From: Paracoccus sp. DMF-8
Lineage (GTDB): Bacteria > Pseudomonadota > Alphaproteobacteria > Rhodobacterales > Rhodobacteraceae
Direction of reading: 5' to 3'
Assembly (NCBI RefSeq): GCF_029309835.1
Contig: NZ_JARJHL010000002.1
Span: 1 to 64,000, forward strand
DNA length: 64,000 bases
The notes under the pieces were generated by a model that was not told where the DNA came from, searched no databases, and saw only the letters and a list, made by a program, of their open reading frames with translations. Each line of letters starts with the position of its first letter. The first letter of the stretch is position 1. Position numbers and translations under genes: made by a program. This document shows positions 1 through 64,000 of this stretch, in pieces.

Positions 1-1238
1 GCCGTCATGTTGGGCGGCGGATAATAGATGTCGCCGCCGTCACGTGGATTCTGGTCCTCGAGCGCGCGGATCTCGTTGGGGCTCCACACACCCCATTGCA
101 GACCCTTCACATAGGCCTCCCAGCGGGCCCGGATGTCGCCCTTGACGAGGGCTGCGCGGTTGAAACGGGCATAGAGCAGATCATCCGCGCCGATCAGGTC
201 GCGGTCGATCGCCTCCTCCCACATGGTCAGGTGATCCTCGAGCGTATAGGCCACGAAGCCGATCGACTGCTGCTCGATGCCGGTGCCCCAGCTGGTGGAC
301 TTCTCGGTATCGCCGATCATGTGCGGCGGCACCCCGAAGAACATGGCGATGTCGGTGCGGCTGAACTTTCTGCTCTCGATCCATTGCGCATCCTCGGCGG
401 TCATCGCGATGCGGGCGTAATCCATACCTTCCTCAAGGATGAGGTGCTTGCCTTCCTGGTCACCGCCGGCTCGGAATGCCTCGAGCCCGGCCTTGAGATT
501 GGCCACCGCCTCGGGTCCGAGCTTCTGCGGGTGCCTGAGCACGCCCGAGACCCGGGCGCCATTGCGGAAGGTGGTGGCGCCATGATCCTCCATTGCCAGC
601 GCCAGCCCGATGGTCTCGCGGGCATAGGCGATGGGTGAGACCCCTCGCACCCCATCCAGTGTCAGCCCGACCAGATGCAGCACCTCGTCCTGCGCCAGCC
701 GCAGACGCCTTCCATCGGGGCGGGTATAGAGAAAGCTCAGCGCCAGGTCCTTGTCCTGCACCACCTCGACCCGATCCGGATGCAGCGGGATCAGCGCCTG
801 CACCGAACCGCGGGAGCGGACGATCATGGCATAGGCATTGCCGCGCAAGAGCAGATGCGCCTGCAGCATCCGGCGGAACTGCGATGGCGTTTGCCAGCGA
901 TTGGGCCTTCGCCGCAGCAGCTGCCAGATCGGGGCATCCGAGGCATCCTCGCGGGTCCGGGCATCGACCCGGCGCTTGATATGCAAGGGCAGCGTTGCCA
1001 CCGCGCCGGAAATGATCCGCACGCAGGCATAGACTGCCGCCACCCGCATGGCGCTGTCCGGCGTCACCGCCATGCCGGAGCCGCTGACCGCCCCGGCCCT
1101 CAGCGCTGCGTCCAGCTCGCCAGCGGAGGTGATGACCAGCCCGCCACCCGCCTCCTGGACGGACGCGCGCGGTGATGGGGCGTGCGGAGGCGAGGCCGCA
1201 GGCGGGGCGCCTGCAAACCAGCGGGACCAGAAGGACAT
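1..1238 (-). CDS. Phage portal protein, HK97 family (partial at window edge)
   Basis: The leftward reading frame stays open to the window edge for about 412 codons. It forms the dodecameric portal ring through which DNA enters the prohead. Family-typical stretches are AMRVAAVYACVRIIS near residue 55, LLLRGNAYAMI, SRTDIAMFFGVPPHMIGD and TSWGTGIEQQSIGFVAYTL, which closely follow HK97-type portals. An ATG at 1244 has its Shine-Dalgarno GGAAAG only one base away. The ATG at 1238 has a 7-base spacing and is preferred. It lies 27 bases after the terminase gene, as usual for this phage group. The C-terminus is missing because of the window limit. Confidence 0.92.
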   Translation of the reverse strand, partial: MSFWSRWFAGAPPAASPPHAPSPRASVQEAGGGLVITSAGELDAALRAGAVSGSGMAVTPDSAMRVAAVYACVRIISGAVATLPLHIKRRVDARTREDASDAPIWQLLRRRPNRWQTPSQFRRMLQAHLLLRGNAYAMIVRSRGSVQALIPLHPDRVEVVQDKDLALSFLYTRPDGRRLRLAQDEVLHLVGLTLDGVRGVSPIAYARETIGLALAMEDHGATTFRNGARVSGVLRHPQKLGPEAVANLKAGLEAFRAGGDQEGKHLILEEGMDYARIAMTAEDAQWIESRKFSRTDIAMFFGVPPHMIGDTEKSTSWGTGIEQQSIGFVAYTLEDHLTMWEEAIDRDLIGADDLLYARFNRAALVKGDIRARWEAYVKGLQWGVWSPNEIRALEDQNPRDGGDIYYPPPNMT

Positions 1239-1265
1239 GGGCATTCTTTCCGTAAGACGGGTAGC

Positions 1266-3038
1266 CTACAGCACCAGGATGCTGCGGCTGTCATAGACCG
1301 AGCGGCCGGCATTGACGTCGCGCAGGAGCGCCCGGCCGAGGGCGTTGCAGATCGCGACAATGCCGTCGATGCGGTCCGAGGAGCGTTCCTTGTCCGGCTT
1401 GATATTGCCGGCCGGATCATGGCGCACGGCGACATTCGAGGCATTCCAGCGCAGCACCGGATGGCCGCCATGCCAAAGCATGCGCGAGACCGAGAGCCGC
1501 TCCAGTTCCGCCGTCGGTGCCGCCATGCTCAAAAAGCCCTGCCCAAATTGCACGAGGTTCAGCCCCTCATCCTGTAGATGCTGGACGATCTCACCGGCGA
1601 AGGTGCGGTCGTAAGAGAGCTCGCGCAGATCGTAGCGCCCCGCGAGTGCGATGATCTCCGCCTCGATGAAGCCAAAATCGGTGGCATTGCCGGGGGTGGC
1701 CACAAGGAAGCCCTGGTTGCGCCAGGTATCGTAGGGCACCCGGTCGCGCTTGCCGCGGCGCAGGATGTCCTCCTCCGGCACCCAGAAACGGGGCAGCACG
1801 ATCCATTTCTCGGCGAGAACGCCGAGCGCAGGATCCAGCGTCGGCGGAAACAGCAGCACGAATGCCGAGAGATCGTTGACCCGGGCCAGGTCCAGCCCGC
1901 CATAGCACTCCCGGCCCAACAGCTTTTGTTCCAGATCATCCAGCCCGACGCGGATATCTCGCCAATCAGCCCCGTCACCCGGCCCGCCCTCGGCCCAGAC
2001 GCCCATGTCGAGCCAGCGGGTGACCTGTTCGGTCCATTCATTCAGCCGCAGCCGCCGGATGGCGTTCTGCTGCGCCGGCATCTCGCGAGCCTCGTCGATC
2101 TGGCGCTTCAGGTCGTCCGGCTTCACCGTCACGCCAAGACTCGGATTGGCCTTCACCCAGACCGCAGGATCAGTCCAGTCATCGCCCGCGTCGATGGTGG
2201 CGATATAGGCAAACCAGCTATCGGCCGTCTCATGCGGCACAGACCCTTCCAGCGCCTTGACCGAGAACTCGTGATGCTGGCGACAGACCGAATGGCGGTC
2301 ATGGCCGGCGGTGGTGATCTCGACGATCAGCGGCTGGCGCCGGGCACCGGTGGCGGTGTTGAGCTTCTGGATGATCTCCGGTCCGGGATGTTCATGCACC
2401 TCGTCCACGGCGGCCAGATGCACGTTGAGCCCGTCCATCTTGCTGGCATCGGCCGAGAGCGGCCGGAACCACGACGCGGTGGGCAGCACCGCGAGGTTGT
2501 TCACGGTGCGCGTCACCCGCGCTGCCAGCGCCGGGCTGGAAGCGACCATGCGCTCGGCCTCGCCGAACACGATGCGCGCCTGATCGCGAGTGGTGGCCGC
2601 GGCATAGACATGCGCGCCGGCCTCGCCATCGGCGATCAGCGCGTAGAGCGCGATGCCTGCGAGCAGCGCGGATTTGCCATTCTTGCGCGCCACCTCGACG
2701 TAAGCTGTGCGGAACCGCCTGAGTCCATCGGCGCGTTTCCAGCCAAAGACGGATCCGACCGCGAAGGCCTGCCACGGCTGCAGCACAAAGGGCTGGCCGG
2801 CCCATTCCCCGGTCGAGTGCCGCAGGTGGCCGAAAAACTCGATCGCGTGCAGCGCGGCGGCGCGGTCCCAGGAGAGGCCACGGGTCTTGCCGGTCTTCAG
2901 GTCCTCCAGATGCCGTGCGCAGGCCAGCTTCACCAGCCGGCCCGCGGTGATCTTGCCGCCGGTGACTGCCTTTGCATAGGCGGTGACCGGGCATGCCGGT
3001 GCCTTTCGCCCCGCACCGGATTTACGCGCTGCTGCCAC
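1266..3038 (-). CDS. Phage terminase large subunit (TerL)
   Basis: This 590-aa protein is the packaging motor ATPase and nuclease that cuts concatemeric DNA and drives it into proheads. The Walker A region is ARKNGKS at about residues 117-123 and the Walker B region is VDEVHEH at about 211-217. A further motif, TTAGHDRHSV, follows at about 240. The C-terminal half carries the nuclease-like region (YGGLDLARVNDLSAFVLLFP). The length is normal for the family. It starts with GTG inside the end of terS (17-base overlap) and is followed by the portal gene, the classic terS-terL-portal order. Confidence 0.95.
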   Translation of the reverse strand: MAAARKSGAGRKAPACPVTAYAKAVTGGKITAGRLVKLACARHLEDLKTGKTRGLSWDRAAALHAIEFFGHLRHSTGEWAGQPFVLQPWQAFAVGSVFGWKRADGLRRFRTAYVEVARKNGKSALLAGIALYALIADGEAGAHVYAAATTRDQARIVFGEAERMVASSPALAARVTRTVNNLAVLPTASWFRPLSADASKMDGLNVHLAAVDEVHEHPGPEIIQKLNTATGARRQPLIVEITTAGHDRHSVCRQHHEFSVKALEGSVPHETADSWFAYIATIDAGDDWTDPAVWVKANPSLGVTVKPDDLKRQIDEAREMPAQQNAIRRLRLNEWTEQVTRWLDMGVWAEGGPGDGADWRDIRVGLDDLEQKLLGRECYGGLDLARVNDLSAFVLLFPPTLDPALGVLAEKWIVLPRFWVPEEDILRRGKRDRVPYDTWRNQGFLVATPGNATDFGFIEAEIIALAGRYDLRELSYDRTFAGEIVQHLQDEGLNLVQFGQGFLSMAAPTAELERLSVSRMLWHGGHPVLRWNASNVAVRHDPAGNIKPDKERSSDRIDGIVAICNALGRALLRDVNAGRSVYDSRSILVL

Positions 3039-3492
3039 GGTTCAGATAATCCTCGAACGGGTCGCGGGTGTCAGTCGGTTCAGCCATGCGCACCCGGGTG
3101 CGACTAGATGGCGTCATCCCGAACTCACTCTCGATCTGGCCCATCTGCGCGAGGCATTTATTGGCCACGGCCAGGAACGGGTTCTGGATGATATTGCCGC
3201 CCACGGTCTTCACCACCGGCCCGCGGCGCTTGACCTCGGCCTCCGCCTCGAGCCAGCGGCGCCAGATCACCACGTAACGGGCCAGCGCGCCGACATCGAG
3301 TTCGGTCATCACCCCATGCCGGGCCAGCAGCTCGGCCATCTCGGTGAACTTCGCCGCCGCTCGCTCATCAAGGTGGTCGGGCGGCGGCGGCGTTGTCACC
3401 ACCGGCTTCGGCTCGTCGGGGTTCATCCGATGCGGCCGGGCTGTGCCCTTGACCAGTTTGAGCTGCGTCGGCAGCGGCTTGCGACCCGCCAT
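3022..3492 (-). CDS. Phage terminase small subunit, P27 family
   Basis: This 156-aa protein is the DNA-recognition subunit of the packaging terminase. It begins MAGRKPLPTQLKLVKGTARP, the characteristic P27-family opening. The middle carries an alpha-helical region (LARYVVIWRRWLEAEAEV) and a GGNIIQNPFLAVANKC segment typical of the family. It directly precedes and overlaps terL. A GGAAAGGA Shine-Dalgarno precedes the ATG. Confidence 0.92.
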   Translation of the reverse strand: MAGRKPLPTQLKLVKGTARPHRMNPDEPKPVVTTPPPPDHLDERAAAKFTEMAELLARHGVMTELDVGALARYVVIWRRWLEAEAEVKRRGPVVKTVGGNIIQNPFLAVANKCLAQMGQIESEFGMTPSSRTRVRMAEPTDTRDPFEDYLNRGSSA

Positions 3493-3543
3493 GACCCTTG
3501 TCCTTTCCGGCTGTTCTCCTCCCGCAATGCTGATGAATCGGGC

Positions 3544-3789
3544 TTATCCCCGAGAGTCGGACTCGTGCTCACCGCCACCGACCCGCATAGCCTCGAACAC
3601 CCGCCGCAAGGCGAAGGAACGCACTATCGATACGATGGTAAAAATCCCGCCCATCGCCATGTTCTGCGTCAGCGTGACGTGCAGCCCGAAGAACGGGAAG
3701 ATCAGGATCTGCGTGGCGACGGCAACGCCATATCCGACGATGACATTGGCGATGGACTCGACCAGCGACATGAGGCGTGATTGTTTCAT
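3544..3789 (-). CDS. DUF7220-like small membrane protein
   Basis: This 81-aa protein starts MKQSRLMSLVESIANVIVGY and has two hydrophobic helices (about residues 13-33 and 42-58). It then has a basic SFALRRVFEAMR segment. The pattern matches the short phage membrane proteins of the DUF7220 group, whose function is unknown. It overlaps the methyltransferase stop codon (ATGA) and precedes the terminase genes. Similar genes in alphaproteobacterial phages sit in the same place. A holin-like or packaging-associated role is only a guess. Confidence 0.75.
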   Translation of the reverse strand: MKQSRLMSLVESIANVIVGYGVAVATQILIFPFFGLHVTLTQNMAMGGIFTIVSIVRSFALRRVFEAMRVGGGEHESDSRG

Positions 3790-5141
3790 GCTGCCTTGCT
3801 CCGGCGGCGCTTGCGGGGGGCGGCGTCACCCTTAGCGTCGTCATCCGCTTTCTCGGCCCCGGCATCATCGCCCAACCGCTCCGCCTTCACCTCGGCAAAC
3901 GTCCGGCCGTCTCTGTCGAGGATCGCATCCTTGCCAGTTTCCACCTGCCAGCGCTCGACGGCGACATCGACATAGGCCGGGCTGATTTCCATGGCATTGA
4001 CGCGCCTTCCATTTGCTTCGCCCGCCATGATCTGCGAGCCGGAGCCGCAGAACGGCTCGTAGCAGAGGCCGCCACGGGCGACATGCTGGCGCATCGGGAT
4101 CCCGAAGGCGTCGAGCGGCTTCGGCGTCGGGTGGTCGGGCCGGTCATCCTTGGCGAAGCTCGGCATCTCCCAGGTCGAGGGCAGCGTCTGCTCGGCGACC
4201 TTCGGCGGGCGGTTCGGGCGGCGCCAGCCCATGAAGCAGGGCTCGTGCTTCCAGAGGTAATGCGATCGGGTCAGCACCCCACGGTCCTTCACCCAGATGA
4301 TCTGCTGATGCACGAAGGCGCCGGCCTTCTCCCAGCACTCCTCGAGCATCGCCTGACGGCGCGAGGCGTGCCAGCAATACCAAGCCGCATCCTCGGTGAT
4401 CGCCTCCGCCACCGCGGCGGCGATGAAGCCGTCGTAGAGTTCTGCGCCTTGGCTGCTGTCATCCCAGGTCGTGCCGTAGGACTGGCTCCAGTCCTTGTTG
4501 CGGGTTGGGTGGTTCGAGCCATCGTAATCGACCAGATAGGGCGGATCGGTCGCAAACAGCACGGCCCGCTCGCCGTTCATCAGCCGGCGCACATCGTCGT
4601 GGGATGTGCTGTCACCGCAGAGCAGCCGGTGGGTGCCGAGGATCCACAGATCGCCGGTACACGAGGCCGGGCGACGCGGAGGCTCGGGGATAATGACGGG
4701 TGGCGTCGACGTCTCGTCCTCCGCTTCCGCGCCGGCCAGCAGTCGGTCCAGTTCGCCGTCCTCAAAGCCCATGATCCCGAGATCGAAACCAGCCTCCTTC
4801 AGATCGCTCAGTTCCAGCGCCAGCAGCGCCTCGTCCCAGCCCGCATTCAGCGCGATGCGGTTGTCGGCCAGCACCAGCGCCCGGTGCTGGCTGTCGCTGA
4901 GGCCGGTCAGGGTGATCGTCGGCACGGTCTCCATCCCCAGCAGCCGCGCCGCCAGCACCCGCCCGTGACCGGCGATCAGCGTGCCGTCCTCGGCGATCAG
5001 CACCGGGTTCACGAAGCCGAACTCGCGGATCGAGCCGGCGATCTCGGCCACCTGCGCCTCGGAGTGAGTACGGGCATTCCGCGCGTAGGGCACCAGGCTG
5101 TCGAGGGGCCGATAGGCGACGGCGAGTTCACGATCGAGCAT
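3786..5141 (-). CDS. ParB N-terminal domain / DNA methyltransferase fusion
   Basis: This 451-aa protein has two parts. Residues 8-75 form a ParB/Sulfiredoxin-like domain, with GFVNPVLIAEDG and the GHGR motif at about 58-61. Residues 160-430 form a DNA amino-methyltransferase with DPPY at 199-202 and the SAM-binding motif FCGSGS near 364-369. The motif order (DPPY before FxGxG) fits beta-class N6-adenine or N4-cytosine enzymes. The tail is lysine/arginine rich. Phages use such enzymes to protect their DNA from host restriction. The role of the ParB-like part in target choice is not established. It lies in the packaging operon, just upstream of the DUF7220-like gene. Confidence 0.9.
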   Translation of the reverse strand: MLDRELAVAYRPLDSLVPYARNARTHSEAQVAEIAGSIREFGFVNPVLIAEDGTLIAGHGRVLAARLLGMETVPTITLTGLSDSQHRALVLADNRIALNAGWDEALLALELSDLKEAGFDLGIMGFEDGELDRLLAGAEAEDETSTPPVIIPEPPRRPASCTGDLWILGTHRLLCGDSTSHDDVRRLMNGERAVLFATDPPYLVDYDGSNHPTRNKDWSQSYGTTWDDSSQGAELYDGFIAAAVAEAITEDAAWYCWHASRRQAMLEECWEKAGAFVHQQIIWVKDRGVLTRSHYLWKHEPCFMGWRRPNRPPKVAEQTLPSTWEMPSFAKDDRPDHPTPKPLDAFGIPMRQHVARGGLCYEPFCGSGSQIMAGEANGRRVNAMEISPAYVDVAVERWQVETGKDAILDRDGRTFAEVKAERLGDDAGAEKADDDAKGDAAPRKRRRSKAA

Positions 5142-5274
5142 GGAATAGTTCCTTCGGATCGGGGGCTACCCCCCCCTTCGCCATTTTGGCCATGGATGCA
5201 GAAAGCTTGGCGCCTGGTCCTGGCGTCGAACGTTCCAGAGATCTGACCTCCCCCGGGGTGGCTTGGGGCTCGGT

Positions 5275-5613
5275 TCAGCGGCGCGGATTGCCGAAGCCGC
5301 CGTCCTCGCGCGCGGTCTTGCGGCTGTGGCAGCTTGCGCAGAGCGCCTGCCAACCGTCCGGGTCCCAGAACCGACCCGTATCGCCGCGATGGGGGATGAT
5401 GTGATCGACGGTATTGGCCGCGCTCACCAACCCCTGTCGCTGGCATTCCTGGCAGAGCGGGTGGCGGGCGAGGAACATCCGCCGCGCGTGCTGCCAGCGA
5501 GCGGATTTGTAGAGCGCCCGGATGGCGGGGTCGCGTTTGCGGTCGGCGTCGCGATCGGCCTCACGCTTGTCACGCGTCCCCACCGGGCGATGGATGGGCG
5601 GGCGCACAGGCAT
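5275..5613 (-). CDS. HNH endonuclease
   Basis: The protein has 112 aa from the ATG at 5613, which has GAGGG six bases upstream. An in-frame upstream start would add 25 residues. The HNH fold is visible as HPLCQECQRQG, then NTVDHIIPHRGD, then WQALCASCHSRKT. The two CxxC pairs bind zinc, and DH plus the final CH supply the active site. In HK97-like phages such proteins sit just upstream of the terminase genes and assist DNA cleavage during packaging. The position here fits that role. Confidence 0.9.
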   Translation of the reverse strand: MPVRPPIHRPVGTRDKREADRDADRKRDPAIRALYKSARWQHARRMFLARHPLCQECQRQGLVSAANTVDHIIPHRGDTGRFWDPDGWQALCASCHSRKTAREDGGFGNPRR

Positions 5614-5694
5614 GGGATGCCCTCGCAAGTCGGATGAAACGGGGAGGAAACGACCGGTGGCGCTCCGAGGCGCTCTTCTCCCGATCATATCCTG

Positions 5695-5744
5695 TTTATA
5701 GCACCGGCATGTTGCAGATGTCGAAGGAAAAAGTGTTGCAACAC
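5695..5744 (-). promoter_or_regulatory. Candidate promoter and palindromic operator before the packaging operon
   Basis: Between the DUF6362 gene and the HNH gene is an AT-rich patch. On the minus strand it has a TATAAA box at 5700-5695. The perfect 12-base palindrome GTGTTGCAACAC lies upstream at 5733-5744, and a second TGTTGCA copy lies at 5709-5715. This is a plausible start point for the packaging transcript with a regulator site above it. No start site has been mapped. Confidence 0.4.
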
Positions 5745-5751
5745 ATTGGAG

Positions 5752-6132
5752 TCACTGCGCATTCAGGCGCGCGGCGATCTTGGTCAGCGCCAGCTGCCAG
5801 CGCCGCCACGCGGTCGTGCGGTCGCACCCCAGCTCGCCGCTGATCTGCTTCCACGGCACGCGGGCCGCGCGCGACCAGACCAATTTGCGCTCCGCCTCCT
5901 CGATCCAGAGCACCCAGTCGAAGGTCTGCTCAAGCCGGGTGATCGCGGCGGCCGAGGGCCAGACGCGCATCGGCTGCGGTTCCATCGCCGCAATCTCGCG
6001 CTGACTGCGCAGGGCCTGTGGCCAGGCGCTGAAATAACCCTGCACCTTGACCGGCGGCAGCTTGCGCAGGGTGCGGAACGCCTCGGCGAATTGGTCGGCA
6101 ACATCGTCCGCGGTCCAGTCCCGATCAGCCAT
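5752..6132 (-). CDS. DUF6362 family phage HTH protein
   Basis: The protein has 126 aa from the ATG at 6132. That start is preferred over the GTG at 6138 because GGAGGG lies eight bases before the ATG. The C-terminal half reads WSRAARVPWKQISGELGCDR followed by TTAWRRWQLALTKIAARLN, a helix-turn-helix with a trailing basic helix that matches DUF6362. The family is common in alphaproteobacterial prophages, just before the packaging genes. A transcription-regulator role (late-gene control) is inferred from the HTH and the position. It overlaps the next upstream ORF by 8 bases. Confidence 0.75.
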   Translation of the reverse strand: MADRDWTADDVADQFAEAFRTLRKLPPVKVQGYFSAWPQALRSQREIAAMEPQPMRVWPSAAAITRLEQTFDWVLWIEEAERKLVWSRAARVPWKQISGELGCDRTTAWRRWQLALTKIAARLNAQ

Positions 6133-6349
6133 GGCCACGCCCTCCCTCGCCGGCGCGGGGGCCGTAGAGCTTGCGACCCAGTTGCGCGATCATCTCGCGC
6201 TCGGGCCAGGTCAGCCGCGGGTCGTCCACGCTGACCGCCAGCAGACCCATCTCCTGCCAGCCATCACGCTTGACCTCATCGGGGCTGCGCCGCGTGCCGC
6301 CGTAGCCGGGGGGCGTGTAACGCATCGTCGTCAGTTTCATTCGGGCCAT
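6125..6349 (-). CDS. Small hypothetical phage protein
   Basis: The protein has 74 aa from the ATG at 6349, which has AGGAG six bases upstream. An in-frame ATG at 6355 touches that site. The sequence contains RYTPPGYGGTRRSPDEVKRD and then DDPRLTWPEREMIAQLGRKLYG. No transmembrane segment or known motif is visible. It overlaps the DUF6362 start, so the two are probably translated together. I recognise the style from Rhodobacterales prophages but know no function. Confidence 0.6.
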   Translation of the reverse strand: MARMKLTTMRYTPPGYGGTRRSPDEVKRDGWQEMGLLAVSVDDPRLTWPEREMIAQLGRKLYGPRAGEGGRGHG

Positions 6350-6355
6350 CGTCAT

Positions 6356-6700
6356 CTCCTGTCGTTCTGGCCGCAGTGGTCGGGGGAGGCAGAGACGAAA
6401 GAGAACGGCGGACCGCGGGCACGGACGTCACGGATGGGGGGCTCGGCCCCGAGGCCGGCCCTCCCATACGTAGTATGGGGGGTCCCGTTGTTCGTCCTCA
6501 AAAGCAAGTAAGTCTCTGTAGTAAAACGGGAAAAGAGGACGAACAGAGGTCGAACAAGAGGACGAACATGTTCGTCCTCGTCCTGCCATAATACATTGAT
6601 TTTGCAGGATTGAGGACGAACAACGGGGGAGGACGAACATGTTTGTCCTGAGGTCGAACAAGAAATCCGGCAGGACGAACAACCGCGGTCGAGGACGATT
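6356..6700. other. 345-bp non-coding stretch carrying the repeat array
   Basis: No convincing gene is present here; the frames that stay open are low-complexity readings of the repeats. The stretch holds a 17-base palindrome (CCCATAC, GTA, GTATGGG at 6463-6479) and then the GAGGACGAACA repeat cluster. It lies between two leftward phage ORFs, directly after the truncated replication-type ORF. Confidence 0.7.
6489..6681. repeat. Cluster of about ten 11-bp repeats (GAGGACGAACA and variants)
   Basis: Plus-orientation copies of GAGGACGAACA are at 6535-6545, 6558-6568, 6612-6622 and 6629-6639. One-base variants are at 6546-6556 and 6650-6660 (GAGGTCGAACA) and at 6671-6681 (first base C). Exact inverted copies are at 6489-6499 and 6569-6579, and a variant inverted copy is at 6640-6650. 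Copies 6558-6579 form a perfect 22-base palindrome, and 6629-6650 an imperfect one. Partial units flank the cluster at 6691-6698 and 6711-6719. Spacing is irregular and nothing separates units in a CRISPR-like way. Iterons of a replication origin or a multi-site operator are the likeliest meanings. Confidence 0.85.
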
Positions 6701-7171
6701 TCACGCATGGTCGTCCTCCGGATCGGGCCAGTTGCAGGGGTCATCCAGCTCCATGCAGAGGCCGTTGGCGGGCGACTTGTAGTGGCTGGCAACGACCGGT
6801 TTGCCGGTCGACAGCACCTCGCCGGACTCCGGATCGACCTGCGCCTCGCTGCCGAACACCATATCGCCCTCGTCGAGATCGACGACCAGTGCCTGCATCT
6901 GGACGACATGCTCGGCGCGGGCTTCGCCACGCTGCGCCACCGTGCCGGGGATGACATAGATGGCTCGGCCGATGGGCGCGGCAGCCTCGGCACAGCCCGC
7001 GATGGTCGCGGCCGCACCCCCATCGGCCGGCAACCAGCGCAGATCACTCGGCGAGGGCGGCGTCACGCCCTTATCGGGCAGGCCGCGCAAGGGGATCAGC
7101 CCGTCGCACCAGGAGAAGACGACATCGAGAAACAGCGCGATCTGCGCCGGATCGACCGCCGGCACGCTCAT
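6701..7171 (-). CDS. Hypothetical phage protein, resembles the N-terminus of a larger replication/primase-type protein
   Basis: This 156-aa ORF contains ALFLDVVFSWCDGLIPLRGL, then AIYVIPGTVAQRGEARAEHV followed by VQMQALVVDLDEGD. As I recall, this pattern opens much longer prophage replication proteins, where the VVDLD strand is part of the polymerase/primase core. Here the frame closes soon after, with a divergent tail ending NWPDPEDDHA. It is therefore either a short relative or a truncated remnant. It ends just before the repeat array, which fits a replication locus. Overlap with the upstream ORF is 4 bases (ATGA). The functional assignment is tentative. Confidence 0.55.
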   Translation of the reverse strand: MSVPAVDPAQIALFLDVVFSWCDGLIPLRGLPDKGVTPPSPSDLRWLPADGGAAATIAGCAEAAAPIGRAIYVIPGTVAQRGEARAEHVVQMQALVVDLDEGDMVFGSEAQVDPESGEVLSTGKPVVASHYKSPANGLCMELDDPCNWPDPEDDHA

Positions 7172-7368
7172 TGTAGCCGCCCTTCGCCGGGCTCCAGATC
7201 GGCGGGCTGGATATAGACCGCGAAGAGGTCCTCGCCATCCTCATGCTGGCCGGCTGCTTCGAAGAAGTAATACCGATCTGGCATCACCAGCTCGGTCAGC
7301 TCCCAGCGGCGATAATAGCCGGGAAGGCGCTTCAGGAGATCAGGCGGCGGAATGGGCGGCAGTGTCAT
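7168..7368 (-). CDS. Small hypothetical phage protein
   Basis: This 66-aa ORF begins MTLPPIPPPDLLKRLPGYYR and ends PADLEPGEGRLQ. It is soluble, with many aromatic residues in the middle (WELTELVMPDRYYFFEAAGQ). It overlaps the next gene by ATGA, so it is the first gene of the leftward group. No clear Shine-Dalgarno is seen before its ATG. Function unknown. Confidence 0.55.
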   Translation of the reverse strand: MTLPPIPPPDLLKRLPGYYRRWELTELVMPDRYYFFEAAGQHEDGEDLFAVYIQPADLEPGEGRLQ

Positions 7369-7434
7369 CGATCGGGCTCGTGAACAGGGGCTTCACCTGT
7401 TTAAAAGCCAATCCCGAAGGCCGATCGGGACATT

Positions 7435-7477
7435 GAAGTCGCGATCAAATATGATATCTATAAATAAAATTGATATC
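7435..7477 (+). promoter_or_regulatory. Promoter and paired GATATC operator of the toxin-antitoxin operon
   Basis: The -35 box TTGAAG (7435-7440) and the -10 box TATAAA (7459-7464) are 18 bases apart. Two GATATC palindromes, at 7453-7458 and 7472-7477, flank the -10 box with 19 bases between starts. Ribbon-helix-helix antitoxins commonly bind such paired palindromes and repress their own operon, so this is the probable FitA/VapB-type operator. The patch is strikingly AT rich against the surrounding DNA. Confidence 0.6.
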
Positions 7478-7491
7478 GAGCGAGCTTCATC

Positions 7492-7731
7492 ATGGCCCAG
7501 ATCGTCGTACGCCAGATCCCGGAAGAGGTGCATCGCGCGCTGAAGGCGCAGGCCGCCGCGCATGGTCGCAGCGCCGAGGCCGAGTTGCGCGAGATCATTG
7601 CCCGCGCGGTGCTGCCGCAGTCGCGCCCGCGCGCGGGTGATCTGATGCGCAGTATCTGGTCCGGCGCCGAGACGGACGACCTTTCGGTCGAACGCGACCG
7701 GACGCCCGCGAAGCCGGCCGGTTTCGAATGA
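7492..7731 (+). CDS. FitA/VapB-type antitoxin (ribbon-helix-helix)
   Basis: This 79-aa protein opens MAQIVVRQIPEEVHRALKAQ and AAAHGRSAEAELREIIARAV, the Arc/FitA ribbon-helix-helix fold that dimerises and binds DNA. The C-terminal 35 residues are extended and probably wrap the toxin active site. It binds and silences the PIN toxin encoded next and represses the operon together with it. The stop overlaps the toxin start (ATGA at 7728-7731), which couples their translation. The paired GATATC sites upstream are the likely operator. Confidence 0.9.
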   Translation: MAQIVVRQIPEEVHRALKAQAAAHGRSAEAELREIIARAVLPQSRPRAGDLMRSIWSGAETDDLSVERDRTPAKPAGFE

Positions 7732-8162
7732 TCATCCTCGACACCAATGTCGTCTCGGAGACGATGAAGCCGGCGCCAGAGCCGCGGGTGATCGACTGGC
7801 TCAACCGGCAAGAGCTGACCACCCTGCACCTGACCACCATCAGCCTGGCCGAGTTGCGGTTCGGCATTGCATGCCTGGACGCTGGGCGGCGTCGGGACGA
7901 TCTTGACGCGCGGCTCGAGCAGATGCTGGCCGAGGTATTTCCGGCACGTATCCTGTCGTTCGACGAGGCCGCTGCCAGTGCCTTCGGAGTATTGATGGCA
8001 ACGGCGCGCCGGCAGGGACAGGCCGTGAGTTTTGCCGATGGCGCGATTGCTGCCATTGCCGCGGCACAGGGCTATCCCGTCGCCAGCCGCGACACCGCGC
8101 CCTTCGCCGCCATGGGCGTGGAGGTGGTGGATCCGTGGCACGAGGCGGCTCAAGGCCGGTAA
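7728..8162 (+). CDS. FitB/VapC-type PIN-domain toxin ribonuclease
   Basis: This 144-aa protein is a PIN domain with the acidic metal site in order: D5 in MIILDTNVVSE, E43 in SLAELRFG, D103 in SFADGAIAAIA, and a further D in SRDTAPF. These residues coordinate magnesium for RNA cleavage. FitB/VapC toxins cut tRNA or rRNA when freed from the antitoxin. The gene overlaps the end of the convergent sigma-like gene by 13 bases. In a mobile element it could act in stability or phage exclusion; neither role is shown here. Confidence 0.9.
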   Translation: MIILDTNVVSETMKPAPEPRVIDWLNRQELTTLHLTTISLAELRFGIACLDAGRRRDDLDARLEQMLAEVFPARILSFDEAAASAFGVLMATARRQGQAVSFADGAIAAIAAAQGYPVASRDTAPFAAMGVEVVDPWHEAAQGR

Positions 8163-8866
8163 TGGCCTCGCAGGCGCGCAGCGGCGCGTTGATAACGTTT
8201 CCGCGCCGCCCCATCGGACAGGCCGAGCACCATACCCATTTCGATCTGGCTGGCACCGTCCACCGCGACGCCAAGGACCAGATCGGCATCTGACCCGATT
8301 ACCGCCGACAGATCAGCACGCAATTCCGCCCGCATCCGGGCCCGATCCGCCCATGACGGCGGCGCGGCAATCCAGTCGGGTTCTACCTCCGCGCAAGATT
8401 GCTGGCGGTCGATCTCGCGTCGATGGGCGCGCAACAGATCGCGTTCGGTGTTCATCAGCACGGTGGCGGCGATATTGGTGACTCGACCGAGATCAAGGGT
8501 CCGGATGATTTCCGTGCTGCGGGCCAGGAGGTCGGAGCTGATCTCGTCAGCAGTGCCGACACGACGACGCAGGCAGCGGTTGCGGATCGCATCGAGCCCC
8601 GGCCACAGGGAAAGCAGCATGACGTGCAGGGCCAATCCCGCGGGACGATCGCGGCCTTGTGACCTGCGCACGAGGGCGGCGAGAATGGCGTTTCGCTCGT
8701 CGAAAGCGAGATGCCCATGATGCAGGGCGCCGAGCAGTCCGACGATGTCAGCGTAAGGCCGAAGCGACGGTTCGGCCGACCGGACGGCACGATAATCGCG
8801 TTGAGATTGCAGGGTCGACGACGAACGGGCGAGATCCTCGCGGATCGCGAACCAGGAGAAAGACAC
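8150..8866 (-). CDS. Sigma-70-like (ECF-type) phage regulatory protein
   Basis: This 238-aa protein begins with GTG at 8866, with GGAAGG about ten bases upstream. Two regions recall sigma factors. The middle (LHVMLLSLWPGLDAIRNRCLRRR, then TEIIRTLDLGRVTNIAATVL) resembles region 2. The end (QIEMGMVLGLSDGAARKRYQ followed by RAAARLRGHY) is a region-4-like helix-turn-helix. Rhodobacterales prophages carry such proteins, usually annotated as sigma-factor-like. It could switch host RNA polymerase to element promoters, but no target is visible. It runs opposite to the toxin-antitoxin genes. Confidence 0.55.
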   Translation of the reverse strand: MSFSWFAIREDLARSSSTLQSQRDYRAVRSAEPSLRPYADIVGLLGALHHGHLAFDERNAILAALVRRSQGRDRPAGLALHVMLLSLWPGLDAIRNRCLRRRVGTADEISSDLLARSTEIIRTLDLGRVTNIAATVLMNTERDLLRAHRREIDRQQSCAEVEPDWIAAPPSWADRARMRAELRADLSAVIGSDADLVLGVAVDGASQIEMGMVLGLSDGAARKRYQRAAARLRGHYRP

Positions 8867-8963
8867 GGGACGCCAGCCTTCCGGCCGGGCGTCCAGCGCC
8901 TCTCTCGGGCCTCAGGGCGTCATGCGCCTCTGATGATCGGGAAATCGGGTGGAACGGCGCGGC

Positions 8964-9197
8964 TTAGCGCGCCGCACCAGTGGCTTGGTTCAGGGTGCCG
9001 CAGCGGCGGCAGGTCGCCGTCGCCGGGAAGCTGACGAGGTATTCGTGACCGCGCGCGAAGCTCACATGCATCAGCCCGTCACGGTGGATGCCAAGCAGTG
9101 CGCCGCAGCGGCAGCAACGCCAGTCATTTCCGGACCTGCGGGGCGTACGGTCCAGGGTGCGGCGCACTGCCGGGAGGTGGGAGATTTGGTTCGGCAT
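8964..9197 (-). CDS. Com-like zinc-ribbon protein
   Basis: The protein has 77 aa from the ATG at 9197, which has AAGGAG eight bases upstream. It carries two CxxC knuckles, RCCRCGALLG at about residues 26-35 and CRRCGTLNQ near 60-68. They form a zinc ribbon like that of the Mu Com translational activator. In Mu, Com opens the mom mRNA, which encodes a DNA modification enzyme. Mom-like genes are not seen next to this gene. A nucleic-acid-binding role is likely; the Com assignment rests on size and pattern only. Confidence 0.55.
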   Translation of the reverse strand: MPNQISHLPAVRRTLDRTPRRSGNDWRCCRCGALLGIHRDGLMHVSFARGHEYLVSFPATATCRRCGTLNQATGAAR

Positions 9198-9290
9198 TTG
9201 GAATGCTCCTTCGTTGATGGAGCACCTCAAATGAAGCAGAGAATCGGAGTTAGTCAGACCCCCCGAACGGAGTTGGAACGGAGTTGGCGG

Positions 9291-11471
9291 TCAGGTCGCG
9301 ATTTCCCACAAGCCGCGTTTGGGCGAGCGCAGGAAGTCGGCCTTCAGCTTGCTCCACAAGGACTGACCAAAGATGTTGCCGAGTGATTGGTTGCCAATGC
9401 CAGCAACCATGTCGTCTGTTTTCATGGGTGTCGGATACGCCTGCACCAGACGATCGATGACCATCACACGCTGGGCACCGACGATATCGATAGTGCCTTT
9501 TCCGGGGACACTCAGCACACCGGCGCCGTTGCCCGACTTGTGAAACTCCACGGCAGCGCCACCTTGGGCCAGAGATCGGTTCCGACGAAACGCCGATATG
9601 AGGCTCGTCATGTCTACGGCAATTTCGGTTGCCTCCAGCAGGATATGGTCGGCAAGTCTCGCGAGCACATTTGCTGCCACGCAGGAGCCGGCGGCGTCCC
9701 CCGCCTGCAGGACGAGCCCGATCCCCTGCTTGTCCCGCGCGCGAAGCTCGGTATCGATGGCGGCGCGGACCCGCTCGTCCTCGAGTCTGCGGGCGAGATA
9801 GAGCGGCACGTCACTTCCGTCGATTTCGAGATCGCCGAGCGCGATGAGGTCGGGCCGGATGTTCTCCATCGCTGCGATGTCCAGCGCCTTGCCAAGCTGC
9901 TCGCGCAGGTGGCTGGCGACCCAACCGTCTCGGATCCGATAGACACGGTAGCGCTCCGGCAGCGCGGCCGACGATGACTGGCCATCGGTCGAGTATAGCT
10001 CGAGTCCCTCAGGACGCTCCACGACCTTTGCCACATGTTCCGCAAAATCGTCTTCATCGTCGATCAGGTCGTCACCCTCCCAACCTGAGGGGACCAGGAA
10101 CCCGAGATCGAGCAGGGTTTTGACGTCTACCCCCCGCTCGTGAAGCCAGGCACCGTTTATGCGGTCAGACCCCAGGTTCCACAAAGCCAGCAACGCAGGC
10201 AGCACCGCCATGCTCTCTCTGGGCGTCGGTGCGCGACCATCACGCAATATGCCCCAGTGGCGGAGCAAGCGGTGACCGAGGACGCGCTCGAACGGATCAT
10301 GCAGGCTCAGCAGGCTCGTAGTGTTTCGATCCGTCAGGGTGAAGTCCAGCGTACGCTCGCCGTCCACGCCCCCCCGCCGGTACTGAACAGCGATTTCCAC
10401 GAACCGGATCGCGAGAGCATTGCGAAATATCCTCTCAAGTCCCGGCTGATCGCTGATCAGCTGGCCGATGTCCTCATCCAGGGACGTCGAGACCGACAGC
10501 CTGTTGGCGAGATTTCCGATACTGATGTCCACGCGGATCACGCGAGCTCGCAGGATGCTGACATCGTCAAATTCGGGCAGTTCAAGATCGAAGCCGTGGA
10601 AGAACCGTGCGATGTCATAGGCTTGAAAATCGATGGGCTGGCTCGATAGCTCCTGCTCGAGAATTTTGGTGATGAAGCTCTCGGCGGCATCGTGGCGGAG
10701 ACGTCGTGTTCCCGCCCGCACATGTACCCGTCCCGTCGCGGGCGAATGCACGATCATGATCTCGCCGGGCGGGCGGAAATATGTCGTCGTGCGCTGCCCG
10801 TCGTCGTGGAGTTCTCGAAAGCTGGCGGGCCGCTCGGGGTGGATCACCAGGTACATGACCTCGGTTGGTTCTTCGCCTTCTGCAGGAATTTCAAACCGGT
10901 CGACTTCATAGCCATCGCCCCGATCGAGTCTGGTGCGCAGATCGTCCAGCATCCCTTTCAAAGCAGAAGCTTCGACATCCGTTGAGACGCCTTCATCCGG
11001 CTCGACCATGAACGTTTGATAATGGCGGTCGTAACGGCGGTAGAGTCGCAAATGCAGGGTGTTCTCGGCGGCCTCGAACAGCATCGGCTCGTTCAGATAC
11101 GCCCAGAAACTGCGTGCCAGCGAGTCTCGTTGGATATCAAATTCGTGCTTCCGTTCGGGTGCCAATTTCGTGCGGACCAAACCGTCGAGCGCGAATTCGC
11201 CGCGATCTGAAGAAACAGTGAAGATTCGCGCGGCTTCGGTTTCAAGAGAGGACAAATTGTCCTTCTGCTGTTCGCGCAACATGGCTGCCGCAGGCACATC
11301 TCCATCGGCGCCATCGGGTTCGAAATGGTAATCTGCCAACCATGTCAGCTTGTCGAAGACACGCATTCGCAGGAATGCGGCAATCATCGAGGGCTCGGCA
11401 TCGTCGAACAGCCGCGACAGGTTGGGACAGGATTTGGCCGGCGCACGAACCACGTGTACCTCCGTGATCAA
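9291..11471 (-). CDS. Large hypothetical protein of unknown function with C-terminal winged-helix-like end
   Basis: I do not recognise this 726-aa protein. It is soluble and acidic with no signal peptide, membrane segment, or obvious nuclease, ATPase or methylase motif. Residues about 1-330 are mixed alpha/beta. Residues about 395-520 are largely helical (LLSLHDPFERVLGHRLLRHW). The last 55 residues (VIDRLVQAYPTPMKTDDMVA, then GNIFGQSLWSKLKADFLRSP) look like a winged helix. Base composition seems less GC rich than the neighbours, which suggests recent transfer. It stands alone on the minus strand between a zinc-ribbon gene and a decayed recombinase-type cassette, a position where phages often carry defence or exclusion cargo. 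That role is inference only. Confidence 0.6.
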   Translation of the reverse strand: MITEVHVVRAPAKSCPNLSRLFDDAEPSMIAAFLRMRVFDKLTWLADYHFEPDGADGDVPAAAMLREQQKDNLSSLETEAARIFTVSSDRGEFALDGLVRTKLAPERKHEFDIQRDSLARSFWAYLNEPMLFEAAENTLHLRLYRRYDRHYQTFMVEPDEGVSTDVEASALKGMLDDLRTRLDRGDGYEVDRFEIPAEGEEPTEVMYLVIHPERPASFRELHDDGQRTTTYFRPPGEIMIVHSPATGRVHVRAGTRRLRHDAAESFITKILEQELSSQPIDFQAYDIARFFHGFDLELPEFDDVSILRARVIRVDISIGNLANRLSVSTSLDEDIGQLISDQPGLERIFRNALAIRFVEIAVQYRRGGVDGERTLDFTLTDRNTTSLLSLHDPFERVLGHRLLRHWGILRDGRAPTPRESMAVLPALLALWNLGSDRINGAWLHERGVDVKTLLDLGFLVPSGWEGDDLIDDEDDFAEHVAKVVERPEGLELYSTDGQSSSAALPERYRVYRIRDGWVASHLREQLGKALDIAAMENIRPDLIALGDLEIDGSDVPLYLARRLEDERVRAAIDTELRARDKQGIGLVLQAGDAAGSCVAANVLARLADHILLEATEIAVDMTSLISAFRRNRSLAQGGAAVEFHKSGNGAGVLSVPGKGTIDIVGAQRVMVIDRLVQAYPTPMKTDDMVAGIGNQSLGNIFGQSLWSKLKADFLRSPKRGLWEIAT

Positions 11472-11583
11472 GGTTTCGTGAAGGCTAACCTCACATGGCC
11501 CCCCGACGCAAAGAATCTTCGATCGCTGTCCCGATTTGCTTCCTGAACCGGCTTTTCATCGTCGAGAACCCTGCGAGTTACTG

Positions 11584-11790
11584 ATGATGAAACGTCCCAA
11601 CCCTCTGTCACCCTTCCTGATGACTGCCGCCGAGCGCCGCGCCGAACTGTGCGGCCTGCTGGCGCTCGGGCTGGTCCGGCCGCGGATGCGGGATAGGGGC
11701 GAAGTATCTGACGATACCGAAGAAAGTTGCCTACACTATCCGGCAGACGAATGCCGTCATGCAACTCCAACGCACCGGAGAAACGCATGA
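11584..11790 (+). CDS. Small hypothetical protein of a DUF2924/recombinase cassette
   Basis: This 68-aa ORF reads LSPFLMTAAERRAELCGLLA followed by LGLVRPRMRD. That pattern is one I know as the first short gene of alphaproteobacterial cassettes made of this ORF, a DUF2924 gene and a serine recombinase. Its stop overlaps the DUF2924 start (ATGA at 11787-11790), which supports an operon. Function unknown. Confidence 0.6.
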   Translation: MMKRPNPLSPFLMTAAERRAELCGLLALGLVRPRMRDRGEVSDDTEESCLHYPADECRHATPTHRRNA

Positions 11791-12243
11791 CGACCCACGA
11801 TCCCATCCCCGCGCGCCTGGCCGCGCTGAAGACCACGCCGACGCCCGAGTTGAAGGCGCAATGGCGGGACCTGTTCGACCGCGAGCCGCCGCCCTTCAAC
11901 CGGCGCTACCCTCGAATCCCGACTGGCCTATCGCATTCAGGAACTCGCCTATGGCGGGTTGAAACCGGAAACCATCCGGCGGCTGGAGCGGCTGGGCGAG
12001 GAACTGGACGGCGGCGACCGATTGAGGCGCAGCATCCGCGCCGACCGTGATCGCCCCATCACCGGCACGCGGCTGCTTCGCGAATGGCAGGGCGTCGAGC
12101 ATGTCGTCACTGTCACTGCGGACGGGTTCGAGTGGCAGGGGCGGCCCTACAAGTCGCTCTCCGCCATCGCCCGCGCCATCACCGGCACACGTTGGAACGG
12201 CTGGGTGTTTATTGGCCTAAAAAATCACCGGAGGCGGACATGA
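11787..12243 (+). pseudogene. DUF2924 domain protein, frameshifted
   Basis: The first frame begins MTTHDPIPARLAALKTTPTP and continues to FNRRY near 11909. The correct continuation, LESRLAYRIQELAYGGLKPE, is in the next frame. One extra C in the CCC run at 11909-11911 explains the shift. The second frame ends at 12243 with WNGWVFIGLKNH. DUF2924 proteins accompany serine recombinases in mobile cassettes and have no proven role. Whether the extra C is real or a read error cannot be told. No recombinase follows. Confidence 0.75.
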
Positions 12244-12507
12244 TGGACAACGCTTATCAGGCTGGCCCCATATCCCCTCGAGTGGGAGGAACTCCCCACG
12301 CGGCGCGATTGCCGTATCTCGGTCTACATGACGAATGTCGATCCGGAAGACGAGCGAGACTGGCCCCGCCAGCATCAGTGGCTGACCTCCAAGATCAACG
12401 ATTTCAACAGGGTTTTCCTTGCTCGTGTGCGGGATCTGGACGCCGAAGACTGGAAGCAAGATGGCGTGGTGGACGTCTCGGCCGGACCATCTCAGGCTGA
12501 CGGTTGA
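12244..12507 (+). pseudogene. C-terminal fragment of a DUF4268-like protein
   Basis: After the DUF2924 stop the same frame stays open for 87 codons without a start. It encodes LEWEELPTRRDCRISVYMTN, then DWPRQHQWLTSKINDFNRVF followed by LARVRDL. The DWP..H.WL.. and F.RVF..RV pattern is typical of the C-terminus of DUF4268 proteins, which occur in defence and restriction-related contexts. The rest of the gene is missing. The place where a recombinase would be expected is therefore occupied by debris. Confidence 0.5.
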
Positions 12508-12794
12508 GGAGTGCGAACCGCTGACAGAGTTCGATTTGTGTTCCTTCTGGGGTGCGACCCTGAAATCCAAGTGTTCAGCACGCCACCCCAAAAGGTCTAA
12601 TAATTACATTCGCTTAGAAAAAAATCACCAAATCGACGCAGGCAACAGGTCCGGAGAATATCGACCCCGAGAGACCACTTCCGGGCCTCCTGGCACCGGT
12701 GCCAGTTGCTCAGCCTCATCCCGCATAACCCTCGAAAACAACGGAAAAATCCGGCCGCAGCAGGATCGGGAGACACGCTTTCGCTGAGGGCAGG

Positions 12795-12886
12795 TGGCGG
12801 AAGCGGTGGGATTCGAACCCACGGTGGAGTCTGCCCCCACGTCTGGTTTTCAAGACCGGAGCATTAAACCGCTCGGCCACTCCTCC
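12795..12886 (-). tRNA. tRNA-Ser (anticodon TGA)
   Basis: Read on the minus strand, the RNA starts GGAGGAGTGGCCGAGCGGTT, has the anticodon loop CTTGAAA (anticodon TGA, for UCA codons), a long variable arm typical of serine tRNAs, the TpsiC arm GGTTCGAATCC, and an encoded CCA. The D-stem, anticodon stem and TpsiC stem pair well. The acceptor stem is imperfect: 5' GGAGGAG faces 3' CGCTTCC, giving one A-G mismatch and one G-T wobble. The phage-like element begins immediately after the CCA. Confidence 0.95.
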
Positions 12887-12940
12887 GACCCGGGTTGGTT
12901 AGCCTGTGCTTGGCGATAGGGCAAGGGGCGATAGGGTGGG

Positions 12941-12958
12941 GCGAAGCGGGGGCTTCGC
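12941..12958 (-). terminator. Hairpin after preA
   Basis: The inverted repeat GCGAAGC (12941-12947) and GCTTCGC (12952-12958) has a four-base loop and lies just beyond the preA stop. No clear T-run follows, so termination strength is uncertain. Confidence 0.4.
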
Positions 12959-12967
12959 GCCTCGGGT

Positions 12968-14266
12968 TCATTCGGCGGCGGTGCTCATCGGGTTGTTGGG
13001 ATGGGTCGTCCAGTTCTGGTAGCCGCCGATCACGCGGCCGGTGCGGGGGTCGGTGTCGCCGGGGGGCAGTTCGCGCATGGTGATGCAGTCGTCCACCGGG
13101 CAGACATCGACGCAGAGATTGCAGGCCACGCATTCCTCGTCATCGACGGTGAAGGTGCGGCTTTGGCCCATGTTGATCGCCTGATGCGAGGTGTCCTCGC
13201 AGGCGGCATAGCAGCGCCCGCATTTGATGCACAGGTCCTGATTGATCTGGGCCTTGGTGGTGTAGTTCAGGTTCAGATATTGCCAGTCGGTGACATTCGG
13301 CACGGCGCGGCCGATCAGGTCGGACATCTGCATGTCGTGGCTGTCCAGATAGTCGCGCAGGCCGGTGATCATTTCCTGAACGACCTTGAAGCCATAGGTC
13401 ATTGCCGCCGTGCAGACCTGCACCGTGCCCGCGCCAAGCGCCATGAATTCGGCGGCATCGCGCCATGTGGTCACGCCGCCGATGCCGGAAATCGGCAGGC
13501 CGCGCGTTTCCGCGCTGCGGGCGATTTCGGCGACCATGTTCAGGGCGATCGGCTTGACCGCCGGGCCGCAATAGCCGCCGTGGCTGCCCTTGCCGTCGAT
13601 GGTGGGCTGCGGCGCGAACAGGTCCAGATCGACCGAGGTGATCGAGTTGATGGTGTTGATCAGGCTGACCGCATCGGCGCCGCCGCGCATCGCGGCCTCG
13701 GCCGGTTTGCGGACATCGGTGATGTTCGGGGTCAGTTTCACGATGCAGGGCATGCGCGAATGGGTTTTCACCCAACGCGTGACCATTTCGATATATTCCG
13801 GCACTTGCCCCACGGCCGAGCCCATGCCGCGTTCGGCCATGCCGTGGGGGCAGCCAAAGTTCAGTTCGACCCCGTCGGCGCCGGTGTCCTCGATCTGTTT
13901 CAGGATGGCTTTCCACGATTCCTCGTCGCAGGGGACCATCAGCGAAATGATCAGCGCGCGGTCGGGGTAGTCGCGTCTGACCGATTTGATTTCGCGCAGG
14001 TTCACCTCCAGCGGGCGGTCGGTGATCAATTCGATATTGTTGATGCCCAGAACGCGGCGGTCGGCGCCGTAGACCACGCCGTAGCGCGGGCCGTTGACGT
14101 TGACGACCGGCGGGCCTTCGCTGCCAAGCGCCTTCCACACGACCCCGCCCCAACCGGCCTCGAAGGCGCGGCGGACGTTGATTTCCTTGTCCGTGGGGGG
14201 CGCCGAGGCCAGCCAGAACGGGTTCGGCGATTTGATCCTGATGAAGTTCGAGCGCAGGTCAGCCAT
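12968..14266 (-). CDS. preA: NAD-dependent dihydropyrimidine dehydrogenase, subunit PreA
   Basis: This 432-aa protein is the catalytic FMN subunit that reduces uracil and thymine to their 5,6-dihydro forms, the first step of reductive pyrimidine breakdown. Residues about 1-310 form a dihydroorotate-dehydrogenase-like barrel with NPFWLASAPPTD at the start and ELNFGCPHGM around the pyrimidine site. The C-terminus carries two 4Fe-4S motifs, CIKCGRCYAAC and CVACNLCVDVCPVDDC. Length and motif order match PreA. It follows preT with a one-base gap, so the two form one operon and one complex. Confidence 0.95.
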   Translation of the reverse strand: MADLRSNFIRIKSPNPFWLASAPPTDKEINVRRAFEAGWGGVVWKALGSEGPPVVNVNGPRYGVVYGADRRVLGINNIELITDRPLEVNLREIKSVRRDYPDRALIISLMVPCDEESWKAILKQIEDTGADGVELNFGCPHGMAERGMGSAVGQVPEYIEMVTRWVKTHSRMPCIVKLTPNITDVRKPAEAAMRGGADAVSLINTINSITSVDLDLFAPQPTIDGKGSHGGYCGPAVKPIALNMVAEIARSAETRGLPISGIGGVTTWRDAAEFMALGAGTVQVCTAAMTYGFKVVQEMITGLRDYLDSHDMQMSDLIGRAVPNVTDWQYLNLNYTTKAQINQDLCIKCGRCYAACEDTSHQAINMGQSRTFTVDDEECVACNLCVDVCPVDDCITMRELPPGDTDPRTGRVIGGYQNWTTHPNNPMSTAAE

Positions 14267-14267
14267 A

Positions 14268-15605
14268 TCAAGCCCCCATCAGTTGCGCGTGGATGTCTTC
14301 GGCCGCATCGCGGCCTTCGGCGACGGCGGTGACGGTCAGGTCGTCGCCCCCTGCGGCACAGTCGCCACCCGCCCAGATCCCGGGCAGGGATGTGCGGCCG
14401 GGGCCGGTCACCGCGATCTTGCCACCCTCCAGCGCCAGCCCTTCGGGGGCGCCGGACAGGCGTTGGCCGATGGCGCGGAAAAGCTGGTCGGCGGGCAGGC
14501 GAAAGCGTTCGCCGGTATCCTCGATCCCGCCGGGGCCGTCGGTGGTATGGGCGAATTCGACCTCGCGGACGGTGCCATTGCCGTGGATGGCCACGGGGAT
14601 GGCGTTGCAGATGATGCGCACGCCCGAACTGGTCGCGTGATCCTGTTCATGGCGCGAGGCGCCCATGCGCTCCTGTCCGCGCCGATAGACGATGGTGACA
14701 TTCTGCGCGCCCAGCAGCCGGGCCTGAACGGCGGCATCGACCGCCGTCATGCCGCCGCCGATCACCACGACATCGCGGCCGATGGGCAGGCTGGCCAGAT
14801 CATCGGCCTGACGCAGATCGCGGATGAAATCGACGGCATCCAGCACATTGCCGCGCTGTTCGCCCGGCGCGTTCAGCGCATTCACGCCCTGCAGGCCCAG
14901 CCCCAGAAAGACGGCGTCATAATCCCTGCGCAACTGGTCCAGCGACAGGTCGCGGCCAAGCGCGCGGCCGGTTTCCAGCGTGATGCCGCCGATGGCCATG
15001 ACCCAATCCACCTCGCGTTCGGCGAAATGGCCGGGGGCCTTGTAGCTGGCGATTCCGTATTCGTTCAGCCCGCCCGGCTTGGTGCGGGCGTCGAACAGGG
15101 TCACGTCATGGCCCTTGGCGGCAAGGCGATGGGCGGCGGCAAGGCCGGCGGGGCCTGCGCCGATGACGGCGATGCGCCTGCCCGTGGGGGTGCCGCGCCG
15201 GAACGGGTGTTCGCCCTGATCCATCAGCCCGTCGGTCGCATAACGCTGCAGGGCGCCGATCTGCACGGGCTTGCCTTCGGCGGTTTCGCGGACGCAGGCG
15301 CCTTCGCACAGGTTTTCCGTCGGGCAGACCCGGGCGCAGATCCCGCCCAGGATATTCTGGTGAAAGATCGTCATCGCCGCCGCATCGGCCGTCCCGGTCG
15401 AGATCTGGCGGATGAACAGCGGAATGTCAATCGAGGTCGGACAGGCCGTCACGCAGGGCGCGTCATAGCAGAAATAACAGCGGTCTGCGGCGACCCGCGC
15501 CTCGTGATCGTCAAGCGGCGGCGCGACATCGGAAAAGTTGCGCGCGTAGATTTCGGCGGTCAGACGGCCGGGTGCCACGCCGGGCGTCAGCTGGCTGTTG
15601 GGCAT
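14268..15605 (-). CDS. preT: NAD-dependent dihydropyrimidine dehydrogenase, subunit PreT
   Basis: This 445-aa flavoprotein passes electrons from NAD(P)H through FAD and Fe-S clusters to PreA. The N-terminus has the cysteine clusters CYFCYDAPCVTACPTSIDIP and CARVCPTENLCEGAC. The FAD fingerprint IAVIGAGPAGLAAAHRLA is at about residues 128-145, and an NAD fingerprint VVVIGGGMTAVDAA is near 285. GIWAGGDCAAGGDD closes the FAD site near the end. The gene leads the preT-preA operon. The upstream palindrome at 15661-15684 may be its operator. Confidence 0.93.
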   Translation of the reverse strand: MPNSQLTPGVAPGRLTAEIYARNFSDVAPPLDDHEARVAADRCYFCYDAPCVTACPTSIDIPLFIRQISTGTADAAAMTIFHQNILGGICARVCPTENLCEGACVRETAEGKPVQIGALQRYATDGLMDQGEHPFRRGTPTGRRIAVIGAGPAGLAAAHRLAAKGHDVTLFDARTKPGGLNEYGIASYKAPGHFAEREVDWVMAIGGITLETGRALGRDLSLDQLRRDYDAVFLGLGLQGVNALNAPGEQRGNVLDAVDFIRDLRQADDLASLPIGRDVVVIGGGMTAVDAAVQARLLGAQNVTIVYRRGQERMGASRHEQDHATSSGVRIICNAIPVAIHGNGTVREVEFAHTTDGPGGIEDTGERFRLPADQLFRAIGQRLSGAPEGLALEGGKIAVTGPGRTSLPGIWAGGDCAAGGDDLTVTAVAEGRDAAEDIHAQLMGA

Positions 15606-15660
15606 CGGACAGACCCCTGTGCTTGCTGATATCTTCGGGAATCAGGCTGGCACAGGTCTG

Positions 15661-15684
15661 AATTTTTATCAAATGGTAAAATTT
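15661..15684. promoter_or_regulatory. AT-rich near-palindrome upstream of preT
   Basis: The sequence around TTTTATCAAATGGTAAAA is nearly its own reverse complement (arms TTTTAyCA and TGrTAAAA) and sits about 60-80 bases before the preT start. A TGGTAAAA arm recalls operators of GntR-family regulators, but the cognate protein is not in the window. Confidence 0.4.
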
Positions 15685-15719
15685 GGACCTTGGTTCTTTG
15701 CGGGAATTTCGGGCAACCT

Positions 15720-17102
15720 TCAGGCGGGCAGGGCGATTTCTGCCCGCAACCCGCCCAGATCGGAACGGTCCAGCACCAGTTTCCCGCCATGCAGCGCCGC
15801 CAGATCGGCGACGATGGCCAGCCCAAGACCCGAACCCGCAGGGCCGGTTTCGTCCAGCCCGCTGCCACGCGCCAGCGCCAGCGCGTGATCCTTGTCCGAC
15901 ATGCCGGGGCCGTCGTCCTCGATCACGACACGCAGCTCTGCCACGCCTGCCGCCTGCACCGGGCTGGCGCTGATGCGGATGCGGCTGCGCGCCCATTTCG
16001 CGGCGTTCTCGGTCAGGTTGCCGATGATTTCCTCAAGATCCTGACGGTCGCCGGCAAAGGCCAGATCGGGCGGGAGGATGTCGGTCCGGACCGTGATCCC
16101 GGCATCGTCCAGCGGGCGGCGCAGGACCAGCAGGATGTCATCGACAACCGGGCCGATTTCGGTGCGCTGGCCCAGCAGGCGCGGCGCGGCAGAGCTGCGC
16201 GCGCGGCGCAGGTGCCAGCCGATCTGACGGTCCATGCGCGCGATCAGCGCCTGTCCGGGGTGATCGGCGGGCAGGCCGTTCGACAGGGCGGCCAGCGGGG
16301 TTTTCAGCGAATGGGCCAGGTTGCCGACATGTTCGCGCGCGCGCGCCAGAACGCTGCGGTTCTGGTCCAGCAACCCGTTGATCTCGACCGCGATGGGGCG
16401 CAGTTCGGCGACCGGGGGCAGGGGCAGGGTTTCGGATTTGCCCGCGCGGATGCGGCGCAGGTCGCGGCCAAGCCGGTCCAGACTGCGCAGCCCCGCCGTG
16501 ACCTGAATGACAGAGGCCAGCGCCAGCCCGATCCCCAGCATCAGCAATGATATGGCCAGCGGCTTGCGCACCAGCGCCAGACTGCCTTCGATATCGGCCC
16601 GGGGGATGGTGACGGTGACGGCCATGCGGCTGTCGCTGTCGGGCAGGGTAAAGCTGCTGCGGGTCAGGCGCAGGGCTTGACCCGCGGGGCCTGCGATAGT
16701 GGCGCCGCTGCTGTCGCCTGCAGGCACGCTCAGCACATTGTCGAAAAGCGAAGCCGATTTGGCCATCACCCGGCCATCCTCTTCCAGCTGCCAATACCAG
16801 CCGGTCAGCGGCATGGAAAAACGCTGGTCGGCAGGCGGCGTCCCCGCCACCAGCCGCCCGTCATCCGCCACCTGCGCGCCCGCGATCAGCGCCTCGGACA
16901 CGCTGGCGGCCTCGGCATCGAAACGGCCGGTGATGAATTCCTGAAGGATCGCCGAAATCAGCAGATAGCCGGCGACCAGCGCCGCCCCGATCAGCAGCGC
17001 CGACAGCGCCAGCAGGCGCAGCCGGATGGAATCGCCGCGAAACCGGCGCCGGTCATCGGGTTTCGGGTCGTGGGCGTGCGGGTCGCGTGTCGGGTCGTTC
17101 AT
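15720..17102 (-). CDS. Sensor histidine kinase, PhoQ-like
   Basis: This 460-aa membrane kinase has two transmembrane helices (about residues 28-50 and 178-198) around a periplasmic sensor of about 125 residues, followed by a HAMP linker. The phospho-acceptor box is HVGNLAHSLKTPLAALS. The ATP-binding boxes are ENAAKWA, EDDGPGM and GSGLGLAIV. The LAHSLKTPLA form is typical of PhoQ relatives. Its ATG overlaps the end of the response-regulator gene (ATGA), so the order is PepSY gene, regulator, kinase. The signal is unknown. Cations or envelope stress are reasonable candidates for this family. Confidence 0.85.
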   Translation of the reverse strand: MNDPTRDPHAHDPKPDDRRRFRGDSIRLRLLALSALLIGAALVAGYLLISAILQEFITGRFDAEAASVSEALIAGAQVADDGRLVAGTPPADQRFSMPLTGWYWQLEEDGRVMAKSASLFDNVLSVPAGDSSGATIAGPAGQALRLTRSSFTLPDSDSRMAVTVTIPRADIEGSLALVRKPLAISLLMLGIGLALASVIQVTAGLRSLDRLGRDLRRIRAGKSETLPLPPVAELRPIAVEINGLLDQNRSVLARAREHVGNLAHSLKTPLAALSNGLPADHPGQALIARMDRQIGWHLRRARSSAAPRLLGQRTEIGPVVDDILLVLRRPLDDAGITVRTDILPPDLAFAGDRQDLEEIIGNLTENAAKWARSRIRISASPVQAAGVAELRVVIEDDGPGMSDKDHALALARGSGLDETGPAGSGLGLAIVADLAALHGGKLVLDRSDLGGLRAEIALPA

Positions 17103-17761
17103 GCGCGGGTTCGCAGGACATAGCCTTCGCCGCGCCGCGTCTCGATCAGGCCCTCGCCGATCTTGCGGCGCAGGCGGCCGATGACGACCTCGATGGATTT
17201 GAAATCGCGGTCGGCGGCGGCGTCGTAAAGGTGATCGGACAGTTCGGTGCGGCTGACGACGCGATTCTGGTGATGGATCAGATAGGTCAGGATGCGCGCC
17301 TCGAATGCGGTCAGCTTCAGGGCCATGCCGTTCAGGGTGATGATGCCAAGCTGGCTGTCCAGCCGCAGCGGCCCGGCCTCGATCACCGCCTGCGCATGGC
17401 CTGCGGCACGGCGCACAAGGGTTTGCGCGCGGATCACGACCTCGTCCAGACGAAAGGGTTTGACCGCGTAATCATCGGCGCCCGCGCGAAAGCCCGCGAC
17501 CTTGTCGGTCCAGTCGCCCCGCGCGGTCAGGATCAGCACGGGCATGGTGATCCCGGCCTGTCGCCAGCGCGTCAGAACCTCGATCCCCGGCAGGCCCGGC
17601 AGGCCAAGGTCCAGAACCGCCACGTCATAGGATCTGGTCGAACCCTGGAATTCGCCCTGTTCGCCATCCGCCGCGCTGTCGCAGGCAAAGCCGCTGGCCT
17701 GCATCGCCTCGACCAGTTGCGACGACAGCAGGGGGTCGTCTTCGACAATCAGGCATCTCAT
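17099..17761 (-). CDS. Response regulator, OmpR/PhoP family
   Basis: This 220-aa protein has a receiver domain (MRCLIVEDDPLLSSQLVEAM; phospho-acceptor D in VAVLDLGLPGLPG near residue 51; conserved K in AVKPF) and a C-terminal winged helix ending RRGEGYVLRTRA. It is the partner of the kinase downstream and of the PepSY gene upstream, with 4-base overlaps on both sides. Confidence 0.9.
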   Translation of the reverse strand: MRCLIVEDDPLLSSQLVEAMQASGFACDSAADGEQGEFQGSTRSYDVAVLDLGLPGLPGIEVLTRWRQAGITMPVLILTARGDWTDKVAGFRAGADDYAVKPFRLDEVVIRAQTLVRRAAGHAQAVIEAGPLRLDSQLGIITLNGMALKLTAFEARILTYLIHHQNRVVSRTELSDHLYDAAADRDFKSIEVVIGRLRRKIGEGLIETRRGEGYVLRTRA

Positions 17762-18165
17762 TCCGGGGCCCCGTTCCCGTGGCGGCTCCCGTGGCGGCGG
17801 GCCTCGGTCAGGCCGGTGCCGGCGATGTCCAGAAATTCGCCCGTCCGGGCATCCAGACGAAAGAGTAGAACGTCGCGGCGCGGGGTCAGCAGACGCAATT
17901 CGTGAATCAATTCGACACCTTTTTCACGTTCCCAAGGCCGGGGCGGGGCCAGCCTTGCGGCGATCAGCTTGCCATCGAAACGCTCCTCGACCAGATCGGC
18001 GGCGCGGCTGAGCGGCAGGACGTCAAAGCCGTCGAACCGCTCTTCCAGCGCGATATCATCGGGGTCGGGGGGATAGTGGTCACCATCCTCATCCGGCCAT
18101 GCGATGCCCGCGGCCAGCCCAAGGATGGCGGCAAGCGTGCAAAGAATGGCAAGGGCGCGTTTCAT
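17758..18165 (-). CDS. Exported PepSY-domain protein of the two-component operon
   Basis: This 135-aa protein has an N-terminal signal sequence (MKRALAILCTLAAILGLAAG) and one PepSY-like unit: an acidic stretch (LSRAADLVEERFDGKLIAARL), then LLTPRRDVLLFRLDARTGEF with the ending LDIAGTGL. PepSY domains are periplasmic inhibitors or ligand modules. Placement as first gene of the regulator-kinase operon suggests that it modulates the kinase. A similar arrangement is common in Rhodobacterales. Confidence 0.75.
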   Translation of the reverse strand: MKRALAILCTLAAILGLAAGIAWPDEDGDHYPPDPDDIALEERFDGFDVLPLSRAADLVEERFDGKLIAARLAPPRPWEREKGVELIHELRLLTPRRDVLLFRLDARTGEFLDIAGTGLTEARRHGSRHGNGAPE

Positions 18166-18296
18166 GGGGTCAATATAGGGGCATGAATCCCAACGGAAAC
18201 CAAATAGGCCATTGGCCTTTCATTGCCGCGTTCCGACCTATTGATGATCTGCAAGGGGCCACGATCTTTGCCCCGGACCATACAGGAAACACAGAG

Positions 18297-19142
18297 ATGA
18301 GCAGATTTTTCAAAGGCACCGTTGCCGCATTTGCCCTGGGCGCCGTGATCGGCATGCCGCTGTCGTCGCTGGCACAGGACAGCGACGCCCCCGCGCAGGA
18401 AACCACCCGGCAGGCGCCCGCCGCCGATCTGCCGCCGCTGCTGCAATCGCTGAACCTCGGCGATCTGCGCATCAAGGATGAGCGTCGCGGCGGCAAGCGC
18501 ATCAAGGGCGAAACCGCCGAAGGGCTGGAAATCCGCGCCTTTGTCGATGAGGCGGGCAATCTGCGCGGCATCTTTGCCGGTGACGATGACGATGACGATG
18601 ACGCACAGGCCGCCCTGCCGCAGGCCGTCATCGACCAGATGATCCCCGAAGCCGTGCGCAGTCAGGAGATTCTGGGCCAGATCGCGACGGTTTCGGCGAT
18701 CTTCAGCCATGATCGCGGCGTGATGGTCGCGGGCGCCGATGCGGATGGCGAAGACATCCGTGCGGTCTTTACCACGGATGGCACGCTGATGCGCTTTGGC
18801 CGTGGCGATGATGCGATGGGCCCCAAGGGCGGCTGGCATCACAAGGGCAAGGGCGATGACCGCCGCGAGGGGCGTGGCCGCCACGACGACGACCGGGGCG
18901 GAAAATTTCATCGCGACCGTCATGGTGACCGCCACGGCGATCACGCCGAACGTGGCCCGCGCGGCGCCGCCCTGAACGAGGAAAAGCTGCGCGAGGCCCT
19001 GGGGGCGGCGGGCTATACCGCGCTTGGCGACATGTCGCGCCAGGGGCCGCGCATGGTGGTCGAGGCGACCAATCCGCAAGGCGAATCCGTGGTTGTCGAG
19101 GTGAACCCCGGTGGCGAGGTCGTGCGCGAATCTGCCCGGTGA
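18297..19142 (+). CDS. Secreted Asp/His-rich protein with PepSY-like repeats
   Basis: The protein has 281 aa from the ATG at 18297, with AGGAAA about eight bases upstream. The signal peptide is about residues 1-28 (FALGAVIGMPLSSLAQ). Near residue 98 there is a run of seven aspartates. Residues about 180-225 are packed with His, Asp and Arg (HHKGKGDDRREGRGRHDDDR). The ending NPQGESVVVEVNPGGEVV resembles PepSY motifs. Such composition suggests divalent-cation binding. It is divergent from the PhoPQ-like operon, so regulation by that system is plausible. Function is not known. Confidence 0.65.
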   Translation: MSRFFKGTVAAFALGAVIGMPLSSLAQDSDAPAQETTRQAPAADLPPLLQSLNLGDLRIKDERRGGKRIKGETAEGLEIRAFVDEAGNLRGIFAGDDDDDDDAQAALPQAVIDQMIPEAVRSQEILGQIATVSAIFSHDRGVMVAGADADGEDIRAVFTTDGTLMRFGRGDDAMGPKGGWHHKGKGDDRREGRGRHDDDRGGKFHRDRHGDRHGDHAERGPRGAALNEEKLREALGAAGYTALGDMSRQGPRMVVEATNPQGESVVVEVNPGGEVVRESAR

Positions 19143-19221
19143 TCGCGCGGACAAGCATCTGAATCCGCTGAACGACCGGCGTCAGGGGCAGAAAACAGGC
19201 AGGACGGTCGCAGGCGGCGGG

Positions 19222-19252
19222 ATCGGGGCATGGCTTTCCATGCCCCGATTTC
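19222..19252 (+). terminator. Strong hairpin after the Asp/His-rich gene
   Basis: A perfect 12-bp stem (ATCGGGGCATGG at 19222-19233 and CCATGCCCCGAT at 19238-19249) with a CTTT loop is followed by TTCC. It separates the secreted-protein gene from the opg operon. Confidence 0.65.
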
Positions 19253-19404
19253 CGATGACATGGCTTCACATTTCTGTTGCTTTTGCGTTTGGGGTCGGCG
19301 GCAAGATGCTGCTGACCTTAAAACTACTTGCGACTGACGGGCGTCGATGCGAAACCCGCTGGAAAATTCTGGCCGTCTGGCCGACTGCTTCATGGGGACG
19401 GGCG

Positions 19405-20982
19405 ATGCATCGTCGTAGCTTTGTCATGTCATCCGCCGCCGCGCTTGCTGCAGCTGGCGGTTTTTCGAATGCCGCCTTTGCGCAAGAGGGGGCAACCCCC
19501 GATCCTGTGGCGCAGGACACGCCGGAATCGGGCGAGATCGTCACCCCCGACCGCTTCGATTTCAACGAGGTGATCGAGATCGCCCGTCAGACCGCCGGCC
19601 GCGAATACGTCGCCCCGGCCTCGACGCTCGAAGGCAGTTTTGCCGGGCTGAACTATGACCAGTATCGCGCGATCCGCTATCGCCGCGACCGCGACCCCTG
19701 GGCGGGCAACCGCGATTTTGCGCTGGACCTGCTGCCGCCCGGCGCGATCTTTCACGAGCCGGTCGAAATCAATCTGGTCAGCGATGGTGTCGCCACGACG
19801 CTGAAATTCGACCCGCGGCTGTTCGAATTCGACACGGCGCAATTCCCTGACGGGCCGGATTACGATACCGTCGGGAACATGGGTTTTTCCGGCTTTCGCC
19901 TGCGCACGCCGCTGAACCGCCCGGATGTCATGGACGAATTCGCGGTCTTTCAGGGCGCCAGCTATTTCCGGGCCGTGTCGCGCGGCACGCTATACGGGCT
20001 GTCGGCCCGCGGTCTGGCGATCAACACCGGCCGCCCCGAGGGCGAGGAGTTCCCGATCTTTCGCAGCTTCTGGATCTATGACCCTGAATCGCAGGAAAGA
20101 TCCGTCCGGGTCAATGCGCTGCTGGACAGCCGTTCGATCACCGGTGCCTATGAATTCATCCTGTCGCCGGGGGCCGAGACGATCATCAACACCCGCGCGG
20201 TGCTGTTCCCGCGCCGCGATGTGCAGAATATCGGCATCGCACCCCTGACCTCGATGTATTGGTTCGGGCCGGGCGACCGCTCGCGGATCGACGACTACCG
20301 TCCCTCGGTCCATGACAGCGACGGGTTGCAGATGCTGACCGGGTCGGAAACGCGGATCTGGCGGGCGCTGTCGGGGCCGACGACGCTGCAGTTTTCGTCC
20401 TTCATGGACAATGATCCGCTTGGCTTCGGCCTGGCTCAACGCGCCCGCGATTTCAGATCCTATGAGGATGCCGAGGCGCGCTATGAGCTGCGCCCCTCGG
20501 CCTGGATCGCGCCGCAGGGGGATTGGGGGCGCGGTTCGGTCACGCTGGTCGAAATTCCGGTCGAAAACGAATTCAACGACAATATCGTGTCCTTCTGGCA
20601 GCCCGCCGATCCGCTGAAGGCAGGCGAGCGTCACGAGTTCAGCTATACTCTGACGTTCTCCGAACAAATACCTGATTCTGCACCGATTTCGCGGGTTTTG
20701 CGGACCATGTCCGGGCGTGCGGTGAACAATCCGCAGGCGCGGAACTATATCGTCGATTTCGACCTGTCGCTGTTCGGCGGCGACGATCCCGTGGCGCAGA
20801 TCAAGGCTTCGTCCGGGCGGATCGGGGAAAGCTATCTGAAGCGTCTGCCCGCAAAGGACCGGATGCGCCTGTCCTTTGAATTCATCCCCGACAGCAGCCG
20901 GGTCGTCGATCTGTCGGCCGTTCTGAACGGTCCCGAAGGTCCGCTCAGTGAAACCTGGGTCGCCCGCTGGTCGCGCGAATGA
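19405..20982 (+). CDS. opgG: Glucan biosynthesis protein OpgG/MdoG
   Basis: The protein has 525 aa from the ATG at 19405. The signal has the twin arginines and hydrophobic core of a Tat peptide (MHRRSFVMSSAAALAAAGGF). The mature part shows the MdoG opening FDFNEVIEIARQTAGREYVA and the GLNYDQYRAIRYRR motif. The protein works in the periplasm in forming the branched beta-glucan chains of osmoregulated periplasmic glucans. It heads the opgG-opgH-opgC operon. The opgH start is 13 bases after its stop. Confidence 0.95.
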   Translation: MHRRSFVMSSAAALAAAGGFSNAAFAQEGATPDPVAQDTPESGEIVTPDRFDFNEVIEIARQTAGREYVAPASTLEGSFAGLNYDQYRAIRYRRDRDPWAGNRDFALDLLPPGAIFHEPVEINLVSDGVATTLKFDPRLFEFDTAQFPDGPDYDTVGNMGFSGFRLRTPLNRPDVMDEFAVFQGASYFRAVSRGTLYGLSARGLAINTGRPEGEEFPIFRSFWIYDPESQERSVRVNALLDSRSITGAYEFILSPGAETIINTRAVLFPRRDVQNIGIAPLTSMYWFGPGDRSRIDDYRPSVHDSDGLQMLTGSETRIWRALSGPTTLQFSSFMDNDPLGFGLAQRARDFRSYEDAEARYELRPSAWIAPQGDWGRGSVTLVEIPVENEFNDNIVSFWQPADPLKAGERHEFSYTLTFSEQIPDSAPISRVLRTMSGRAVNNPQARNYIVDFDLSLFGGDDPVAQIKASSGRIGESYLKRLPAKDRMRLSFEFIPDSSRVVDLSAVLNGPEGPLSETWVARWSRE

Positions 20983-20995
20983 GGTATCTGGAACC

Positions 20996-23140
20996 GTGAC
21001 CGATACCGCTACCCATCCGGCAAGCGAGACGCGGCTGCTTGATCTGCCGATCGAGCAGATCGCGAATGAAACCCCTGATTACGCCGGCCTTGCGACCCCG
21101 CCAGAGGCGCCGATGGCGATGCCGGAACAGGATTTCCGCGCCGCGCCCCCCGAAGGTCCCCGGGTCGGATCCCCCGGCCTGCGCACCATTCTGGCGCGGA
21201 TCATCGCCTTTGGCGGCACGCTGGCCGTGGGCGCCTATGGCACCTCGGAAATGCTGCTGGTCTTTGGCGAGAACATCACCTTTCTGCAGGTGGTTCTGCT
21301 GGTGCTGTTCGGGATCACCTTCAGTTGGGTGGGGTTTTCCTTTTGCTCGATGCTGGCGGGTTTTCTGGCCCCGCGGCTGCGCACGCCGACCGGGCCGAAC
21401 GACGCCCGCATTGCCATCGTCATGCCGGTCTATCACGAAAACCCGGCCGAAACGACCGGTCTGCTGGCCGCATTGGCCCGCGATCTTTATCGCGAGGGGC
21501 TGGCCGAACGGACCGAGATATTCATCCTTTCGGACAGTCGCAAGCCGGAACTGCTGGTTGCCGAAATGGCGGCCGTCAGCCGGTTGCGCGACCTGTCACC
21601 GGTGCCGGTCTGGTATCGCCGCCGGGTGACCAACGAAGGCCGCAAGGCAGGCAATGTCGCCGAATTCATCCGCCGTTGGGGCGGGCGCTACGATCAGTTC
21701 GTGGTGCTGGACGCTGACAGCGTGATGAGCGCCGCCACCATCAAGGCCCTGTCGGCGCGGATGAATGCCGATGCGACGGTCGGTCTGATCCAGACCATGC
21801 CGATGCTGGTCGGGGGGCAGACCATGTTCGCGCGGCTGACCCAGTTCGCGGGCCGCGTCTATGGCCCCGCGATCGCGCGCGGTGTGGCCGCATGGTCGGG
21901 CGACAGCGGTAATTTCTGGGGCCATAACGCGATCATCCGGGTCGCAGCCTTTGCCCGCTGCTGCGGGTTGCCCGACCTGCCGGGCAAGGCGCCGTTCGGC
22001 GGCGCCGTCCTGAGCCATGACTTTGTCGAGGCGGCGCTGATGCGGCGCGCGGGCTGGAAGGTGCGGCTGGATTACGACCTTCGCGGCAGTTTCGAAGGCG
22101 GCCCGCCGACCCTGCTGGACATGGCGCTGCGCGAACGGCGTTGGGCGCAGGGCAACCTGCAACATCTGCGCATCATCAATGCGCGCGGCTTCAAATGGAT
22201 CAGCCGGGTGCATTTCACCATCGGCGTGCTGGGCTTTCTGATGTCGCCGATCTGGCTGGCAATGATTCTGGTGGGGCTGGCGCTGTCGGCGAATGTGCTG
22301 CTGTCGCGCCCGGATTATTTCCCGCAGACCTATCAGCTTTTCCCCGAATGGCCGGTCTTTGACCCGGTCAGGATGCTGTGGCTGTTCGTCGTCGCGATGA
22401 GCTTTCTGCTGGTTCCGAAATTCCTGTCCATCGCCCGGGCATGGCTGCGGCCGCTGGCGCGGAATTCGGGCGGCAAGGTCCGGCTGCTGGCCTCGGCCCT
22501 GTTTGAAATCATCCTGTCGGCGCTGATCGCGCCGGTGCAGATGCTGATCCAGACCCGTCAGATCTATGACATCCTGCGCGGCCGCGATTCCGGGTGGGAG
22601 GCGCAGGTCCGCGCCGGTCAGATGCCGCCCTGGTCGGTGGTGCTGCGCCGTCATGCGCTGCATGTCGCCCTGGGCGCCCTGACGCTGCTGGTGCTGGCCT
22701 ATCTGTCGCCCGAACAGCTGATCTGGCTGTCGCCGATTCTGGCCGGGCTGATCCTGTCGCCGGTGACCTCGCGCGTGTCGGCCAGCGCGGTTTTGGGGCG
22801 TTGGGCGCGGCGGCAGGGCCTGCTGGTCACCCCCGAGGAACGCGACCCGCCCGAGGTGCTGACCGCCGCCAATGCGCTGGCGCATCGGATCGGCAATGGC
22901 GCGCAGGTCACGCTGGACGATCTGCCGGGCAACCCGGCGGCGCTGGCCCGGCATCGGGCGCTGATGCCGGTTCCGGTTCAGCGTCCCGCAGCCAAGCGTC
23001 TGGATGCGATTTCCGGCGCGGCCAAGATCGCCGCCGCGCAGACGCGGGCCGAGGCGATATCCTTTCTGACCCCCCCGGAGCTTCTGGCCCTTATGGAGGA
23101 ACGCGAGCTGCTTGACGCCTGGATGCGGTTGCCTGCATGA
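20996..23140 (+). CDS. opgH: Glucans biosynthesis glucosyltransferase OpgH/MdoH
   Basis: The protein has 714 aa from the GTG at 20996; GAGG lies 11 bases upstream. It is an inner-membrane family-2 glycosyltransferase that polymerises UDP-glucose into the glucan backbone and moves it across the membrane. It has two N-terminal membrane helices (about residues 65-125). The cytoplasmic domain has VLDADSVMS (DxD type), the acceptor region GHNAIIRV, and ERRWAQGNLQH (the Q/RxxRW motif). Several C-terminal helices follow. An ATG at 20948 would overlap opgG and is less likely. Confidence 0.95.
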   Translation: MTDTATHPASETRLLDLPIEQIANETPDYAGLATPPEAPMAMPEQDFRAAPPEGPRVGSPGLRTILARIIAFGGTLAVGAYGTSEMLLVFGENITFLQVVLLVLFGITFSWVGFSFCSMLAGFLAPRLRTPTGPNDARIAIVMPVYHENPAETTGLLAALARDLYREGLAERTEIFILSDSRKPELLVAEMAAVSRLRDLSPVPVWYRRRVTNEGRKAGNVAEFIRRWGGRYDQFVVLDADSVMSAATIKALSARMNADATVGLIQTMPMLVGGQTMFARLTQFAGRVYGPAIARGVAAWSGDSGNFWGHNAIIRVAAFARCCGLPDLPGKAPFGGAVLSHDFVEAALMRRAGWKVRLDYDLRGSFEGGPPTLLDMALRERRWAQGNLQHLRIINARGFKWISRVHFTIGVLGFLMSPIWLAMILVGLALSANVLLSRPDYFPQTYQLFPEWPVFDPVRMLWLFVVAMSFLLVPKFLSIARAWLRPLARNSGGKVRLLASALFEIILSALIAPVQMLIQTRQIYDILRGRDSGWEAQVRAGQMPPWSVVLRRHALHVALGALTLLVLAYLSPEQLIWLSPILAGLILSPVTSRVSASAVLGRWARRQGLLVTPEERDPPEVLTAANALAHRIGNGAQVTLDDLPGNPAALARHRALMPVPVQRPAAKRLDAISGAAKIAAAQTRAEAISFLTPPELLALMEERELLDAWMRLPA

Positions 23141-24276
23141 GCCGGATCGCCTGGCTGGATATGCTGCGCGGCTATGCGCTGGTCTGCATCATGCTGGACC
23201 ATATGCCGATTTCGGTGCTGCGCAATCTGACGCTGACGAATTTCGTCGTCTTTGACGCGGCAGAGCTGTTCGTGCTGCTGTCGGGCTTTCTGGTCGGGCT
23301 GGTCTGGGTCAAGGTGGCGGGCGCGGACGGTGTCACCGCGGCGCAGAAACGGTTCTGGCGCCGGGCCTTTCAGGTCTGGCGGGCGCTGATCGTCGGTGCC
23401 ATCGCACTGGCGCTGCTGTCGGCGCTGCTGTTCTCGCTGGAGTTGAAACATACCGCCGTCTGGTTCCAGTATTCGATCTGGATCATCGAAAACCCGCTTG
23501 GTTATATCGCCACGGTCGCGCTGATGTGGATGCAGCCGAACCTGATGGATGTGCTGGCGCTTTATGTCCTGCTGATCGCCACGGTGCCGGTCGCGGTGCC
23601 GCTGTTGCAGCGCTGGCCGGTGCTGTTCATGGCCGGATCCGTCGCGATCTGGCTGGCGGCGCTGCCCCTGAACGCGATGATCCCGAACCAGCGACCGGGG
23701 CCGGGCCTGCTGTTCAACCCCTTTGGCTGGCAGCTTCTGTTCTTTGTCGGGGTCGCCCTGGGCATGTATCGCGAGGCGCTGATGCGGGTGCTGAAACCCT
23801 GGTCGCGCTGGATCACCATCGCATCGGCGCTGGTGCTGCTGTTCAGCTTTGTCATCGTCATCGCCGCAAGGATCGGAGAACCGGTTCAGGCGCTGCGTGA
23901 CGTGATGTTCATGGTCCATGGCAAGATCGACAAATGGTCGCTGGATTTCATGCGGCTGCTTGCGGTCATGGCGGCAAGCTGGCTGGTTTCGGTGCCGCTG
24001 TCGCCGCAGTTCGGCCGGATGGCCGCGACCACGCCGGGGCGCGCATTGGCCGAAATCGGGCGCGGCGGGCTGTGGGCCTTTGTCGCCTGCGTTCTGTTGT
24101 CGATTTTCGGCGACGCGATGGAGATGATGGCCCCCAAGAACGCCCTTGGCTGGATCCTGCGCGTGATGATCGACATCTGGGTCGTCGTGGCGCTGTGGGC
24201 GATGTCGGCGGCGTGGTTGCGGCGGGACGAGTTTATCGGGCAGTATCGCGCGACCCGTGCCTCGCGCGCGGGCTGA
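23137..24276 (+). CDS. opgC: OpgC-family membrane acyltransferase
   Basis: This 379-aa protein has about ten membrane helices. It begins MSRIAWLDMLRGYALVCIML with DHMPISVLR, which carries the His of the acyltransferase fold. OpgC adds succinyl groups to periplasmic glucans and gives them negative charge. It overlaps opgH by ATGA, which supports joint expression and the functional assignment. Confidence 0.92.
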   Translation: MSRIAWLDMLRGYALVCIMLDHMPISVLRNLTLTNFVVFDAAELFVLLSGFLVGLVWVKVAGADGVTAAQKRFWRRAFQVWRALIVGAIALALLSALLFSLELKHTAVWFQYSIWIIENPLGYIATVALMWMQPNLMDVLALYVLLIATVPVAVPLLQRWPVLFMAGSVAIWLAALPLNAMIPNQRPGPGLLFNPFGWQLLFFVGVALGMYREALMRVLKPWSRWITIASALVLLFSFVIVIAARIGEPVQALRDVMFMVHGKIDKWSLDFMRLLAVMAASWLVSVPLSPQFGRMAATTPGRALAEIGRGGLWAFVACVLLSIFGDAMEMMAPKNALGWILRVMIDIWVVVALWAMSAAWLRRDEFIGQYRATRASRAG

Positions 24277-24309
24277 GAACGCATCGGGCAGCAAAGGACC
24301 AGCGCGCGC

Positions 24310-24933
24310 GTGGCGGAAGGCTTTCCCCTGACCTTGCCGGGCATGAAGATCGGTTTGCTGGGCGGGTCCTTTGATCCGGCCCATGCGGGTCATGTCCATA
24401 TCACCGAAATGGCGCTGCGCCGCTTTGGGCTGGACCGGGTCTGGTGGCTGGTCAGCCCCGGCAATCCGCTGAAGGCCCATGGCCCGGCGCCCTTGCCCGA
24501 CCGCATCGCCGAGGCGCGGCGGATCATGGATGATCCGCGCGTCATCGTCACCGGCATCGAACAGGCCCTTGGCACCCGCATGACCGCCGACACCATCGCC
24601 GCGCTGCGCAGGCATTACCCGCAGGTGCGTTTCGTCTGGCTGATGGGGGCCGACAATCTGGTGCAATTCGACAAATGGGACCGCTGGCAAGAGATTGCGG
24701 CCTCGGTGCCCATCGGCGTGATTGCGCGCCCCGGCTGGCGGATGCCGGCCCGCTTCTCGAAAACCGCGCGGGTTCTGGGCAAGATGCGCCTGCCCGAATC
24801 AAAGGCGCGGCTTCTGGCGCAGTCAAAGCCGCCTGTCTGGGCGATGATCAATGTGCCGATGAGCAGGCTGTCGTCCAGCGCGATCCGTGCCGAACGCCGC
24901 AGGGCTGCCGTGAAAGAGGAACAACGAAGATGA
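24310..24933 (+). CDS. nadD: Nicotinate-nucleotide adenylyltransferase NadD
   Basis: The protein has 207 aa from the GTG at 24310; an ATG at residue 12 is an alternative. The enzyme joins ATP and nicotinate mononucleotide to make deamido-NAD in the cytoplasm. The nucleotidyltransferase signature is [20 protein letters not shown], containing HxGH, near residues 15-34. [19 protein letters not shown] follows, and a C-terminal [10 protein letters not shown] matches the ISSTxIR motif. It lies 33 bases after opgC and overlaps dacB. Confidence 0.95.
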
Positions 24934-26474
24934 AAACCGCCACCCTGTCCCGCCGTGGCCTGTTACTGGGCATGGCGGCCTCGCTGACCCTGCCGCTGAT
25001 CGCGCGGCCAGGGCGGGTGCAGGCGCAGGCGCAGCAGGCGCTGGACGATGCCGAGGCGCTGATTGCGCAGGCCGGGCTGGCGGCAGAGGTCGGCTTTGTC
25101 GCGCAGGATGCCCTGACAGGCGAGGTTCTGGCGATCCGCAACGGCGACATGCCGCTGCCGCCCGCCAGCACGCTGAAACTGATCACCGCGCTTTACGCGC
25201 TGGACCGGCTTGGCCCGGTGCATCGCTTCACCACCCGCGTCTGGCGCGATGGCGATACGCTGGTGCTGGCCGGGGGCGGCGATCCTGAACTGGACAGCAA
25301 GGGTCTGGCCGAACTGGCGCGCTTGACGGTTGCGGCGGAACAGGCGGCGGGGCGGGGCGCGCCCTTGCGGTTTCAGGTCTGGGGCGGTGCGCTGCCGCAT
25401 ATCCCCCGGATCTCGGCCGTTCAGGCCGAACATCTGCCCTATAATCCGACGATTTCGGGAATGATCCTGAATTTCAACCGGGTGCATCTGGGCTGGCGGC
25501 GGACCGACAAGGGGCACAGCCTGTCGCTGGAGGCACGCGGGGCGGGGCAGTCGCCGCGCGCCTATACCATCGGGATCGGGGTGGCGGATCGCAGCCAGCC
25601 CTGTTCACCTGGTGATGACAGCGGTGCCAGGGAACAATGGACGATCGCGCGGGGTGCGATGGGCAAATCCGGCAGCCGCTGGCTGCCCGTCCGCCGCCCC
25701 GAGCTTTATGCAGGCGATGTGTTCCAGACCCTGTGCCGCGCGCAAGGTTTGGTCCTGCCCACGCCCGAGGTGACCGGAGCCCCGCCGCAGGGGCAGGTGA
25801 TCGCCAGTCTGGAAAGCAGGGCGCTGTCCGATATCCTGCAAGGGATGCTGGAATATTCCAACAACCTGACCGCCGAGGTCGTGGGGCTGTCAGCCAGCGG
25901 CCAGCCCGAGCTGCGCGCATCGGCCCGCGACATGCAGAACTGGCTGCAAGCCAAGGGAATCACGGGGAATTACAGTTTCGCCGATCATTCCGGCCTGTCG
26001 GCGGACAGCCGGGTCACGGCGCGGCTTCTGGCCGATACGGTGACCCGTTTGGGCGCGCAGCAGCCCTTGCGCGCGATGCTGAAACATATCGCGCTGCGCG
26101 ACGGCAAGGGCCGCGAGATCGACAGCCCGATCCGGGTGGATGCCAAGACGGGGACGCTGAATTTCGTCTCGAATCTGGCGGGTTTCGCGCAGGATGGCGG
26201 GGGCCGGCTGCTGTCCTTTGCGATCCTGACCGTGGACGAGCCGCGCCGTTCGGCCAGCCTTGGGCAGGAATTGCCCGATGGCGTTCTGGTCTGGACCCGA
26301 CGCTCCAAGGCGCTGCAACAGGCGCTGATCGAGGATTGGACCGCGCGTTTCGGCGCCCGGATCGCGCAACTGCCCGATCTGCCGCTGCCCGCAGGGGGGC
26401 AGGATCTGGGCTTTTCCGATGCGACAAGGCCGGTGATCCGGCCTGCGACCATGAACAGCGGGGTGTTCCGCTAA
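24930..26474 (+). CDS. dacB: D-alanyl-D-alanine carboxypeptidase/endopeptidase DacB (PBP4 type)
   Basis: The protein has 514 aa from the ATG at 24930, overlapping nadD by ATGA. Its signal ([20 protein letters not shown]) has twin arginines and may be Tat type. Penicillin-binding motifs are S80-T-L-K in PASTLKL, the SxN element in [10 protein letters not shown], and KTG in [10 protein letters not shown]. The enzyme trims peptidoglycan side chains in the periplasm. It also matches the S13 family in length, with the inserted domain between the first two motifs. Confidence 0.93.
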
Positions 26475-26475
26475 A

Positions 26476-26520
26476 GCATTTTCAGCAAAACCGGATACCG
26501 GCTTTTGCGTCCGAAAATGC
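26476..26520. repeat. Intergenic palindromic repeat unit
   Basis: The outer arms GCATTTTC (26476-26483) and GAAAATGC (26513-26520) enclose a second stem, GCAAAA.CCGG facing CCGG.TTTTGC, around an ATA loop. AAGAACAAAAGG follows. The pattern strongly recalls a dispersed intergenic repeat known from alphaproteobacteria (AGCATTTTC...GAAAATGCG...AACAAA). It sits between convergent dacB and the TerB-like gene, where its RNA hairpin could end transcription from both sides. Confidence 0.7.
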
Positions 26521-26534
26521 GCAAGAACAAAAGG

Positions 26535-26957
26535 CTACAGCACCTGATGGCGGACCCGGGCCGACAGTTCGATGGCCGCCGAATGCAGGCGGTCGATGGC
26601 GAATTGATGGCGGATTTCGGCCAGCATCACGGCTTCGTCCTGACCCGAGCGGCCATCGGCGGCGGCAATGTCGCAGCACAGCGCATAGGCGGTCAGATAC
26701 AGTTCATCGGGCAGGGCATCGCGAACCAGACCGAACAGGGCATCCAGCCCGTCCTCTTCCTCGAAGAGCGTGATGACCGTCTGCGACACGGCGCGGATCC
26801 GGTCGATGTCGTAGTTGGCGAAGATCGGGGCATGGTTCACCGTGCGCTCGATCGCGACCAGTTCGGCGGTGCGCATGTTCATGTCCGACGCGGAAACCGC
26901 GACCATCAGCGCCACCAGCGCATCACAGGGCGAGAACGAAGGCAGGTCGATGGTCAT
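26535..26957 (-). CDS. TerB-family protein
   Basis: The protein has 140 aa from the ATG at 26957, with AAGGAAAG five bases upstream. It is all-helical, with [20 protein letters not shown] at the start and [20 protein letters not shown] around the acidic residues typical of TerB domains. TerB domains occur in tellurite/stress proteins and bind metal through such acidic residues. The role here is unknown. It is divergent from lysK. Confidence 0.75.
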
Positions 26958-27032
26958 GGCAGCTTTCCTTTGGTGTTGCGCCAGCAATTATTGACGATTT
27001 TGCGCAGTTTCAATACGGAGGATGCACAAGCG

Positions 27033-28627
27033 ATGGAGACTGACATGACGACCCTGCGTGACGCCGCGATGAAATCCAAGGCCTGGCCCTTTGAAGAGGC
27101 CCGCCGCGTGCTGAAACGCTACGAAAAGAAGGACCCTGAAAAGGGTTACGTTCTGTTCGAAACGGGTTACGGGCCGTCGGGTCTGCCCCACATCGGCACC
27201 TTCGGCGAGGTCGCGCGCACGACGATGATCCGCCGCGCCTTTCAGATGATTTCGGACATCCCGACGCGGCTGTTCTGCTTTTCCGACGACATGGACGGGA
27301 TGCGCAAGGTTCCCGACAATGTCCCGAACACCGACATGCTGCGCCAGCATCTGCAGGAACCGCTGACCACGGTGCCCGATCCCTTTGGCCAGTTCGACAG
27401 TTTCGGCGCGCATAACAACGCCATGCTGCGCCGCTTTCTGGACACCTTCGGCTTTGAATATGAATTCATCAGCGCGACCGAATTCTATAAATCGGGCCGG
27501 TTCGACGACACGCTGCTGCTGGCGGCCGAACGCTATGACGCGATCATGAATGTCATGCTGGCCAGCCTGCGCGAGGAACGCCAGCAGACCTATTCCTGCT
27601 TCCTGCCGATCAGCCCGAAAACCGGCAAGGTGCTGTATGTGCCCTTGAAAAACGTCGATGCGAAAAACGGCACGATCACATTCGACGACGAAGACGGTCA
27701 GGAACTGACCCTGCCGGTCACGGGCGGCCATGTGAAACTGCAATGGAAACCCGATTTCGGCGCCCGTTGGGCGGCGCTGGATGTCGATTTCGAAATGTAT
27801 GGCAAGGATCACAGCACCAACACCCCGATCTATGACGGGATCTGCGAAATCCTGGGCGGGCGCAAGCCGGAACATTTCACCTATGAACTGTTCCTGGATC
27901 AGGAAGGCCAGAAGATCAGCAAATCCAAGGGCAACGGTTTGTCGATCGACGAATGGCTGACCTATGCGGCCACCGAAAGCCTGTCCTATTTCATGTATCA
28001 AAAGCCCAAGACCGCGAAACGCATGTATTTCGACGTCATCCCCAAGGCCGTCGATGAATATCACCAGCAGCTGCGCGCCTACCCGGATCAGACGCCGGAA
28101 CAGCAGCTGGCGAACCCGGTCTGGCATATTCATGGCGGCGAGGTGCCCGCCAGCGATCTGGTCGTGCCGTTCCAGATGCTGCTCAACCTCGCCTCTGTCG
28201 CGGGGGCCAAGGACAAGGGCGGGCTGTGGGGCTTTATCCGCCGCTATGCGCCCGAGGCCAGCCCGGAAACCAATCCCGCGCTGGATCAGGCGGCCGAATT
28301 CGCCGTGCGCTATTTCAACGATTTCGTCGCGCCCACCCGCAGATTCCGCGCGCCGACCGATCAGGAACGCCGCGCGTTGGAGGATCTGGCCGGGCGGCTG
28401 GCCGCATGGGACCAGCCCGCCGATGCCGAGGCCCTGCAGACCATGGTCTTTGCCATCGGTCGCGACCATCAGTTCGAACCGATGAAAGACTGGTTCCGGG
28501 CACTGTATCCAGGTGCTAGCTTGGCGCCGATCAGGGGCCGCGTTTCGGCGGCTTCATCGCGCTGTTCGGCATCGAGGAAACCCGCGCGCTGATCGAAAGC
28601 GCGCTGGCCGGCGAGTTGCTGGGCTGA
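27033..28627 (+). CDS. lysK: Lysyl-tRNA synthetase, class I (C-terminal frameshift in the sequence as read)
   Basis: The enzyme charges tRNA-Lys in the cytoplasm. Class I form is clear from the Rossmann HIGH-type motif HIGT at about residues 53-56 ([12 protein letters not shown]) and the KMSKS motif KISKSKG near 291. The frame that starts at 27033 loses family similarity after WFRALY (about 28506) and runs to 28592 in an unrelated tail. Two extra bases between 28508 and 28518 explain it. Past them, frame 2 continues [20 protein letters not shown] and ends AGELLG at 28627. That tail fits class I enzymes well. An ATG at 27045 with GGAG upstream is an equally good start. Confidence 0.9.
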
Positions 28628-28640
28628 GCCTGCCCCTGTT

Positions 28641-28663
28641 GCGCGCCGCCCGTTGCGGCGCGC
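28641..28663 (+). terminator. Hairpin after lysK
   Basis: A perfect 9-bp stem, GCGCGCCGC (28641-28649) and GCGGCGCGC (28655-28663), with loop CCGTT lies 13 bases after the restored lysK stop. No strong T-run follows. Confidence 0.5.
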
Positions 28664-28751
28664 GCGTTAACAAGGTGTTAATGCCGGATTCGAGATTGCC
28701 TCCCGACCGCACGGGCCTGATGCCCGTATTCGCCAAAGGGAGACATCTGGC

Positions 28752-31041
28752 ATGAGCATTATCGGCAATTCGTCCTTGATGCCGCGCGCGTTCAGCGGTG
28801 GGCTGGGCGTCTGGTCGCGCACCAACGGAACGCCGGGATCGCCGACCCGGGCAGGACAGGCCAATGCCGCGATCGTCCCCGCCGATGAGGATTTCGGCGG
28901 TTGCCTTGAAATCCTGAAAACGCAGGAACCGACCTCGCTGCGCTATGTGGGGCGCACGCCGATCCGGCCCGGCACCTATCTGCGCATTTCAACGCGGGTC
29001 AAGGCAATCGCGGGCAATATGCCGCGCGTCCGCATCGCGGCATGGGCGGGCAATGCCGCGGGCACCAATGTCGCGGCCGCCGTCCAGATCGGCCCCGAGG
29101 TCACGCTGACCAGTTACGGCCAGGTGGTCGAGGTCTCTGCCGTGGTCGGCACCGGCCAGCGCAGCGGCGTGGACATGCCCTGGGGGCGCAATGCGACCTA
29201 TGGCCATTTCGGTCTGGACCTGCTGGGCGCGAATTCGGGATCGGTCCGCGTTGAAAATCTGGTGATCGAAGATGTCACCGCCGCCTTTCTGCCGCAGATG
29301 CTGGATTGGGTCGATGTCCGCGATTATGGCGCGGTGGGCGATGGCGTGACCGATGACCGCGCGGCCTTTGTCGCGGCGGACAATGCGGCCAATGGCGGCC
29401 ATATCGTCGTGCCCGAAGGCAGCTATCGCATCGCGAGCACCCTTGCCATCCGCGCGCCGATCCGCTTTCGCGGCACGCTGGTCATGCCGCGCGCCGCGCG
29501 GCTGGCGCTGCATTCCAGTTTCGATTTCCCGACCGTGTGCCGATGCCTTCGGCGATGAGACCGAAGGGCTGAAGCGCGCGCTGCAGGCGCTGTTTGGCTA
29601 TGTCGATCATTCGACGCTGGACCTGTGCGGGCGCAGCGTCCAGTTGACCGAGCCGCTGGACATGGCCGCGATCATGCCGGGGCTGACGTCGTTTTCGAAC
29701 CGCCGGGTGATCGCCAACGGCCAGATTTCCCTGATCGACGGTCCGGCATGGAACACGCGCATCGTCAATTCGGTCGGGACCTATAATCCCAACAATGAAT
29801 ATGTCCTGACCGGCGTTGCGAATGTCGCCAATATCGAGGTCGGCTCGCGGGTCGTCGGCGCGGGTGTCGGGCGCGAGGTCTATGTGCAGGCGCGCAATAT
29901 CGGGGCGGGCACGCTGACCCTGTCGCAACCCCTGTTCGGGGGTGCGGGCACGCGCAGCTATGCCTTTCATCGTTACCGCTATGTGTTTGACTTTTCGGGT
30001 ATGGAGCGGCTTGACCGCTTCAATATCGCGGATATCGAATTCCTGCTGGACGGGATCGGCAGTTGCCTGATGCTGGCGCCGACGGGGTCGATGATCCATA
30101 TGCGCGACTGCTATGTGACGCGGCCCAAGGATCGCGGCATCACCTCGATCGGGACGGGTTGTCAGGACATTCTGGTCGACCGCTGCCAGTTCCTGTCGAA
30201 CGAAATGACCATGAATGCGCAGAACCGCACGACCATCGCGATCAACGTCAACAACAACGACGCCAAGATCCGCCACAACCGTTTCGTGCGCTTCGGCCAT
30301 TTCATGGTTGCCAATGGCGGTGGCCATATCATCGAGGGCAACCACTGGTTTCAGGGCGACAATGCCCAGGCCGGGGTGCGTTTCGCGGGGCTGGTGCTGA
30401 CGCGCACCAATATCCAGACGACGGTGACGGGGAATTATATCGACAATGCCTCGATCGAATGGACGAACGAACACAGCGCGCGGCCGAATTTCACCAATGA
30501 CGAATATTCCTTTGGCGGGCTGACGATCACCGGCAACACGTTCCTCGTGTCGAATTCGACGCTTGGGTTCTGCTGGCTGGTGATGAAGCCCTTTGGCACC
30601 GGGCATTTCATCCACGGGCTGAGCGTCATGGGCAATGTGTTCAAGGCGATGTATGGCCGCGCGCAGCGCATCGACAAGGTCGATACGACTTATGCCGATA
30701 TGGATTACACCCGGATGCGCAACCTGCAGTTTCAGGGCAATATGTTCAACGGCATCAACCAATATGTCGCAGATCCGGTCGATCTGACGCTGACCCAGAA
30801 CACGGTGGCGAACCGCTGGATCATCAATGCCTCGAATGCGCTGCCGTTCCGGGGCAATGCGCGGAAGGTGGAATCGGTCGTGGCCGAGGCGGCCATCGTC
30901 AATGCCGCGAATGCGCGGGTGACTGAAATGCCATGGGTGCAGACGCAATATGGCGTTGCGCGCAAATCGGTGGCGGTGAACTGGACGACGCCGGTACGCG
31001 GGCAGTTGTCGGTGCGGGTCCGCATGGATACCGCCGACTAG
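28752..31041 (+). pseudogene. Right-handed beta-helix (pectate-lyase-superfamily) protein, frameshifted as read
   Basis: Joining two frames gives about 762 aa. The first frame (28752 to about 29534) contains WVDVRDYGAVGDGVTDDRAA, the signature start of the pectate lyase 3 / GH28-like beta-helix superfamily, and later YRIASTLAIRAPIRF. Similarity then continues in the next frame as DAFGDETEGLKRALQALFGY and runs to 31041. It includes repeated helix turns such as NRFVRFGHFMVANGGGHIIE and ITGNTFLVSNST. One extra base near 29534-29540 explains the break. No signal peptide is seen. The substrate is unknown; a polysaccharide-binding or cleaving role is typical. Confidence 0.8.
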
Positions 31042-31052
31042 GACGCATCCGT

Positions 31053-31589
31053 TCAGCCCGTTGCAGTAATACCCCGGCAGTCATCCTGCCGGGGTTTTCC
31101 CATGTCCGGCGCGGCCGGCAGCAGATCCGCGGGCAGCAGGCGATAGGCGCGGGCAAAGCCTGCGTTCAGCAGCGCGCCCTGCGGCTCGATCCGCCAGAAT
31201 GTGAAATCGGGCAGGTCGATATAGACCCTGGCCTTGGGGTCGCGCTCCAGCCAGGCGGCGCGGCGGTCGGGGTCGGGTGCCGCGGGCACCGCAACCGCCT
31301 GGATCGACAGCCGCGCATGGGTCATCACATCGCCCTTGACCGCCGTACCATCCGCGACCATCAGCCCGGCCCGCCGGTCGGCGGCCAGCGCGCGGCTATG
31401 CGCGGCCAGCCCCGACAGCAGCGCCAGCGGCGTGCCGTCATGATCGGTCTGGATCGCGATCCGCGTCAGCAGCGGGCAACCGCTGTCGGGGTCAAGCGTG
31501 CCCAGAACCGCATGGCGCATGTCCCGGATCAGGCGCCGGGCGATGTCGCGCGCCTCGTCATCGGTGGTTCGGATCGGATCTTCTTCCAT
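31053..31589 (-). CDS. Pyridoxamine 5'-phosphate oxidase-like FMN-binding protein (HugZ-type N-domain)
   Basis: The protein has 178 aa from the ATG at 31589, or six more from the upstream start at 31607. The split-barrel core reads RHAVLGTLDPDSGCPLLTRI, then GTPLALLSGLAAHSRALAAD, with ARVYIDLPDFTFWRIEPQGA near the end. This is the FMN-binding fold of PNPOx-like and HugZ heme-handling proteins. The extra C-terminal DUF2470 heme domain of HugZ is absent, so heme degradation is not certain. Its last codons lie inside the terminator of the convergent beta-helix gene. Confidence 0.8.
   Translation of the reverse strand: MEEDPIRTTDDEARDIARRLIRDMRHAVLGTLDPDSGCPLLTRIAIQTDHDGTPLALLSGLAAHSRALAADRRAGLMVADGTAVKGDVMTHARLSIQAVAVPAAPDPDRRAAWLERDPKARVYIDLPDFTFWRIEPQGALLNAGFARAYRLLPADLLPAAPDMGKPRQDDCRGITATG
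31072..31098 (+). terminator. Intrinsic terminator after the beta-helix gene
   Basis: A 9-bp stem (CCCCGGCAG and CTGCCGGGG, loop TCATC) is followed by TTTT at 31095-31098. It lies about 30 bases past the beta-helix stop and inside the 3' end of the convergent FMN-protein gene. Confidence 0.8.
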
Positions 31590-31811
31590 CTGCGAAACCT
31601 GTGTCAAAGCGCCGCCGGGGGCAAGGGGTGAATAGATCGCCGACTGTCAAGCGCAAACATTCGACCTTGGTCCAAAGTCATGATCAATTCCGGTTTACGA
31701 CGCTGCGGAAACCGGATTAACCTTGCCCCAACCGTCTGCGGTTTCCAGCGACCCCAAGGGGAGCGGGCGCGGAAAAGCCGCAGCATCGGCAAGTCGAGAG
31801 GAGCCACGTTT

Positions 31812-33767
31812 ATGTCTGTTGAAGCTGTTTCCAAACACCCGATTCCGCCCGGATTCGAAAACGCCAATATCAACGCGGACAATTACCACAAGCTATACCG
31901 TGAATCGATCGAGGACCCCGAAGGGTTCTGGGGCAGAGAGGGCAAGCGGCTCGACTGGATCCAGCCCTATACCAAGGTCAAGGACACCAGTTTCCAGATC
32001 CCCGATGTCTCGATCAAATGGTTCGAGGACGGTGTCCTGAACGTCGCGGTCAATTGCATCGACCGGCACCTGCCCAAACGCGCCAACCAGACCGCGATCA
32101 TCTTTGAACCCGATGATCCCGAAACCCCGGCCCAGCACATCACCTATGCCGAACTGTCCGAAAAGGTCAGCCGCTTTGCCAACGTGTTGCTGAGCCAGGG
32201 GGTGATGCGTGGCGACCGCGTGGTGATCTATCTGCCGATGATCCCCGAAGCGGCCTATGCGATGCTGGCCTGTGCACGGATCGGGGCGATTCATTCCATT
32301 GTCTTTGCAGGGTTTTCCCCGGATGCGCTGGCCAACCGGATCAACGATTGCGGCGCCAAGATCGTCATCACCGCCGATACCGCGCCGCGTGGCGGCCGCC
32401 GCACCGCGCTGAAGTCGAACACCGATGCGGCCCTGCTGCATTGTTCGGACAAGGTGCGCTGCCTTGTCGTCAAGCATACCGGCGACCAGACCACCCGGGT
32501 CCAGAACCGCGATGTCGACGTCAAGGCGATGATGGAGCAGGTCAGCCCCGAATGTCCGCCGCGCCCGATGGGGGCCGAAGATCCGCTGTTCATCCTCTAT
32601 ACCTCGGGGTCGACCGGCAAGCCCAAGGGTGTCGTCCATACCTCGGGCGGCTATCTGGCCTATGCCTCGATGACGCATGAATATGTCTTTGACTACAAGG
32701 ACGGCGACGTTTTCTGGTGCACGGCGGATGTGGGCTGGGTCACGGGGCACAGCTATATCGTCTATGGTCCGCTCGCGAATGGCGCGACGACGATCATGTT
32801 CGAAGGCGTGCCGACCTTCCCCGACGCCGGTCGCTTCTGGGCGGTTTGCGAAAAGCACAAGGTCAACCAGTTCTATACCGCGCCGACCGCCATCCGGTCG
32901 CTGATGGGCCAGGGCCCCGAATGGGTCGAGAAATACGACCTCTCCAGCCTGCGCGTGCTGGGTTCGGTGGGCGAGCCGATCAACCCCGAGGCCTGGGTCT
33001 GGTATGACAAGCATGTCGGCAAGGGCCGTTGCCCGATCGTCGACACCTTCTGGCAGACGGAAACCGGGGGCCACATGATCACCTCGCTGCCCGGCGCCAT
33101 CGAAACCAAGCCGGGTGCCGCGACCTTGCCCTTCTTTGGCGTCAAACCCGCCGTTCTGGACGCCACATCGGGCGAGCTGATCGAGGGCAACGGGGTCGAA
33201 GGCGTGCTGTCCATCGCCGATAGCTGGCCGGGCCAGATGCGCACGCTGTGGGGCGATCACGACCGCTTCATGGAGGCGTATTTCCAGCAATATCCGGGCT
33301 ATTACTTTACCGGCGACGGCTGCCGCCGGGACCAAGACGGCTATTACTGGATCACCGGCCGCGTCGATGACGTCATCAACGTTTCGGGCCACCGCATGGG
33401 CACGGCCGAGGTCGAATCGGCGCTGGTCGCCCATGCCAAGGTCGCCGAGGCTGCGGTCGTCGGTTACCCGCATGACCTGAAGGGGCAGGGCATCTATGCC
33501 TATGTCACCCTGATGAACGGGATCGAGCCGACCGAAGAACTGCGCAAGGAGCTTGAGGTCTGGGTCCGCACCGAAATCGGGCCGATTGCCAAGCCTGACC
33601 TGATCCAATGGGCGCCGGGCCTGCCAAAGACCCGCTCGGGCAAGATCATGCGCCGCATCCTGCGCAAGATCGCCGAAAACGACTATGGCAGTCTGGGCGA
33701 TATCTCGACGCTCGCCGAACCCGCCGTGGTCGATGAGCTGATCGAAAACCGCATGAACCGCGTCTGA
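31812..33767 (+). CDS. acs: Acetyl-CoA synthetase (acetate-CoA ligase)
   Basis: The protein has 651 aa from the ATG at 31812, with GAGGAG upstream. The enzyme activates acetate to acetyl-AMP and then acetyl-CoA. The AMP-binding loop is [18 protein letters not shown]. The A-box region [18 protein letters not shown] and the hinge [20 protein letters not shown] are intact. The C-terminal [15 protein letters not shown] holds the lysine regulated by acetylation in this family. The length is standard. It is monocistronic, with a hairpin behind it. Confidence 0.96.
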
Positions 33768-33794
33768 CGCCGGAACATTGCTGAAAACTGTGAC

Positions 33795-33822
33795 ACGCCC
33801 GCCGCATTCCGGCGGGCGTTTC
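33795..33822 (+). terminator. Intrinsic terminator after acs
   Basis: A perfect 10-bp stem, ACGCCCGCCG (33795-33804) and CGGCGGGCGT (33810-33819), with a five-base loop is followed by a short TTTC. Confidence 0.75.
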
Positions 33823-33890
33823 GCATGTGCAGGCCCCAGGACCTTGGCGGGACTTGACGGCATCGTGATCTTGCGGCGAAACAAGAGCCA

Positions 33891-34063
33891 GCACGGTTCC
33901 GGATCGTTTCGCGCAGGCGGGACGCCCGGATGAAAAGGGAATGCGGTGCAGATCCGCAACTGCCCCCGCAACTGTAAGCGGCGAGCGACGGCCAAAGACC
34001 ACTGGGGACACCCCCGGGAAGGCGGCCCAAGCAGCGACCCGCAAGTCAGGAGACCTGCCGTGC
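33891..34063 (+). ncRNA. Cobalamin riboswitch (adenosylcobalamin-type leader)
   Basis: P1 forms from GCACGG (33891-33896) and CCGTGC (34058-34063). The conserved core is present in order: a GGGAA segment with GGTG, then the B12-box region GCAACTGCCCCCGCAACTGT with AAGCGG, then CCACTGG, GGGAAGG, and GACCCGCAAGTCAGGAGACC. It lies in the leader of the TonB receptor gene, where bound cobalamin would shut off expression when the vitamin is plentiful. The remaining 155 bases before the start hold no other feature I can name. Confidence 0.96.
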
Positions 34064-34218
34064 GATCACCCATTTTCCGGGGCGGGGCGCCCAGGAAAAG
34101 CGGATTGCCGCAGTGGTGACGATCACCGTCTGCGGCCGGCCCATGCCTGTCCGGACTCGTTACGCACTTGCCCCCCGGCCGGATGGCGCCGCGGGGCCCA
34201 TGTTCAGGTAGTCAGACC

Positions 34219-36108
34219 ATGACACGATCCCAGACCCAGACCCCTTTGCGCCGCGCCCTGCTGCTGGCCGCCGCGCTGCCTTTTGCGCAACCCGTTCTGG
34301 CGCAGGATGCCGCGCCGATCACGCTTGACCCGGTCTTCATCAGCGGCGGGCTGTCCCCGATCGCGCCCGATGCCTATGGGCGGGCCTATTCGGTGGTTTC
34401 GGGGGATGATCTGCGCGAACAGGGGATTTCGTCGGTCAAGCAGGCCCTGACCGGCCTGCCGGGCGTGTCCGTGACCGAAACCGGCGGCAGTTTCGCGACG
34501 CTGCGGATGCGCGGGGCGCCTGCGAACCACGCGCTGATCCTGATCGACGGGGTCGAGGCGCAGGGCGGCGGCGGCGATTACGTCCTGTCGGGGCTGGCGA
34601 CCGACGACATCGCCCGGATCGAGGTTCTGCGCGGCCCGCAATCGGTGTTCTTCGGCTCGCGCGCCTCGGCCGGGGTGGTCAATATCGTGACGCTGCGCGG
34701 CGCGGAACAGGAGCGCGGCGGGGCGCTGTCGGCAACCCGGGGCAATGGCTGGTCGCTGTCGGGCCGCGCCCATGTCCGGGGCGAACGCGGCGGGCTGGCG
34801 CTGTCCTATGCGACGCGCCATGACAAGGGCTATGACGCCTCGGGCAAGGGAGGCGAAAGGGATGGGATCCGCCGCCGTGCGCTGTCGCTGAACGGCGACT
34901 GGCAGGCGACCGAAGATCTGGAAATCGGCTTTTCCCAAAGCCTTGCGCGCGAAATCTATGGTTATGACAATTCCGACTGGATGGCTTCGGACGAAGCCGG
35001 CTATATGGTCGACACCCCCGATCTGACCAGCCGCCGGGATGAGCGCGCGGGTCAGCTTTATGCCAGCCTTTCGACGCTGGACGGGCGTCTGACCCATCGC
35101 CTCAGCTACGAGCGCAGCCGCTATGCGCAGGAATTTCCCGGCGATTTCCCCTATGAGATGCTGGGCATCACCCGCGCGCTGAAATACCGCGCCAGCCTGT
35201 CGCTGGACGGGGCGCCGGTGGATCAGGCCGGGCAGATGGTCAATGCCATGGCCGACTGGACGCGCTGGAACGAATCGAACAGCTATGTGCCGGTTCAGGA
35301 AAAAAGCACCCGCTCGGTCGCGCTGGAATATCGCGGATTCTTTGACAGCGGGCTGGATGTGCAGGCCGGTCTGCGCCGCGACGAAAACAAGGGTTTCCGC
35401 GATTTCACCAGCTGGACCATCGGGCTGTCGCAGGATCTGGGGCGCGGGCTGCGGCTGCATGGCTCGGCCGGGGCGGGGATGGCCAACCCGACCTTTACCG
35501 AACTGTTCGGCTATCCGGGTTTCAGCATCGGCAACCTCGATCTGTCGTCCGAAATCAACCGCAGCCTTGATCTGGGGATCGAGGCGCGGCTTGCCGACGC
35601 CCGCATCGACGTGACGCTGTTTCGCGAAAAGCTCACCGACCTGATCGGCGCGGGCAGTTGCGGCGGCCAGACCTGCTATGTCAATTACGCGGGCGACAGT
35701 GTCCGCAAGGGGGTCGAGATCGCAGGCGACTGGCAGATCCGCGACCATATCGCCCTGCGCGGCAGCTACAGCTATATCGACGCGAAACTGCCGGATGGTG
35801 GTCGTGTCACCTATGTTCCGCGCCATGAACTGACTCTTGGCGGGGCATGGCAGGCCGGTCGCGTGACGCTTGGCGGCGATCTGCGCCATGTCGCGGGCAT
35901 GGTCGCGCCGCAGGGCTGGTCCGGGGGCGATCCGGCGGCGGAACTGCCCGATTTCACCACGGTCGGCATCTGGGGCGATTACCGGCTGAGCGATGACATC
36001 AAGCTGACCGGACGCATTGACAATCTGTTCGATGCCGATGCGAAACAGGCCTGGGGCTATGGCTGGCAGGGCCGCCGCGCCCAGATCGGGCTGAGCGCAT
36101 CCTGGTAG
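34219..36108 (+). CDS. TonB-dependent receptor, BtuB-like (cobalamin uptake)
   Basis: The protein has 629 aa from the ATG at 34219, with AGGTA eight bases upstream. It has a signal peptide (LLLAAALPFAQPVLAQ) and a plug domain. The plug runs from VFISGG through VSETGG-like SVTETGGSFATLRMRG to IARIEVLRGPQSVFFGSRAS. A 22-strand-type barrel ends in the outer-membrane signal GLSASW. A cobalamin riboswitch in the leader makes vitamin B12 or another corrinoid the likely substrate. No btuCDF transporter genes are next to it. Confidence 0.93.
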   Translation: MTRSQTQTPLRRALLLAAALPFAQPVLAQDAAPITLDPVFISGGLSPIAPDAYGRAYSVVSGDDLREQGISSVKQALTGLPGVSVTETGGSFATLRMRGAPANHALILIDGVEAQGGGGDYVLSGLATDDIARIEVLRGPQSVFFGSRASAGVVNIVTLRGAEQERGGALSATRGNGWSLSGRAHVRGERGGLALSYATRHDKGYDASGKGGERDGIRRRALSLNGDWQATEDLEIGFSQSLAREIYGYDNSDWMASDEAGYMVDTPDLTSRRDERAGQLYASLSTLDGRLTHRLSYERSRYAQEFPGDFPYEMLGITRALKYRASLSLDGAPVDQAGQMVNAMADWTRWNESNSYVPVQEKSTRSVALEYRGFFDSGLDVQAGLRRDENKGFRDFTSWTIGLSQDLGRGLRLHGSAGAGMANPTFTELFGYPGFSIGNLDLSSEINRSLDLGIEARLADARIDVTLFREKLTDLIGAGSCGGQTCYVNYAGDSVRKGVEIAGDWQIRDHIALRGSYSYIDAKLPDGGRVTYVPRHELTLGGAWQAGRVTLGGDLRHVAGMVAPQGWSGGDPAAELPDFTTVGIWGDYRLSDDIKLTGRIDNLFDADAKQAWGYGWQGRRAQIGLSASW

Positions 36109-36111
36109 GGG

Positions 36112-36609
36112 CTACAACTCGACCTCGCCCGTTTTGCCCGCACCCGTGCCGTCGGGTGCGGGCAGCGCATCCGGGCTGTCTTTGGGCCGGTTTTCGGGCG
36201 AGGGTTCGACCAGATCCTGAAAGCGGCGGCTGACCACGGGCGGCGGCGGGGCACCGGCCTTGCGGCGGATCAGGATATCGCCGTTTTCCAGCCGCTCGGG
36301 CGCCTGATAATGGCGGATATCATCCATCAGATTGCCCAGATCCTTCAGCACGGGGAAAGACTCCTCGATCCGCAGGCCGAGTTCGCGGGTGATGCTGTTC
36401 ATATGCGGCTCGACATCGCTGAACAGATCGCGCAGCAGGCTTTGCGCGCCGCGTTCGAGCAGCGAACCCGGATCGTCATCGGGTGCGTCACCCGGCATGG
36501 TCTCGTCAACGCCCTGATCGGCGGCGGGGGGCTGGTAATCATCCTGCGCCAGCACCGGGACGGCCAGAAGGGGCAGGGCGCAGATCAGGGCGGTGGCTGT
36601 CTTTTTCAT
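36112..36609 (-). CDS. Conserved exported hypothetical protein
   Basis: This 165-aa protein has a signal peptide (MKKTATALICALPLLAVPVL). It then has an acidic linker, a helical middle (GAQSLLRDLFSDVEPHMNSI) and a segment HYQAPERLENGDILIRRK that I recall from small Rhodobacterales periplasmic proteins. It ends with a Pro/acidic tail. It is convergent with the TonB receptor, with only three bases between. Function unknown. Confidence 0.7.
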   Translation of the reverse strand: MKKTATALICALPLLAVPVLAQDDYQPPAADQGVDETMPGDAPDDDPGSLLERGAQSLLRDLFSDVEPHMNSITRELGLRIEESFPVLKDLGNLMDDIRHYQAPERLENGDILIRRKAGAPPPPVVSRRFQDLVEPSPENRPKDSPDALPAPDGTGAGKTGEVEL

Positions 36610-36675
36610 CCGGAACTCTCTTGCGGTGCAATCTGCGGTTTCCCGACACCGGGGCGGTGGCGGGACAGGCCAGCC

Positions 36676-37398
36676 TCAGGCCATTTGCGGCCTGCGGCGC
36701 ATGGCGCGGAACTGGTCCAGTGCATCGTTCAGGGCGCGGGTGCGGGCCTCGGCCAGACGGATCGCCTCGGGCGGCAGGCCACGGGCGATGGCGCGGTCGG
36801 GATGCGATTCGCGGATCAGGTCGCGCCAGCGCTTGCGCGCCTCGGGCAGGGGGGTGTCGACGCTGACGCCCAGCACGTCGCAGGGCAGGCATTTGCGTTT
36901 CGGGTCGTGGCGCATCCGTGCGGCCATGACCTGTGCGGGGCTGACGCCCAGAATGCGCGCGACCTCGTCGATAAAGATGATTTCGGCCTCGTGCAGGTCG
37001 CCATCGGCCAGGGCGATGATGAACAGCCCCTCGATCAGGTCCAGCAGGGCGGGATCGCCCGGCGGGAACATGCGGGCGACGCGCTGCGCCCACAGCTCGA
37101 ACCCCGCGACATCCTGACGGGCAAGGTCAAAGACGCGGGCGGCGTTCTTTTCCTCGGACCGGGGAATGACGAAGACGCGGCGAAAGGCCGAGACCTCGGA
37201 ACGGACGACCTGACCGTCGGCCTTGGCCAGTTTCGCGCCAAGCGCGATCACGGCGATGGTAAAGGCCACGGATTTTTCCGGCGGCGTCGCCGCCGGGCAG
37301 GCACCGACCAGCACCGCCAGACGATCGGCGATTCGGCGCCAGAAGCTGCGGGGCTTTGGCAGTTCGGGGGTGTCGGCAAAGGTCGCGCGGTCATCCAT
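36676..37398 (-). CDS. DjlA-like J-domain protein with TerB domain
   Basis: This 240-aa protein has a TerB-like helical domain at about residues 40-160 (AFTIAVIALGAKLAKADGQV, then LFIIALADGDLHEAEIIFID). A C-terminal J-domain includes CLPCDVLGVSVDTPLPEARK and the HPD motif in RESHPDRAIARG. J-domains stimulate Hsp70 ATPase, so it is a DnaK co-chaperone. Unlike E. coli DjlA, no N-terminal membrane anchor is evident. Confidence 0.88.
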   Translation of the reverse strand: MDDRATFADTPELPKPRSFWRRIADRLAVLVGACPAATPPEKSVAFTIAVIALGAKLAKADGQVVRSEVSAFRRVFVIPRSEEKNAARVFDLARQDVAGFELWAQRVARMFPPGDPALLDLIEGLFIIALADGDLHEAEIIFIDEVARILGVSPAQVMAARMRHDPKRKCLPCDVLGVSVDTPLPEARKRWRDLIRESHPDRAIARGLPPEAIRLAEARTRALNDALDQFRAMRRRPQMA

Positions 37399-37431
37399 GC
37401 CCGCAAGGTTACGCGCTTTCCCGGCGCGGTG

Positions 37432-38055
37432 CTAGGCCAGCAGAAAGCCCCGGAGGATCAAAAGCTGGCCAGCCCAATATAGCGGCCACAGGGACATCGA
37501 CAGGATGTGCCGGACCTGCGGCGTGGTTGCGCGGAAAAGTCGCAGCGCCAGCAGCAGGTCGGACAGGGTGAACATCAGCGCGCCGATCCGGACCAGCCGG
37601 TAGCCCGGCCCCAGCATCATCGCAAAGGCCAGCATCAGGGAAATGATCGCGCTGTAGCCGATGACCGGCAGGGCCAGCGCGCCGCAATGGCGCCAGAGCC
37701 AGACCCGGCCCGAGGCGAACAGCACCAGCCCCGCCCCCAGTGCCAGCGCAGGCGGCGGCTCGTCGCCGATCAGGGGCCGGAAGGCGGCCAGATAGGCCCA
37801 GATGCCCCACCGCGAAGCCGCCATGCCGCCCAGAAAGGCGCGCTGCGACGGGCGCGACAGCAGCAGATCGCCAAGCGCGTCCAGGGCCAGCCCGGCGATG
37901 ACCGGCGCAGGCGCCCCCGCGACCACCCCGGCCAGCGCCAGCGCCCTGGTCGCCCCGGTCTTGATCAGGGATTTCAGGGCCGAAGGCGGCGCCTCGGTCA
38001 GGCACGCCCCGAAGATCAGGGCCAGCGCTGCGCCGATGGCGACCAGCGCGGTCAT
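37432..38055 (-). CDS. Lysoplasmalogenase family (YhhN/TMEM86) membrane protein
   Basis: The protein has 207 aa from the ATG at 38055. It has about seven or eight membrane helices with the family acidic residues in LALDALGDLLLS and MFTLSDLLLALRLF. YhhN/TMEM86 enzymes hydrolyse the vinyl-ether bond of lysoplasmalogens; the bacterial substrate is less certain. Its start overlaps the restored stop of the GNAT gene by ATGA, which both supports this start and shows that the GNAT gene is frameshifted. Confidence 0.8.
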   Translation of the reverse strand: MTALVAIGAALALIFGACLTEAPPSALKSLIKTGATRALALAGVVAGAPAPVIAGLALDALGDLLLSRPSQRAFLGGMAASRWGIWAYLAAFRPLIGDEPPPALALGAGLVLFASGRVWLWRHCGALALPVIGYSAIISLMLAFAMMLGPGYRLVRIGALMFTLSDLLLALRLFRATTPQVRHILSMSLWPLYWAGQLLILRGFLLA

Positions 38056-38557
38056 GCCTGAAGGTCGAGGCCCATCAGCACAAGTTCGTGCCATTCACCG
38101 AATTTGCGGCCCGCCGCCGGATCCGGCCCCAGTCGGCATAGCCCAGCCTTTCGTGAAACCGCAGCGATTCCACGTTCGACCCGGTGATGCCGCCGATCAT
38201 CAGCCGTGCGCCGCGCGCCCTTGCGTGATCTTCGATCGCGTGCATCAGGGCGCGGCCCAGCCCCTTGCCGCGCGCGCCGGGGACAAGGTGGATCGTGTGT
38301 TCCATCGAATGGGCATAGCCGCCGCCCGCGCGGAATTGCGCATAGCTGGCAAAGCCCAGAACCTGCCCGTCTTCTTCGGCAACCAGCACGGCATGGCCCT
38401 GTTTCTGGCGTTCGGCGACATAATCGCGGACCTCCTGTTCGGATCTTTCGCCGGGCCAGAATGAAATCGCGGTGTCGCGCAGGATCGGGTTCCAGATCGC
38501 GGCAATGGTGGGGATATCGTCGGGGGTGGCGTCGCGGATCATGGCAGGGTGGGTCAT
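38052..38557 (-). pseudogene. GNAT-family N-acetyltransferase, frameshifted near its C-terminus
   Basis: The frame from 38557 encodes MIRDATPDDIPTIAAIWNPI, the acetyl-CoA loop LVPGARGKGLGRALMHAIED and FHERLGYADWGRIR, as in phosphinothricin/PAT-type acetyltransferases. It then ends wrongly at 38075 (NSVNGTNLC). Removing one missing-base error near 38111-38119 gives AGRKFGEWHELVLMGLDLQA, the family's usual tail, with a stop at 38052-38054 overlapping the next gene. The gene is probably intact in the organism if this is a sequence error. Confidence 0.75.
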
Positions 38558-38847
38558 GGCGGGATGGGGCCTTTCGGGGTCAGGATGCGGGCGCGGATGG
38601 CAACGGGCCCCTCGCGCAGGGTGACGCGCGGAACATCGACCGGCAGATCGGGCGGGGGTGCAGGATGGCTCAGTTCCGGCGCGGTCAGGCGCAGCCCGTG
38701 ATCGGGCGGGTGGTCATGCGTTCCGGTCCGGGGGTGGCGGCCGCCGGCATCGGGCGGGATGCCCAGATGCGCCCCGACCCATGCCGCACCTTCATCAAGG
38801 TTCCGGCAGGCGACGGCCAGATGGTCCGGAACGGGCGTGTCAGCCAT
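38554..38847 (-). CDS. VOC/glyoxalase-like protein, apparently with internal deletion
   Basis: This 97-aa ORF overlaps trpA by 8 bases and the GNAT gene by ATGA. The first 45 residues ([20 protein letters not shown], then [12 protein letters not shown]) match the opening of glyoxalase-3-like VOC proteins. The last 45 ([15 protein letters not shown], then [18 protein letters not shown]) match their end. From memory, relatives are about 200 aa, so roughly 100 residues of the centre are missing with the frame kept. The catalytic role would be lost. Confidence 0.6.
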
Positions 38848-39634
38848 GCGCCCCCTTGGCCAGACTTGCGACGAAATCCAGCACCTCGGCGACGGGGCGC
38901 CCTTCGCCGATCTGCCTGACGATGGCGGAACCGACGACGCAGCCATCGGCGACGCCGGCGATGTCGCGCGCTGCCTCGGGCGTGGAAATGCCGAAACCCA
39001 CGACGACCGGCAGTCCGGCGGCGGCGCGGATCCGGGCGACCTCGGGGGCGACGCTGGCGGCATCGGCGGCGGCGCTGCCGGTGATGCCGGTGACGCTGAC
39101 GTAATAGACAAAGCCGCTGGTGTTTTGCAGGACGGCGGGCAGGCGGCGTTCGTCCGTGGTGGGGGTCGCCAGCCGGATGAAGTTCAGCCCGGCGTCACGC
39201 GCGGGAATGCACAATTCGCTGTCTTCTTCGGGGGGCAGGTCGACGACGATCAGCCCGTCGACGCCCGCCTGAACCGCTTCGGTCAGGAAACGCGCGACGC
39301 CGCCCGCGCGGGCATAGATCGGGTTGTAATAGCCCATCAGCACGATCGGGGTGGTGTCGTCACCTGCGCGGAATTCGCGGACCATGCGCAGGGTTTCGGT
39401 GACGCTGCCGCCCGCTTCCAGCGCGCGCTGGCCTGCGGCCTGAATGGTCGGGCCATCGGCCATCGGATCGGTGAAGGGCATGCCCAGTTCGATGATGTCG
39501 ACTCCCGCGCCGGGCAGGCCCCGCATGATCTGCAAGGCGCTGTCGAAATCGGGATCTGACGCCATCATATAGGTGACAAAGGCCTTGCCGCCGCTTGCCC
39601 CAAGGCGCTGAAAGGTGTCGTCGATCCGTGTCAT
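38840..39634 (-). CDS. trpA: Tryptophan synthase alpha chain
   Basis: The protein has 264 aa from the ATG at 39634. TrpA cleaves indole-3-glycerol phosphate and passes indole through a tunnel to TrpB. Signature stretches are [12 protein letters not shown], the catalytic Glu in [33 protein letters not shown], the catalytic Asp in VVDLPPEE, and [13 protein letters not shown]. The raw open frame extends upstream to 40114, but that extension is the tail of a frameshifted phnB-like gene, not part of TrpA. No trpB is in the window. Confidence 0.95.
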
Positions 39635-39722
39635 GCCAGTCCCCAGTTTATCATGATCGGGATATCCCCCGCTCGCGCGCCCGTCAGGGCCTGTCCGGGT
39701 TTGCACGGGCCGCGCGGGAAAA

Positions 39723-40162
39723 TCAATCCCGACCGGCGTGGGAAGGCCCGTGACCCTGCCGTTCCGGCCCCGCCACCATCCAATGCGTGCTGCAAAACGG
39801 TCGCGGACCATGCCATAGCCATCCGACCAGAAGGTCGGGCCGAAATCCAGCATCACCGCGCCGCCTTCGGCCAGCGCATCGAAAATCCGCCGCGCCTCGT
39901 CGATGCTGGCGGCGGTGTGGCTGATCGCAAAGCCCGCCTGCGGATCGCCCGTCATGCCGGGCGGGAAATCCCCCGCAAAGATCACCCGGCCGCCCGTATT
40001 CAGCGAGGCGTGCATGACCAGCCCCGAGGCGCGCATCTGGTCCGTCGCATCGGGCGCCTGCGCCCAGTCCATGATCTGCAGATCCCCGCCAAAGATCTGC
40101 CGGTAGCGCGTCATCGCCTGACGGCAGTTGCCCTGAAAGTGGATATAGGGGTCGTAGGACGT
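39723..40162 (-). pseudogene. PhnB-like VOC protein, frameshifted (reads into trpA)
   Basis: The main frame gives [33 protein letters not shown] and [20 protein letters not shown], clear PhnB-type VOC motifs. After DRF two extra bases near 39801-39806 throw the reading off, and the frame then runs into trpA. Without them it reads [15 protein letters not shown] and stops at 39723. No ATG precedes PYIHFQG. An ACG at 40162, seven bases after AAGG, is at the expected place, so either the start is non-standard or that base is wrong. Confidence 0.7.
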
Positions 40163-40285
40163 GGCTGTGCCTTGGTTTGTGGGCGCTGTCCGGGCATCTT
40201 TGCCCAGGCCCGGTTGCGGCTCAATACTGGACTTGCGCGCGCGTGCCGCCTAGATAGCGCCCAACAGCATCAGAAGGGATGAAAC

Positions 40286-41383
40286 ATGGGCTTTCGCATG
40301 GGGATCGTCGGTCTGCCGAATGTCGGCAAATCGACCCTGTTCAACGCGCTGACGAAAACCGCCGCCGCGCAGGCCGCGAATTTCCCGTTCTGCACGATCG
40401 AGCCCAATGTCGGCGAGGTCGCGGTCCCCGATCCGCGTCTGGAAAAGCTGGCCGCGATTGCCGGGTCGAAACAGATCATCCCGACGCGCATCACCTTTGT
40501 CGATATCGCGGGGCTGGTCGAAGGCGCCAGCAAGGGCGAGGGGCTGGGCAACCAGTTCCTGGCCAATATCCGCGAGGTCGACGCCATCGCCCATGTCCTG
40601 CGCTGTTTCGAGGATGGCGACATCACCCATGTCGAGGGCCGCATCGACCCGGTGGCCGACGCCGAAACCATCGAAACAGAGCTGATGATCGCCGATCTGG
40701 AATCGATCGAGCGGCGTTTGCAGAACATCGCCCGCAAGATCAAGGGCGGCGACAAGGATGCGGTCGCGCAGGAAAAGCTGCTGAAACAGGCGCAGGCGGC
40801 GCTGTCGGACGGCCGCCCCGCCCGCACCGTCACGGTTGCCGATGACGACCGCCGGGCACGGGACATGCTGCAACTCCTGACCGCCAAGCCCGTGCTGTTC
40901 GTCTGCAATGTCGAGGAAGACAAGGCCGCGACCGGCAACAGCCAGTCCGACCGCGTCGCCGAAATGGCCGCGAAACAGGGCGCGGGCTGCGTCGTGATCT
41001 CTGCCCGGATCGAGGAGGAGATCAGCCAGCTGTCCCCCGACGAGGCGCAGATGTTCCTCGAGGAGCTGGGCCTGCACGAGGCGGGTCTGGACCGGCTGAT
41101 CCGCGCAGGCTACGACCTGCTGGGCCTGCAGACCTATTTCACCATCGGCCCCAAGGAAGCCCGCGCCTGGACGATCCTGAAAGGCACGTTGGCCCCGCAG
41201 GCGGCGGGCGTGATCCACGGCGATTTCGAACGTGGCTTTATCCGCGCCGAAACCGTCGGCTATGACGACTATATCGCCGGAAACGGCGAAGCCGGTGCCC
41301 GCGAGGCCGGCAAGTTCCGCGTCGAGGGCAAATCCTACGAGGTGCAGGACGGCGACGTGCTGCATTTCCTGTTCAACGCGTAA
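40286..41383 (+). CDS. ychF: Redox-regulated ATPase/GTPase YchF (OLA1 family)
   Basis: The protein has 365 aa, the normal family length. It has a P-loop GLPNVGKSTLFNALTKT at residues 9-25, the DIAGLVEGASKGEGLGNQFL switch region and a coiled-coil insertion. The C-terminal TGS domain ends FRVEGKSYEVQDGDVLHFLF. YchF binds ribosomes and prefers ATP over GTP; it is implicated in oxidative-stress and translation control. It is divergent from the phnB-trpA cluster. Confidence 0.96.
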   Translation: MGFRMGIVGLPNVGKSTLFNALTKTAAAQAANFPFCTIEPNVGEVAVPDPRLEKLAAIAGSKQIIPTRITFVDIAGLVEGASKGEGLGNQFLANIREVDAIAHVLRCFEDGDITHVEGRIDPVADAETIETELMIADLESIERRLQNIARKIKGGDKDAVAQEKLLKQAQAALSDGRPARTVTVADDDRRARDMLQLLTAKPVLFVCNVEEDKAATGNSQSDRVAEMAAKQGAGCVVISARIEEEISQLSPDEAQMFLEELGLHEAGLDRLIRAGYDLLGLQTYFTIGPKEARAWTILKGTLAPQAAGVIHGDFERGFIRAETVGYDDYIAGNGEAGAREAGKFRVEGKSYEVQDGDVLHFLFNA

Positions 41384-41418
41384 TCGCCAGACAATCTGAT
41401 CGCCAGACAGGCTGCATG

Positions 41419-41443
41419 AAAAGGGGCCCATCCGGGCGCTTTG
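41419..41443. terminator. Possible bidirectional terminator between ychF and the MFS gene
   Basis: An A-rich 5' arm and T-rich 3' arm flank a GCCC-ATCC-GGGC hairpin with one internal mismatch. It sits between two convergent genes. Confidence 0.5.
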
Positions 41444-41448
41444 TCGTT

Positions 41449-42756
41449 TCAGCGCAGGATCTTGCGCTTGGTTTCCGGCGCCCAGAGGATCGACAGCACC
41501 ATCCCCAACAGCGGGAAGGCCGCCATGATCAGCATGGTTGCCGAAGCGCCCATCCTTTCCAGCGCAAAGGGTAGCAGATAGACCGCAGATGCCGCCGAAA
41601 TCCGCGAAAACGCCGCCGAAAAGCCGACGCCGGTCGAACGCAGCCGGGTGTCGAAAATCTCGGCCGGATAGACATACTGGATGTTGTTGGCCGCAGGCGC
41701 CACGAACATGTAGATCGCGAACAGCGCGACGATCAGCCACAGCGGCGGGCTTTGCAGTGCCCCGATGGCCAGCAGCGCCACGAACATCACCGCAAAGGTC
41801 CAGATGACAAAGGACCGGCGGCTCAGCCAATACAGCAGGAACAGGCCAAAGATCGCGCCCGCGATCTGCAACCCGTTCAGCCAGATGTTGACCGTGGTTT
41901 CGTCCTGCATGCCAAGCGCGTCAAAGACCGGGATGATAAAGGTGAAGATCGCAAAGAACGGCCCGACCTGACAGAACCAGAACAGGCCGGAATACAGGTG
42001 CTGGCGCTTGTTCGGCCCGACCAGCAGCTCGCGCGGGCTGGGGTGGGTGGTTTCCGGCTCGACCTCGGGGATGGCATATTCGGGGCCGAAATGGCGGTCG
42101 ATGACCCGGCGCGCATCGGCGCTGCGGCCGCGGGCATTCAGCCACATCGGCGTTTCGGGCAGGCCCATGCGCAGGACAAAGGTGATCAGTGCGGGAATCG
42201 CGCTGGTCGCCAGCAGAAACCGCCAGTCGCCGCCGTCATACAGCGTGCCGACGATAAAGGCGACGGTAAAGCCGACCTGCCAGCCGACCGAGAAACTGCC
42301 CAGCAGGACCCCGCGCCCCTTGCGCCGCGAGAATTCGGCCAGAACCGAGGTGCCGACCGCATATTCGACCCCGATGGCCAGCCCCAGGGCCAGCCTCAGC
42401 ACGACCAGTTGCCAGACCTCCTGCACAAAAAATTGCAGCAGGGACAGGACGAAAAAGGAAATCAGGTTCCATGAAAATACCGGGCGCCGACCGTAGCGGT
42501 CGGCCAGATTGCCAAAGATCAGCCCGCCGATAAAGACACCGATCAGCGCGCTGGCCGCGATCAGCCCCTGGCTCAGCGCCGACAGCGCCATTTCCGATTT
42601 GGCCAGCGCCAGCGCCGGGCCGACGATGCCCAGCACATAGCCGTCCAGAATGGCGCCGCCCAGAACCGCGGCGGCGGCCAGAATATGGATGGGCTTCAAT
42701 GGCGCATCGTCAAGCGGGATGCCGCCCGGATGCGCGGATGGGGTGGTCACGTTCAT
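41449..42756 (-). CDS. MFS transporter, sugar/aromatic-acid porter type
   Basis: The protein has 435 aa from the ATG at 42756, with a perfect GGAGGAG seven bases upstream. It has twelve membrane helices. The loop motif GNLADRYGRRPVFSW (helices 2-3) and a charged ETPMWLNARGRSADARRVI stretch in the central loop place it in the sugar-porter-like branch of the major facilitator superfamily (also used for aromatic acids and inositol). The substrate is unknown. The 266 bases upstream (42757-43022) hold no gene I can support. Confidence 0.88.
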   Translation of the reverse strand: MNVTTPSAHPGGIPLDDAPLKPIHILAAAAVLGGAILDGYVLGIVGPALALAKSEMALSALSQGLIAASALIGVFIGGLIFGNLADRYGRRPVFSWNLISFFVLSLLQFFVQEVWQLVVLRLALGLAIGVEYAVGTSVLAEFSRRKGRGVLLGSFSVGWQVGFTVAFIVGTLYDGGDWRFLLATSAIPALITFVLRMGLPETPMWLNARGRSADARRVIDRHFGPEYAIPEVEPETTHPSPRELLVGPNKRQHLYSGLFWFCQVGPFFAIFTFIIPVFDALGMQDETTVNIWLNGLQIAGAIFGLFLLYWLSRRSFVIWTFAVMFVALLAIGALQSPPLWLIVALFAIYMFVAPAANNIQYVYPAEIFDTRLRSTGVGFSAAFSRISAASAVYLLPFALERMGASATMLIMAAFPLLGMVLSILWAPETKRKILR

Positions 42757-43022
42757 TTCTCCTCCAGAAATATCCACGCCTGAAATGGGGCGAAGACCTT
42801 GCGGACATCGCACTGCGGCGTGACGCGAAACCGGACCTGGGAAATGCCGGGGGCCGGCCTTGGCCATTGCGTAACGGAATGCGCCGCGCCGCGCACGGAG
42901 TGCCGCCTGCAGGGCTGCGACAGTCGCGGCGCAGGAATGCGACGGGGCCGGGGCGCGCTCTGGACGGGGTCGACCGGGCCACGCGCCGCAGACCATCCGC
43001 CGAGGGCGCGGGATGGTTGCCG

Positions 43023-44105
43023 TCAGGCCGGGGCGTGGATCTGCTGCCGTTCGGATTCCGGCAAGGACAGGCGTTTGCCGGTGTTGGTGTCGAACAGATG
43101 CAGGGCGCCGGGACGGATGGCCAGATGCATCTGATCCGAAATCGCGATATCGGGCGACAGGGACAGGGTCAGCGGCTGGCCTTCGACATGGCCGTGGACA
43201 AGGCGCTGCGCCCCCAGTTCCTCGATGAAATCAAGGCGGAAGGGCAGGCCCTGGGTGGCGATGGACAGATCTTCGGCCCGGATCCCAAGCGAGACGGGCC
43301 CCTGCGCCGCCGTCGCGATCCGCGCAATTTCGACCGTGCCAAGCCGCAGGGTGCCGCCGGCGATCTCGGCGTCCAGCAGGTTCATCGCGGGCGCGCCGAT
43401 GAAGCTGGCGACAAAGGTCGAGGCGGGGCGGTGATAGATGTCCAGCGGCGCGCCGATCTGTTCGATGCGGCCACCGTTCAGCACCACCAGCCGGTCGGCC
43501 AGCGTCATCGCCTCCAGCTGGTCATGGGTGACGTAAAGCGAGGTCGTGCCAAGCCGCTTCTGCAACCGCCGGATTTCGCCCCGCATCGACACGCGCAGCT
43601 TGGCGTCAAGGTTCGACAGCGGTTCGTCGAACAGGAATGCGGCGGGCTGGCGCACCACGGCGCGGCCCATGGCGACGCGCTGGCGCTGGCCACCCGACAG
43701 GGCGCGGGGCTTGCGGTCCAGATAGGGGCGCAGTTCCAGCATCCGCGCCGCCTCGGCCACGCGGGCCTCGATTTCGGCGGCCGGGGTTTTGCGGTTCTTC
43801 AGCCCATAGGCCATGTTTTCGCGCACGGTCATATGCGGGTAAAGCGCATAGTTCTGAAACACCATGGCAATGTCGCGGTCGGCGGGATCGACGCGGTTCA
43901 CCAGCCGGTCGCCGATATGGATCTCGCCGCCGGTGATGTCCTCCAGCCCCGCGACCATGCGCAAGAGCGTCGATTTCCCGCAGCCCGACGGGCCGACCAG
44001 AACGATGAATTCGCCGTCCCGGATCGACAGGTTGATATCCGCGACCGAAGGGCCGGAGGCGCCGGGATAGGTTTTTGACAGGTTGGTGATCTGGATCGAG
44101 GCCAT
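43023..44105 (-). CDS. ugpC: ABC transporter ATP-binding protein, UgpC type
   Basis: The protein has 360 aa from the ATG at 44105, which overlaps the upstream stop (TGATG). It has Walker [11 protein letters not shown]-loop [14 protein letters not shown], signature [14 protein letters not shown] and Walker [18 protein letters not shown]-terminal TOBE/MalK-like regulatory domain follows ([12 protein letters not shown]). It energises the glycerol-3-phosphate-type importer encoded upstream. Confidence 0.88.
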
Positions 44106-44947
44106 CACTTGTCGCTTTCGGTCAGGCCCTTGATGAACCAGCGCTGGAACACGACGACCACCAGAACCGGGGGCGCCAGTGCCAGAACGGCAAGGGCGAA
44201 TGCTTCGTTGTAATCGGGGATCTGGCTGCCGACCCAGACCTGCAGGATCTGCTTGATGCCGCGCATCAGGGTAAAGAACCGCTCATCCGTGGTCATCAGC
44301 ATCGGCCACAGATATTGATTCCAGCCATAGACGAACATGATGATGAAGATCGCGGCCATCATGGTTTTCGACAGCGGAATCAGCACGTCGATCAGGAATT
44401 TGAACGGTCCCGCCCCGTCGATGCGCGCGGCTTCAAGCAGTTCGTCCGGGACGGATTTGAAGAACTGCCGGAAATAGAACGTCCCCGTGGCAGAGGCCAG
44501 CAGGGGCACGATCAGCCCGGTATAGCTGTTCAAAAGCCCCAGTTCCGACATCACCTGATAGGACGGCATGATGCGCACCTCCAGCGGCAGCAGCAGCGTC
44601 GTGAAGATGATCCAGAACATCACCGTGGCAAGGCGAAAGCGGAAATAGACCAGCGCATAGGCGGCCAGCATCGACAGGACGATCTTGCCCACCGCAAAGC
44701 CCACGCCTAGGATCAGCGAATTGATCATCATCCGCGTGCCGGTGACCTGACCCGTGAAACCGCCCTGCCGGGTCAGCACGGCCGCATAGGTTTCCGCCCC
44801 ATGCCCCGCGGGTGTCAGAAACAGCCCGTTCGAATGGATATCCACCGCCGTATGGGTCGAGGTCATGATCGCGACCAGCACCGGCAGCACCATGAACAGC
44901 GTGGCAAGGATCAGGACCGCATGGTCAATCAAGTTGGTTCGGTTCAT
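44105..44947 (-). CDS. ugpE: ABC transporter permease, UgpE type
   Basis: This 280-aa protein has six membrane helices and the ABC-permease EAA loop ([20 protein letters not shown] with LIPLSK). Together with the UgpA-type permease upstream it forms the membrane channel. The family is carbohydrate uptake 1 (glycerol-3-phosphate or glycerophosphodiesters). It lies 4 bases downstream of ugpA. Confidence 0.88.
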
Positions 44948-44951
44948 CGCA

Positions 44952-45911
44952 TCACCCGTAATGCACGCGCCGTTCCAGCCAGCGGAACTGCACCAGAGTC
45001 AGGATCAGCACGACGACCATCAGGATCACCGATTGCGCCGCCGATCCGCCGATGTCATTGCCGCGAAACCCGTCGCTATAGACCTTGTAGACCAGCGTGA
45101 TCGGGTTGTTGGCGGGCTTGTCCTTGACCATCACGTCGATCACCGCAAACGTGTCGAACAGCGCATAGGTGATGTTGATGATCAGCAGGAAAAACGCGGT
45201 CGGCGCCAGCAGCAGCAGGATCGCGGTGCGAAAGCGCGTCAGCCCGTTGCGGCAGTCGATCAGCGCGGCTTCGCGGACGCTGGCGGGGATCCCCTGCAGG
45301 CCGGACAGGAAAAAGATGAAATTATACGGCACCTGTTTCCAGACAGAGACCAGAACCAGCGCGAAAGCCGTATCCCAATAGTCGATGCCGACCTGCATGT
45401 TCCAGCCGAACCAGCCCGCCAGTGTGACGAATGGCCCGATATGCTGGTCGAACAGCATCATCCCCATCAGCCCGGCAACGGGCGGCGCAATCGCATAGAC
45501 CGAAATCAGCGCCGTGCGATAGGTCGCGCGGCCCCGGATGATCTTGTCCGCCTTGACCGCGAACAACAGCCCCAGCCCAAGCGAAAAGACGGTGACCAGC
45601 AGCGTGAAAAGCGCCGTGAACCCCGCGATCTTGCGATATTCGCCGGACCCAAGCGCCGCGCCGTAATTTTCCAGCCCGACAAAGGTCGCGCCAAAGCCGA
45701 ACGGGTCCTCAAGGTAAAAGGACGATGAAATCGCCTGCGCCGAAGGCCAGTAGAAAAAGACGAAAATCACCGCAAGCTGCGGCATCAGGAACAGCCAGGG
45801 CAGCAGCGGCTGGTCGAATTGCACGCGCTTGGCGGGCAGGGCGGGTCTGCCCCGATACCAGCGGCGCAGACCTGTGCGGGGCGTTGCGGGAAGATGGGAA
45901 AGTTCGGTCAT
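44952..45911 (-). CDS. ugpA: ABC transporter permease, UgpA type
   Basis: The protein has 319 aa from the ATG at 45911. The N-terminal tail is basic. Six helices follow, with the EAA-loop VREAALIDCRNGLTRFRTAI near residue 220. It pairs with UgpE. The start fits just after the solute-binding gene (73-base gap), a typical spacing in this operon. Confidence 0.88.
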   Translation of the reverse strand: MTELSHLPATPRTGLRRWYRGRPALPAKRVQFDQPLLPWLFLMPQLAVIFVFFYWPSAQAISSSFYLEDPFGFGATFVGLENYGAALGSGEYRKIAGFTALFTLLVTVFSLGLGLLFAVKADKIIRGRATYRTALISVYAIAPPVAGLMGMMLFDQHIGPFVTLAGWFGWNMQVGIDYWDTAFALVLVSVWKQVPYNFIFFLSGLQGIPASVREAALIDCRNGLTRFRTAILLLLAPTAFFLLIINITYALFDTFAVIDVMVKDKPANNPITLVYKVYSDGFRGNDIGGSAAQSVILMVVVLILTLVQFRWLERRVHYG

Positions 45912-45984
45912 CGGGCCTGCTTGCGGGGGCGGAAATGGCAGCGCCGGGCCCTTGCGCGGGCCCGGCACCGTTCAGGTCGTGCGT

Positions 45985-47283
45985 TCAGCCCGAGGTGCGG
46001 GCGAAACGCGACAGCAGTTCGTTGCCCTCGGTCTCGATCGCCTTGAAGGCATCCTCGACCGTGGTCTGGCCCGAAAACAGCTTGTTGAACTCGCGTTCCT
46101 CGATCACGCGGATCTGCGGGTAAAAGCCAAGCCGGTAACCGCGCGACCATTCGCCCTGCGGCAGCATCAGCTGCTGGATGCCGACCTCGGCCTGCGGATG
46201 CTGTTCATACCAGCCATCGGCCTTGGATTTTTCATAGGCCGCCGTGGTGATCGGCACATAGCCGGTCGCCTGATGGTAAAAGGCCTGAACCTCGGTCGTG
46301 GTCAGGTAGTTGAAGAAATCTGCCGTGCAGGCGTTCTGATCATCGGGCTTGCCGGAAAAGGCAAACAGCGCCGCACCACCGATAAAGGTCGATTTGTCGC
46401 CATCGGGCGCGGTTTCGTCATAGGGCATGAAAGTGGCCGAAAACGGCATGCTCGCGGTCTGCGACAGCCCGCCGAACGACCCCGAGGACCCGATCCACAG
46501 CGCGACCTTGCCCTCCTCGAAAGGTTTCTGGTTGTCGGCCCAACCGGCACCGTAAAACCCGAACAGCCCGTTGTCGTGCCATTCCTTCAGCCGCGTCCAG
46601 AAGGCGATCATCTGGGGTTGCGTCGCCAGCAGCCGCGTCCCGTCGAAACTGTCGTAACCGTTGGTATTGCTGGCCATTTCGACATTGTTGCGCGAGAAGT
46701 AATTCTCAAAGAACATCCAGGTCAACTGGCTGGCGGTCATCGGGATATAGCCCGCCTCTTTCAGCTTGGGGGCGATTTCCGCGAATTCGGCCCAGGTCTT
46801 GGGCGCGCTGACGCCCGCCTTGGCCAGCGCCTCGTCATTGACATACATGATCGGGGCGGACGAATTGAACGGCATCCCCACGAACTTGCCCTCTGCATCG
46901 GCATAAAACCAGCGCACGCCCGGAATAAAGGCTTCGCGGTCAAAGGCATGGCCGTTCTGGGCCAGCAGATCCTCGGCCGGGATGGTGGCACCCGGCGCAT
47001 TCATGATCGTCGCGGCACCCGCGTCGAAGATCTGGATAACATTGGGCTGTTCGCCCGACCGGAACGCCGCAATCCCCGAGGCCAGCGCCTCCTCATAGGT
47101 GCCTTTGGACACGGGCGTGATGGCACAGGCCTGCTGGGCCGCGTTGAATTTCTCGGCGATCTGGTTGATCACCTGCTCATTCGCGCCACCCATCCCGTGC
47201 CACCAGGTGATGGCGGTGGTTTCGGCATGGGCCGCCTGCGCGGCGATGGCGGCAATCGCGGCCATGGCAAAGGTGCGTTTCAT
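45985..47283 (-). CDS. ugpB: Extracellular solute-binding protein, UgpB type
   Basis: The protein has 432 aa from the ATG at 47283. It has a signal peptide (MKRTFAMAAIAAIAAQAAHA) and opens ETTAITWWHGMGGANEQVIN, the usual UgpB N-terminus. AVLWIGSSGSFGGL-type loops and LMLPQGEWSRGYRLGFYPQI follow. UgpB captures sn-glycerol-3-phosphate and glycerophosphocholine. It is first in the ugpBAEC-order operon. A different sugar-phosphate ligand is possible. Confidence 0.9.
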   Translation of the reverse strand: MKRTFAMAAIAAIAAQAAHAETTAITWWHGMGGANEQVINQIAEKFNAAQQACAITPVSKGTYEEALASGIAAFRSGEQPNVIQIFDAGAATIMNAPGATIPAEDLLAQNGHAFDREAFIPGVRWFYADAEGKFVGMPFNSSAPIMYVNDEALAKAGVSAPKTWAEFAEIAPKLKEAGYIPMTASQLTWMFFENYFSRNNVEMASNTNGYDSFDGTRLLATQPQMIAFWTRLKEWHDNGLFGFYGAGWADNQKPFEEGKVALWIGSSGSFGGLSQTASMPFSATFMPYDETAPDGDKSTFIGGAALFAFSGKPDDQNACTADFFNYLTTTEVQAFYHQATGYVPITTAAYEKSKADGWYEQHPQAEVGIQQLMLPQGEWSRGYRLGFYPQIRVIEEREFNKLFSGQTTVEDAFKAIETEGNELLSRFARTSG

Positions 47284-47432
47284 CTTCTGTCCCCTTGTGT
47301 CGAGCTTTCGCAGCGCAGTAGGGAACCGCCGTGACACCCGCTTGACGCGGGCATAAAACTTTCATGACATGCGCGGATTTCGCCTCTGTCGGCACGATCC
47401 GTGCCGCCATTTGTCCAGACAAATCGCGGCAA

Positions 47433-48515
47433 TCAGCGCGGCTCGACCCCGACCAGCGCGCGCGCGAAATCGCCCGCGTCAAAGGCATCCAGATCGTCGA
47501 TCTGCTCACCCACGCCAATCGCATGGATCGGCAGGCCAAAGCGGTCGGCCAGCGCGACCAGCACCCCGCCGCGCGCCGTGCCATCCAGCTTGGTCATCAC
47601 CAGACCCGACACATCGGCCAACTTGCGAAAGGTCTCAACCTGGCTCAGCGCGTTCTGGCCGGTGGTCGCATCCAGCACCAGCAAGGTGTTATGCGGCGCC
47701 GATGGGTCTTTCTTGCGGATCACCCGGACGATCTTGGCCAGTTCCTCCATCAGGTCCTGACGGTTCTGCAAACGCCCGGCGGTGTCGATCATCAGCAGAT
47801 CGGCGCCGTCGCGTTCCGCCTGAACCATCGCGTCAAAGGCCAGGCTGGCCGGGTCGGATCCTTCGGGCGCGGTCAGCACCGGCACACCGGCGCGCCTGCC
47901 CCAGACCTGCAACTGCTCGACCGCCGCCGCGCGAAAGGTATCGCCCGCCGCGATCACGACATTCTTGCCCGCCGCCCGGAACTGGCTGGCCAGCTTGCCG
48001 ATGGTCGTGGTCTTGCCCGAACCGTTGACGCCCACCACCAGCACGACCTGTGGCTTCTTCGGATAGATCGGCAAGGGCCGCGCCACCGGGGTCATGATCC
48101 GCGTGATCTCATCGGCCAGCAAACCCTTCAACTCGCGCGACGACATCATCCGCCCCAAACGCCCCTCGGCGATATTGGCGGTGACGCGCAGGGCCGTTTC
48201 GACACCCATATCGGCCTGAACCAGCATGTCCTCCAGCTCTTCCAGCATCCCGTCGTCCAGCTCGCGCCGCGGCTCTGCTGCATCGCCACGCCCGAACAAC
48301 CGCCCCAGCATCCCCGGCCGCGCCTCTTCGGCCGGACGCTCGACCGGCGCGGGCATGGGCGGCAAACCGGGCGCGGGGGCAGGGGCCAGACCGGTTTCCT
48401 CTGGCGCCTCGCTCCGCGTGGCCTGCGGCGCCTCGCCCACGATATCGTCGATCCCCTCGCCGATCCTCGACGAGGATCGCGTCAACCGATCGCGCAGCTT
48501 GGAAAAAAACGACAT
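47433..48515 (-). CDS. ftsY: Signal recognition particle receptor FtsY
   Basis: This 360-aa protein has an acidic/proline-rich A domain (about residues 30-75). The NG GTPase domain has G1 GVNGSGKTTTIGKLA, DTFRAAAVEQLQVW, G3 DTAGRLQN and G4 TKLDGTARGG. FtsY docks SRP-ribosome complexes at the membrane for co-translational insertion. Monocistronic. Confidence 0.96.
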   Translation of the reverse strand: MSFFSKLRDRLTRSSSRIGEGIDDIVGEAPQATRSEAPEETGLAPAPAPGLPPMPAPVERPAEEARPGMLGRLFGRGDAAEPRRELDDGMLEELEDMLVQADMGVETALRVTANIAEGRLGRMMSSRELKGLLADEITRIMTPVARPLPIYPKKPQVVLVVGVNGSGKTTTIGKLASQFRAAGKNVVIAAGDTFRAAAVEQLQVWGRRAGVPVLTAPEGSDPASLAFDAMVQAERDGADLLMIDTAGRLQNRQDLMEELAKIVRVIRKKDPSAPHNTLLVLDATTGQNALSQVETFRKLADVSGLVMTKLDGTARGGVLVALADRFGLPIHAIGVGEQIDDLDAFDAGDFARALVGVEPR

Positions 48516-48603
48516 GAGTCCACCCTTTTGCCTTCGCCGTAGAAACTAGGGCTTTCGCGGCAAAAGGAAAAGGGCGCCCGCAGCGCCCCTCATTCTTCAT
48601 CAC

Positions 48604-48643
48604 GAAAATACCCCACGGGGGTGTGGGGGTGTGAAACCCCCAC
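48604..48643 (-). terminator. Terminator after the class I aldolase gene
   Basis: On the minus strand, GTGGGGG...CCCCCAC (48623-48643) is followed by a second small hairpin CCCC-GT-GGGG and then TATTTTCG. The second hairpin plus T-run forms an intrinsic terminator just past the aldolase stop. Confidence 0.65.
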
Positions 48644-48657
48644 CGCATCCGGCGAAA

Positions 48658-49587
48658 TCAGGCCTTGCCCAGATAGATGTCGACCAGCTTGCCCAGCATC
48701 TCCAGCGCGTCGGCGCGCGAACGCTGGAAGCTGTTGCGCCCGATGATCGAACCGTTGCCGCCGCCGTCGCGGATTGCGCGGGCATCGTCGTAAACCGCAT
48801 CGGCCCCTTTCGCGGCCCCGCCCGAGAACACGACGATGCGGCGCCCGTTGAAGGCCGCCTGCATGCAATGTTCGACGCGCTTGGCCTGGGTCGCGATGTC
48901 GATCTTCTTGTCCTCATAGACCTTTTTGGCCTCGGGCAGCATCAGATGGTCGGTCGACAGCTTGATCTTGATGACATGGGCGCCGATCAGGGCCGCGATC
49001 TGGGCGGCATAGGCGGCGATGTCGATGGCGGTTTCGCCGTCCTTGGTGATCGCCTCGCCGCGCGGATAGGACCAGACGACGCTGGCGACGCCCTTGGCGG
49101 CGGCTTCCTTGCGCATCTCGACGATCTCCTCGATCATGTCCAGCGCCATGTCCGAACCCGGATAGATGGTGAAACCGATGGCCGCGCAGCCAAGGCGCAG
49201 CGCATCGTCGACGGATGCCGTGATCGCCTGGTTCTTGCCTGCGGTTTCCGACATCAGGCTGTTGGCGCTGTTGACTTTCAGGATGGTCGGGATCTGGCCG
49301 GCGAAGGTATCGGCGCCGGCCTCGATCATGCCAAGCGGCGCGGCATAGGCGTTCAGCCCCGCGTCGATCGCCAGTTGGTAGTGGTAATGGGGATCATAGC
49401 CGCCGGGGTTGGGCGCAAAGCTGCGCGCCGGGCCATGTTCGAAACCCTGATCCACGGGCAGGATGATCATCTTGCCGGTGCCTGCCAGTTTCCCGGTCAT
49501 CAGCATCCGGGCAAGCTGCGCCTTCACGCCCGGCGTCTCGCCTTCATAATTGGCCAGGATCTTGCGAACGGTATCGGTCATTTGCAT
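48658..49587 (-). CDS. Fructose-bisphosphate aldolase class I (DhnA/FbaB type)
   Basis: The protein has 309 aa from the ATG at 49587, with GGAG six bases upstream. An in-frame TTG at 49593 is less likely. Family features are ILPVDQGFEHGPARSFAPNP, GFTIYPGSDMALDMIEEI, the HVIKIKLSTD strand carrying the Schiff-base lysine region, and FSGGAAKGADAVYDDARAI near the phosphate site. It cleaves fructose 1,6-bisphosphate in glycolysis and runs in reverse in gluconeogenesis. pgk is nearby but not in the same operon. Confidence 0.92.
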   Translation of the reverse strand: MQMTDTVRKILANYEGETPGVKAQLARMLMTGKLAGTGKMIILPVDQGFEHGPARSFAPNPGGYDPHYHYQLAIDAGLNAYAAPLGMIEAGADTFAGQIPTILKVNSANSLMSETAGKNQAITASVDDALRLGCAAIGFTIYPGSDMALDMIEEIVEMRKEAAAKGVASVVWSYPRGEAITKDGETAIDIAAYAAQIAALIGAHVIKIKLSTDHLMLPEAKKVYEDKKIDIATQAKRVEHCMQAAFNGRRIVVFSGGAAKGADAVYDDARAIRDGGGNGSIIGRNSFQRSRADALEMLGKLVDIYLGKA

Positions 49588-49716
49588 CGTCAACTCCAGA
49601 TTCGGGATTGTCCGCTGCTTACCAGACCTTGACAGGGGCGCAACGCAGATTGCGCTAACGGGAACCTGCGGGGGGCCATCGCGGTTAACCCTGTGTCATT
49701 GTCAGGAGAAACCATC

Positions 49717-49962
49717 ATGGCAAATGAAGATCCGGCAGGCATTCCCGAACAGATCCGTCAGAACCGGCCGTTTTTCGCGGTGCTGATCCTGGCGCTTGTG
49801 ATCGCCATCGGCACATTCCTGTTCGTGCTTTCGCGCGACACGGAATCGACCGATATCGAACGCAACGTGATCCACGACCCGAACGCGTCAGCCCCGGCCC
49901 CCGCCACCACCCCGGCGGAGGAACCGGCGCCCGCGACGGGTGGCACACCCGCCACCCAATAG
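49717..49962 (+). CDS. Small single-pass membrane protein, Pro/Ala-rich tail
   Basis: The protein has 81 aa from the ATG at 49717, with AGGAGA seven bases upstream. One transmembrane helix (FFAVLILALVIAIGTFLFVL, about residues 19-38) is followed by an acidic, proline- and alanine-rich tail. No known domain is seen. It is followed after 18 bases by a similar small protein, so the two may act together in the envelope. Confidence 0.65.
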   Translation: MANEDPAGIPEQIRQNRPFFAVLILALVIAIGTFLFVLSRDTESTDIERNVIHDPNASAPAPATTPAEEPAPATGGTPATQ

Positions 49963-49980
49963 ACTGGCAAAGGAGGTTTC

Positions 49981-50217
49981 ATGAGCCACAACACCGATCC
50001 CGAACGCGCTGCGCGCCGCCATCCTGCGGCCCTGATCGCCATTCTTGCCGCCGTGGTCGTCGCGGCGCTGGCGGCATTCTGGTTCCTTGGCTCTGATCCG
50101 GTCGAGGAAGGGCCGGTCGAGGAAGGGGACGTGTCGCGCAATCCGGAAATCCAGCAAGAGATGCCGGCGCCCGATCCGTCCGCACCGGCACCCGATCCGG
50201 CCAGCCCCGCGCAATAG
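49981..50217 (+). CDS. Small single-pass membrane protein, Pro/acidic tail
   Basis: This 78-aa protein has an AGGAGG-like site before the ATG. A basic N-terminus leads into one helix (PAALIAILAAVVVAALAAFW, about residues 15-34), then a tail with Asp-Pro repeats (APDPSAPAPDPASPAQ). The layout closely parallels the gene before it, which suggests an old duplication. Function unknown. Confidence 0.65.
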   Translation: MSHNTDPERAARRHPAALIAILAAVVVAALAAFWFLGSDPVEEGPVEEGDVSRNPEIQQEMPAPDPSAPAPDPASPAQ

Positions 50218-50233
50218 CGGCCCGGATATAAAG

Positions 50234-50258
50234 TCAAGGGGCCGCGCAGGCCCCTTGA
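50234..50258. terminator. Bidirectional hairpin between the small membrane genes and pgk
   Basis: A perfect 10-bp stem, TCAAGGGGCC (50234-50243) and GGCCCCTTGA (50249-50258), with loop GCGCA lies between two convergent genes. Confidence 0.65.
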
Positions 50259-50282
50259 TCCGATCCACCAGATAGGTCGCGG

Positions 50283-51479
50283 TCAGCCTTTCGTCAGCGC
50301 GACGACGCCGGGCAGTTCCTTGCCCTCCATCCATTCCAGAAAAGCGCCGCCCGCGGTCGAGATATAGGTGAAATCATCGGCCACGCCCGCCTTGTTCAGC
50401 GCGGCCACGGTATCGCCGCCGCCAGCGACCGACACCAGCTTGCCGTCGCGCGTCAGTGCCGCCGCAGCCTGTGCCGCCGCATTGGTTGCCGCGTCGAAAG
50501 GCGGGATTTCAAAGGCGCCAAGCGGGCCGTTCCAGATCAGCGTGCGCGACGCGGCAAAGACCTCGGAAATCGCGGCGACGGTTGCCGGGCCTGCATCCAG
50601 AATCATCGCATCCGCCGGGCATTGATCGGCGGGCAGGACCTCTGACGGGGCATTCGCCGCGAATTCGCGCGCCACGACGATATCGACCGGCAGGTGGATC
50701 GTGCAGCCCGCGCCGGCGGATTTTTCCAGAATCTCGCGCGCCGTATCCGCCATGTCGCGTTCGGCCAGCGATGTGCCGACCTCGATCCCCTGGGCGACCA
50801 GAAAGGTATTGGCCATGCCGCCGCCGATCACGAGATGTTCAACCTTCTCGATCAGATTGGTCAGCAGCTCCAGTTTCGTGGACACCTTGGCGCCGCCGAC
50901 GATGGCGGTGACCGGGCGGTCGGGGTTGCCAAGCGCCGCGTCCAGCGCCCTGAGTTCGGCCTCCATCAACCGCCCTGCGGCCGAAGGCAGCAGCCGCGCG
51001 ATGCCTTCGGTCGAGGTATGGGCGCGATGCGCCGCCGAAAAGGCGTCGTTGACGTAGATCTGGCCCAAAGCGGCGACCGATGCCGCAAATGTCGGATCAT
51101 TGGCTTCCTCGCCCGGATAAAAGCGGGTGTTTTCCAACAGCAGCACATCGCCCTTGACCAGATCGGCCACGGCGCGTTTCGCCGGGCCGCCGATGGCCTC
51201 GTCCGAGAATTTCACGGGCTGGCCAAGCGCCGATTCCAGCGCGGGGACCAGTTGCTTCAGGCTCATCGCGTCGACGCGCTGGCCCTTGGGGCGGTCGAAA
51301 TGTGCCAGCAGAACCGGAATGCCGCCCCTGGCCTGAATATCCTTGACCGTGGGCACGATCTTTTCGATCCGGGTGGCATCGGTGACGCGGCCGTTTTCGA
51401 CCGGCACGTTGATATCGACGCGGGTCAGGACGATCTTGCCGTCCAGATCAAGGTCGTCGATCGTGTTGAAATCTGCCAT
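50283..51479 (-). CDS. pgk: Phosphoglycerate kinase
   Basis: This 398-aa protein has the normal length. It transfers phosphate between 1,3-bisphosphoglycerate and ADP in glycolysis. Landmarks are the N-terminal substrate site [52 protein letters not shown], the nucleotide region [15 protein letters not shown] and the hinge [16 protein letters not shown] precedes the ATG. Confidence 0.96.
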
Positions 51480-51642
51480 TCCTGCGTCCTTTCACGGTGC
51501 ATCGCTGTCGTCGCGGGTTTTCCGACATGTTGACATTTTCGTCAACCGACCCCTGCCGCAGGGACCCGATATGGTCGCAGCGCCGTTGTCCAATGCGCAT
51601 GAAAGCCTTAACGCTTGTCGCGTCAGACGAAAGGAATCGCCC

Positions 51643-52161
51643 ATGGCCGAGATCAAGGATCCCGAAAACACCATCATCATCACGCTCAGGGACGGGCCGG
51701 TGGTGATCGAGCTGCTGCCCGATGTCGCCCCCAAACATGCCGAGCGGATGAAGGAACTTGCCCGTGCGGGCGCCTATGACAACGTGGCCTTCCATCGCGT
51801 GATCGACGGTTTCATGGCGCAGACCGGCGACGTGAAACATGCGAACATGGAAAAGGACTACAACCCCGGCCGCGCCGGGACCGGTGGTTCGGACCTGCCC
51901 GATCTGCCCGCCGAATTTTCCAAACTGCCGCATGACCGTGGCACGCTTGGCGCGGCGCGGTCGCAGAACCCGAATTCCGCCAACAGCCAGTTCTTCATCA
52001 ACTTCAACGACAACCATTTCCTGAACGGCCAGTATACCGTCTATGGCCGGGTCGTTTCGGGGATGGAACATGTCGACAAGATCGTGCGCGGCGAACCGCC
52101 CGCGAATCCCGACCGCATGATTTCCGTTCGCGTGGCCAAGGATGTGGACGAAAATGCTTAA
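51643..52161 (+). CDS. ppiB: Cytoplasmic peptidyl-prolyl cis-trans isomerase (cyclophilin)
   Basis: The protein has 172 aa from the ATG at 51643, with AAGGA seven bases upstream. Cyclophilin core motifs are VAFHRVIDGFMAQTGD (catalytic Arg within FHRVI), ANSQFFINFNDNHFLNGQYT and VYGRVVSGMEHVDKI. It has no signal peptide, so it is cytoplasmic. It speeds proline isomerisation during folding. The next cyclophilin gene overlaps its end by eight bases. Confidence 0.92.
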   Translation: MAEIKDPENTIIITLRDGPVVIELLPDVAPKHAERMKELARAGAYDNVAFHRVIDGFMAQTGDVKHANMEKDYNPGRAGTGGSDLPDLPAEFSKLPHDRGTLGAARSQNPNSANSQFFINFNDNHFLNGQYTVYGRVVSGMEHVDKIVRGEPPANPDRMISVRVAKDVDENA

Positions 52162-52750
52162 GTATTTTCTGACCTCTGCCGCGCTGACCGCCGCCGCCAC
52201 CACGGCCATGGCCGAGGGCCTGCCCGGCGTCACCGACGGCCCCGGCCCGAACCTCGTGATCGAGGTGGCGGATACCGCGGGCACGTCCAAGGGCACGATC
52301 GTTCTGGACCTGTATGCCGACAAGGCCCCGGCCCATGTCGACCGCCTCATCACGCTGGCCCGCCGCGGCGATTACGACGGTGTCGTCTTTCATCGCGTGA
52401 TCGAGGGCTTCATGGCCCAGACCGGCGATGTCCAGCACGGCAAGCAGTCCGGCGACACCAGCCGGGCGGGCATGGGCGGATCGGAACTGCCCGACCTCAA
52501 GGCCGAATTCAACGATGTCTCGTTTCAGGCGGGCACCGTCGGCATGGCGCGGTCCCAGGACCCGAATTCCGCGAACAGCCAATTCTTTATCGACCTGGCC
52601 CCGGCGACCTTCCTTGACGGCCAGTATACGGTCGTCGGGCAGCTGGTCGATGGCTGGGACGTGCTGAATGCGATCAAAAAGGGCGATGCCGCCGCCAATG
52701 GCGCCGTGGACAAGCCCGATTACATGCTGAAGGTCACCGTTCAGGACTGA
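52154..52750 (+). CDS. Exported peptidyl-prolyl cis-trans isomerase (cyclophilin)
   Basis: The protein has 198 aa from the ATG at 52154, with a signal peptide (MLKYFLTSAALTAAATTAMA). The core is similar to the upstream protein: VVFHRVIEGFMAQTGDVQHG, NSANSQFFIDLAPATFLDGQ and YTVVGQLVDGWDVLNAIKKG. It serves the periplasm. The pair is probably an ancient duplication with one copy gaining export. A strong hairpin follows. Confidence 0.92.
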   Translation: MLKYFLTSAALTAAATTAMAEGLPGVTDGPGPNLVIEVADTAGTSKGTIVLDLYADKAPAHVDRLITLARRGDYDGVVFHRVIEGFMAQTGDVQHGKQSGDTSRAGMGGSELPDLKAEFNDVSFQAGTVGMARSQDPNSANSQFFIDLAPATFLDGQYTVVGQLVDGWDVLNAIKKGDAAANGAVDKPDYMLKVTVQD

Positions 52751-52779
52751 TCCCGACGGGCCGTCACATGAATGACTGA

Positions 52780-52815
52780 ACAAGGCCCCGCCATCGTTGC
52801 GGGGCCTTGTCTGTT
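52780..52815 (+). terminator. Strong hairpin after the cyclophilin pair
   Basis: A perfect 12-bp stem, ACAAGGCCCCGC (52780-52791) and GCGGGGCCTTGT (52799-52810), with a seven-base loop is followed by CTGTTT. Confidence 0.75.
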
Positions 52816-52870
52816 TCTGCGCGGCGCGGCAAAGCTGGCGGGGATGATTGTCACATTCGCCGGGCAGGAC

Positions 52871-53434
52871 ATGTTCACGCGCAAAACCTTGCCCCTTTGG
52901 GTCACTTTTTTCATCATCCTTGCCGCCGCCGCGCTGCTGCTGATCATGGGTCGCGAACCGATCTGCACCTGCGGCCATGTCAAGCTGTGGCACGGCGAGA
53001 CCTATAGTTCCGAAAGCTCGCAGCATCTGGCGGATTGGTATACGCCTTCGCATCTGATCCACGGGCTGCTGTTTTATGCGGCGCTGTGGCTGGTCGCGCG
53101 GCGGGTGCCGATGGGCTGGCGGCTGGTCATCGCGACCCTGATCGAAGCGATCTGGGAAATCGTCGAAAACTCGGACGCGATCATCGAACGCTACCGCGCC
53201 GTGACCATCTCGCTGGATTATTACGGTGACAGCGTCGTCAATTCGGTGTCGGACATGCTGGCGATGGTGCTGGGCTTTTTCCTGGCCGCGCGGCTGCCGG
53301 TCCGGGTCTCGGTGCTGATCGTTCTGGGGTTCGAGGTGCTGACGATCTGGCTGATCCGCGACGGGCTGGCGCTGAACGTGCTGATGCTGCTGTGGCCGCT
53401 GGACGCGGTGCGCGACTGGCAGGCGGCGCTGTAA
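52871..53434 (+). CDS. DUF2585 (UPF0314) membrane protein
   Basis: The protein has 187 aa from the ATG at 52871; an earlier ATG at 52844 is possible. It has about four membrane helices, with the family signature MGREPICTCGHVKLWHGE, then SSQHLADWYTPSHLIHGLLF, ENSDAIIERYRAVTISLDYY and GDSVVNSVSDMLAM. DUF2585 proteins are widespread in alphaproteobacteria and have no assigned function. The 170 bases after it hold no gene. Confidence 0.88.
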   Translation: MFTRKTLPLWVTFFIILAAAALLLIMGREPICTCGHVKLWHGETYSSESSQHLADWYTPSHLIHGLLFYAALWLVARRVPMGWRLVIATLIEAIWEIVENSDAIIERYRAVTISLDYYGDSVVNSVSDMLAMVLGFFLAARLPVRVSVLIVLGFEVLTIWLIRDGLALNVLMLLWPLDAVRDWQAAL

Positions 53435-53604
53435 CGGCGCGGTCCGGCGGCGAGCGGGGACAGCAGCATCAGGCCGCAGCCCGGAACGCCCCAGCCAAGA
53501 ACGCAGGCGGCAAGCCGGGGGCCAAAGCGCCGGGGGCAGGGCGCGCGCGAATTCCTGCACCGCGCCCGCCGTCTTTCTGCCCTGACCGGACATCGGGTCC
53601 GGGT

Positions 53605-54681
53605 CTATTCCGCCACCACGCTGAAGCTGGCGACGAAACTCGCGGGGGCGAGGTATTGGTCCGCGCCGGCCTCCGAAATGTTTTCCGGGGTCGTGACGAT
53701 GATCCTTGGCCCGGCATGGGGGATGTCCAGCTTGCCCTCGACCGCGCGGACGGCCTGTTCGATGGCCAGACGCCCCTGCAGCACCGGGAAATCATTCGGC
53801 GCGGCAAGGATACGGCCGCGCGAGATACCGCGAAACACGCCATGCGTCATGTAGATCGAGATGATCCCGGCCCGATGCCCGATGTCGCGGTCCCGCGTCA
53901 GCGAAACGGCGGCATCGGCCATCGGCGCATTTCCCACGAAATAGTCGATGTCGGGAAACTCCTCCAGAACCTCCTCGACCAGCAGGACCTGATGCTCGCG
54001 GCCGGTATCGCCGTATTTCGTGACCACGATTTCGGCGGAGCTGTCGCGCAGCGCCTCGCGAAAGCCCTGTTCGACGAAATGCACCCATCCCGCGCCCTTC
54101 GGGCCGGGAAACCATGCGACGCGAACGGGCGGGCTGCCCCTTGGATGGCGGCGGGCCAGAACGCGCCCCGCTTCGGCGGCCATGTCGCGCCACGACACGG
54201 CGGATTTCGCGGTGATCCCCTGCGGGTCGATGTCGTTGACGGTGGCGATCACCGGCATGGTCCGGCCGATGTCGCGGATCAGCGGCGTCAGCCCGTCATA
54301 GGATACGGTGCCGATGATCATCGCGTCGAAACCGCCCCCGGCGCAGGCGGCGACCTGTTCGGCCTGCCGTTCCAGATTGGGATAGCCGCCCGCCTCGAAC
54401 AGCTCGAACCCGACGCCAAGGCGCCGCGCCTCTTGCACCATGCCGTAATTGACGCTGAGCCAATAGGCATCCTTGAGATGGGGATAGAGCACGCAAAAAC
54501 GCAGCGGCCGTTCGGCGTGGTCCAGCGGCTGATAGCGGATCGCGCGGGTCGGGCTGCCCGTCTCGAAAGGGTGCAGATATGCGTTCAGCAGCCAGTCTTC
54601 GGCCCCGGCGGGCAGGGCGCAAAGGCAAAGGGCCGCCACATTCAGAAAGCCCGCCTTCAGAAAGCCCGTGACTGCATTCAT
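53605..54681 (-). CDS. torT: TMAO-sensing periplasmic protein TorT
   Basis: This 358-aa protein has a signal sequence ending ALPAGA. It belongs to the periplasmic-binding type 1 fold: RFCVLYPHLKDAYWLSVNYG, AMIIGTVSYDGLTPLIRDIG, AWFPGPKGAGWVHFVEQGFR and YFVGNAPMADAAVSL. TorT binds TMAO and contacts the sensor domain of TorS. It is divergent from torS, with a 77-base gap from the ATG at 54681 to the torS start, and that gap must hold both promoters. No TMAO reductase gene is seen. Confidence 0.88.
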   Translation of the reverse strand: MNAVTGFLKAGFLNVAALCLCALPAGAEDWLLNAYLHPFETGSPTRAIRYQPLDHAERPLRFCVLYPHLKDAYWLSVNYGMVQEARRLGVGFELFEAGGYPNLERQAEQVAACAGGGFDAMIIGTVSYDGLTPLIRDIGRTMPVIATVNDIDPQGITAKSAVSWRDMAAEAGRVLARRHPRGSPPVRVAWFPGPKGAGWVHFVEQGFREALRDSSAEIVVTKYGDTGREHQVLLVEEVLEEFPDIDYFVGNAPMADAAVSLTRDRDIGHRAGIISIYMTHGVFRGISRGRILAAPNDFPVLQGRLAIEQAVRAVEGKLDIPHAGPRIIVTTPENISEAGADQYLAPASFVASFSVVAE

Positions 54682-54758
54682 GCGTGTTCCGCTACCCCTG
54701 CGTCGTGGAATTCGGCATAGTCAATCTGGGCCGAAAGACAGGGGGCGGCAAGCTGAAT

Positions 54759-57609
54759 ATGGATCGCGATACCAGCCTTGGCCGGCGGCTGTTTCTGGCA
54801 TTCCTTGTGATTGCGGGCCTGCCGGCGCTGACCGGCCTGTGGGGCTGGATCCAGCTGGCCGATGTCGAACGCGACCAGAATGCGCTGATCAACAACACGC
54901 TGCCGGCGATCATCGACGTGCGCGGCTTTACCGAGGAAAGCAGCAAGGTCGTCGCCGCCGCCCCCGAATTCGCCGCCGTCACCCGCGAGGAGGATCGCGT
55001 GCAGCGGGCGGCCTATCTGTTCGGGCAGGTCGATGCCCTGCGCCAGCGGCTGGAGCGGAACCGCAACCACAGCAACCTGCCGCCCTATGCGCTGTCGGTG
55101 ACGGTCATGGACATGCGCAACAGCATCGGCGTTCTGGATGTGCTGGTCCAGCGCCGCATCGCCGCGCTGGACCAGCAGCGGGCGCAGCTGGCGGCGGGGC
55201 TTGAGGCGGCGGCCGAACTGTCCGACATCGCCGATACGCTGGTCGCCAATGCCGAGGCCGGCAGTTCCGCCGTGGTGACCAGCCTTTACGATTTCGCCCG
55301 GCGCCCGTCCGATCCCGAGGGGTATTTTCAGACATTGGACAAGCTGGTCGAGGTCGATCTGTTCCAGCTTGGCCTGATGTTCGACATGCGCGCCCAGACC
55401 GCCGAACTGGGGATGATCCTGTCGCGCATCGCCGCAGCCGGAACGCCCGAGGCGCTGGCGCTGGCAGGGCGGGATCTGACGCGCAGCACCGATATCATCA
55501 CCCGTCGCATCCGCGCGGTTCAGGATCCGATGCGCGCCGCCCATGCCCGGCAGTTGCTGCAGGTGATCGCGCCGCAGGACGGTCGCCCCGATGACCTGAA
55601 CGCGGTATCCGCCCGCCTGCTGGACATCAACGCCCGCATCGTCACGGTCGAGGCCTCGGTCCGCGCGGCGGCGGCGCAGATGGACCGTGAGGCCGCCGCC
55701 CTTGCCGAAGAAATCCACGCCCGCGCGGTGGTGTCGGGCGGTCAGGCCAGCGCCACGATCAAATTCGCCCGGCAGTTGACCACGCTTGGCGCGGTCTCGG
55801 CGCTGCTGGTGTCGCTGGCGGTGCTGTGGTTCTATGTCCGGGGCAATATCCTGCGCCGGCTGGAGGGGCTGGCCGCGACCATGGCGCGTCTGGCCGGGGG
55901 CGATACGCGCAGGCCGGTCGTGCCGTCCGGCAATGACGAAATCGCCCGGATGGAGGCCGCCGTCGAAATCTTTCGCAGGCAGGCCATCGCGAACCGCGAT
56001 CTGGAGGATGAGCGCAGCCGCCATCTGGACGAGCTGAACCAGCATCGCAACGAATTGCAGCGTCTGGTGCAGGACCAGACCGAACAGTTGCGCGGCGAGG
56101 TCGCGGCCCATGCCGAGGCCCGCCATCGCGCCGAAGCCGCCGACCGTGCGAAATCCGAATTCCTCGCGATGATGAGCCATGAGCTGCGCACCCCGATGAA
56201 CGGCGTTCTGGGCATGTTGCGCAGCCTTGGCCGCGATCCGCTGACCCATCGCCAGCGCTCCTATCTGCGCGCGGCCGAAGTGTCGGGCCACGGCCTGATG
56301 GCGATTCTGAACGATATCCTTTACCTGCCGCTGATCGAATCGGGGCGGCTGATCGAAACGGTTTCGACCTTTCGCATCGGCGAACTGGTGCAGGACATCA
56401 CCTTTCTGATGTCGCCGGTGGCGCAGGAAAAGGGGATTGCCCTGCTGCATGTCCTGCCCGACGACCTGCCCCCGGCCCTGCGCGGCGATGTCGCCAAGCT
56501 GCGGCAGATCCTGTTCAATCTGGTGGCCAATGCGCTGAAATTCACCGCCGAGGGCCGGGTCGTGGTGACGGTCGAAACCCTGCCCGGCGATGGTGGCAGG
56601 GCGTGGTTCCTGATCAGCGTCAGCGATACCGGCAAGGGGATTTCGGAACAGGCCCGCGAGCGGATCTTCGAGGTGTTCGAACAGGAAAACCCCGCCACCG
56701 CGCGGCAATATGGCGGCACGGGGCTGGGCCTTGCCATCTGCCGCCGCTTTGCCGAGGTGATGGGCGGGACGCTGTCGGTGGACAGCACGCCGGGGGTCGG
56801 TTCGGTCTTTGCCCTCAGGGTCGGCTTTCTGCCCGGCAAGGTCGGCGACCTGCCGGCCCCCGATATCCATTTCCCCGCGCCGCAGCGCCCGCTTTCGGTG
56901 CTGGTGGTCGAAGATCATGCGATCAACCGGATGGTCGTCGAAACCTATCTGGAAGCCGGCGGCCATCACTGGCAGATCGCCGAAACCGGCGAGGCGGCGG
57001 TCGCGGCAGTGGCGGCGGAACGCTTTGACGTGGTCTTGATGGACGTGAACCTGCCCGGCGTTTCGGGGACCGAGGCGACGCGCCGCATCCGCGCCCTGCC
57101 GGATCCGCGACGGGCGATGGTCCCGGTGATCGGCATTTCGGCCCATGTCCAGCCCGACCAGATCAGCGAAAACCTGGATGCCGGGATGATCCATGTTCTG
57201 GCCAAGCCGCTGACGCCCCGCCAGCTTCATGCCGCGCTGACCGCGATCACGCCGCAGGCGCGCGATGACGGGGACTTGCTGCAAGCGATGCTGGCGGATT
57301 TCGGGCGCGCGCGCACGATCATGATCGCCCGCGCCTTTCTGGACCGCATGGATGCCGATCTGGCCGCGATCACGGCGGCGGGCCAGCAGGGCGCCTATGA
57401 CAAGCTGTCGGGTGCCGCGCATCGGATGAAGGGGGCGGCGGGCAATCTGGGGTTGGATGGGCTGGTGGGTTGCCTTCAGGATCTGGAAAGCAGCGCCCGC
57501 GCCGCAGACCGGGCGACGGTCACGCGCGATCTGGACCTGTTGGCCGATCTTGCCGCCCGGACCCGGCTGGAACTGGTCCGGGCGCTTGACCGGCTTGACG
57601 CGCAGCAGG

Positions 57610-57629
<20 letters not shown>
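54759..57629 (+). CDS. torS: Hybrid sensor histidine kinase TorS
   Basis: The protein has 956 aa from the ATG at 54759; an upstream start at 54684 would crowd the torT start. The first membrane helix is about residues 13-34 and the second about 340-362, around a long helical periplasmic sensor. Then come a HAMP-like linker and coiled coil. The kinase has the H-box AKSEFLAMMSHELRTPMNGV and ATP site ENPATARQYGGTGLGLAICR. The receiver has D in VVLMDVNLPGVSG. The HPt domain has H in LSGAAHRMKGAAGNLG. This is the full four-step phosphorelay of TorS. Confidence 0.9.
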
Positions 57630-59484
<1,855 letters not shown>

Positions 59485-59594
59485 CGGGCCGCGTCCCTGC
59501 AGCCAGCCTGCCCGGTTCCGGCCGGGCGGGCCCAATCTGCCCGGCCCCCGCCGGGTGGGCATGTCCGGAAACCAACCTTAGGAAGGAACGTATC

Positions 59595-60620
59595 TTGACG
59601 GGTTCTGACGCCGTAATCTCGTGCCGGAATGTCTGGAAGATCTTTGGTCCCGCGCCGCAGCAGCATCTGGACAGCCTGACGCGCGGCACGCCCGAGGCGC
59701 GCGGCCAGCATGTCACCGCCGTCCGCGATGTTTCGCTGGATATCGCGCGGGGTGAAATGCTGGTCATCATGGGCCTGTCGGGCTCGGGGAAATCGACGCT
59801 GGTGCGCTGCCTGTCGCGGCTGATCGACATCACCGGCGGCAGCGTTTCGGTCGAGGGGCGCGATATCGGCGCCATGTCCGAGGCCGAACTGATCGCCCTG
59901 CGCCGCAGCAAGATGGGCATGGTCTTTCAAAGCTTCGGCCTGCTGCCCCATCGCACCATTCTGGACAATGTCGCCTTTCCGCTGGAGATGCGCGGGCAGG
60001 ACCGCCACGCCCGTTATGACCGCGCCCGCGAGATGCTGGCGCTGGTCGGGCTGAAAGGCCGCGAGGGGTATTTCCCGCGCGAACTCTCGGGCGGGCAGCA
60101 GCAGCGCGTGGGCATTGCCCGTTCGCTGGCGATCGAGCCGGATATCTGGTTTCTGGACGAACCCTTTTCCGCGCTGGACCCGCTGATCCGGCGCGAGATG
60201 CAGGACGAATTCCTGCGGCTCAAGGGGCTTTTGAACAAGACCATCGTCTTCATCACCCATGACTTCGACGAGGCCCTGCGTCTGGCCGACCGCATCGCCA
60301 TCATGAAGGACGGCATGGTCGAACAATGCGACACCCCTGACCGCATCGTGCTGGACCCCGCGACGGAATATGTCGCGAAATTCACCGCCGAGATCGACCG
60401 GGCGCGGGTGATCCGGGCCTCGGGGCTGGCGCGGCCGCTGAACGGCGTGGCGATCGAAGGGGCGGCCGTCGCGGGCGATCTCAGCATCCGCGATCTGGGC
60501 CGCCAGATGGTCGCCGACAGCCGCAGCCATATCCCGGTGGCCGGGCGCGACGGGCAGTTGATCGGCGTGCTGGACCGTCAGGCCGCGCTGGATATCCTGT
60601 TGGGAAAGGCGGCGGCATGA
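59595..60620 (+). CDS. ABC transporter ATPase, ProV/TmoW-like
   Basis: The protein has 341 aa from the TTG at 59595, with AAGGA about seven bases upstream. It has the betaine-family N-terminal extension (NVWKIFGPAP, about residues 12-21), Walker A GLSGSGKSTLVRCLSRL, Q-loop VFQSFGLLPHRTILDNVAFP, signature ELSGGQQQRVGIARSL, Walker B IWFLDEPFSALDPLIRREMQ, and one CBS-like C-terminal unit. It powers the quaternary-amine importer. Overlaps the permease by ATGA. Confidence 0.85.
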   Translation: MTGSDAVISCRNVWKIFGPAPQQHLDSLTRGTPEARGQHVTAVRDVSLDIARGEMLVIMGLSGSGKSTLVRCLSRLIDITGGSVSVEGRDIGAMSEAELIALRRSKMGMVFQSFGLLPHRTILDNVAFPLEMRGQDRHARYDRAREMLALVGLKGREGYFPRELSGGQQQRVGIARSLAIEPDIWFLDEPFSALDPLIRREMQDEFLRLKGLLNKTIVFITHDFDEALRLADRIAIMKDGMVEQCDTPDRIVLDPATEYVAKFTAEIDRARVIRASGLARPLNGVAIEGAAVAGDLSIRDLGRQMVADSRSHIPVAGRDGQLIGVLDRQAALDILLGKAAA

Positions 60621-62569
60621 CCGATATTGCGCCCCCCCATGTCGCCGCGCGTCCCGGATCGTCGGCCGGGCAGGTTGCGCTGATCCTGCTGGCGCTGGCC
60701 GCCGCGCTGGCGCTGGCCAAGCCCTATCTGCCCGCCGGGCTGATCCGCCCGCCCGAATGGGCCGTGGTGCCCTTTGCCGCGTGGTTCAACGCGGCTTTCG
60801 CCTTTCTGCGCGACGATCTGGGCCTGATCCACGTCACCCGCGCGATTGCCGATGCCGTGCAATGGTGTCTGGATGTGACCGCCAACCTGCTTTACGGCAA
60901 GGCCCGCTGGCCCCGCCTTGGCGCCATCCCCTGGAGCGTGATCGCCGTCAGCGCGGGCATGGCGGGCTATGCCCTGGGCGGGCTGCGGCTGGCCTTTCTC
61001 AGCGGCGGGACATTCGTCTGGATCGCGCTGATGGGCCAGTGGCAATGGGCGATGGAAACCCTGTCGGTCATCGTCGTCGCCGCCCCTTTTTCGGTTCTGC
61101 TGGGGCTGGTCACCGGCGTCGCCGCGTGGCGCTGGCCGGGGTTCGAGCGCGTCCTGAACCCGGTTCTGAACATCGCCCAATCCCTGCCGCATTTCGTCTA
61201 TATGATCCCGGTCGTGGTCTTTATCGGCGTCGGCCCCAAGGCGGGCGCCATCGTCACGATCATCTTTTCCGTGCCGCCGATGGTGCGCATGACCCTGCTG
61301 GGCCTGAAGAAAGTCCCCGATGAGGTGATCGAAGGCGGCAAGATGAGTGGGGCAAGCCGCTGGCAGTTGCTGACCCGCGTGCGCCTGCCCACGGCAAGGA
61401 CCGAGATCCTGATCGGCGTCAACCAGGTCATCATGCAATCGCTGGCGATGGTCGTTCTGGCCAGTTTCATCGGGATGCCGGGGCTGGGGCAAAAGCTGTT
61501 GCAGCTCTTGCAGGCGCTGCGCATCGGGCTGTCCATTGAAATCGGCATCACCATCGTCTTGCTGGCCGTCACGCTGGACCGGCTGTCCAAGGCATGGGCC
61601 ATGCGCCTGCCGGTCCACCACCAGCCCGGCGCATCATGGGCGCAGCGCCACCGCCTGCTGCTGATCTGGGCGGCGCTGGTTCTGGCCTGTTCGGCGCTGT
61701 CGCTGCTGCATCCCTATTTCCACATCGTGCCGCGCAGTCAGGCGCTGAGCATTGCGGGCCCCATGGACGGGCTGATGAATCGCGTGATCGAGCTGGTCTC
61801 GCCGCTGACCCAGTTCCTGCGCTGGTTCCTGATTACATGGGTGCTGATCCCGCTGCGCGATTTCGCGCTGTGGCTGCCCTATGCGACCGTGCTGATCGGT
61901 CTGGCCGCGCTTGGCTGGGCGGTGAACGGCCGCCGCGCCGCGCTGGTCTGTCTGGCCGCCTTCGGCCTGATCGCCCTGACCGGCTGGTGGGACCGGGCGA
62001 TGATCACCGCCTATACGGTCAGCTTTTCGGTGCTGATCGCCTGCCTGATCGGCCTGCCTCTGGGCATCTGGGGGTCGCGCAATGAACGGCGCGCCGGGGC
62101 GATGCTGCTGATCTGCGATTCGCTGCAGACCTTTCCCAGCTTCATCTATCTGATCCCGGTCGTGATGCTGTTCGGGGTGAACGATGTCGCGGTGATTTCC
62201 GCCGTGGTCGTCGTCGCCACCGTTCCGCTGGTCCGCTACACGATCGAAGGCCTGCGCGGCATCGCCCCCGAACTGGTCGAGGCCGCCGAGATGAGCGGGG
62301 CCAGCCGCCGCCAGATGCTGTGGCATGTCCGCCTGCCGCTGGCGCTGCCGACGATCCTTGTCGGGCTGAACCAGTCGGTGATGTTTGCGCTGTTCATGGT
62401 CATCATCGCGGCCTTTATCGGCACGCAGGATCTGGGGCAGGAAATGCAACGCGCCTTGTCCACGGCCGATGTCGGCAAGGGGCTGGTTCTCGGCAGCGCG
62501 GTTGCGGCCATGGGGCTGATGGTCGATTACCTTGTGACAAGCTGGCCAAAGCGGTTTCAGGAAAACTAG
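60617..62569 (+). CDS. ABC transporter permease with two fused domains (TmoV-like)
   Basis: This 650-aa protein has about twelve helices. It carries two complete permease units in one chain. The EAA loops are GGKMSGASRWQLLTRVRLPT at about 237-256 and AAEMSGASRRQMLWHVRLPL at about 556-575, each followed by LIGVNQVIMQSLAMVVLASF or ILVGLNQSVMFALFMVIIAA. One polypeptide thus replaces the usual permease dimer. Such double-length permeases occur in quaternary-amine importers; the torTSR context again favours TMAO. Confidence 0.85.
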   Translation: MTDIAPPHVAARPGSSAGQVALILLALAAALALAKPYLPAGLIRPPEWAVVPFAAWFNAAFAFLRDDLGLIHVTRAIADAVQWCLDVTANLLYGKARWPRLGAIPWSVIAVSAGMAGYALGGLRLAFLSGGTFVWIALMGQWQWAMETLSVIVVAAPFSVLLGLVTGVAAWRWPGFERVLNPVLNIAQSLPHFVYMIPVVVFIGVGPKAGAIVTIIFSVPPMVRMTLLGLKKVPDEVIEGGKMSGASRWQLLTRVRLPTARTEILIGVNQVIMQSLAMVVLASFIGMPGLGQKLLQLLQALRIGLSIEIGITIVLLAVTLDRLSKAWAMRLPVHHQPGASWAQRHRLLLIWAALVLACSALSLLHPYFHIVPRSQALSIAGPMDGLMNRVIELVSPLTQFLRWFLITWVLIPLRDFALWLPYATVLIGLAALGWAVNGRRAALVCLAAFGLIALTGWWDRAMITAYTVSFSVLIACLIGLPLGIWGSRNERRAGAMLLICDSLQTFPSFIYLIPVVMLFGVNDVAVISAVVVVATVPLVRYTIEGLRGIAPELVEAAEMSGASRRQMLWHVRLPLALPTILVGLNQSVMFALFMVIIAAFIGTQDLGQEMQRALSTADVGKGLVLGSAVAAMGLMVDYLVTSWPKRFQEN

Positions 62570-62582
62570 CCGCCTGAACGGT

Positions 62583-62610
62583 CTGCCCCTCCAGAAAAAA
62601 GGAGGGGCAG
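62583..62610 (+). terminator. Hairpin after the TmoXWV-like operon
   Basis: A perfect 10-bp stem, CTGCCCCTCC (62583-62592) and GGAGGGGCAG (62601-62610), with an A-rich loop lies 14 bases past the permease stop. No T-run follows. Confidence 0.6.
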
Positions 62611-62770
62611 ATCATCGTGGTTGCGCGCGGGCCGGGCTTTCCAGCCCCGCGCGGCGCGGCATCACCCCTCCGGCCTGCACCAAGGATCCGGCGGTTTGCG
62701 TCGCGCCCGATCCTCCGCTACGCTCAGGAAACTGCGGCGCGCTTTTGCAGTGGTAATTGGGGAGGTCCCG

Positions 62771-63154
62771 GTGACACAGCCGTTTCCGATCAGCATTGGC
62801 CGGGTCTATGATCCGCCGGACCCGGATCTGGGCGCGCGGCTGCTGGTGGACCGGCTTTGGCCCCGCGGGATCCGGAAAAGCGACCTGCATCTGGACGACT
62901 GGCTCAGGCAGGTCACCCCCAGCAACGACTTGCGAAAATGGTATCACGCCGATCCGGCCAGCCGCTATCCCGAGTTCGCGCGGCGCTATGAGCAGGAACT
63001 GAGCGGCAATCCCGACGGGGTAGGGGATTGCCTGCAATGGTGCCGCAAGGGGCCGGTGCTGCTGCTGACGGCGGCGCATGATCCCGAAACCAGCCATGTG
63101 CCGGTCCTGCGCGCGCTGCTGCATCGGCAACTGCAGACAGAGGACCAGCCATGA
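62771..63154 (+). CDS. DUF488 family protein
   Basis: The protein has 127 aa from the GTG at 62771, with GGAGGT four bases upstream. Family signatures are IGRVYDPPDPDLGARLLVDR with LWPRGIRK, then DDWLRQVTPSNDLRKWY and a PVLLLTAAHDPETSHVPVLR region. DUF488 proteins are small, uncharacterised, and often carry a conserved acidic-aromatic pocket. It overlaps the nitronate monooxygenase start by ATGA. Confidence 0.88.
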   Translation: MTQPFPISIGRVYDPPDPDLGARLLVDRLWPRGIRKSDLHLDDWLRQVTPSNDLRKWYHADPASRYPEFARRYEQELSGNPDGVGDCLQWCRKGPVLLLTAAHDPETSHVPVLRALLHRQLQTEDQP

Positions 63155-64000
63155 CCGACCCTTTCGAAACTCCCTTGTGCGGGCAGCTTGGCTGCGCGGT
63201 TCCGGTGCTGCTGGCGGGCATGGGGGGCGTGGCGCGATGGGAACTGGCGGCGGCGGTCGCCAATGCCGGCGGCTATGCGCAACTGGGCATGGTGCGCGAA
63301 CCGCCCGAACTGATCGCGGCGGAAATCACCGCCCTGCGCGCCGCGACGGCAAAGCCTTTTTCCGTCAACATCATCCCGCCGCGACCGAACCCGGCCTGCT
63401 TGACCGGCAGATTGGCACCTGTCTTGATCTGGGTGTCGAAACCTTTACCTTTTTCTGGGATGTCATGCCCGACATCATTGCGCGGGTAAAGACCGCAGGC
63501 GCGCGCGTGCTGCATCAGATCGGCACCGTCGAGGCCGCCCGTCAGGCCGAAGCTGCGGGCGCCGACGTGCTGATCGCGCAAGGCGTCGAGGCAGGCGGCC
63601 ATATCCATGGTGAGGTCGCGATGCTGTCGCTGGTCGAGGCTCTGGCCGCGCGCAGCACCCTGCCTGTCGTCGCATCGGGTGGCATTGCCTCGGGGGCGGG
63701 GCTGGTGGCGGCCCTTGCCGCCGGGGCGCAGGGCGTGCAGATCGGCACCGCCTTTCTGGCCACGGTCGAATCCTACGCCCATGAATATCACAAGGATCGC
63801 GTGGTCGCGGCCGAGGCAGGCGACACATTGCGGACCGATCTTTTCGTGCTGAACTGGCCCGCCCATTCCGCCGTCCGGGTGCTGGCCAACAGCACGACCA
63901 AGGGGCTGGGATACCGGCCGATGGGCCACGACCCCGACCAACTGCCGCGCGAGGTCATCGCGTCGGAAGGCGCAAGGCCGATCTATCGTTACAGCACCGA
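63151..64000 (+). pseudogene. Nitronate monooxygenase family flavoenzyme, frameshifted and cut by window edge
   Basis: The first frame (63151-63380) reads VPVLLAGMGGVARWELAAAV, then PELIAAEITALRAATAKPFS with VNIIPP, the FMN-barrel start of nitronate monooxygenase / 2-nitropropane dioxygenase. Similarity then moves to frame 3 at 63381, with ATEPGLLDRQIGTCLDLGVE, DVLIAQGVEAGGHIHGEVAM, VVASGGIASGAGLVAALAAG and QGVQIGTAFLATVES, and continues to the window end. One G is missing at about 63380 (the expected CCGGCGACC reads CCGCGACC). The usual reaction is flavin-dependent oxidation of alkyl nitronates. Confidence 0.8.

Follow-up and report, generated by a model that had tools for sequence, protein, structure and literature searches.

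A probable iteron-type replication origin beside an internally deleted rep gene in a Paracoccus prophage

The question addressed here is what is served by a dense cluster of 11-bp repeats located next to a short open reading frame in Paracoccus sp. DMF-8. The stretch of DNA analyzed, referred to as the window, comprises bases 1–64000 of contig C2 of a 4.05 Mb genome. An earlier note on this DNA had left two options, a replication origin of the element or a cooperative operator of a new regulator. Origin is favored by our results, and operator is retained only as a possible additional role. The array is very probably an iteron-type replication origin of a Rhodobacterales prophage family, read by the winged helix of the initiator Rep, bent by IHF and resembling the origins of P4 and PICIs.

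The repeat array and its surroundings

The first ~12.6 kb of the window resemble a prophage truncated where the contig begins; a tRNA-Ser gene (12795–12886) adjoins it. In minus-strand order, the presumed direction of transcription, a 726-aa protein (9291–11471, minus strand), whose sole match was phrog_37634, a phage family of unknown function, is followed by a sigma-region-4-like protein (8150–8866, minus strand), small genes, the ORF at 6701–7171 and the array. Beyond the array come a small conserved phage gene downstream of the candidate origin (6125–6355, minus strand; phrog_19772), a DUF6362 HTH protein upstream of the packaging genes (5752–6138, minus strand; phrog_6836), an HNH nuclease, a ParB/methylase protein and the large terminase TerL (1266–3038). 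The DUF6362 protein was used as a synteny marker for finding relatives.

Some further features of this region were recorded. A protein similar in size to the 726-aa one occupies the corresponding place in the related locus L011 (1690–3879). A FitAB-like toxin–antitoxin pair (ribbon-helix-helix antitoxin and PIN toxin) is encoded on the opposite strand of the prophage early region (7492–8162, plus strand), and the same PIN protein is found at the same place in L011 (5010–5444). Stretches 88% and 86% identical to the 3′ end region of the tRNA-Ser gene occur at C5:29448–29510 and C10:483074–483135, possibly representing other serine tRNAs or attachment sites.

About ten copies of the repeat in 193 bases, in both orientations, with one perfect and one imperfect 22-base palindrome, had been described; all of this was confirmed, and an eleventh site was added. 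Ten GAGGACGAACA-type sites lie within 6489–6681 (six exact, three with one mismatch and one with two), and the whole array of 11 copies of the 11-bp site covers 6489–6718, made up of two sets, an inverted copy at one end and a copy lying apart. The set adjoining rep (6612–6681) consists of sites starting at 6612 (+, exact), 6629 (+, exact), 6640 (−, two mismatches), 6650 (+, one mismatch) and 6671 (+, one mismatch), with the imperfect palindrome at 6629–6650. The second set (6535–6579) is formed by sites at 6535 (+, exact), 6546 (+, one mismatch), 6558 (+, exact) and 6569 (−, exact), and holds the perfect 22-bp palindrome (6558–6579). The terminal inverted iteron (6489–6499, minus strand) is exact, and the outlying site (6708–6718, minus strand, one mismatch) falls inside the final codons of the rep remnant described below.

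The array is too conserved for chance, as had been supposed: one 250-bp span holds ten of its sites with at most one mismatch (6640 excluded, 6708 included), compared to at most one such site per 250 bp in the rest of the 64-kb window and a maximum of one in 30 Markov shuffles. The whole genome contains eight exact copies of GAGGACGAACA, six of them in the array. Assembly duplication, which would have undermined the original observation, is unlikely because the array recurs in L011, L014 and L015, with identical site positions relative to the stop codon, and in eight more loci from other contigs or genomes, with 9–11 sites each.

Three other identities were considered and rejected. A CRISPR array, already judged incompatible with so irregular an arrangement, would have regular direct repeats with unique spacers, whereas the sites here abut or are irregularly spaced and point both ways. 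The alphaproteobacterial LexA box has the form GAAC-N7-GAAC; one such spacing is readable by eye (6541–6555) in an array built of 11-bp sites in both orientations. A Mu-like operator or enhancer was dropped, as the scanned window proteins included no transposase family and a terminase is present.

The iteron sets are separated by an AT-richer gap. It contains a perfect IHF consensus (AATCAATGTATTA; 6589–6601, minus strand), the only perfect match in 64 kb to WATCAANNNNTTR, the consensus as printed in the available part of PMC7581858. A second AT-richer gap (6500–6534, ~0.62 AT) precedes the terminal inverted site and may be an unwinding region. The AT fractions of the two gaps are 0.59 and 0.62, compared to 0.33 in the last 40 bases of the gene.

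Rep and its arrays in related prophages

That the array directly follows a replication-type ORF held true as far as position is concerned, since it adjoins the ORF at 6701–7171; this ORF is not an intact gene. Its product (P0002, 156 aa, minus strand) is an internal-deletion remnant, made up of approximately residues 1–105 (the primase N-terminus) and 689–741 of a ~741-aa initiator, fused in frame at a junction at 6861–6862 with a 2-bp overlap. Judged by the length difference to the L011 Rep, 1,755 bp (585 codons) are missing. Full-length relatives are present in L011 and in L134 (genome G023, same genus); in the latter the match extends over all 741 residues in an unbroken alignment, with an A-type array beside the gene. 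P0002 alone gave no match in phage records.

As this in-frame loss of 585 codons takes both the helicase and the winged helix from the window Rep, the putative origin is orphaned, its cis part (iterons and IHF consensus) being intact and its initiator broken. By itself the window element would be unable to fire this origin, its initiator being deleted. No intact A-type reader was found in this genome (84.5% complete), and an A-like helical part of the winged helix exists there in an interrupted gene on C5. A different internal deletion was observed in L009 (6001–7591) and L090 (5864–7454), where Rep lacks residues 344–548 (helicase) in frame and the B-type array and winged helix are kept; these two deletions are perhaps one event.

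Relatives were collected from viral contigs by means of the adjacent ORF product (18 loci) and from genome contigs by means of the DUF6362 protein (261, from which the 80 best were taken further; their record titles point mostly to Rhodobacterales). In these relatives the ORF of the window corresponds to a protein of ~741 aa with an N-terminal part, a helicase domain (AAA_25 Pfam match, residues 349–522) and a C-terminal region. The array test covered 60 regions: 58 of 98 loci (L009–L106) with a full-length Rep match, the window, and a second copy on contig C5 of the same genome. Left out were L009, L036 and L090 (Rep in two pieces), 13 loci matching in the N-terminal part only, five with a VapE-type replicase and 19 without either replicase.

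The co-occurrence of clusters with the adjacent ORF, proposed earlier as a check, was found almost throughout. In 59 of 60 regions 3′ of Rep a dense array exceeded all 60 shuffles, compared to one of 345 control windows elsewhere in the same loci, placing clustered short repeats beside their cognate initiator gene. The sole failing region, that of L022, was misplaced because its translated Rep ends early; eight copies lie in the last stretch of that contig. L009 and L090 hold six array sites each, and L036 holds five.

The particular 11-bp motif of the window stood up to the search only in part, being present in L011, L014 and L015 and representing one of about eleven motif types in this slot. 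The others include TGTCCGACTT, GATGACAAAG, TGCGGAACTT, CCGAAACTGC and CCTAACTCAT, as well as CGCAATCTGG, CCTTCCTCAT, CTTCGTCCTC, CTTCGACTTC and TCTGACTTAT. The types, A to K, are our own grouping, and 34 of the 60 regions belong to a single one. The orientation order ++−++, gap, −++ is common to types A, E, G and I, with positions shifted by some bases.

The eight further loci mentioned above came from a search with the palindrome only, which returned six viral contigs (L011, L014 and L015 among them) and five of 394 genomes of the family, including that of the window. Rep is included in six of the eight loci; the C-termini of these six Reps are 74–95% identical to type A and 58–68% identical to types B, F and I, the types compared. 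The two loci lacking Rep are ends of short contigs of G208.

A perfect IHF consensus was present in 50 of the 60 regions (0.3 expected), always on the rep strand, and in none of the 345 controls. By our count, at least one perfect match occurs in eight of the eleven types, mostly in the gap that follows the first iteron set, in the second gap in type E and after the last site in type K. The ten regions without one are five of type B, one each of types G, H and J, the misplaced L022 and C5; all eight B, G, H and J regions have a match within one mismatch, and L022 and C5 have none even at one mismatch. Seven of the eight new A-type loci also carry the perfect consensus. The AT fraction of the gaps over 19 regions was 0.47–0.68, modest in several types, and L088 has no gap longer than 15 bp. 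Several plasmid origins are assisted by IHF, and pSC101 requires it, according to the available part of PMC4980987.

Outside the tested regions the pattern was less uniform. In the 13 loci with Rep related in the N-terminal part only, no array exceeded the shuffles in the scanned stretch, and eight of them hold four copies of one 9-mer. Among the 19 loci without either replicase, five of the 11 scanned had 4–6 copies, compared to a shuffle maximum of three. In L074, L080, L083, L100 and L105, the slot is taken by an unrelated replicase of the VapE/Toprim type. All five have 3′ arrays above the shuffles (motifs such as TGTCCCACTT and TGTGAACCTC; those of L080 and L100 are similar), and the perfect IHF consensus is absent from all five. 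Homologues from Eleftheria, mu1/6 and ctKR88 showed no array above the shuffles.

Motif type and the winged helix of Rep

The AlphaFold model of the L011 Rep was of middling confidence (pLDDT 69.6, pTM 0.36). Its well-predicted N-terminus matched, in Foldseek, the AEP domain of cyanophage S-2L PrimPol and the RSF1010 primase RepB′, and a weaker part matched the RSF1010 helicase RepA; 3h20 was returned at E 3.6e-5 and 1olo at E 1.1e-3. PDB sequence searches with the whole Rep and with two alignments gave nothing useful.

Modeled alone, the C-terminal domain (pLDDT 78.9, pTM 0.70) consists of three helices, the third corresponding to Rep residues 647–660, and a hairpin. With VIA-align, seven of the ten best rows superposed 65–76 residues at 2.0–3.0 Å onto winged helices, with Z up to 7.0, values of 6–7 being common for such small domains; some of these seven chains were identified as winged helices by title, and the others we take to be such. 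Foldseek with this domain alone gave no match at E ≤ 0.001, and P4 alpha was not among the 50 VIA-align matches listed. On the strength of the model, the C-terminus of Rep looks like a winged helix.

The relation between motif and protein was determined for 57 of the 58 Reps, dereplicated to 43; the window, whose winged helix is deleted, and C5 stood outside this set. In all 577 pairs with different motifs, the winged helix (residues 601–690) was at most 77% identical, with some of these pairs reaching 98% over residues 1–345. The 326 same-motif pairs averaged 97.5% over residues 601–690; ten fell under 80%, six of them A versus I, whose motifs are near-identical, and four B versus L088. Motif sharing correlated with the winged helix given residues 1–345 (partial correlation 0.81; 0 of 2000 permutations), compared to 0.11 with residues 1–345 given the winged helix (171 of 2000 permutations). 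Among pairs 50–60% identical over residues 1–345, the ten sharing a motif (58–72% in the winged helix) overlap the 331 that do not (46–73%).

Recombination has shuffled Rep, and natural domain swaps are the result. L011 and L010 are 99–100% identical over residues 1–250 and 60% over 641–690, and their motifs differ; L011 and L014, at 74–75% over residues 1–250 and 98–100% over 601–690, share a motif. L016 and L017 are 96–97% identical up to residue 530 and 60% over 641–690, again with different motifs. In L009, L090, L036 and L022, where Rep is in pieces or cut in translation, the winged helix is 95–100% identical to the type expected from the array. Positions fixed within types and differing between them include 648, where the third helix begins, and 670–672 and 676–677 in the wing.

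One case is discordant. The second prophage of the same genome (L114 5580–8150, on C5) has a frameshifted Rep followed by an E-type array (CCGAAACTG, six sites, above the shuffles), and the helical part of its winged helix is 91% identical to type A (64 residues), the wing being closest to type B (78%, 23 residues). As far as these sequences go, C5 argues against a strict match of reader and array; the decayed gene may have recombined away from its array, or the match may be looser than proposed.

Overall, motif type nearly always goes with the winged helix of Rep rather than with the remainder of the protein. This co-variation suggests that Rep reads the array, and would not by itself make the array an origin. 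Together with the winged-helix-like model, and with C5 as the one discordant case, it lends indirect support to the idea that Rep may bind the repeats through its own winged helix.

Competing readings and known systems

From what was computed, namely the presence, position and variety of the arrays, the co-variation of motif and winged helix, the IHF consensus and the deletion, we infer a course of binding, bending, melting and replication. Rep would combine a RepB′-like AEP primase, a helicase like RepA of RSF1010 and a C-terminal winged helix in one chain encoded directly upstream of the array. In both sets, the winged helix would bind 10–11-bp iterons matching its type, whether single or paired head to head; IHF would bend the gap between them and bring the sets together; the RepA-like helicase would open the AT-richer gaps, and the primase would then start synthesis. 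Each lineage would have its own iteron spelling, fitted to its own winged helix. The origin option is supported by the location of the arrays 3′ of Rep, the two sets around an AT-richer gap, the usual IHF consensus and a motif that changes in step with the winged helix.

Were the array mainly an operator, through which the winged helix of Rep or another regulator controls the packaging operon or rep, the origin would lie elsewhere. Its position between the early genes and the DUF6362/HNH/methylase/terminase block would suit this role, as would the head-to-head palindromes, which are typical of operators, and the IHF consensus, as IHF sites occur in regulatory regions too. The co-varying reader, however, is a primase–helicase, and a simple scan of 6100–7500, a weak test, found sigma-70-like sites only at 7427–7479 and none in or beside the array. 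Two iteron sets round an AT-rich region directly 3′ of the initiator are, moreover, the layout of PICI origins in the available part of PMC6092414, and we consider a mainly regulatory array unlikely. Somewhat less probable still is that the array serves copy control or incompatibility, or acts as a decoy, by titrating Rep, while the DNA melts at some other place. In many plasmids the initiator is titrated by iterons, and P4 has a cis region, crr, that is distinct from ori. Against such a role, the AT-richer gaps and the IHF consensus lie inside the array itself, and a scan for other arrays (top four exact 9-mers per locus, at least four in 350 bp) yielded nothing outside the slot beyond 4-copy 9-mers, GCCGACGCC and CGGGGTCCA among them, and one 5-copy 9-mer in L092; such a scan would miss a diverged second array.

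It was also considered whether co-variation of winged helix and motif reflects physical linkage alone, the array and the 3′ end of rep recombining together. The two lie within a few hundred bases and joint exchanges are evident, and the C5 prophage indicates that array and winged helix are separable. However, within types 0.47 of the columns are conserved in the tail, the segment that links winged helix and array and lies nearer the latter, compared to 0.82–0.86 in the winged helix. Within-type differences in the winged helix are mostly synonymous: L011 and L015 differ there by 14 synonymous and two nonsynonymous changes, compared to five and eight, respectively, in the tail. The iterons are likewise conserved while the spacers drift, with three of 126 site positions varying among four A-type arrays versus 20 of 101 in spacers (Fisher p 2e-5). 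Judged by these sequence patterns, linkage alone would not easily account for the co-variation, and we regard it as very unlikely.

The proposed origin can be compared with several known systems. In SaPIs and Gram-negative PICIs (pri-rep-ori), the origin lies immediately 3′ of the initiator gene, with two iteron sets flanking an AT-rich region, as here (PMC6092414, available part). That text states that no other known bacterial replicon has this organization; contrary to the claimed uniqueness, the present prophage family appears to share it. Unlike PICIs, the window element has its own large terminase, the hosts are mostly Alphaproteobacteria, Rep has an AEP primase and a RepA-type helicase, and the IHF consensus lies inside the array. 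PICIs have no large terminase of their own and depend on a helper phage, and the identification of the window element as a PICI was rejected in view of TerL at 1266–3038.

P4 alpha, from a satellite phage, resembles Rep in having primase, helicase and winged helix in one chain and repeats at the origin. The helicase class of P4 alpha is different, that of Rep being RepA/RecA-like. Its primase is of the Toprim type, in contrast to the AEP primase of Rep, and its winged helix binds the origin repeats (PMC4234260, available part). The same part of this source describes RSF1010 as coupling iteron recognition, helicase and primase. The predicted primase and helicase domains of Rep match the RepB′ and RepA structures, and both an AEP primase of RepB′ kind and a hexameric helicase of RepA kind are recognizable at fold level. 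The iterons of the RSF1010 oriV are direct and about 20 bp long, whereas the sites here are 10–11 bp long and occur in both orientations; Rep is one fused protein in place of the three (RepA, RepB′ and RepC), with no separate RepC and no sequence match to RepC seen in Rep. In pRN1 ORF904 and phage BIP-1, AEP primase, helicase and winged helix are fused and the origin lies directly 3′ of the gene (PMC4234260, available part), as in Rep; they differ from it by an SF3 helicase and by a large stem-loop in place of iterons.

In a literature search made mostly without subscription papers, we recognized no description of this array or Rep family, and the available part of a Paracoccus virome paper (PMC6536676) contains none of the words "iteron", "primase" and "helicase". 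The general kind of system is known; what is new lies in the matching of winged-helix types to iteron types, in the IHF core and in the combination of a fused RSF1010-like initiator with a PICI-like origin.

On the origin reading, the puzzling repeat cluster beside a short hypothetical ORF is accounted for: the prophage would have kept its origin intact while its initiator broke down. Origins of the PICI/P4 style would also occur in a widespread alphaproteobacterial prophage family, whose marker protein has 261 relatives in genome contigs. About eleven natural reader/iteron pairs, with domain swaps on one chassis, could allow a recognition code to be derived. A wider reading, speculative and on balance rather improbable, is that Rhodobacterales prophages swap a specificity cassette (winged helix plus iterons round an IHF-bent core) on a shared primase–helicase, creating compatibility groups among related prophages sharing a cell. 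Orphan origins would then persist as parasites or decoys that a superinfecting phage of like type fires with its Rep, or that titrate this Rep.

Wolbachia phage WO (WOVitA1) encodes helicase and C-terminal parts related to Rep (33–54% identity over parts). In the available part of one WO paper (PMC9203015), "origin of replication" denotes that of the Wolbachia chromosome. Five WO loci were scanned; in four, whose rep homologues are either short or lack annotation, there was no array like those described above. In WOVitA1 (L116 6884–7093), an 11-copy AAGATGGCAA array scored 23, against 14 at most in the shuffles. It starts where the annotated ATPase gene ends and has, at 6981 in its gap, a perfect IHF consensus. 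This array is a candidate origin of WOVitA1, to be taken as a lead rather than a result.
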